A stretch of 27,028 nucleotides of DNA from positions 1-27,028 of the IMG/VR virus record IMGVR_UViG_3300026075_000205; one strand, given 5' to 3'. A program made the position numbers and the translations under genes. Within the stretch, counting starts at the first letter, position 1; each line of letters begins with the position of its first letter. The notes beneath the pieces were generated by a model, which saw nothing but the letters and a program-made list of their open reading frames with translations, was not told where the DNA came from and did no database searches. Positions 1 to 27,028 of this stretch are shown here, piece by piece. Source of the DNA: a virus.

Positions 1-47
1 AGCAGCAGCCAGGGACTACGCATCTTGGTTTGAGGGTGATCTAAACA

Positions 48-476
48 ATGCCTGGAATCCCTGGTCGTGGCGGTCCGGTCCCGAAACGGGCTGATCAGCG
101 ACGCCGCATGAACAAGCCCGAGGTTGAGGTCGAGCACGCCCCTGCCGCGGCGGTCGTGGTCATCCCTGAGCCGGATTCAGACTGGCATCCGGCCGCGCTG
201 GCGTTCTACCGGTCGCTTGCGGCCTCAGGTCAGAGCGTCTGGTATGAGCCGTCGGACTGGAGTGTGGCCTGGTACACGGCGTCGCTGATGTCCGTGACCC
301 TGGCGGACCCATATGCGCCGATGGTGGCCCGGGTTCAGGCCGGCTTCACGGCCCTGATGGCCACTGAGGGCGACCGGCGGCGGCTGCGGATCGAGTTGGA
401 GCGGGCTAAGGCTAAGCCTACGGAGGCTGACGGTGTCGCCAGGCTCGACGATTACCGCGATCGACTCTCCGGCTGA
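48..476 (+). CDS. Terminase small subunit
   Basis: A 142-residue protein, placed directly before the large terminase, that would recognise phage DNA and start packaging with the large subunit. The N-terminus is short and basic (GRGGPVPKRADQRRR), a pattern common at the start of small terminases of actinobacterial phages. It is followed by an Ala/Pro-rich linker and a helical region containing WHPAALAFYRSL and YEPSDW. The C-terminus is charged and helical (RLRIELERAKAK), as expected for an oligomerising segment. The ATG at 48 is preferred over the internal ATG at 108 because the basic stretch precedes the latter; a GAGGG lies about 11 bases upstream. The gene overlaps the large terminase by 44 bases. 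The family call rests on N-terminal pattern and position; I see no confident DNA-binding motif. Confidence 0.78.
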   Translation: MPGIPGRGGPVPKRADQRRRMNKPEVEVEHAPAAAVVVIPEPDSDWHPAALAFYRSLAASGQSVWYEPSDWSVAWYTASLMSVTLADPYAPMVARVQAGFTALMATEGDRRRLRIELERAKAKPTEADGVARLDDYRDRLSG

Positions 477-2103
477 CCGCCTAAGCACTCTGCCGGCCGG
501 GATTCCGGACCTGACGCTGGGTTGGGGCGTCGCGCAGTGGATGGAGACGTGGCTCGTCCAGCCCAACGGGCCGAAATCGGGCCGCAAGTTCCGCCTGGTC
601 GACTCCCAGCTGCGGTTCCTGCTCTGGTGGTACGCCCTGGACGACTCGGGCCAGTGGCTGTTTCACCACGCGGTGCGCCGGCTGGCGAAAGGCTCGGGCA
701 AGTCGCCGTTCGCGGCGGCTCTGGCTCTTGCCGAGCTGTGCGGTCCGGTCCGGCTGGCCGGCTGGGACCCGGAAATCCTCGGTGGGTGCCGTGGGCGGCG
801 GGTAGACATGCCGTGGGTGCAGATCGCGGCCACGGCGGAGTCGCAGACGGCCAACACGATGCGAATGGTGCGCGCATTCGCCCCGAAGGGCTCGCGGATC
901 GTCCGCCATTACCAACTGGACCCGGGCAAGACGCAGTATTACGCGGTTCCTGAGGGCAAACTCGAGGTGATCACGTCGTCGTCGACCGCGGCGGAGGGCG
1001 CTGAAGCGTCTTTCGTGGTGGCAGACGAGACGGAGCACTGGAAACCGTCGAATGGCGGCCCGGAACTGTCGGCGACGCTGGCGGACAACCTGGCCAAGTC
1101 CGGTTCGCGCATGTTGGAGACCTCCAATGCGTGGGTGCCCGGTACTGAGGCCGTCGCGGAGTCCACCTGGGACGCGTGGGTGGCGCAGGAGGAGGGCCGG
1201 ACCCGGGGTAAGTCGCGAATCCTCTACGACGCCCGCATCGCGCCGCCGGACACCGACCTGACCGACGAGTCCTCGCTCACCATGGCCCTGGCGCATGTCT
1301 ACGGCGACTGTGACTGGGTTGATCTGCGGCCGGTCGTGAACCGGATCTGGGATCCCCGCTCGAGCCCGGACGATTCGCGGCGCAAGTACCTGAACCGGCC
1401 GACGGTGAGCGCGGAGGCGTGGACGACCCCGGACGCGTGGGCGCTGTGCACCGACGCGGCCCGGGTGATCGCCGACGAGGATCCGATCGTCCTGTTCTTC
1501 GACGGGTCGAAGTCGGACGACTCCACCGCGCTACTTGGGTGTGACATGGACTCGGGTCACGTGTTCGTGATCGAGGCGTGGGAGCGTCCCCTCGGTAAGG
1601 ACGGCGAAGGCTGGCTGGTGGACCGGGTCGACGTCGACCGGGTGGTGCGGCGCACGTTCGAGCTGCACCCGAATGTGGTCGCGTTCTTCGCCGACGTCAA
1701 AGAGTTCGAGTCGTACGTGGACGCCTGGGGCCAGGAGTTCGGCGATCGGCTGCTGATCGACGCGGTTGGCGGCAAAGAGTCCCACCCGGTTGCATGGGAT
1801 ATGCGCGGGCACGTGCGGGAGTTCACCGCCGCGGCGGAGCGTATGCACGTCGACATCGCCAACCGGTCGGTGACTCACGACGGCGATTGGCGCTTGGCTC
1901 GGCATGCCGGCAACGCGATCCGCTCGCCGAACAGGTGGGGCGTGTCGGTGAGCAAGGAGTCCCGCGAGTCGCCGAGAAAGATCGACCTGATGGTATGCGC
2001 CATCGGGGCGCGGATGGTCCGCCGGCTGGTGCTGGCGTCGGAGGCGTGGCAGAAGCGGAACCTATCCAAGGGCAAGCAGCCCGGCCGCGTCAGGGGGTGG
2101 TGA
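433..2103 (+). CDS. Terminase large subunit (ATPase/nuclease)
   Basis: The packaging motor, which pumps DNA into the prohead through the portal and cuts the concatemer. The 556 residues match the usual size. The N-terminal ATPase has a Walker A-type loop, AKGSGKS (Lys about residue 90), and a Walker B-type strand ending VVADETEHW with Asp198 and Glu199. The C-terminal RNase H-like nuclease shows the expected acidic residues after hydrophobic strands: FFDGSKSDD (Asp357) and FFADVKE (Asp421). The start is GTG at 433, inside the end of the small terminase gene, which suggests translational coupling. The portal gene begins 4 bases after its stop. No truncation or frameshift is seen. Confidence 0.95.
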   Translation: MSPGSTITAIDSPADRLSTLPAGIPDLTLGWGVAQWMETWLVQPNGPKSGRKFRLVDSQLRFLLWWYALDDSGQWLFHHAVRRLAKGSGKSPFAAALALAELCGPVRLAGWDPEILGGCRGRRVDMPWVQIAATAESQTANTMRMVRAFAPKGSRIVRHYQLDPGKTQYYAVPEGKLEVITSSSTAAEGAEASFVVADETEHWKPSNGGPELSATLADNLAKSGSRMLETSNAWVPGTEAVAESTWDAWVAQEEGRTRGKSRILYDARIAPPDTDLTDESSLTMALAHVYGDCDWVDLRPVVNRIWDPRSSPDDSRRKYLNRPTVSAEAWTTPDAWALCTDAARVIADEDPIVLFFDGSKSDDSTALLGCDMDSGHVFVIEAWERPLGKDGEGWLVDRVDVDRVVRRTFELHPNVVAFFADVKEFESYVDAWGQEFGDRLLIDAVGGKESHPVAWDMRGHVREFTAAAERMHVDIANRSVTHDGDWRLARHAGNAIRSPNRWGVSVSKESRESPRKIDLMVCAIGARMVRRLVLASEAWQKRNLSKGKQPGRVRGW

Positions 2104-2107
2104 GACC

Positions 2108-3568
2108 ATGCCCCTGCCCGAGGACGATGCCCGCGAAGTGCTCGACGACCTGATGAAGGTCCGCGAGCGCGAGATGCGCCGACTGGACCGCATCCGCGGC
2201 TACATGATCGGCGAGACATGCCAGGTGTATTCGCCGCGCAAGTCGACGCGGGAGTATCGGCAGCTGGTCAACATGTCCAAGGTGAACGTGATGCCGCTGG
2301 TGGTGTCCACGTTCGCCGAGAACCTGTTTGTGGAGGGCTACCGCCCGGCGCGCTCGTCCAAGAACGCGAAGGCCTGGGGTTTGTGGCAGGACAACCGGAT
2401 GGATCAGCGCCAGTCGCTGATCTACCGTTCGGCGCTGACCTACGGCGTGTCGTACGCGACGGTGCTCAAGGCCGCGGGCGACACGGGTAAGGCGCTGATC
2501 GACCCGTATTCGCCGCGGCATCTGACCGCGGTCTACGAGGACCCGACCTGCGACGAGTGGCCCGTCTATGCGATCTGTGTGTCGTCGGGCTACGACGCGG
2601 CGACGCGCAAGGACGTGACCCGCGTTCGCCTGTACGACGACGAGTTCGTCTACTACTTCGTCAGGCCGAACGACAAGACCGGAACGATGACCTACGTGCA
2701 GGAGGAGTCCGGCGAGCACGGCCTGGGTGTCACGCCTGTGGTGCGGTTCGTCAACGCCGGGGTGGACCTGGACAACGGGCCCGCCTCCGAGGTCGAGGCG
2801 CTCATCGAACTCCAGGACCAGCTGGACAACACGACATACGGCCTGCTGATCTCGCAGCAGTTCACGGCGTTTCGCCAGCGCTGGGTCACCGGCATGACGA
2901 TCGAGCAGGACGCGTCCGGCGCCGACCGGGAGCCTTTCAACGCCGGAGTCGACCGTGTGTTCCAGGGCGAGAGCCCGGACACGAAGTTCGGCGAGTTCGG
3001 CGAATCCAACCTGGACGGCTATCTGGCCTCGCGTCAGTCGACGTTGCGGATCATCTCCGCGAAGGCTCAGCTGGCCCCGCACGCGCTGCTTGTCTCCGAC
3101 GGCGTGTCCAACCTGTCGGCTGAGGCGCTGGCGGCGCTGGAGGCGGCGCAGCAGCGCAAGACCGGCGAACAAAAGACCTCATTCGGCGAATCCAACGAGC
3201 AGATGTTGCGGCTCGCGTCAAAGGCGGCCGGCGATCAGGCCGGCTGGGAGGACACCAAAGCCCAGGTGGTGTGGCGCGACACCGAATCCCGTTCGCTGGC
3301 CCAGGTCGCCGACGCGCTGGGGAAGATGGCGCAGATGCTGGCGATCCCGCCGCGGGCGCTGTGGGACAAGATTCCGGGTGTCACCGACACCGACGTGCAA
3401 CGGTGGGAGAAGCTCGCCGACGCCGAGGACGGGTTGGGTGTTACCGGCACTAACGGGCAGGTCCCCGGCCAGCCGGCGCCGCCGTCGCCTGAGAAAATGA
3501 TGCAAGGCGGCAACGCGGGTAACGGCAACGCGGGTAACGGTTCCGCGCCGGCCCCTGCCGGTAGATGA
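2108..3568 (+). CDS. Portal protein (SPP1 gp6-like)
   Basis: A 486-residue portal subunit that would form the dodecameric ring at the packaging vertex, dock the terminase and later hold the neck. The order terminase-portal-MuF is diagnostic. The N-terminus is helical and charged; the middle contains YRSALTYGVSYATV and the pattern LIELQDQLDNTTYGLL, typical of gp6-type portals. NLSAEALAALEAAQQRKTG and the long helices that follow fit the stem and wing. The C-terminal tail from about residue 455 is Gly/Asn/Pro-rich, probably disordered, and holds a duplicated NAGNG motif. The ATG start follows a G-rich stretch (GGGGGTGGTGAG). Confidence 0.92.
   Translation: MPLPEDDAREVLDDLMKVREREMRRLDRIRGYMIGETCQVYSPRKSTREYRQLVNMSKVNVMPLVVSTFAENLFVEGYRPARSSKNAKAWGLWQDNRMDQRQSLIYRSALTYGVSYATVLKAAGDTGKALIDPYSPRHLTAVYEDPTCDEWPVYAICVSSGYDAATRKDVTRVRLYDDEFVYYFVRPNDKTGTMTYVQEESGEHGLGVTPVVRFVNAGVDLDNGPASEVEALIELQDQLDNTTYGLLISQQFTAFRQRWVTGMTIEQDASGADREPFNAGVDRVFQGESPDTKFGEFGESNLDGYLASRQSTLRIISAKAQLAPHALLVSDGVSNLSAEALAALEAAQQRKTGEQKTSFGESNEQMLRLASKAAGDQAGWEDTKAQVVWRDTESRSLAQVADALGKMAQMLAIPPRALWDKIPGVTDTDVQRWEKLADAEDGLGVTGTNGQVPGQPAPPSPEKMMQGGNAGNGNAGNGSAPAPAGR
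3509..3538 (+). repeat. Two perfect 15-bp direct repeats in the portal tail
   Basis: The unit GGCAACGCGGGTAAC occurs twice in tandem and encodes GNAGN-GNAGN in the low-complexity portal C-terminus. The copies are identical, which suggests a recent slippage duplication. The unit length is a multiple of three, so the frame is kept. Confidence 0.8.
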
Positions 3569-3581
3569 GGGGCAGCCCACG

Positions 3582-6500
3582 GTGGCTGTCCTCACCTTGT
3601 CCGACCGCCTGGCGATCGAGCACCAGAAACAAGTCGCGACTGTCGCGGGCGGGGTCACCTCCGGCGTTGTGAACATCGCGATGGGCGCCGACCCGCTGTC
3701 GGTGTCCACCTGGTTCTACGCCGCGATCGACGCGCTGACGGCCCGCATCCAGGCCGGATATGCGCTCAACCGGCGTTCGGCGATGGGCTACCTGCCCCAG
3801 CACGGCGCGCTCAACGGCGTGACCGTGCACCCAGTCCCGGGCTCGCTGGACACGGCCGCGCTGAAGGCGCGGTTGAACATCAACGGCCCGGTCGCGTTCA
3901 AGACGGCGATCGCCGCGGGCCGCGACGAAGAGGAAGCCCTGCGGTCGATGGCCACCCAGATGGGCGGCCTGGCCGACGAGATGGTGCGCAACGGCGACCG
4001 CGACGTCATCACCAACACGATCCGCCACGGCCGCGGCCTGGTCGCCTACCGGCGCCGTCTGGCCGGTAAGTCGTGCGGATTCTGCTCCATGATCGCGTCG
4101 CGCGGCGCGGTGTACACCGCCGAGACGAGCACGTTCCGCACGCACCCGCATTGCCGGTGCTGGGCCGAACCGGTGTACCGCCACGAGCCGGAGCCCCCAG
4201 AGGTGCAGCGGCTGGCGCGCCAGTGGCGTCGTGTCACCGCAGGCAAGCACGGCCAGGATGCCCAGCGGGCGTGGCGGCACCACTGGGAGCAGCGGGCCAC
4301 ACCGCAAGCCAAACAGCGCTTCGGCCTGGCCGCCTCCCAACCCGGCCCCGGGCCCGGTTTTAAGGCACCGCTGCCGTCGACACAGGTCGACATCCGGCCG
4401 GAATTGCAGGCCGCTCGCGGCGCAGCGCAACTGGATGCGGCGTTTCGGGCCGAGGCGAAACGCATCACCGGCCGCGACATCTCCGCGTACTTCGGCGGTT
4501 CGCTGCAGACCGCTCGCGAGCATGCCGAAGGCGTTCTGCGTGGGCTGGAACGCTTCCCCGACGCCAAGCTGCGCCGCGTCAACACCCACCCCATGACCGG
4601 GACAAGCGCCTACGCGCAGGCGGGCAATGAGGTCATTACCTTCAACTCCAAATGGGCCGGGGTTGCCGATCGTCAGGGCTACCTGGATTCGCTGGCCAAC
4701 GACGTCAAGGCGAACTGGCACCCGAAGGGCACCGACACGCCCGTCGCGAACGCGCTGCACGAGTTCGGCCACATCATCGACCTGGACACCATCGCCGGTT
4801 CAGCACATCTGGAAATCCAAGGCCTGGTGCTCGACGCCGCCGAACTCGCGGGGAAAACCGCATCCGAGGTCATCGAAGCGCAGGTGTCCCGGTATGCGCT
4901 GACCAACACACTCGAGCTCGCGGCTGAGGCGTTCTCGGACGTGATGATGAACGGCCCGCGGGCGTCCAAGCTCTCCCGCGAGATTTTCGACGTCCTGGTC
5001 GCCGAGTACAAACTGGGCGCAGGCAGGACCGGTATCAAGGGGTTCCTCTCCCCATCACTGCCTGCCCTGAGCGAGCCGGCGCCGCTGTCGGCCATGAAGG
5101 TCACAGAGCTGCGTGCCCTGGCCAAGGAGCGAGGGCTGACCGGCTATTCGAAGCTGACCAAGCCCCAGCTGCTGGAGCGCCTGGGCGGCGAGGCGAAGAT
5201 CGCCGTCCCCAAGGCCGCGGCAGTTGTTGACCGTTATCCGCTTGCTCCTGGCTATCGCGGTGCGACTGCGGCGCGCCGTCAGCGAGAGCGCGAAGAGGTT
5301 CTAACCCTGACGCGGGACGCGCCTGGTGGCGCACGCGACTGGCAGGGTATTTATCGCGAGCGCGCCGAGGCACTGGAAAGCACTGGCCACTTACGCCGGA
5401 CCGCTTCCGGCGACTTCACGCTGACAGATAAAGGCCGCGAGTACTTCGCAGTCAAGGGCGTTGCTGCGCCGCCCGCCACCCCAGCGGGGGATCTATCCAA
5501 GCTGAAGGTCACCGAGTTGCGCGCGCTGGCGAAGGAACGAGGCGTCACCGGCTACAGCAAGCTCACCAAGCCGCAGCTGCTCGACGAACTGCGCAAGCCC
5601 ATCCCGAAGGCCAAGGCGGGGAAGGCCACCGCGCAGGAGATCGCGACGGCACGGGGCAAGAACGCCAAGGTTCCCACCTACACGATCCCGCGAGACCTCC
5701 CCAAGGCCGACTTGGCGCGGATCAAGGACATCATCGGCACCGGCGAAGGAATCTCCCTGTCGATTGGTGCCGTGCCCGGCCTCGGCGTCAGGAACCTCGA
5801 TCTGCTGCTCCCGTTTAAGGCACGGGCGGCCGCCAACGCCAAGGAGCTCGCCCAGTTCGTGGTCGGATTCCGCAAGCAATACCCGGGTCTGTATGAGCAC
5901 CTCGCACACGAGGCCCAGGTCAAATCCTCATATGCCGAATGGCGGCAGGTTTTCAAGGTAAAGGGAACCGCCGTGCAGGTGCGCAAGGCCATGGTCGAGG
6001 AGCTGCGCGACCTCGTGTCGGACGCCCCCATCGTCGTCAGGCGGCGCCGCGAGTCGTCGCTGCTCGACATCCTGGAGAGCGGCCGCATGAAGACCCAATT
6101 CGAGACCGGCACGTCTGGCGGGTCGCTCGCACCAGAGATGCGCGCCGCCTTCGAGCAGCGAACCTGGGGCTATGCACGCGACCTGGATCCCAAGCTGAGG
6201 CCGATCTACGGGTACCTCTCACCTGCGGGCGTCGACGCCGAGAGCACTGCCTACCAGGCCGCCCAATACGGTGAGATCCGCATTGTGCTCAAGGATTCGG
6301 TCCGCCAGCGCACGTCGTTCATGGTAGGCGACTCCCTCGGCGCGTCGACGGGGACACCCACCGCGATGGATGCGCCCGGATGGGAAGCCTTCAACGTCTC
6401 ACCGGGCACTGGATGGCGCTCGCCGGGCGGCCTGGGCCGCGACTATGCCAGCGAAGCATTTCAGCGTAATCAGTACGTGGAGACCCAGATTCATGGCGGC

Positions 6501-6623
6501 GTGACGGTAGGCGACATCGCCGAGGTGGTCTTCACGCATGGCTACACGCCGCAAAAGGAGACCATTGAGGCGTTGCGGCGGGCAGGCGTGCCCTGGCGGA
6601 TCTCACGATCCCGCGCGCGGTAG
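3582..6623 (+). CDS. MuF minor capsid protein fused to metallopeptidase-like, SAP-like and ADP-ribosyltransferase-like domains
   Basis: A 1013-residue multidomain protein; plain MuF proteins are usually 250-400 residues. Residues 1-200 are MuF-like, with the signature Cys pair CGFC (165-168) and HPHCRCWAEPVY (Cys191, Cys193). Residues about 390-450 carry HEFGH (His393, Glu394, His397) and a downstream AAEAF (Glu449), the ligand pattern of a zinc gluzincin. Two SAP/Rho_N-like repeats sit at 502-534 and 638-670 around a winged-helix-like segment (LTDKGREYF). Residues about 815-1010 resemble ADP-ribosyltransferases of the DUF3626 type, ending in YVETQIHG (967-969, in the ExQ/ExE position) and DIAEVVFTHG. 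MuF proteins bind the portal region, and families with C-terminal toxin domains are known from phages. I infer a virion-packaged effector or toxin. The start is GTG at 3582, 13 bases after the portal stop. The ART assignment comes from pattern only. Confidence 0.82.
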   Translation: MAVLTLSDRLAIEHQKQVATVAGGVTSGVVNIAMGADPLSVSTWFYAAIDALTARIQAGYALNRRSAMGYLPQHGALNGVTVHPVPGSLDTAALKARLNINGPVAFKTAIAAGRDEEEALRSMATQMGGLADEMVRNGDRDVITNTIRHGRGLVAYRRRLAGKSCGFCSMIASRGAVYTAETSTFRTHPHCRCWAEPVYRHEPEPPEVQRLARQWRRVTAGKHGQDAQRAWRHHWEQRATPQAKQRFGLAASQPGPGPGFKAPLPSTQVDIRPELQAARGAAQLDAAFRAEAKRITGRDISAYFGGSLQTAREHAEGVLRGLERFPDAKLRRVNTHPMTGTSAYAQAGNEVITFNSKWAGVADRQGYLDSLANDVKANWHPKGTDTPVANALHEFGHIIDLDTIAGSAHLEIQGLVLDAAELAGKTASEVIEAQVSRYALTNTLELAAEAFSDVMMNGPRASKLSREIFDVLVAEYKLGAGRTGIKGFLSPSLPALSEPAPLSAMKVTELRALAKERGLTGYSKLTKPQLLERLGGEAKIAVPKAAAVVDRYPLAPGYRGATAARRQREREEVLTLTRDAPGGARDWQGIYRERAEALESTGHLRRTASGDFTLTDKGREYFAVKGVAAPPATPAGDLSKLKVTELRALAKERGVTGYSKLTKPQLLDELRKPIPKAKAGKATAQEIATARGKNAKVPTYTIPRDLPKADLARIKDIIGTGEGISLSIGAVPGLGVRNLDLLLPFKARAAANAKELAQFVVGFRKQYPGLYEHLAHEAQVKSSYAEWRQVFKVKGTAVQVRKAMVEELRDLVSDAPIVVRRRRESSLLDILESGRMKTQFETGTSGGSLAPEMRAAFEQRTWGYARDLDPKLRPIYGYLSPAGVDAESTAYQAAQYGEIRIVLKDSVRQRTSFMVGDSLGASTGTPTAMDAPGWEAFNVSPGTGWRSPGGLGRDYASEAFQRNQYVETQIHGGVTVGDIAEVVFTHGYTPQKETIEALRRAGVPWRISRSRAR
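5085..5183 (+). repeat. SAP/Rho_N-like repeat, copy 1
   Basis: This encodes residues 502-534 of the MuF fusion (core KVTELRALAKERG then TGYSKLTKPQLL). The helix-loop-helix pattern, with a Lys-Pro before the second helix, fits the SAP or Rho N-terminal fold, which binds nucleic acid in other proteins. The copy at 5493 is nearly identical in protein but differs at many synonymous bases. Confidence 0.7.
5493..5591 (+). repeat. SAP/Rho_N-like repeat, copy 2
   Basis: This encodes residues 638-670 of the MuF fusion, again with KVTELRALAKERG and TGYSKLTKPQLL. It lies about 300 bases after copy 1. The conserved protein with diverged third positions suggests an old duplication held by selection on the protein. 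Confidence 0.7.
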
Positions 6624-6632
6624 CGTGCACGT

Positions 6633-6842
6633 ATGCGGGTGATTGCGCGCGACGGCGACGCCGTACTGATCGCCGATGGCGAGGTTGGCGCGAGCGTCCT
6701 GCCCGACGGCAGGACTCTGGTGTTGCCGGTCGCGAGCCTCGCCGCGCAGGGGGACTGGGAGCCCGCCGATGGGCCGCTACCCCCTTTCGCACCAGCCGAC
6801 CTGCAGGCGCAGATCGACGATTTCCGCAGGCACTGGAAGTAG
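6633..6842 (+). CDS. Small protein of unknown function after MuF-ART
   Basis: I do not recognise a named family. The 69 residues look like a compact beta-rich N-terminal part (MRVIARDGDAVLIADG, then LPDGRTLVLPVASL) with an acidic C-terminal helix. There is no signal peptide or membrane segment. The ATG lies 10 bases after the MuF-ART stop, no good ribosome site is visible, and the next ORF begins 5 bases after its stop, so the trio looks co-transcribed. Position makes it a candidate immunity or chaperone partner for the toxin-like domain, which is inference only. Confidence 0.65.
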   Translation: MRVIARDGDAVLIADGEVGASVLPDGRTLVLPVASLAAQGDWEPADGPLPPFAPADLQAQIDDFRRHWK

Positions 6843-6847
6843 ACGTC

Positions 6848-7099
6848 ATGACCACAGGCCCCCGCTCCCAATGCGACACATGCGCACGGATGCGTTCCCC
6901 GTGGGAGAAGACCGGCGACCAGTTCGGCGAAGGCGGCCCGTTCTGTGCGGCGTTCCCCGCGCAAGAGGGCGGCATCCCCGACGTGGTCTACAACAACGGC
7001 GCCGACCACCGCCAGCCGGTCGACGGCGACCACGGCATTCGCTGGCGCGCCAAGGCGGGCGAGACCTTCCCCGAATGGGCGTTCAAACAGCCCGCATAA
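6848..7099 (+). CDS. Small Cys-containing protein after MuF-ART
   Basis: An 83-residue protein of unknown function. It has CDTC near the N-terminus, then FCAAFP, and a segment DHRQPVDGDHGIRW. The three Cys plus the His/Asp-rich stretch suggest a small metal-binding fold. From memory, proteins with the same CxxC ... CxAFP ... DHR ... GDHGI layout recur near phage head genes and ART-like genes in high-GC bacteria, but I cannot search for it. The ATG is preceded by GGAAG. The gene is the last before an intrinsic terminator at 7121, so it closes the MuF-ART transcription unit. Confidence 0.68.
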   Translation: MTTGPRSQCDTCARMRSPWEKTGDQFGEGGPFCAAFPAQEGGIPDVVYNNGADHRQPVDGDHGIRWRAKAGETFPEWAFKQPA

Positions 7100-7120
7100 G
7101 CAACCGGACCTATCCCGGCC

Positions 7121-7147
7121 AACCCCGTCCCGGTGGCGGGGTTTTTT
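7121..7147 (+). terminator. Rho-independent terminator after the MuF-ART module
   Basis: A 7-bp stem, AACCCCG (7121-7127) pairing with CGGGGTT (7137-7143), has a 9-base loop and is followed by an unbroken T run through 7147. It separates terminase-portal-MuF from scaffold-capsid and would let the two blocks be expressed at different levels. Confidence 0.82.
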
Positions 7148-7192
7148 CATGCGCCCAGGAGGCGCACCAATCCGCCCTGGAGGCGACAACTA

Positions 7193-7690
7193 ATGGCTGA
7201 CGACGACCAGGTTGACCCCGGCCAGGAGCCGGCCGACACCGACACCGAGCCGTTCGACCCGGCGCGCGCACGTGCCGCGCTGGAAAAGCGAAACCGCGAA
7301 AACCAGAACCTACGGGCCCGGCTGAAGGAACTCGAACCGCTCGCCACCAGGGCCCGGGAGGCCGACGAGGCAGCCAAAACTCAGGCCCAGAAAGACGCCG
7401 AAGCCAGGACGGCGGTCGAACGTGAACGCGACGACGCCCGGGCCGAACTGCTCCGATACAAGGTCGCCGCCGAGAAGGGCCTACCAGCCGACTTGGCTCA
7501 CCGGCTCCGCGGCGCGACCGAGGATGAACTGGCCAAGGACGCGGACGAGTTGCTCAAGCTCGTCAAACCCCAGCAACAGCCGACCGGCACCCGCCCGGTA
7601 GCCGATTTGCGGCCTGGCGCGCTGCCCACGTCTGAGCAGCAAAACCTTGACATCGACGGCTGGATCCGCGACAAGGCGCGCCGCCGATAG
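7193..7690 (+). CDS. Scaffold protein
   Basis: A 165-residue acidic, highly helical protein directly before the major capsid gene, the usual place and type of a head scaffold. Residues about 25-105 are a predicted coiled coil rich in Arg, Glu, Ala and Lys (RNRENQNLRARLKELEPL). A Gln/Pro linker follows, and the C-terminus is short and basic (IRDKARRR), as in scaffolds whose C-terminus contacts the capsid protein. The ATG at 7193 is chosen over an upstream in-frame GTG at 7133 because GGAGG at 7179-7183 sits 9 bases before it and the upstream part overlaps the terminator. No protease signature is seen. Confidence 0.85.
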   Translation: MADDDQVDPGQEPADTDTEPFDPARARAALEKRNRENQNLRARLKELEPLATRAREADEAAKTQAQKDAEARTAVERERDDARAELLRYKVAAEKGLPADLAHRLRGATEDELAKDADELLKLVKPQQQPTGTRPVADLRPGALPTSEQQNLDIDGWIRDKARRR

Positions 7691-7694
7691 ACCC

Positions 7695-7711
7695 GCCCCG
7701 AGCTACGGGGC
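7695..7711 (+). other. Small hairpin before the major capsid gene
   Basis: GCCCCG (7695-7700) and CGGGGC (7706-7711) form a 6-bp stem with a 5-base loop between scaffold and capsid genes. There is no T run, so it is not a terminator. It could protect or set the 5' end of capsid mRNA, but short GC hairpins also occur by chance here. Confidence 0.35.
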
Positions 7712-7732
7712 TAACCGAGAAAGAGAGGCCCC

Positions 7733-8737
7733 GTGGCCACCTACAATGCTGGCGTCGTTCGCCGGTCCAGCGGCTCAGACCCGCTGGTGCCGGAACCGTT
7801 GGCGCAACAGATCATGCAGCAACTTCCGGCCGCATCCGTTGTGTTCGGCCTTGTGCCCGAAACGCAGCGGATCACCATGTCGTCACTCACTGAGCGCATG
7901 GCCGTCCTGTCGGCTCTGCCGTCGGCGTACTTCGTGTCCGGTGATACCGGCCTCAAGCAGACCGCGTTGCAACAGTGGCGCAACAAGACGCTGACCGCTG
8001 AGGAGATCGCGGTCATCGTCCCGGTTCCGCTCAACTACATCGACGACGCGCAGACCCCCATCTGGGATCAGGTCCGGCCGCGTCTCACCGAAGCCGCCGG
8101 CGCGCTCATCGATGAGGCGATCCTGTTCAACATCTCCGGCAGCAAGCCCACCACGTGGGGGCCGGACATCTACCACCGGGCGATCCTGGCCGGTAACTAC
8201 GTGCACGAGGGCTACGGCGTCGACCTGGCCGTCGGTGTCGCCCGTGGTGGCGAGCTGCTTGCCGCCGACGGCTATGACATGAGCGGCTTCGTCACCAAGC
8301 CCGGACTCGGCTGGCGGCTCGTTCAGATCCGCTCGAGCCAGGGCGCGCCGATCTACCAGCCCGACCTTCAGAACGCCGGCACCGGCAACTTGTACGGCCT
8401 GCCGTTGCGTTCGCTGAAGAACGGCGCCTGGAACGCCACCGAGTCCACGCTGATCGGCGGCGACTGGTCGCAGGCCATCGTCGGCATCCGCAAGGACATC
8501 ACGTTCGAGGTGTTCACCGAGGGCGTCATCTCCGACGGTTCCGGTGTGATCATCACGAACCTGATGCAGCAGGATTCGGCCGCGATCCGGCTCACGCTGC
8601 GGGTCGCGTGGGAGGTTGCCAACCCGGGCAACCGGCTCAACACCGACACGGCCGGTGCGGCCGGTGTGGCGCCCACCGAGTCGACGACCCGGTGGCCGTG
8701 GTTCGTGCTGCGCCCGACCGGCTACACGTACTCCTGA
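7733..8737 (+). CDS. Major capsid protein (HK97 fold)
   Basis: A 334-residue shell subunit following the scaffold. The N-terminal segment with LVPEPLAQQIMQQLPAAS matches the start of HK97-fold capsid proteins with a short N-arm. The spine region has EEIAVIVPVPLNYIDD followed by the long helix WDQVRPRLTEAAGALID, the typical E-loop/P-domain order. The A-domain contains the strand FEVFTEGVI and ends with RLTLRVAWEVANP. Size and order are normal. The start is GTG at 7733 behind AGAGAGG. No HK97-type protease gene is seen nearby, so the shell may assemble from scaffold without cleavage, unless the HEFGH domain of the MuF fusion does this. Confidence 0.95.
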   Translation: MATYNAGVVRRSSGSDPLVPEPLAQQIMQQLPAASVVFGLVPETQRITMSSLTERMAVLSALPSAYFVSGDTGLKQTALQQWRNKTLTAEEIAVIVPVPLNYIDDAQTPIWDQVRPRLTEAAGALIDEAILFNISGSKPTTWGPDIYHRAILAGNYVHEGYGVDLAVGVARGGELLAADGYDMSGFVTKPGLGWRLVQIRSSQGAPIYQPDLQNAGTGNLYGLPLRSLKNGAWNATESTLIGGDWSQAIVGIRKDITFEVFTEGVISDGSGVIITNLMQQDSAAIRLTLRVAWEVANPGNRLNTDTAGAAGVAPTESTTRWPWFVLRPTGYTYS

Positions 8738-8767
8738 CACCTACTCCTATCCGGGAGATCCGCGCGC

Positions 8768-9832
8768 ATGAAGGTGTTGGCACTGCTGCACCAGTACGTC
8801 CCGGTCCGCAACGCGGGCGCGGAGACCATGCTTCACGGCATGCTCTCCGCGCTCGCCCGCGCGGGCTACGAGGTGCACGCGTCGCTGTCGATGCAAGTCG
8901 GCGAACCGTACGTCCAAGATGCGGTGCAGGTCTGGCCGCGCACCGAGGGCCAGAAAGCCAACCACATCCCGCATCTGCACGGCACGTCACTGCTCATCGC
9001 GCACCTGGACAACAGCGAGCCTGCCGCGTTTCTCGGCCATCTCAACGACATCCCAGTGATCCTCGTGCATCACAACACCTTCGACGTCTCGCGCAAGATG
9101 TTGCACTTCTACGGCGCCCGCGTCGATCTGGTGGTCACCAACAGCCAGTGGATGACCGACAACCTCAACGCGTGGCATGCGATCAACGAGCTGACCGCGC
9201 CGCCCATCCTGATCATGCGGCCGTTGGAGCGCTGGCCGGTCGGCCCGATCGAGGGCCCCCACGATCGCGTGACGCTGGTCAACATGAAGCGCCTGAAAGA
9301 GAACACCGACGGTGGATGGCTGACCAAAGGCGGGGAGACGTTCTGGCGCATCGCCGAACGGATGCCGAACACGCCGTTCCTCGGGGTCAAGGGCGCCTAC
9401 GGCGACCAGGCACCGGGGCAGCTTCCCAACGTCGAAGTGATCGGCCACGTCCCGGCCACGCAGATCCGTGAGCGGGTCTACGCGCGCGCGCGGGTCGTGA
9501 TCATGCCGTCCAACTACGAATCGTGGGGCCGGGTCGCCAGCGAGGCGATGGCCTGCGGCGTGCCGGTCATCGCGGCCCCGACACCCGGGCTGGCCGAAAA
9601 CCTCGGCGACGCCGGGAAGCTTGTCGACTGGCAGGACGTCGACGGCTACGTGCGGGCGCTGCAGACCCTGGCCCTGCCGGGACCGTACGCCGCGGCGTGC
9701 AGGAAGGCGCTCGCGCGGGCGGGGCAACAGCAACGGCTCTACGACGTCGAAGAGGCCGCATGGCTGGAGGCGGTGCAGCGGGTGGCCCGCAACTCGCCGA
9801 GAAGCTCGCCGAAAACCCCGGTGCTCGTATGA
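8768..9832 (+). CDS. Glycosyltransferase, GT4-like (GT-B fold)
   Basis: A 354-residue retaining glycosyltransferase-like protein, first of the sugar cassette. The N-terminus (MKVLALLHQYVP ... GAETMLHGML) is the usual GT4 acceptor-domain start. The C-terminal nucleotide-sugar domain has the EX7E motif in ESWGRVASE (Glu251 and Glu259), followed by AMACGVPVIA. No membrane segment or signal peptide is present, so it would act in the cytoplasm, transferring a sugar from a nucleotide donor to an unknown acceptor. GGGAG lies 10 bases before the ATG. Its stop overlaps the next start (ATGA). Placement right after the major capsid gene suggests a virion protein as acceptor; that is inference. Confidence 0.88.
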   Translation: MKVLALLHQYVPVRNAGAETMLHGMLSALARAGYEVHASLSMQVGEPYVQDAVQVWPRTEGQKANHIPHLHGTSLLIAHLDNSEPAAFLGHLNDIPVILVHHNTFDVSRKMLHFYGARVDLVVTNSQWMTDNLNAWHAINELTAPPILIMRPLERWPVGPIEGPHDRVTLVNMKRLKENTDGGWLTKGGETFWRIAERMPNTPFLGVKGAYGDQAPGQLPNVEVIGHVPATQIRERVYARARVVIMPSNYESWGRVASEAMACGVPVIAAPTPGLAENLGDAGKLVDWQDVDGYVRALQTLALPGPYAAACRKALARAGQQQRLYDVEEAAWLEAVQRVARNSPRSSPKTPVLV

Positions 9833-10440
9833 GGTTCGCGATCATCGGCCGCGGCCACCTCGCCGTGATCGCCTTCGACGTGCTGCGCAAACTCGGCACG
9901 GTCGTCAAGGTCGTCACCAACCGCATCGAGCCCCTGTGGGATGCGCGCCTACGCGCGCACGTCGGAAGGCTTTACCCCCAGGTCGACCTCGACACCTCCG
10001 GCGACTGGCGCCAACTGCTCGGCACTGACGCCGACCTGGTCCTGTCGGTCATGTACGACCGCATCATCGGCCGCGAGCTCATCGACCAGACCCGCGTGCT
10101 CAACCTGCACCTGGGCAAGTTGCCCGAATACCGCGGGATGCGGCCGGTCAACTGGGCGCTCAAGAACGGCGAGTCCGTCGCCGGGGTGACGTTGCACGAG
10201 GTGGACGAGGGTATCGACACCGGGCCGATCATCGCCCAGACCACATTCTCGATCTTCCCCGATGTGGACGAGGTCAAAGACGTCTACGGCCGCTCGGTCC
10301 GGGCGGCCGAGAACATCCTGCGCGACTACCTGCCGATCGTCGATCTGCTCAAGGCCACACCGCAGGACGAGAGCCGCGCCCACTACTACTCGGCCGCGGA
10401 CATCGCCCGGCTCGGCGAGCGGACGGACTGGACCCGATGA
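9829..10440 (+). CDS. Formyltransferase-family protein, probably sugar N-formyltransferase
   Basis: A 203-residue protein with the catalytic core of the 10-formyltetrahydrofolate-dependent formyltransferases (Met-tRNA, GAR and sugar N-formyltransferases). It shows NLH in the strand LNLHLGKLPEYRG (Asn92, His94) and the Asp of DEGIDTGPI (Asp130), the Asn-His-Asp triad. At 203 residues it lacks the C-terminal tRNA-binding domain of methionyl-tRNA formyltransferase (about 310 residues). With glycosyltransferases and a sugar dehydrogenase beside it, formylation of a nucleotide-linked amino sugar is the best guess. The ATG at 9829 overlaps the preceding stop by 4 bases; a longer open frame upstream lies wholly inside the GT4 gene and was not used. 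Confidence 0.82.
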   Translation: MRFAIIGRGHLAVIAFDVLRKLGTVVKVVTNRIEPLWDARLRAHVGRLYPQVDLDTSGDWRQLLGTDADLVLSVMYDRIIGRELIDQTRVLNLHLGKLPEYRGMRPVNWALKNGESVAGVTLHEVDEGIDTGPIIAQTTFSIFPDVDEVKDVYGRSVRAAENILRDYLPIVDLLKATPQDESRAHYYSAADIARLGERTDWTR

Positions 10441-11330
10441 AGGCTGCGCTGAGGGCGGCTCCGCTGCGGGTGGCACTGGTCGGCGCGGGAGTGATGGGCG
10501 CCCGGCACGCCCGCGTGATCGCCGAGTCGCCACGCACGACGCTGGCCCGGGTCATCGACCCAGACCCGGCGGCCGGCCGGTTCGGCTGCGACTGGACGCC
10601 AGAGCTTGACCTGACGGGTGTGGACGCCGTGATCGTGGCCGCGCCCAACCCGCTGCATGAGCAGATCGCCGCCGACGTGATCGAGGCTGGTCTGCCGGTC
10701 CTCGTGGAGAAACCGCTGGCGGCCGACCTGGACGCCGCGACCCGAACCGTCGAACTGGCGGCCAAACTCGATGTGCCGATCATGTGCGGATTCGTCGACC
10801 GGTTCAATCCGGCATGGCTGGCGCTGCGCTCGGTGCTAGGCGGCCGCACGCCGGTCCATCTGACCATCGTGCGGCACTCACCGTTTCAGACCCGGGTGCT
10901 CGAAAGCGTGGCCTGGGATCTGCTCATCCATCTGGCAGATCACGCCATCGCACTGTATGGCGGTGCCGATCCCGACGCGGTGTGGGCGCGGCGAACCACC
11001 CACGCGTCGCCGGTATCGGATGACACCGCCGACGCCCTGGCCACCTGGGGGTCGGGCACCGGGATCCTCTCCGCGGTCAGGCTGGGCCAGCGGCGAATGT
11101 GGACGGTCACCGCGCACGCCCCGGGCGTCACCGTTTTCGCCGACCTCGTCGGCCGCCAGGTGACGGTCAGCACGGGCGGGGCCACGGAATATGCCCCGGT
11201 CGGTGACCGCGAGCCGCTGGCCGCGCAACTGGACCACTTCGCCGGCCTCGCCCAGGGTTACGGCGACGCCGAAGCCGAGCGGGAGTCGATCCTGCCGGCC
11301 CACCGCCTGATCGACCGGGTAATGAAGTGA
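10437..11330 (+). CDS. Gfo/Idh/MocA family sugar dehydrogenase
   Basis: A 297-residue NAD(P)-dependent oxidoreductase. The Rossmann loop VALVGAGVMG lies at residues 12-21 and the family hallmark EKP at 91-93 (VEKPLAAD). The following GFVDRFNPAW and the later DLLIHLADHAIAL resemble enzymes of the WlbA/GnnA group that oxidise C3 of UDP-N-acetylhexosamine derivatives to a 3-keto sugar before amination. The exact substrate cannot be read from sequence. It overlaps both neighbours by 4 bases, so expression is probably tightly coupled. The aminotransferase that normally follows such a dehydrogenase is not in the window. Confidence 0.87.
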   Translation: MKAALRAAPLRVALVGAGVMGARHARVIAESPRTTLARVIDPDPAAGRFGCDWTPELDLTGVDAVIVAAPNPLHEQIAADVIEAGLPVLVEKPLAADLDAATRTVELAAKLDVPIMCGFVDRFNPAWLALRSVLGGRTPVHLTIVRHSPFQTRVLESVAWDLLIHLADHAIALYGGADPDAVWARRTTHASPVSDDTADALATWGSGTGILSAVRLGQRRMWTVTAHAPGVTVFADLVGRQVTVSTGGATEYAPVGDREPLAAQLDHFAGLAQGYGDAEAERESILPAHRLIDRVMK

Positions 11331-11782
11331 TTCCTGCAATGATCCACCCGGACGGTATATGCGAGGGCAAGATCGGCGACGGGACCCGCGTCTGGGCGTT
11401 CGCGCATGTCATGCCCGGGGCCGTGCTCGGGCAGGATTGCAACGTCGGCGAGGGTGCCTACATCGAGGACGACGTCATCCTCGGCGACCGGGTGACGGTG
11501 AAGAACCGGGCTCAGCTCTTCGACGGTCTGCGCGTCGGCGACGATGTGTTCATCGGGCCGGGCGTGGTGTTCTGCAACGACCCGTCACCCAGGTCGAGAG
11601 TTCCCCGCACATCGGCCGGGCCGATCACCGTCGGCGCGGGTGCGTCGATCGGCGCGAACGCGACGATCCTGCCGGGCGTGACCATCGGGCAGGACGCGAT
11701 GGTCGGCGCCGGCTGCGTGGTGGTTCGCGATGTGCCGCCCGGCGCGACGGTGATCGGCAACCCCGCCCGGGTCGTGCGGTGA
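11327..11782 (+). CDS. Left-handed beta-helix sugar N-acetyltransferase (WbpD/WlbB/FdtC-like)
   Basis: A 151-residue hexapeptide-repeat acyltransferase. Repeated [IV]-G-[DE]-x-[VAC] turns run through the protein, for example LGQDCNVGEGAYIED, IGANATILPGVTIG and MVGAGCVVVRDVPPG. The core NRAQLFDGLRVGDDVFIGP followed by FCNDPSPRS matches the group that N-acetylates 3-amino sugars attached to UDP or dTDP, often as trimers using acetyl-CoA. Pairing with the preceding dehydrogenase agrees with a pathway 3-keto, 3-amino, 3-acylamido sugar. The start is GTG at 11327; an ATG at 11339 is an alternative. It overlaps the dehydrogenase by 4 bases and lies 7 bases before the next gene. Confidence 0.85.
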   Translation: MIPAMIHPDGICEGKIGDGTRVWAFAHVMPGAVLGQDCNVGEGAYIEDDVILGDRVTVKNRAQLFDGLRVGDDVFIGPGVVFCNDPSPRSRVPRTSAGPITVGAGASIGANATILPGVTIGQDAMVGAGCVVVRDVPPGATVIGNPARVVR

Positions 11783-11789
11783 TGTCGCG

Positions 11790-12449
11790 GTGAGCCTCGC
11801 CATCCTCATCCCGTACCGGCCCGACAACGATCGCCGCGCGCGGATCTACGCCGCCACCTCGCGACTGTGGGCGGACAGAGGCGTCGAGGCAGACGTCGAG
11901 GTCATCCACTCCGGCGACGGACTGCGGGGCGAGTTCAGTTACTCGCGGGCGGCCAACCGGGCCCGGGCCAAGACAGACGCGCAGTGCCTGATCACCTACA
12001 GCGTCGATGCGCTGCCGCTCTCGGCGCAATTCCTGCAGCGCATCGAGGCGCAGCTGTGCGCCGGGCTGCCGTGGTCGTGCATCTTCGCGGGCCAGCAGCG
12101 CTTCACCCCCGAACAGACCGGCGTCATCTTCGACGGCGGCGACCCCGGACCCGCCGCCGGGCAGATCTGCATGGGCCGCGAAGCGCTCATGGCGGTGCGC
12201 GCCGACGTCTGGGACGAGTTGCGCGGCATGGACGAGCGCTTCGTCGGCTGGGGTGCCGAGGACATGGCGTTCTACAAGGTGCTTTCCACCGTCTACCCGC
12301 AGGGGTGCGACGTGCCGACCGAGGGACTGTTCCAGTCGCTGTGGCATCCGGAAACGTCCCGGCTGGCATGGTGGGGCAACGTCGAACTCATGCGCAGGTA
12401 CGACGAGCCGCCACCCGATGAGCTGAAAGCCTGGTATCTGGCCCGGTGA
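11790..12449 (+). CDS. Glycosyltransferase, GT-A type with GWGAED motif (copy 1)
   Basis: A 219-residue protein. The N-terminal strand LAILIPYRPDND is typical of GT2/GT27-like enzymes, and EFSYSRAANRARAKT is a nucleotide-sugar-domain helix. The segment MDERFVGWGAEDMAF (Trp154, Glu157, Asp158) matches the C-terminal motif of beta-1,4-galactosyltransferase and polypeptide GalNAc-transferase families, where it binds acceptor and metal. WHPE near the C-terminus could supply a metal-binding His. It probably works in the cytoplasm, since no membrane helix is present. It is clearly paralogous to the next gene. The start is GTG at 11790. Confidence 0.83.
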   Translation: MSLAILIPYRPDNDRRARIYAATSRLWADRGVEADVEVIHSGDGLRGEFSYSRAANRARAKTDAQCLITYSVDALPLSAQFLQRIEAQLCAGLPWSCIFAGQQRFTPEQTGVIFDGGDPGPAAGQICMGREALMAVRADVWDELRGMDERFVGWGAEDMAFYKVLSTVYPQGCDVPTEGLFQSLWHPETSRLAWWGNVELMRRYDEPPPDELKAWYLAR

Positions 12450-13123
12450 ATCTGTCCGTCCTGATCCCGTGGCGCAGCGAGGAACCGGCCCGGGTGCGCG
12501 CGTGGGAGTTCAATCGGGCCCGCTGGTCCCGTCTCGAGCCGCTGATCGAGGTCTGCGTCGCCGGCGACGGGCGCACCGAGGGCACGTTCTCGGTAGCCCG
12601 GGCTGTCAACCGGGCCCGCAAGCAGGCGACCGGCGATCAACTCGTGATCTTCGGCGCCGACCACCTGCCGCCCACATACGAGCGGATCAACTGGATTATC
12701 AAGCGGCTGCAGCGCTACCCGTGGACGCAGGTCTATTCGGCGACACGGGTCATCAACGAGGCGGGCACCGAGCGTGTCCTCGGCCCGCAGCGCATGGCGC
12801 CGGAGACCGCCGCCGAGTTGCGTTTCGACTGGGTGGGCTGCTGTTACGGCATTCTCGCCTTGCGCGCCGACGTGTTCGACGACGTCGCGGGGATGGACGA
12901 ACGGTTCGAGGGCTGGGGTGCGGAGGACACCGCGTTGCGCGTCGCGCTGCAGGCGCTGTATCCGGCCGGCTGCGGCGTGGGCGAGGGCGAGGCCATCACC
13001 TTCTGGCATCCCGACGCGCCGCGGGGCCAGCAGACGCAGGACAACGTCGCCCGCTACTACGAGTACGAGACGGCCGCCAAGGCGGGTCGCATGCGGGAGT
13101 ATCTGAAGGAGGCGCGCGCGTGA
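12446..13123 (+). CDS. Glycosyltransferase, GT-A type with GWGAED motif (copy 2)
   Basis: A 225-residue paralog of the preceding gene with the same layout: LSVLIPWRSEE at the start, FSVARAVNRARKQA, FGADHLPP in the DxD-like position, MDERFEGWGAEDTAL (Trp157, Glu160, Asp161), YPAGC, and FWHPDAP near the end. The two genes overlap (GTGA), with the start on GTG at 12446. A tandem pair suggests sequential addition of two sugars or a split of donor or acceptor specificity. This is the last sugar gene; its stop overlaps the connector gene. Confidence 0.83.
   Translation: MNLSVLIPWRSEEPARVRAWEFNRARWSRLEPLIEVCVAGDGRTEGTFSVARAVNRARKQATGDQLVIFGADHLPPTYERINWIIKRLQRYPWTQVYSATRVINEAGTERVLGPQRMAPETAAELRFDWVGCCYGILALRADVFDDVAGMDERFEGWGAEDTALRVALQALYPAGCGVGEGEAITFWHPDAPRGQQTQDNVARYYEYETAAKAGRMREYLKEARA
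13106..13112 (+). promoter_or_regulatory. Strong ribosome binding site fixing the connector start
   Basis: AAGGAGG lies 7 bases before the GTG at 13120. It is among the best anti-SD matches in the window. It sets the start of the head-tail adaptor inside a longer open frame that runs back through the glycosyltransferase gene. Confidence 0.8.
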
Positions 13124-13758
13124 CCAATCTTGCGACCCAAGCCGACCTCGAGGCCCGCATCGGCCGCTCGCTGACTACCACCGAGGCGACGCGTGCCGCG
13201 GCGTATCTCACGGACGCCTCAGCGCTCATTCGCGGCTACACACGCCAGACGTTTACCGCCGTCGACGGCGACGTCGTGGAGTTGCGCCCGGTCGGCATGC
13301 GCATCCGCCTGCCGGAGCGGCCCGTGACCGCTGTCAACAGTGTGGAGGCGATCGGCTGGGGTGGGCTGGCCGACATCACGCTCCCCGTCGGGTCCTGGGG
13401 CTGGGACGGCATCGACGTTGTGGAGATCACGCCGTTCGACTCCCGCGTGTGGATCAACTTCCCGGAGCTCGACCTGCCCGACAGTTACCCCGACACGTAC
13501 CGCGTCGACTACGACCATGGCGACGCCGACGTACCCGACGACGTGGTCGCCGTCGCCGCCTCGATGGTGTTGCGCACGCTGCTGTCGCCCTCGCTGGTCG
13601 AGGGTATGACCTCCGAACACATCGGCCAATACTCCTACCAGCTGGGCCAGTTCGCGGGCGGCGCCGCATCCGGTACGTCGGTGCGGCTGACCGAGGCCGA
13701 CAAGGACGCGCTGCGCAACTACCGGCGCCAGGCCACCTCGATTCAGGTGCGGTTATGA
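13120..13758 (+). CDS. Head-to-tail adaptor (SPP1 gp15/HK97 gp6-like)
   Basis: A 212-residue connector that would bind the portal and extend the DNA channel. The N-terminal helices (TQADLEARIG ... RAAAYLTDASALIRGYT) are the classic start of this family. A beta-rich middle and a helical C-terminus (VVAVAASMVLRTLL, KDALRNYRRQ) follow. The same frame is open from 12469, but that part lies over the glycosyltransferase and lacks family features; the AAGGAGG site supports GTG 13120. It overlaps the previous stop by 4 bases. In simpler phages this gene directly follows the capsid gene, so the sugar cassette interrupts the usual order. Confidence 0.88.
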   Translation: MTNLATQADLEARIGRSLTTTEATRAAAYLTDASALIRGYTRQTFTAVDGDVVELRPVGMRIRLPERPVTAVNSVEAIGWGGLADITLPVGSWGWDGIDVVEITPFDSRVWINFPELDLPDSYPDTYRVDYDHGDADVPDDVVAVAASMVLRTLLSPSLVEGMTSEHIGQYSYQLGQFAGGAASGTSVRLTEADKDALRNYRRQATSIQVRL

Positions 13759-13973
13759 AAATCGATCTGACGATGCCCGTGTATATGCGGATCGGCGACG
13801 ATGGCGGCATATACGAAGTCGGCACCATCGAGGGAAGCGATGAAGCCGAGGTTACGCGGGCGCTGGCGGATCTCCTGGATGCGATGGCCGGTGCACTGCG
13901 GGCAGGCAAACGACTGCCGGGCCAGAGTCGTGCGTGCATCGGTGACGAGCGCGCCAGGCGGAGGAGCCGATGA
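13755..13973 (+). CDS. Small protein of unknown function in the neck operon
   Basis: A 72-residue ORF linked by ATGA overlaps to both the adaptor and the stopper, which strongly favours it being real. The N-terminal half is beta-like (MKIDLTMPVYMRIG, then IYEVGTIEGSD), the middle is a helix (EVTRALADLLDAMAGALRAG), and the tail is very basic (DERARRRSR). I recognise no family. It could be a small neck or tail assembly factor. Confidence 0.72.
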   Translation: MKIDLTMPVYMRIGDDGGIYEVGTIEGSDEAEVTRALADLLDAMAGALRAGKRLPGQSRACIGDERARRRSR

Positions 13974-14302
13974 GCATCCCCGCCGGACTGTTGCCGCAGA
14001 CCGTCACCAAGATCAGGCCGACCACGTCGACCGACACCTACGGCAACACCGTCTACACGTACGGCTCCGGCGCGAGCATCGCGGCGTGGCTGCAGCAGGA
14101 CGACCGCAAGGAACCACTCTCCGACGGGCGGGCCGCGCTGGAGCAAATCTGGCTGCTGGTCACCAATGAGTCCGATGTGCTCGGCCACGACCGCATCGTC
14201 TTCGGCACCACCACGTTCGAGGTCGATGGTCCACCGGAGCCGGTCTACACCCCGGCCGGATTCCACCACCTTGAGGCGACCCTGCGCGTCGTGGCCGGGT
14301 GA
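13970..14302 (+). CDS. Head-tail stopper (SPP1 gp16-like)
   Basis: A 110-residue protein that would plug the connector after packaging. Its pattern is that of the stopper family: an opening with PQTVTKIRPTTSTDTYGN, a central strand region GASIAAWLQQD, then WLLVTNESDVLGHDRIVF and FEVDGPPEPVYTPAGFHHLEATLRVV in short beta strands. Size and position (after adaptor, before tail completion) are normal. The ATG at 13970 overlaps the previous stop. Confidence 0.84.
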   Translation: MSIPAGLLPQTVTKIRPTTSTDTYGNTVYTYGSGASIAAWLQQDDRKEPLSDGRAALEQIWLLVTNESDVLGHDRIVFGTTTFEVDGPPEPVYTPAGFHHLEATLRVVAG

Positions 14303-14310
14303 GGTGAGGG

Positions 14311-14601
14311 ATGGCCAAGCTGATCCGCTACGAGTCCAGCCGCAGCGGGATGCGCGAGCTGGCCAAGTCGCGAGCCGTCGACGCGATCCTCGAAGGGCGG
14401 GCCCGATCCGTTGCGCAGGTCGCGCAGTCGGCCTACGACAGCCACCCCCCGCATCAGGGCGCTTTCCACGTCGAGGTGTTGCAGGACCAGTCCGACTCCG
14501 ACCGTGCCCGTGTCGCCGTCCTGGCGCGGCATCCGGCTGCGCTGGCCTACGAGGCGGACCATCGCATCCTCGGATCGGCGATCAGCGCGGCGAGGCACTG
14601 A
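14311..14601 (+). CDS. Tail completion / neck protein (HK97 gp10-like)
   Basis: A 96-residue protein in the position of the HK97 gp10-like neck or tail-completion component. The first half is a basic helix (RELAKSRAVDAILEGRARSVAQVAQSA); the second half has the family-like pattern VAVLARHPAALAYEADHRIL near the C-terminus. A GAGGG precedes the ATG. The stop overlaps the next ATG by one base. Confidence 0.75.
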   Translation: MAKLIRYESSRSGMRELAKSRAVDAILEGRARSVAQVAQSAYDSHPPHQGAFHVEVLQDQSDSDRARVAVLARHPAALAYEADHRILGSAISAARH

Positions 14602-14990
14602 TGGCCTACCCCGACGTCCTCGACCTCGTGCGCGATTACCTCGCCACTACTTATAGCCCGACGCCCGTGTCCACCCGGGTACCCGACCCGCGGCCCGCCA
14701 CGTGGATTCAGGTGCGCGGCATCGGCGGCACCGACTTGCGCCCGGTGCGGGTACGCGAACATCTCGACATTTTCACCTGGTCCACTGGCGAGCCGGCCGC
14801 GCAGGCGCTGGCCCTGCAGGTGCGGGCGACCGTGCACGCCCTCGCTGGCACCAGCACCCTCGGCGTCGCCTGCTACCGGGTGGATGAGTTCCTGTCACCA
14901 CGGCCGTTCGATGATCCGCTGACCGGCGCGTTCCGGTCCTGGGCCACGTACCAATTCGACATCCGCGCCGACGACGCGATCGCCCACTAA
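14601..14990 (+). CDS. Tail terminator (gp17/gpU-like)
   Basis: A 129-residue protein that would cap the tail tube and join it to the head. It starts YPDVLDLVRDYLATTY, the common opening helix of minor tail/terminator proteins, then has strand pairs (TWIQVRGIGGTDL, HLDIFTWS), a helix with ALALQVRATVHALAG, and ends SWATYQFDIRADD. A longer upstream open frame only shadows the two preceding genes; ATG 14601 follows the previous stop immediately. Confidence 0.82.
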   Translation: MAYPDVLDLVRDYLATTYSPTPVSTRVPDPRPATWIQVRGIGGTDLRPVRVREHLDIFTWSTGEPAAQALALQVRATVHALAGTSTLGVACYRVDEFLSPRPFDDPLTGAFRSWATYQFDIRADDAIAH

Positions 14991-15049
14991 AGACTCCGGC
15001 CTCCGCGCGGTCGGCTGCTCCCCAACCAATCAATGCACGGAGGTAAGGA

Positions 15050-15607
15050 ATGAGCCTGCTCTCGGGAGCCGTCAGGGTCGGGGTGACTGGCGAGCTCAGC
15101 GTGGCCCCCGTCGGGACCGCGGCACCCACGACGTCAACGTCTTCACTCAACGCCTCATTCATCGGCATGGGCTACGTCTCCGAGGACGGCGTCACCGAGT
15201 CCTATGACGAGACGATCGAGGACATCATCGCGTGGCAGAACGCGACCATTGTGCGCAGTGCCACGACACAGTCGAAGGCCACGCTGCAGATGACCCTCAT
15301 CGAGTCCAAGGGCAAGGTCGCCGAGCTGTTCCACAAGACCTCGACGGTCGCCGTGGTCAGCGCCGGGCAGTGGAAGATGGACGTCAAGGCGCCCTCGGCG
15401 GACCCGCGCGCGTTCGTGCTGGACGTGATCGACGGGTCCAAGCACATCCGCATCTACGTCGCCAACGGCGAGGTCACCGAACGCGGCGAGATCGTGTACG
15501 CCAATGGCGAGCCCGTCGGCTACGACATCACCATCACGTGCTATCCCGACTCCAATAACGTCGTGCTGACCAAGTTCACCGACGACACGAACTGGGGCTA
15601 TAGCTGA
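15050..15607 (+). CDS. Major tail (tube) protein
   Basis: A 185-residue tube subunit. It begins with a leader-like segment GAVRVGVTGELSVAP, as in siphovirus tail tube proteins, and has the characteristic beta-strand run with GMGYVSEDGVTESYDE, IIAWQNATIVRS and TLQMTLIES. The end YDITITCYPDSNNVVLTKF matches the usual C-terminal strand. GGAGGTAAGG precedes the ATG, a strong site suited to high expression. It ends 20 bases from the stop of a reverse-strand gene, so the two are convergent. Confidence 0.92.
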   Translation: MSLLSGAVRVGVTGELSVAPVGTAAPTTSTSSLNASFIGMGYVSEDGVTESYDETIEDIIAWQNATIVRSATTQSKATLQMTLIESKGKVAELFHKTSTVAVVSAGQWKMDVKAPSADPRAFVLDVIDGSKHIRIYVANGEVTERGEIVYANGEPVGYDITITCYPDSNNVVLTKFTDDTNWGYS

Positions 15608-15627
15608 TGGGTAGATGAAGCTGATCC

Positions 15628-15783
15628 TCAGTTGGGCGGCAACTGGCTGAGCTGATACGCGAACAGCATCCCGAGCACGAACACCGCGAGTATCAGCGCT
15701 GCCATGCGCGCCTTGCGCTTGATCGCGTGGCTGCGGGGCTCATCGGGCGGGTTGCCGATACGAAGGTACGAGTCTCGTTTCAC
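15628..15783 (-). CDS. Small single-pass membrane protein, reverse strand
   Basis: A 51-residue ORF. The first half is soluble and basic (SYLRIGNPPDEP, HAIKRKARM), followed by a clear hydrophobic helix (MAALILAVFVLGMLF) and a short polar tail. The basic residues before the helix predict an N-in, C-out orientation. The start is GTG at 15783, 39 bases after the TM2 gene stop, so both probably share one reverse transcript. The ribosome site is weak. A 6-bp hairpin (15629-15645) lies in its last codons. I recognise no family. Confidence 0.62.
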   Translation of the reverse strand: MKRDSYLRIGNPPDEPRSHAIKRKARMAALILAVFVLGMLFAYQLSQLPPN

Positions 15784-15822
15784 GCCCCGAGGGTAAGCCC
15801 CCCAACGCCATGATCGCCCTAG

Positions 15823-16065
15823 TTAAAAGCCCAGCGTGTTGATCCGCTTCACTTGGGTGGGCAACGTGAACATGTCGATGAACCAGGCAACCAGCCCCCA
15901 GGCGGCGGTGAGCAGGTAGCCCAGACCTCGCCCGGTCTTGCCCAAGTAGAACTGGTGCACGCCGAAGATGCCGAAGAAGAACCACAGCGCATAGGCGACA
16001 CCGACCGACTTGGCTTTGGCTCCGGTGGCTTGGGTGATCTGGACCGGCGTAGGGGTGGCCGTCAT
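15823..16065 (-). CDS. TM2-domain membrane protein, reverse strand
   Basis: An 80-residue protein with a TM2 domain: AYALWFFFGIFGVHQFYLGKTG is the first helix plus the hallmark GxHxFYLG turn, then RGLGYLLTAAWGLVAWFIDMFTL is the second helix. The N-terminal 17 residues are a Pro/Thr-rich leader. TM2 proteins sit in the cytoplasmic membrane; their function in bacteria is mostly unknown. AAGGAG (complement of 16072-16077) lies 6 bases before the ATG at 16065, good evidence that the gene is translated. It is in reverse orientation between the tail tube and tail chaperone genes, where a phage late operon normally has none. A superinfection-exclusion or host-modifying role is possible but unproven. 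Confidence 0.85.
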   Translation of the reverse strand: MTATPTPVQITQATGAKAKSVGVAYALWFFFGIFGVHQFYLGKTGRGLGYLLTAAWGLVAWFIDMFTLPTQVKRINTLGF

Positions 16066-16221
16066 CGCACGCTCCTTGTCTCAAGGGGATATGTCGGCAA
16101 GGTAGCGCCCGGCCGCAAGACACGCCAGGACAGATCTGCGACAAGCAGCACCCGCCAGTTCGCGCCGCGCGGACGTGGGCTGGCGGGCCCACCATCCGCG
16201 CACACACGAAGGAATCCGCGC
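16066..16221. promoter_or_regulatory. Divergent gap between TM2 and chaperone genes
   Basis: This 156-base gap lies between the reverse TM2 gene and the forward chaperone gene, so a promoter for the reverse pair must lie here or within the chaperone genes. On the reverse strand TTGCGG is followed after 17 bases by GACATA, a poor -35/-10 candidate. No convincing promoter or terminator is seen on either strand. Confidence 0.25.
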
Positions 16222-16602
16222 ATGTCAGAAGAAGAGCAATACGACTACGACCTCGACGCGCTTGTCGTCGACGCCGAGAGCGCCCCACCGTTCCGCTTCA
16301 AATGGCGTGGCGAAGTGTGGGAAATGCCGCTGATGAACGCAATGCCCTTCCAGGATCAGATGGACCTGGAGGAGGCCACCGTCGAGCAATCCATGGGCCT
16401 GATCATGGGCGAGGAGCAGTTCGCGCGCTTCATGCTCGCAGGCACACCAGCCAAGCCGCCGATCTCTACCGGCCGCATGCGCGAACTGATCGACCAATGG
16501 CACAAGTTTCAAGGCTTGACGCCGGGGGAATCGCGGGCCTCGCGGCGTTCCTCCGGGAACACGGCGAGGCCGTCGAAGCGGACCTCGCGTTCCGGCAGAT
16601 AG
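16222..16602 (+). CDS. Tail assembly chaperone, short form (gpG-like)
   Basis: A 126-residue acidic protein between the tail tube and tape measure genes, the position of lambda gpG. It starts with a very acidic segment (SEEEQYDYDLDALVVDAES), then FRFKWRGEVWEMPLMNAMPF, common in actinophage chaperones, and the helix EEATVEQSMGLIMGEEQF. It would coat the tape measure before tail polymerisation. The last 23 residues are Arg/Ser-rich and look like out-of-frame sequence, which fits with most of the conserved fold lying before the slip site. The ATG at 16222 has GAAGGA upstream. Confidence 0.88.
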   Translation: MSEEEQYDYDLDALVVDAESAPPFRFKWRGEVWEMPLMNAMPFQDQMDLEEATVEQSMGLIMGEEQFARFMLAGTPAKPPISTGRMRELIDQWHKFQGLTPGESRASRRSSGNTARPSKRTSRSGR

Positions 16603-16946
16603 ACCTGCGCCACCTGGGCACGCCACGCCTGTCGTGGCGGCGGCTGCGCATCCTCATCGAAGCACTCTCACTCACACCCGGCACGCTGCTGTACCGGCGC
16701 CTGTCCGGCGACGACTGGACGCTCGAGCAGCACCTGCTGGCCCTGATCGTCGACCGGCTCGCCGTGGCGAACTGGCAGCGTTCCAAGGACGGCCAGAAGG
16801 GCACCCGGCGGCCCAAGCCGATCTCGCCGCTGGCCAGGCAGGGCGGCGTCAAGTACGGCAAGACGGAACACGACCCGGACCGGGTCAAGAACATGCTGTC
16901 CGCTTACCGCTACGGAACCTTTGAGCAGCCGGAGGGCGGTGAGTAG
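16222..16946 (+). CDS. Tail assembly chaperone, -1 frameshift product (gpGT-like)
   Basis: If ribosomes slip back one base at 16524-16530, the frame changes and translation continues to the TAG at 16944-16946, giving about 241 residues. The extension reads GGIAGLAAFLREHGEAVEADL, then RLRILIEALSLTPGTLLYRRLSG and a basic tail ending in YRYGTFEQPEGGE. This T domain links tape measure and tube subunits in lambda. The downstream frame has no good start of its own, and its start would lie inside the first gene, so frameshift expression is the best explanation. Confidence 0.85.
16524..16530 (+). other. Programmed -1 frameshift slippery site
   Basis: The heptamer GGGGGAA is in the zero frame as G GGG GAA, near the end of the short chaperone and just before homologous T-domain sequence opens in the -1 frame. 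GGGGGAA-type sites are known in siphovirus tail chaperone genes. The 3' flank is GC-rich and could form a stimulatory structure, but I did not identify a definite one. Confidence 0.78.
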
Positions 16947-17104
16947 CCATCGCCGCCGAAGTCGGGACCGCATTCGTCAGCATCCTGCCGTCGCTGAAAG
17001 GTTTCTCGTCGAGGCTGCGTTCCGAACTGCGCGGCGAGCTGACCAGCATCGACCCGATCGTCGGCGAGGCCGGCACCAGGGCCGGGCATACCTTCGGGAC
17101 CAGG
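16939..17104 (+). other. Displaced tape-measure N-terminus with apparent one-base insertion
   Basis: The tape-measure frame stays open back to 16943 and encodes IAAEVGTAFVSILPSLKGF and more, a common start of actinophage tape measures. It has no ATG, GTG or TTG before 17105, and a TGA lies at 16940-16942. A GTG at 16939 behind GGAGG reads V-S-S and then goes out of frame. Removing one C from the CC at 16947-16948 would join this GTG to the tape measure without a gap (VSSIAAEVG). This is an assembly error, a real indel or an unusual start. Confidence 0.7.
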
Positions 17105-19198
17105 ATGCAGGAGGCACTGTCCAGCGTCGTATCGCGGCTCGGTGTCGTACTGAAGACCGGGCTGGTCCTGGCGACCGCCGCCGCCGCGGCCGGGCTCGGC
17201 GCCCTGACGCTGTTCGGCCTCAAGGCGGCGGCGTCGCTCGAGCAGACCACCATCGGCATCGAGGCGCTGGTCGGCAGCAGCAAAGAGGCGCTGAAGTTCA
17301 TCGGCGAACTGCAGCAGTTCGCCGCGAAGACCCCGTTCGAGTTCCAGGGTGTCGCCGACGCCTCCCGGCGAATCCTCGCCTTCGGCACCTCGGTCGGGAT
17401 CGCCCGCGAACAGGTCATCCCCACGCTGACCGTGATCGGCGACCTGATCTCGGTGCTGGGCGGCACGCAGGAGAACATCGACTCGGTCATCCGCGCTTTC
17501 GGCCAGATGGCATCCAAGGGCAAGGTCAGCCAGGAGGAGATCCTGCAACTGGCCGAGGCGCTGCCCGGCTTCAACGTCAACGCGGCCATCGCCGCCAAGC
17601 TCGGCCTGTCCGTGGCTGACACTCTCAAGCTGATCACCGCGGGCGGCGTGGATGCGCGCACCGGGATCAACTCGATCCTGGAGGGGATGGCCAAATTCCC
17701 GGGCGCCGCCGGGGCGATGGCGAAGCAGTCCCAAACGCTGAAGGGCGTCTTCTCGACGTTCAAGGACACGATCTCTATCGGGCTTACCTCGGCGTTCCAG
17801 CCGGTCATCCCCGCGATCAAGGACGCGCTGACGCAGCTGACACCGGTGCTCGGCGACGCGATCAACCAGCTGGCGCCCAAGCTCGGCATGCTGCTGCAGG
17901 CGCTCCTGCCCCTGGTCGGCGTCCTCTCGCAGGTCACAACGCCGATCTTGGTACCGATACTCGCCGCACTTGCCAGGATAGTGCCGATCTTGGAGCCCGC
18001 CCTGCTGGCCCTCGGCGATGCGCTCGCGACGATCGTCACCGCGCTCGCGCCACTGATCGACCCGCTGGCCACCTTTGTGGCCGCGCTGGCGCAATCTCTC
18101 GCCCCGGTGATCGTCGAGTTGGCACCGGACATCCAAGAACTGGCGAAGCCGCTCGGTGATCTTCTCATCGCGCTGATCCCGCTGCTGCCGCCGCTGACTG
18201 ACTTGCTCGTGCTCTCGATCCAGCTGTCCCGGCCGCTGATCCAGCTGCTGGCGCTGTTCCTCGATCTTCTCGCGGTCAAGGGGCTCGCGCCGCTCATCGA
18301 GGCGCTCGCCGCAGGGCTGGGCAAGATCGTCGACGTGGCACTGCCCTTCGTGACCACCATGTCGAAGCTGTCCAACATCGCCAAGGTCTTCGACGTCCTC
18401 AAGGCCGCGGCGAGCACCGGGCTGGACAACATCGCGGCATTCTTCTCCGCGCTGCCCGGCCGCATCGGATCCTTCCTGGCCAACCTGCCCGGCCTGCTGG
18501 CCGAGAACGCACGCCTGGCCTTGGACCGGATGGCCTTCGCCGTCGGCTTCGGAATCGGGCGGATCGTGCGGTTCTTCATCGACCTGCCCGGCAACATCAT
18601 CGCCGCGCTGCTCGGCCTGGGCGCGCTGCTGCGTGACTTCCTCACCTCGACCGGCGAGAGCGCGAAGAACGACTTCGTCGCCAAATTCCTGGCGCTCGTC
18701 GACTTCGTCAAGACGCTGCCCGGCAAGGTGGTCGAGGCGCTGCGGGAACTTCCCGGCAAGCTGGTCAACTTCGCCACCGAACTCGTGCCCAAGGCCATCC
18801 AGCTCGGCAAGGACATCGTCAGCGGCGTCGTGCGCGGCATCAGGGACACCATCGGCGGTGTCGGCTCGGCGCTCAAAGACGGCTTCGACAACGCGCTGGC
18901 CGGCATCAAGAAGGGCCTGGGCATCGGCTCGCCGTCGCGGGTCTACGCCCAGGTCGGCCAGGACACCATCGCCGGCTACGTCAAGGGCGTCCAAAGCTCG
19001 GCCGAGCAGGCACAGGCGGCCATGCTCGGTGCCCTCGCGCCCGCCACGGCCACACCCGCCGCACCCGCATCCGCGTCGCGCCAGTCCGTCGACGTGCACA
19101 CCGACGACCCGTTCCTGTCGATGGTCCTGGACTGGTTGCGCGAACAGATCCGGCGCCAGCACGGCGGCGACGTCGACCTAGCCCTAGCCAGTAACTGA
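17105..19198 (+). CDS. Tape measure protein
   Basis: Sets tail length, and in other phages its parts reach the host membrane during DNA entry. It has 697 residues from the only canonical in-frame start (ATG 17105), about 750 if the displaced N-terminus is included. Residues 13-42 are very hydrophobic (GVVLKTGLVLATAAAAAGLG). Then come LVGSSKEALKFIGELQQFA and FEFQGVADASRRILAFG, typical of tape measures. The central part (about 230-430) is a long Leu/Pro/Ala-rich array of amphipathic helices with several near-membrane stretches. The end GIGSPSRVYAQVGQDTIAGYVKGV is the classic C-terminal motif. I see no lytic domain. Very long open frames opposite this gene are composition shadows. Confidence 0.93.
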   Translation: MQEALSSVVSRLGVVLKTGLVLATAAAAAGLGALTLFGLKAAASLEQTTIGIEALVGSSKEALKFIGELQQFAAKTPFEFQGVADASRRILAFGTSVGIAREQVIPTLTVIGDLISVLGGTQENIDSVIRAFGQMASKGKVSQEEILQLAEALPGFNVNAAIAAKLGLSVADTLKLITAGGVDARTGINSILEGMAKFPGAAGAMAKQSQTLKGVFSTFKDTISIGLTSAFQPVIPAIKDALTQLTPVLGDAINQLAPKLGMLLQALLPLVGVLSQVTTPILVPILAALARIVPILEPALLALGDALATIVTALAPLIDPLATFVAALAQSLAPVIVELAPDIQELAKPLGDLLIALIPLLPPLTDLLVLSIQLSRPLIQLLALFLDLLAVKGLAPLIEALAAGLGKIVDVALPFVTTMSKLSNIAKVFDVLKAAASTGLDNIAAFFSALPGRIGSFLANLPGLLAENARLALDRMAFAVGFGIGRIVRFFIDLPGNIIAALLGLGALLRDFLTSTGESAKNDFVAKFLALVDFVKTLPGKVVEALRELPGKLVNFATELVPKAIQLGKDIVSGVVRGIRDTIGGVGSALKDGFDNALAGIKKGLGIGSPSRVYAQVGQDTIAGYVKGVQSSAEQAQAAMLGALAPATATPAAPASASRQSVDVHTDDPFLSMVLDWLREQIRRQHGGDVDLALASN

Positions 19199-19220
19199 CC
19201 GACTGCTGAGGAGTAGCTGA

Positions 19221-19769
19221 GTGGACTTCCCTTATCTGGCTGAATCGGTCGGCCCGTTCCCCACCGCGGCCGGCGGCCAGTTCGACACCTTCACCACCAA
19301 GAAAAGCGTCGACCCGCTGCCCATTTCGGTGATCCCGGCCGGCAGGCTGCGGCCAGGCACCAAGCTGCTTCTGCGTGCGCGCGGCCACTACGGCACCACG
19401 GGCACACCAAACGCGACCTGGGGGTTCTGGTTCGGGACCCGGGCGCTGGCCATCACTGGCGACATCGCGGTGTCCTCGGTGATCGTGACCCCGTCGGGCG
19501 CGGCGGCATTCCCGTGGGAGATGGAGTGGGAGGGCATCTGCACCGCGGTCGGCACCGCCGGCACGCTGGTCGGTCAGGGCGTGCTGCGCCAGGGCACCTC
19601 GCTGACGGCTTATTCGGTGTTCCCCATTCCGATCACGGCGGCGCTGCGGACCGTGGCCAGCTTCGACACCACGATCGAGCGGGCCGTCGGAGTCTCGTTC
19701 ACCTGGGGCACATCCAACAGCGCGAACCTCGTCGTGGTCAACCAGTCTGATGTCATGATCCTCAACTAG
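19221..19769 (+). CDS. Minor tail protein (distal tail-like, beta-rich)
   Basis: A 182-residue beta-rich protein directly after the tape measure, the usual position of the distal tail or first minor tail protein. Strands alternate with Gly/Thr turns (LRPGTKLLLRARGHYG, ATWGFWFGTRAL, VGVSFTWGTS). No catalytic motif, coiled coil or membrane segment is present. It is shorter than most distal tail proteins (about 250 or more), so it may instead be a tail-tip or fibre-associated protein. The start is GTG at 19221, with GAGGAG upstream at 19209. Confidence 0.68.
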   Translation: MDFPYLAESVGPFPTAAGGQFDTFTTKKSVDPLPISVIPAGRLRPGTKLLLRARGHYGTTGTPNATWGFWFGTRALAITGDIAVSSVIVTPSGAAAFPWEMEWEGICTAVGTAGTLVGQGVLRQGTSLTAYSVFPIPITAALRTVASFDTTIERAVGVSFTWGTSNSANLVVVNQSDVMILN

Positions 19770-19773
19770 GCCC

Positions 19774-22602
19774 ATGCCTAACGATCTTCCCTGGCCGTTC
19801 CTGCCGCTCATCGCGGCGAGGCAGGCCGGCCAGCAGTCTGGGCCTACCACCCCGGCAGCGCCGACCTTCCCCGTCACCGAGCTGGGGCTCATCGTCGAGG
19901 CGTATCTTGGCGCCGACCCGACCGCCGACCCGAATACGTGGCCCGACCCGGTGGACCTGTCCAGCCGCCTGATCCGCACATCGATCGGCATCACCCGTGG
20001 CCGCCGCCCCGGTCAGCGCAGCCTGTCGGCCGGGTCGTGCACCTTCTGGCTGGAGAACACCGACGGCGCGCTGACGCCGCTGCTGGCCACCTCGCAGTTC
20101 TACCCGGACTGGGATCTGGGCGTCCCGATGCGCATCAGCGCCGACAACGTCGGCGACGTCGGGATGGTCGCGCCGCATGTGCGCTTCGCCGGGTTCGCCG
20201 CCGACATCACGATGGTGATGGTGCCGGGCACCGCCGGTGTCAACGTCTCCGCGGTGCGCGTGACCCTGGGCGGGACGTGGCGGCGTATCAGCCAAGGCTC
20301 CGTGGTCAAGTCACCGCTGCTGCGCACCAACCTGAGCCGTGGTGCTGTGGTGCCGATCGCCTACTGGCCATGCGAGGACTCCGACGGCGCGGCCTACATA
20401 GCCTCGGGGCTACCCGGCGGCATTCCGATGACGGGTGCCACGCCCGTGTTCGCCAGCGGCAATAATATCGTCGGCTCGGCCGGAAGTCTCGAGCTTGGGC
20501 CTGACGGCCTCGAGCCCAAGAGTTTCGGCGCGACCATCACGCTGCCCAGTGCACAGGGTTTCCAGCTGGAGTTCACCGGCTACACGGAGGTCACCACCGA
20601 CCCGTCGGAGATGCTGGGCATCACGTGCGGGACGCTACCCCCGTTCACGATCATCGCACTGAGCGAAACTCTGGCCGATGGTCAGCCCCACCACCTCACC
20701 GTGAAGGCCGTCCAAAACGGCGCCAACGTCGACTTCACCACCTACCGCGACGGTGTGTTCAGCAGCACATCCTCGGTTGCCGGGGTGCTCTCCACGAGGC
20801 TGACGATCGAAAATGCCGATCCGGGCACCACCGAGATCGTGCAGATGGCGCACATCGTGGTCTACGGGTATGACGACATCGGGGTATCAGCTGACCGGGC
20901 TGCCGCGGCAAGGGGGAATCCCGGCGAGCAAGCACATCTGCGCATCCTGCGCGTCTCCCGCGAAGAGGGCATCAGCTGCTCCTGCAGCGCGGCGCAGTCC
21001 AACGAGTGCGGGCCGCAGCCCATCGCCGACGTGACCACCGTCCTGACCGACGCCGAGAGCGTCGATCACGGCCTCCTGTTCGAAGACTTCACGTTCGGCC
21101 TGGGCTACCGGGCCTCCTCGCAGCGCGAAAACCTCGCGGCCACGATGACCGTCGACCTGTCCACCTACCGCACCACCAGCGGCACTCAGGCCGACGTGCT
21201 CGCACCCGTGCGCAACGACCAGCGCATCCGCAACGAGTGGACGATCGCGCGACCCAACGGCAACACCAACGTCACCGCAATCGACGAGGCGCACCAGGCC
21301 AAGCGCGGACGATTCAACGACTCCGCGACAGTCAACGTCGAAGACGACACCCGCATCCTGGACGAGGCGACCTGGCGGCTGTCGGAGGGTACCTTCGACG
21401 GGCTGCGCTACGCGCAGGTGCCGCTTGATCTGGGCGCCAACCCGGGCACGCTGCTGGCGACGTGGATCACCATGGATCTGGGCGACCGGATCGACCGCAC
21501 CAACCACCTGGCCGAGCACCCGACCGAAACCGTGCGGCTGCAGATCGAAGGCTATTCGGAGGTGCTGCGCCCCCTCGGCTGGGACGCACAACTCAACGCC
21601 GAGCCCTACCAGCCGTGGGCGATTGGCGCGCTGGCCGGTACCAGCGGCGACACCAACCCGGTCCTTGGCAGGCTGGCCGGAGACGAGCTCGCCGCGATCC
21701 GGGCGGCGCTGACCTCGAGTGGCACAAGCATCGCCTTCGACCCAAACGTCTACCGCTGGACCACCGACGCCGACGACTTCCCGCTCGACGTGCGCCTCGG
21801 CGGCGAAGTGGTCACCATCTCCTCGATCGCCACGACCGCGGCCACCTTTGTCGCCGCCGGGGCGATGAGCTCGGCCGATAACGCCGCGGTCACCCCCGCC
21901 ATCTACGCGGGCGCCGCGGCCAACGACTGGATCCTCGTGCTGGCCCGCATCCGCGCCGCCAGCAACGGCGTCATCGACACCCCGTTCGGGTACACGCGCA
22001 TCCGCATCCCCGGTGTGAGCGCATCGGCGGAAATGCAACTGTTCGCCAAGGTGCACACCGGGACCGAGACCGACCCGACGATCACGCCCACGGGCGGCGC
22101 CGCCGGCGACACCGTCTCCGCGGTGACGTTCGGTCTGCGCAACATGCCGATCGCGCTGGACGACCTCAACGACGCTGTCGTAGACGCCTCCGCCCTGACC
22201 AACGCGGCGGCGCAGAATGTGGCCTTCCCCGGGTCGCTGGTGCGCAAGTTGGGTGCCTACATCGACGGCTGCGTGGTGCTGCTGCTGGCCGGCAAGGACG
22301 ACGCGTGGACGTCGGTGGCCGGCGTGGCGGGCATGACCGAGGCGGTCGACTCGGCCACCACCACCGGCAACGACCAAAGCCTCGCCGTTGACTACGTGAT
22401 CCAGACGACGGCGACGCATGTGTCGCCGGGATCGTTCACGGTGACCGGCGGAATCTCGGCGGTCAGCAACGGCTTCGTGGTCGCGTTCGCAGCCGGGTTC
22501 CAAACCATGACCGCGTCGGCGCGTTCCGTCAACGGGGTCGTCAAGGCGCAAACGGCCCGCACCCTCATCGAGGTCGACGACCCCCTGATCCTAGGACTGT
22601 AG
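19774..22602 (+). CDS. Large minor tail protein (tip/hub) with LamG-like domain
   Basis: A 942-residue protein, probably the central tail tip or hub. The N-terminal part (LGLIVEAYLGADP ... SRLIRTSIGITRGRR ... GSCTFWLENTDGALTP) is a common start of actinophage minor tail proteins. Residues about 190-370 resemble a concanavalin/LamG-like domain: AYWPCEDSDGA followed later by DGQPHHLTVKAVQNG and TTYRDG. A Cys cluster (SCSCSAAQSNEC) lies near 397-410. The C-terminus ends in RSVNGVVKAQTA, a frequent terminal motif, but about 220 residues are inserted just before it. It probably contacts the host surface. The ATG follows the previous stop closely. Confidence 0.85.
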   Translation: MPNDLPWPFLPLIAARQAGQQSGPTTPAAPTFPVTELGLIVEAYLGADPTADPNTWPDPVDLSSRLIRTSIGITRGRRPGQRSLSAGSCTFWLENTDGALTPLLATSQFYPDWDLGVPMRISADNVGDVGMVAPHVRFAGFAADITMVMVPGTAGVNVSAVRVTLGGTWRRISQGSVVKSPLLRTNLSRGAVVPIAYWPCEDSDGAAYIASGLPGGIPMTGATPVFASGNNIVGSAGSLELGPDGLEPKSFGATITLPSAQGFQLEFTGYTEVTTDPSEMLGITCGTLPPFTIIALSETLADGQPHHLTVKAVQNGANVDFTTYRDGVFSSTSSVAGVLSTRLTIENADPGTTEIVQMAHIVVYGYDDIGVSADRAAAARGNPGEQAHLRILRVSREEGISCSCSAAQSNECGPQPIADVTTVLTDAESVDHGLLFEDFTFGLGYRASSQRENLAATMTVDLSTYRTTSGTQADVLAPVRNDQRIRNEWTIARPNGNTNVTAIDEAHQAKRGRFNDSATVNVEDDTRILDEATWRLSEGTFDGLRYAQVPLDLGANPGTLLATWITMDLGDRIDRTNHLAEHPTETVRLQIEGYSEVLRPLGWDAQLNAEPYQPWAIGALAGTSGDTNPVLGRLAGDELAAIRAALTSSGTSIAFDPNVYRWTTDADDFPLDVRLGGEVVTISSIATTAATFVAAGAMSSADNAAVTPAIYAGAAANDWILVLARIRAASNGVIDTPFGYTRIRIPGVSASAEMQLFAKVHTGTETDPTITPTGGAAGDTVSAVTFGLRNMPIALDDLNDAVVDASALTNAAAQNVAFPGSLVRKLGAYIDGCVVLLLAGKDDAWTSVAGVAGMTEAVDSATTTGNDQSLAVDYVIQTTATHVSPGSFTVTGGISAVSNGFVVAFAAGFQTMTASARSVNGVVKAQTARTLIEVDDPLILGL

Positions 22603-22609
22603 GGAATCT

Positions 22610-23080
22610 ATGGCTGCAATCCCGGCGGCTGGGGCGAAGCTGCGCGCCAGCGTCCTGTCTTCGCTGATCACCACCGGCTGGAGCGCGTGGACTCCGACGC
22701 TGGCCAACCTGACACTGGGTTCCGGGACGGTGGTGGCGCGCTGGCGCCAGAGCGGCAACGGCGTCAACTACGCCGCCGACTTCTTCTTCTCATTCCTGCT
22801 CGGTGCCGGTTCGGCGGTGGGCACACTGCCCAGTTTCACGCTGCCATTCACCCCGGCAAGTCACTTCGCGGTGACCAGCCTGGTAATCGGCCGAGGCGAT
22901 CTGATCGACACCGGAGTGGCGGCCTACTTCGCGGTCGGCCGATGGACCGCCACCTCCACCGTCGAGGTGGTCTATCTCGGCGCGTCCGGCGTCCACACCT
23001 CAGTCACCGCGGCGGCCCCTTTCGCGTGGGGCTCAGGTGACCGGCTCGTGATTGAAGGCACGGGAATCGAGATCGCATGA
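22610..23080 (+). CDS. Minor tail/tip protein, beta-sandwich type
   Basis: A 156-residue beta-rich protein. It contains WSAWTPTLANLTLGSG and VARWRQSGNGVNYAADF, a pattern common in short proteins encoded after the tail-tip gene in actinobacterial phages. Strong alternation of hydrophobic residues (FFFSFLLGAG, HFAVTSLVIG) fits a jelly-roll or sandwich, not a membrane helix. It probably trimerises at the tip as a receptor-binding or fibre knob part. The start is ATG, 7 bases after the large minor tail stop. Confidence 0.7.
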   Translation: MAAIPAAGAKLRASVLSSLITTGWSAWTPTLANLTLGSGTVVARWRQSGNGVNYAADFFFSFLLGAGSAVGTLPSFTLPFTPASHFAVTSLVIGRGDLIDTGVAAYFAVGRWTATSTVEVVYLGASGVHTSVTAAAPFAWGSGDRLVIEGTGIEIA

Positions 23081-23102
23081 TCGCATTCTTGGGGGTGCAG
23101 TG

Positions 23103-23960
23103 ATGCCGAGCCTGTTACAACTTCAGGCCGAGCCCTGGTGGAATCGCGAGATCATCACGCCCGAGCTGGACTGGCTGGGCGACGAGCTGTGCCGGCGCAC
23201 AGGGGCGCCGCCCTACAGCATCGGCACGAAGGGCGACGAGAATCACCTCAACGGCGGTCACCGCTCACAGGAGTGGATCGTCAACTCCGACTGGTGCACC
23301 AATATCCATTACACGGTTCAGAACGGCCTGGCCGGTGACCAGCCCCGCCATATCGCGGCCCTGGACCGCACGCCGCTCGCGTGGGGCACCGCGGCGAACC
23401 GGGCGCAGATGGTGGTGGAGACGCAGCGCCTGCTCGACGCTGCCCGCGCGGGCAGGCTGCCGGGCATCACTCAAATTCAGGGCACGCTGGACGGGAAAAC
23501 GACCTACGGCCAGAACTTCCCGTCATTGATCACGACTGTTCCCAGTGATTCGCACCTGGACCACTGGCATTTGACGTTCGACCGCCGGTATCTGCACGAC
23601 GCCATGCTAATGCAACGGATCGTCAACGTGGTGCTGGGCACGACGAAGGGGCTCAAGATGTACGTCCTTGTGAAGAAGACCGACGACGACAAGGTGTACC
23701 TGGCCGACGGTATGACACGCCGGTGGATCGAGACGCCGCAGGACCTCGCCGACATCAAATACCTGGCCAGCACCGGGCAGATCGCCCCGCTGTACAAGGG
23801 CGGCGAGATCCAGGTGGTGGGCAACCTTGGCGTGTACGGCCTGGAGCTGGGCAAGGGCGACGGCTCGGCATCCGGCGGTCTTGATGAGACCACCACGCGG
23901 CTGATCGTGCGCGAGGAGCTCGACAAGACCCGGCTCGCGACCGCACCCGCCGAAATCTAG
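23103..23960 (+). CDS. Probable endolysin, peptidase M15-like
   Basis: A 285-residue protein following the tail genes and before holin-like genes. It has His48 and His53 in GDENHLNGGHRSQEW and a cluster SDSHLDHWHLTF (His151, His154, His156), the layout of zinc D,D-/D,L-peptidases of the M15 type, although the exact ligand set differs from textbook VanX. This would cut peptidoglycan stem peptides. After residue 185 there is a separate domain with VYLADGMTRRWIETPQDL, probably for cell-wall binding, then a Gly/Ser linker and a short C-terminal helix. An upstream in-frame extension to 23052 overlaps the previous gene; GGGGGTG supports ATG 23103 or the adjacent GTG 23100. A tail-associated hydrolase is the alternative. 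Confidence 0.72.
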   Translation: MPSLLQLQAEPWWNREIITPELDWLGDELCRRTGAPPYSIGTKGDENHLNGGHRSQEWIVNSDWCTNIHYTVQNGLAGDQPRHIAALDRTPLAWGTAANRAQMVVETQRLLDAARAGRLPGITQIQGTLDGKTTYGQNFPSLITTVPSDSHLDHWHLTFDRRYLHDAMLMQRIVNVVLGTTKGLKMYVLVKKTDDDKVYLADGMTRRWIETPQDLADIKYLASTGQIAPLYKGGEIQVVGNLGVYGLELGKGDGSASGGLDETTTRLIVREELDKTRLATAPAEI

Positions 23961-23974
23961 GACCCAGCACAATC

Positions 23975-23997
23975 CCACGGCCAAGACCCCGCCGTGG
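23975..23997 (+). other. Hairpin after the endolysin gene
   Basis: CCACGGC (23975-23981) and GCCGTGG (23991-23997) form a perfect 7-bp stem with a 9-base loop in the 64-base gap before the next gene. There is no T run. It may stabilise or process mRNA. Confidence 0.4.
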
Positions 23998-24024
23998 CCA
24001 GCACCAGCCAAATGGATGTGAACC

Positions 24025-24372
24025 GTGCCGTCACTGGAGCAGTGGCAGCGTCTCGGCATCGTCTGCGGTTCGATTCTCGCGGCGCTGGGCGTGGCGGGAT
24101 TGGCAGCGAGGGGACTTCACCGCATGTGGCGGTTGATGAGCAAGGCGAACAGGTGGCTGGACCAGGTTTTGGGTGAACCGGCGCATGACGGTGAGCCTGC
24201 CAGGCCCGGTCTGATGGAGCGGGTCGCCGGTATCGAACGGCGGGTGGCGGCGATCGACGCGAAGCTGGCGGAGCATTTGGAGTGGCACGGCGATCCGGAC
24301 GGGTCTCCTGCCGCTCACGTACGCCCGCACCCGAACAGCGGCCCGCCGCAGACACGCAGGCATAGGACATAA
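24025..24372 (+). CDS. Single-pass membrane protein, candidate holin component
   Basis: A 115-residue protein with one N-terminal membrane helix (LGIVCGSILAALGVAGLAA), a basic juxtamembrane segment (RGLHRMWRLMSKANRW), a helical part (LMERVAGIERRVAAIDAKLAEHLEWHG) and a Pro/His/Arg-rich tail. The layout resembles the DUF2746-type phage membrane proteins often found next to actinophage lysins. The start is GTG 24025; the ribosome site is weak and an in-frame ATG just upstream runs into a stop. A holin or lysis-regulator role is inferred from position. Confidence 0.65.
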   Translation: MPSLEQWQRLGIVCGSILAALGVAGLAARGLHRMWRLMSKANRWLDQVLGEPAHDGEPARPGLMERVAGIERRVAAIDAKLAEHLEWHGDPDGSPAAHVRPHPNSGPPQTRRHRT

Positions 24373-24387
24373 CCACGGGGGTGGGGC

Positions 24388-24963
24388 GTGGCCGCCGCAC
24401 GTAACCAACGCCGCCCGCGCCGGGCGCCGATCGACCTCGCCCGGCCCGGGTTAGGCGTTGACTCGGCCGGGCTGCCCGTGATCGACCCGACCGAGAATGT
24501 GCTCAACCTTGTCGAGGCGGCCGTGAAACGCCTCGACGACCTGCGCGAGGCCGAGCGGCGCCACACCCGCGAGACGATGGAAATCCGCGCCCAGCACACG
24601 CGGGACATGCGTTTAGCCGAGACGGCGCGCATCGACGCGATCCGGGCCGTCGACGTCGGCGCGGTCAACAGGGCCGCCGAGGTTGCCGCTCAGGTCGCGC
24701 AAACCCTTGCCGCTCAGGTGTCCGCCGTCGCCGAGGCTAACCGTGCTCAGGTGTCGGCCGCCGCGACGGCGCAAAGCATCGCTTTGGCCAATGCGCTGGA
24801 GCCGATGCAAAAGTCGATCGACGATCTTCGCCGGGCGCAATATGAGGCGCAAGGCGTCAAGTCCAATGTGACCGAATCCCGGCTCAACTACGGAGCGATC
24901 TTCGGTGGGCTGGCCGTGCTCATATCGATGATCGGGCTAGTCGTTCTGATCTTGGCTAGATAG
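24388..24963 (+). CDS. Coiled-coil protein with C-terminal membrane anchor
   Basis: A 191-residue protein of unknown function. After a basic N-terminus and VIDPTENVLNLVEAAVKRLDDLREAE comes a long Ala/Arg/Glu-rich coiled coil (about 40-160), including AETARIDAIRAVDVGAVNRAA and the alanine-rich QTLAAQVSAVAEA. The C-terminal helix AIFGGLAVLISMIGLVVLILAR is a clear membrane segment, placing the coil in the cytoplasm or under the envelope. Proteins with this arrangement are frequent in lysis regions of actinophages; I know no proven role. Spanin-like or holin-partner functions are possible. Confidence 0.75.
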   Translation: MAAARNQRRPRRAPIDLARPGLGVDSAGLPVIDPTENVLNLVEAAVKRLDDLREAERRHTRETMEIRAQHTRDMRLAETARIDAIRAVDVGAVNRAAEVAAQVAQTLAAQVSAVAEANRAQVSAAATAQSIALANALEPMQKSIDDLRRAQYEAQGVKSNVTESRLNYGAIFGGLAVLISMIGLVVLILAR

Positions 24964-24974
24964 GGGTGATCTAC

Positions 24975-25328
24975 ATGTCGATTAGCGCTGTTCCCGATCC
25001 GCCCCCGGACCGGACATCCACCGAACCGGCGATGAAGGTCGGCGGGATCACCTCGCTTGTCACCGCCGTCACCGCCATCACCGGCGCGCTGGTGGCCTTC
25101 GGCGTCGGCGTCACCCCGCAGCAGAGCGCCGCCCTGGTCGCCGCCGTAGTCGCCCTGGCCGCCTTGGCGCCGCTGGTGTCGGGCTGGTTCACCCGTCGCC
25201 AGGTGTACGCCCCGGCCACTGTCGCCGGGATGATGGACGCCAAGGACGCACAGATCGCCGCAGCGACAGCGCTGAGCCCCGAACCACCCGGGTCGCACCG
25301 GTGGCCCACCAACGAGACGGGACGCTAA
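24975..25328 (+). CDS. Putative holin, two membrane segments
   Basis: A 117-residue protein with two hydrophobic helices (SLVTAVTAITGALVAFGV and AALVAAVVALAALAPLVSG) joined by the short turn TPQQS, then a basic segment WFTRRQVYAP and a polar tail. The hairpin and size match class II-like holins of actinophages, which form the membrane lesion that releases endolysin. ATG 24975 is preferred over the overlapping GTG 24966 because AGGGG (24962-24966) has an 8-base spacing to it. Confidence 0.74.
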   Translation: MSISAVPDPPPDRTSTEPAMKVGGITSLVTAVTAITGALVAFGVGVTPQQSAALVAAVVALAALAPLVSGWFTRRQVYAPATVAGMMDAKDAQIAAATALSPEPPGSHRWPTNETGR

Positions 25329-25331
25329 ACC

Positions 25332-25475
25332 ATGCTCACCTTCCTGCTGCTGCTGCTCGCGTTCATCGCGTTCCTGCTGCTCATGTTCGGCGCCGCCATC
25401 CCGCGCATCAACCTGCTCGGGCTCGGCTTGGCGTTGTGGGTGCTGGCCGAGCTGATCGGCGCCTGGCCCGGCTGA
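25332..25475 (+). CDS. Very small membrane protein in the lysis cluster
   Basis: A 47-residue ORF starting 3 bases after the holin gene stop. It is almost entirely two hydrophobic segments: LTFLLLLLAFIAFLLLMFG and LLGLGLALWVLAELIGAW, separated by AAIPRIN. Such tiny double-helix proteins often accompany phage holins. Base composition and codon third positions fit the neighbours. It may be a second holin, an antiholin or a minor membrane factor. Confidence 0.72.
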   Translation: MLTFLLLLLAFIAFLLLMFGAAIPRINLLGLGLALWVLAELIGAWPG

Positions 25476-25525
25476 CCGACGGCCGGGCACCGGCCGTGCA
25501 GTAGCCCATCGATTGGAGCGTGGCC

Positions 25526-26029
25526 GTGAAGGCTGCACTACGAGGCAAGATCACCGACATGGGCGACGTGATCGTCCAGGAAATCTGGCACGTCAAGGGG
25601 CGCCAGCTCTTCAACATCCGTTTGCACATCGGCGCCCCCGCCGACACCACCGCCGCGGACCGTGTGGTCCACGGACCAACAACACCTGCGACAGGAAAGG
25701 CAGACCTGATCATGGATCTGATGGCGGACCAAAAGGTACCCCTGTCGGTCGAGTGGACCGACGAAATTGGCAACCCCACCGCGGCACCCGCGGCCGCGAC
25801 GGTGACGTACACCGTCGACGACGCGACGATCATCAACCTGACCGACAACGGCGACGGCACCGCGGTCGCGGCGGCGGTCGGCACACTCGGCACCGCCACC
25901 GTGCACGTCGAGGCGAACGTGGACGGCGACATCATCACCGGCGACCTGCAGATCGTGGTCGTGGCCGGTCTCGCCGAGCGGCTCAACGTGGTCGCCGGCC
26001 CGCCGGAGGAAGTCACGCCCGATCTCTGA
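25526..26029 (+). CDS. Ig-like (Big_2-like) domain protein
   Basis: A 167-residue protein at the end of the late operon. The second half is a bacterial Ig-like domain: VPLSVEWTDEIGNP, VTYTVDDATIINLTDNGDGT, then GTATVHVEANVDGD and LQIVVVAGL, the usual strand order. Such domains often decorate capsids or tails. The first 55 residues (ALRGKITDMGDVIVQEIWHVKG) are a different, unrecognised segment. GTG 25526 lies 7 bases behind TGGAG; GTG 25520 is an alternative. ATG 25711, behind GACAGGAAAGG, could start a protein of only the Ig domain. The gene ends just before a double terminator. Confidence 0.75.
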   Translation: MKAALRGKITDMGDVIVQEIWHVKGRQLFNIRLHIGAPADTTAADRVVHGPTTPATGKADLIMDLMADQKVPLSVEWTDEIGNPTAAPAAATVTYTVDDATIINLTDNGDGTAVAAAVGTLGTATVHVEANVDGDIITGDLQIVVVAGLAERLNVVAGPPEEVTPDL

Positions 26030-26053
26030 CGCTCCCGCGCCGACACAGCAAGA

Positions 26054-26081
26054 AGCCCCCAGCCCATCAGGGCTGGGGGCT
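26054..26081. terminator. Strong hairpin after the late operon
   Basis: AGCCCCCAGCCC (26054-26065) pairs perfectly with GGGCTGGGGGCT (26070-26081) around a 4-base loop: a 12-bp stem starting 24 bases after the Ig-like gene stop. The T stretch behind it is poor, so it may work with the next hairpin. Confidence 0.75.
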
Positions 26082-26103
26082 CGATCTGCATTTGGGCACA
26101 AAA

Positions 26104-26138
26104 AAGGCCGGTCACGCCCTCCAGACGTGACCGGCCTT
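26104..26138. terminator. Bidirectional terminator between convergent units
   Basis: AAGGCCGGTCACG (26104-26116) pairs with CGTGACCGGCCTT (26126-26138): a 13-bp stem with a 9-base loop. On the reverse strand it is followed by a T run (the A run at 26100-26105), ideal for ending the DUF2637-like transcript. On the forward strand the tail is CTTGTTGT. Confidence 0.85.
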
Positions 26139-26184
26139 CTTGTTGTACCTGAGCGGCTGGAGGGACCGCTAGGTCCTCCGCCAC

Positions 26185-26832
26185 TCACACACGCGTCATC
26201 TGGTTGGCCAACGGGCCAGCCGGACTTGTCGGTGCATCGACCAGAATCGCCAATTCGGATTCCAGTTGGCCGAGCTCGCGCGTCTTGCGGCGAGCCTCCC
26301 GCTCGTTCCATTTCCGGGTCCACTGCGCGCGTGCGGCGCTGTCCATCTCGTAGTAGTGGGCACGTCGACGTGCCTGCTCGATGCGCTGCTCTTCGGTCTT
26401 CTGCGACTTCGGTCGCGTGGCCGCGGGCGACTCGGGGTCGCCGTCCTGGTCGCGGATCTCGTCCAGGAGTTTGGTTGCGTACCACTCGGCGCCGATGAAG
26501 CAGCCGACGGTAAGGACGCCCCACAGCTGGTAGCCGAGGTTGTCGCCAGCGTAAACGTTGCACACCAGCGACAGCGCACCCGCTACGGACATGATGAGCA
26601 GTCCGGCGCGGCGTGTTCCGTTCTTGAACCGGGGGAGTCGACCAACCTTGCCCAGCAGGGCGAAGCCGTCGATGAACACCGGGGTGATCCAGCGCTGCCA
26701 GTCCTGGAGACCAATGGACTCAGCCGTCTTCACGATGTGCGTGTAGCTGACTCCGGCAGCTGTCGCCATGAAGCAGTAGGCGACGATGGCCGCGATAAGC
26801 GCGGGCCAGACGATTTTGCGGGTGACTTTCAT
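26185..26832 (-). CDS. DUF2637-like membrane protein, reverse strand
   Basis: A 215-residue membrane protein. The N-terminal half has hydrophobic helices: ALIAAIVAYCFMATAAGVSY, ITPVFIDGFALLGKVG with the family-like P-x-x-(I/V)DG turn, AGLLIMSVAGALSLVCNVY and WGVLTVGCFIGAEWYAT. The C-terminal half is a charged helix (RIEQARRRAHYYE, WNEREARRKTRELGQLESELA), probably cytoplasmic. DUF2637 proteins occur in actinobacterial plasmids and phages and are related to spread/transfer membrane proteins. The ATG at 26832 has AGGAGG 4 bases upstream; the open frame continues to 27000 but that part is Pro/Thr-rich and unlike the family. It is convergent with the late genes. No clear promoter is seen in 26833-27028, nor any other gene there. 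Confidence 0.72.
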   Translation of the reverse strand: MKVTRKIVWPALIAAIVAYCFMATAAGVSYTHIVKTAESIGLQDWQRWITPVFIDGFALLGKVGRLPRFKNGTRRAGLLIMSVAGALSLVCNVYAGDNLGYQLWGVLTVGCFIGAEWYATKLLDEIRDQDGDPESPAATRPKSQKTEEQRIEQARRRAHYYEMDSAARAQWTRKWNEREARRKTRELGQLESELAILVDAPTSPAGPLANQMTRV

Positions 26833-27028
26833 TGCCCCTCCTCGGGACTTGTGGACGCCGCCAGTCGACGCCCCCGCGGCGGACTGGCAGGTGGGGAGGA
26901 GGGTTCGCGGAGCTGGGCTCAACGCGGGGAGGAAGGTGCCGGGATACGCTCCCGGCGGGCGGCGCTGTGTGTGTTGGTCGGTCACTTCTGCGACGTTCAC
27001 CCCTAGCCACTCTTACTTGGCGGTGGCG

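Follow-up and report, generated by a model that had tools for sequence, protein, structure and literature searches.

In the pseudoknot leaders that control translation of ribosomal protein operons and replication genes, initiation is controlled by a hairpin loop that base-pairs close to the start codon. From a single late transcript, tailed phages must produce tube protein in large excess over the chaperone, whose long form usually arises by frameshift. To our knowledge, there is no explanation for how actinophages achieve this ratio of tube protein to chaperone. Here we analyse the interval between the major tail (tube) protein (MTP) gene and the tail assembly chaperone (TAC) gene of a soil virus, where a reverse-strand membrane-protein cassette is followed by a hairpin whose loop is complementary to repeats at the TAC start. 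This TAC leader would work in the same way as the translational pseudoknot leaders, but it has no sequence relation to them, precedes a phage tail gene and offers its loop two or three alternative partner repeats.

Hairpins and conserved start sequences have been described in actinobacteriophages. In cluster O phages, a stem-loop to the right of the major tail gene, followed by TTTCT, is called a terminator (PMC4351075). It resembles the TAC leader in lying directly after the MTP gene; it differs in being presented as a terminator, and the accessible text of that paper does not mention complementarity between loop and start. Cluster K and EF phages carry multi-copy start-associated sequences (SAS/ESAS), with 10–19 copies per genome (PMC3203893, PMC7302621). 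Like the leader, SAS/ESAS are conserved at translation starts and partly accompanied by upstream inverted repeats. Unlike the leader, they consist of one conserved sequence in many copies, located at non-structural genes in cluster K, whereas the leader occurs once per genome, at TAC, is variable in sequence and is defined by its self-complementarity. We considered whether the leader is a cluster K SAS/ESAS and rejected this identification: the window (the whole stretch of 27,028 nucleotides that was analysed) contains 18 copies of its repeat motif, TCCGCGC, against 19.4 expected, and thus no excess. Neither the window nor 17 related loci had a relevant match in Rfam 15, and we found no description of loop-to-start complementarity at TAC in the open-access literature, although a description elsewhere is possible. 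A co-varying TAC RNA leader is apparently undescribed.

The cassette can be compared with the moron and lysogenic-conversion genes of temperate phages, of which the pid locus of P22 is an example (PMC3573128), and with superinfection exclusion proteins such as SieA (PMC10883804). In the accessible parts of these sources, such genes resemble the cassette in being extra opposite-strand genes among conserved late genes, absent in relatives and encoding membrane products. The cassette differs in that a consensus scan, which covers actinobacterial promoters poorly, recognised neither a reverse-strand promoter nor a usable terminator after the module.

Reverse-strand genes between the tube and chaperone genes

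The window, a 27-kb virus record from soil, represents a long-tailed bacteriophage; tail tube proteins related to its own occur mostly in phages infecting Actinobacteria. Its forward strand encodes the portal, major head protein, head–tail adaptor, tail terminator, MTP, TAC and tape measure. The MTP gene (15050–15607, forward; PF25681, E = 1e-23; phrog_117, E = 9.5e-47) and the first frame of the TAC gene (16222–16602, forward; phrog_22068, E = 2.3e-9; phrog_5010, E = 1e-5) form the left and right borders of the slot. Late in the first TAC frame, GGGGGAA at 16524–16530 is a likely slippery site for frameshift. Elsewhere in the window, a 1,013-residue head-region protein (3582–6623) unusually combines VG15, SAP and Rho_N domains with a DUF3626 match. 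The major head protein and head–tail adaptor genes flank a forward sugar-modification cassette (8768–12449), which may serve virion glycosylation; it contains a GT4 glycosyltransferase, a formyltransferase, a Gfo/Idh/MocA oxidoreductase, a hexapeptide acyltransferase and, as a weak match, a galactosyltransferase.

With the MTP protein as query, a scan of viral contigs returned 18 relatives at 58% identity or more. Alignment and comparison of spacers placed an inserted segment at approximately 15608–16149 of the window, missing from most relatives. The MTP stop and the TAC start are 614 nt apart in the window, compared with 80–146 nt in seven measured close relatives that lack the insert, and in another insert-free genome (L022) the two genes overlap. 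The same insert was found in three other contigs (L005, L006 and L007) at 95–100% DNA identity over the matched contig, and in no cultured phage. These comparisons bear out an earlier note, made from the sequence alone, which had proposed that reverse-strand genes break a normally continuous path from tail tube to chaperones and had suggested a comparison with relatives lacking the insert.

Other relatives carry different genes at this position. The slot is occupied by a reverse-strand HNH endonuclease gene in L015 (5492–6163; PF01844, E = 1.1e-9) and in L019 (4338–4979; PF01844, E = 1.6e-10), and in L141 by an 84-residue reverse-strand ORF that lacks a Pfam match and encodes a small, unrelated membrane protein with a strong transmembrane segment. 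Because different reverse-strand genes occupy the same place in relatives, the slot is an insertion hotspot. Inserts of all three kinds face backwards, and every insert found leaves the TAC leader intact; a search of the insertion edges for mobile-element repeats returned only short matches at chance level. The cassette of the window sits between genes that are adjacent in relatives. Since close relatives lack it and other reverse genes use the same slot, it is, as judged from gene order, a moron-like accessory module in an insertion hotspot of the tail operon.

The larger gene of the cassette (15823–16065, reverse strand) has an ATG start and encodes an 80-residue TM2-domain membrane protein, which matches PF05154 with E = 8.6e-17 and 61.5 bits, above the curated Pfam cut-off of 27.9. 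A good Shine–Dalgarno sequence, AAGGAG (16072–16077, reverse strand), was read six bases before the ATG. The protein has two hydropathy peaks, as expected of a two-helix protein, and a single-sequence AlphaFold model of modest confidence (mean pLDDT 71) places helices at residues 8–40 and 44–78 in a hairpin. Relative to the 95%-identical contig L007, the gene has three synonymous and no nonsynonymous changes in 81 codons. We are certain that this ORF is a real gene and that its PF05154 match is not due to chance. In the few carriers, the protein sequence of TM2 is conserved, as the earlier note required of its reading.

The note had counted two genes, and both ORFs exist exactly as it placed them, but only TM2 is firm. 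The other, a 51-codon ORF with a GTG start (15628–15783, reverse strand), is a probable gene. It has one predicted transmembrane segment (residues 27–45, mean hydropathy 2.28) and no good Shine–Dalgarno sequence upstream of its start. The GC content by codon position is coding-like (0.63/0.42/0.83), and the frame is open in L007, where all three nonsynonymous changes precede the hydrophobic segment and three further changes are synonymous. These sequence features suggest that the ORF probably codes for a protein. We found no relatives of it outside this lineage, and neither product matched the NCBI families or the PADLOC defence library.

TM2 homologues were present in 59 of the 395 actinobacterial genomes sampled, the closest being 51% identical. 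We asked whether this closest bacterial gene (L356) is prophage-borne and rejected the idea: the only MTP match was at chance level (E = 0.59), the neighbours looked chromosomal by eye and the gene is apparently chromosomal. A bacterial origin of the TM2 gene of the window is probable. The domain match and the two predicted helices are common to TM2-domain proteins, relatives of which occur in varied contexts in bacteria and unrelated phages, among them Arthrobacter phage 1191A (51% identity over 60 residues) and T4-like Aeromonas phages. The gene of the window differs from these in its reversed position between MTP and TAC, beside a small ORF.

All five long related contigs (41–46 kb) carry a tyrosine integrase and none of the five carries a serine recombinase; the window itself ends short of that region. 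The lineage is, on this evidence, probably temperate. Because all five contigs have an integrase, expression of the cassette in a prophage, which the earlier note had envisaged as an example of separate expression, is plausible; the consensus scan supplied no promoter or terminator for it. The note's comparison with the placement of morons and superinfection exclusion genes stands as far as reverse accessory genes and slot variants in relatives are concerned. For exclusion itself we found no evidence, and the PADLOC defence library gave no match.

A co-varying leader at the start of the chaperone gene

Beyond the insert, conservation with relatives resumes at a hairpin at 16151–16187 (forward strand), just upstream of TAC. 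Its arms, CCCGCCAG (16151–16158) and CTGGCGGG (16180–16187), belong to a stem that is paired in relatives although its sequence varies. The apical loop, GCGCGGA (16167–16173, forward), is complementary to two downstream copies of TCCGCGC on the same strand, which we call anti-loop repeats: repeat 1 at 16195–16201 and repeat 2 at 16215–16221, the latter touching the ATG of TAC. The RNA leader on this right side of the slot was absent from the earlier note. Among 21 elements with this loop, there were eight stem classes sharing no 6-mer, and the stems were still paired. The last repeat often abuts the TAC start codon, at a distance of 0–2 nt.

In cultured phages the loop sequence differs and the repeats change along with it. 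The anti-loops are GAAGACCCAAA in Spartoi; two copies of GACCCGCGC in VWB, of CCAAGGCA in phiGD17-1, of CCCACGC in Reedo and Warda and of GGCTCCC in Quenya; three copies of GATCCC or ATCCCG in Kittykat, of CCCACCA in Liefie and of CACCAG in Pokerus; and CCTGCC directly before the ATG in Melba. The leader is also present in the cultured phage Avani, and prophages of bacterial genomes have further versions adjoining the start, such as L374 (CGGGACCA) and L384 (CACGGCA).

We examined this complementarity in 45 non-redundant loci picked by MTP protein or annotation, blind to the motif. For each locus we took the strongest spacer hairpin and compared the longest complement of its loop in its own leader with that in the leaders of phages with a different loop. 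A complement of at least 7 nt was present in the own leader of 34 of the 45 loci, compared with 2.1% of mismatched pairs; at least two places with a 6-nt complement were found in 30 of 45 own leaders and in 1.2% of other leaders. The summed match length was 321, compared with 179 (s.d. 13) by permutation, and none of 100,000 permutations reached 321. The matches form 15 classes with no 6-mer in common, mycobacteriophages included, and this is the more cautious count because loci of one loop class are not independent. Nineteen cultured phages with annotated boundaries gave the same result by themselves (0 of 50,000 permutations), and an initial set of 33 loci, which overlaps in part, agreed (0 of 20,000). 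Shuffling the leader of a single locus was a weak test (p ≤ 0.01 in 8 of 38), because a short GC-rich leader with two copies of the repeat retains much of the match; cross-pairing between loci is the better control. Automatic start calling had misplaced the TAC start in several loci, which were dropped, and the annotated cultured phages are the clean set. A pattern scan for GCGCGGA..TCCGCGC..TCCGCGC, with many chance matches among the matches listed, served only to fetch loci and not for statistics.

The element is widespread, not universal. By the criteria used, no hairpin was found in Wizzo, which has a 28-nt spacer, in Lederberg or in some loci with spacers of 33–46 nt; Ibantik and Catfish have a hairpin and no convincing loop complement. 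Six prophages (L380, L381, L382, L385, L388 and L394) have a strong hairpin in the MTP–TAC spacer and no downstream loop complement, and are a natural negative class for a pseudoknot reading. A further TCCGCGC in the window lies at 8759–8765, just before an ATG at 8768 and right after the major head protein gene, in a 30-nt gap without a hairpin; this copy could be due to chance or could be a second target of the loop of the TAC leader.

Interpretation of the leader and the cassette

As in known pseudoknot leaders, the loop has its complement at the translation start, and loop and complement co-vary between genomes. We infer from these comparisons that the leader is an RNA pseudoknot that restrains TAC translation. 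The hairpin would form in the mRNA and its loop would pair with one of the repeats. Pairing with the start-proximal repeat would cover the initiation region and reduce TAC translation, so that the shared mRNA would yield much less TAC than MTP, and the upstream repeat could compete for the loop. In isolation, the duplex of loop and repeat has a predicted energy of −12.7 to −18 kcal/mol (five examples). RNAfold, which does not allow pseudoknots, favoured for the window a nested structure in which the loop pairs with repeat 1 and the stem opens; a switch between mutually exclusive structures is therefore also possible. Since the leader moves together with TAC, insertions upstream of it would be tolerated and would leave the control of TAC undisturbed.

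One alternative is that the hairpin merely terminates or attenuates transcription after MTP, while a regulator binds loop and repeats as DNA, with no pseudoknot. The prophages that have the hairpin without anti-loops fit this reading. DNA-level readings are less likely, though, because the stem varies in sequence yet stays paired; the complementary stretch falls in the apical loop, and the last repeat often lies within 2 nt of the start codon. Inserts part MTP from the hairpin and not the hairpin from TAC; because insertions behind MTP leave it attached to TAC, the hairpin belongs to TAC and not to the 3′ end of MTP. We consider this alternative unlikely.

The cassette, in turn, could be neutral or selfish cargo, the slot being a recombination hotspot for HNH homing elements and the TM2 cassette hitchhiking bacterial DNA of no benefit to the phage. 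HNH genes do fill the same slot in two relatives, and the insert is known from only four near-identical contigs. We find this doubtful given the absence of nonsynonymous changes in TM2 against three synonymous ones, its good Shine–Dalgarno sequence and coding-like composition, and the presence of another membrane ORF, unrelated to it, in the L141 slot. Small membrane proteins with two segments and one segment also match the size of holins, and the pair might act in the lytic cycle as accessory holin or lysis-timing proteins, or help virion release at the membrane; a module reversed within the forward late operon, with no holin family match and no recognised lysis gene adjoining, makes such a role very improbable. 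We see equally little chance that the leftward transcript matters rather than the proteins, reading through past the 51-codon ORF antisense to MTP and helping to silence structural genes in the prophage. The geometry fits and no reverse-strand terminator was found after the module, but TM2 is conserved as a protein and slot inserts differ widely in content.

The simplest reading makes the TM2 gene a moron of bacterial origin for a membrane protein, expressed in the prophage and perhaps acting, by analogy, in superinfection exclusion. The TM2 protein and its probable single-pass partner would be transcribed leftward independently, most likely in the prophage, and would act at the cell membrane in superinfection exclusion or another lysogenic-conversion trait. 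Taken together, the best joint explanation, to which we assign a probability of roughly 0.55, is a moron-like reverse cassette in a hotspot beside a self-contained pseudoknot leader that restrains TAC.

By itself the TM2 cassette is ordinary, one more optional set of membrane genes of temperate phages. The leader matters more. We think it likely that the MTP–TAC spacers of many actinobacterial phages encode an undescribed family of pseudoknot leaders, defined by self-complementarity between a variable hairpin loop and one to three repeats at the chaperone start, which would set the ratio of tube protein to chaperone from one mRNA and form the right border of a hotspot for reverse genes. Hosts of the proposed family include Mycobacterium, Gordonia, Arthrobacter, Microbacterium, Streptomyces, Rothia, Curtobacterium and others. 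The leader can be recognised by self-complementarity alone, and its presence in cultured phages (Liefie, Pokerus, Avani, Melba, Quenya, Reedo and VWB) makes it directly testable. Annotators could use it to locate the chaperone start, and it points to a site in the tail operon that tolerates insertions.
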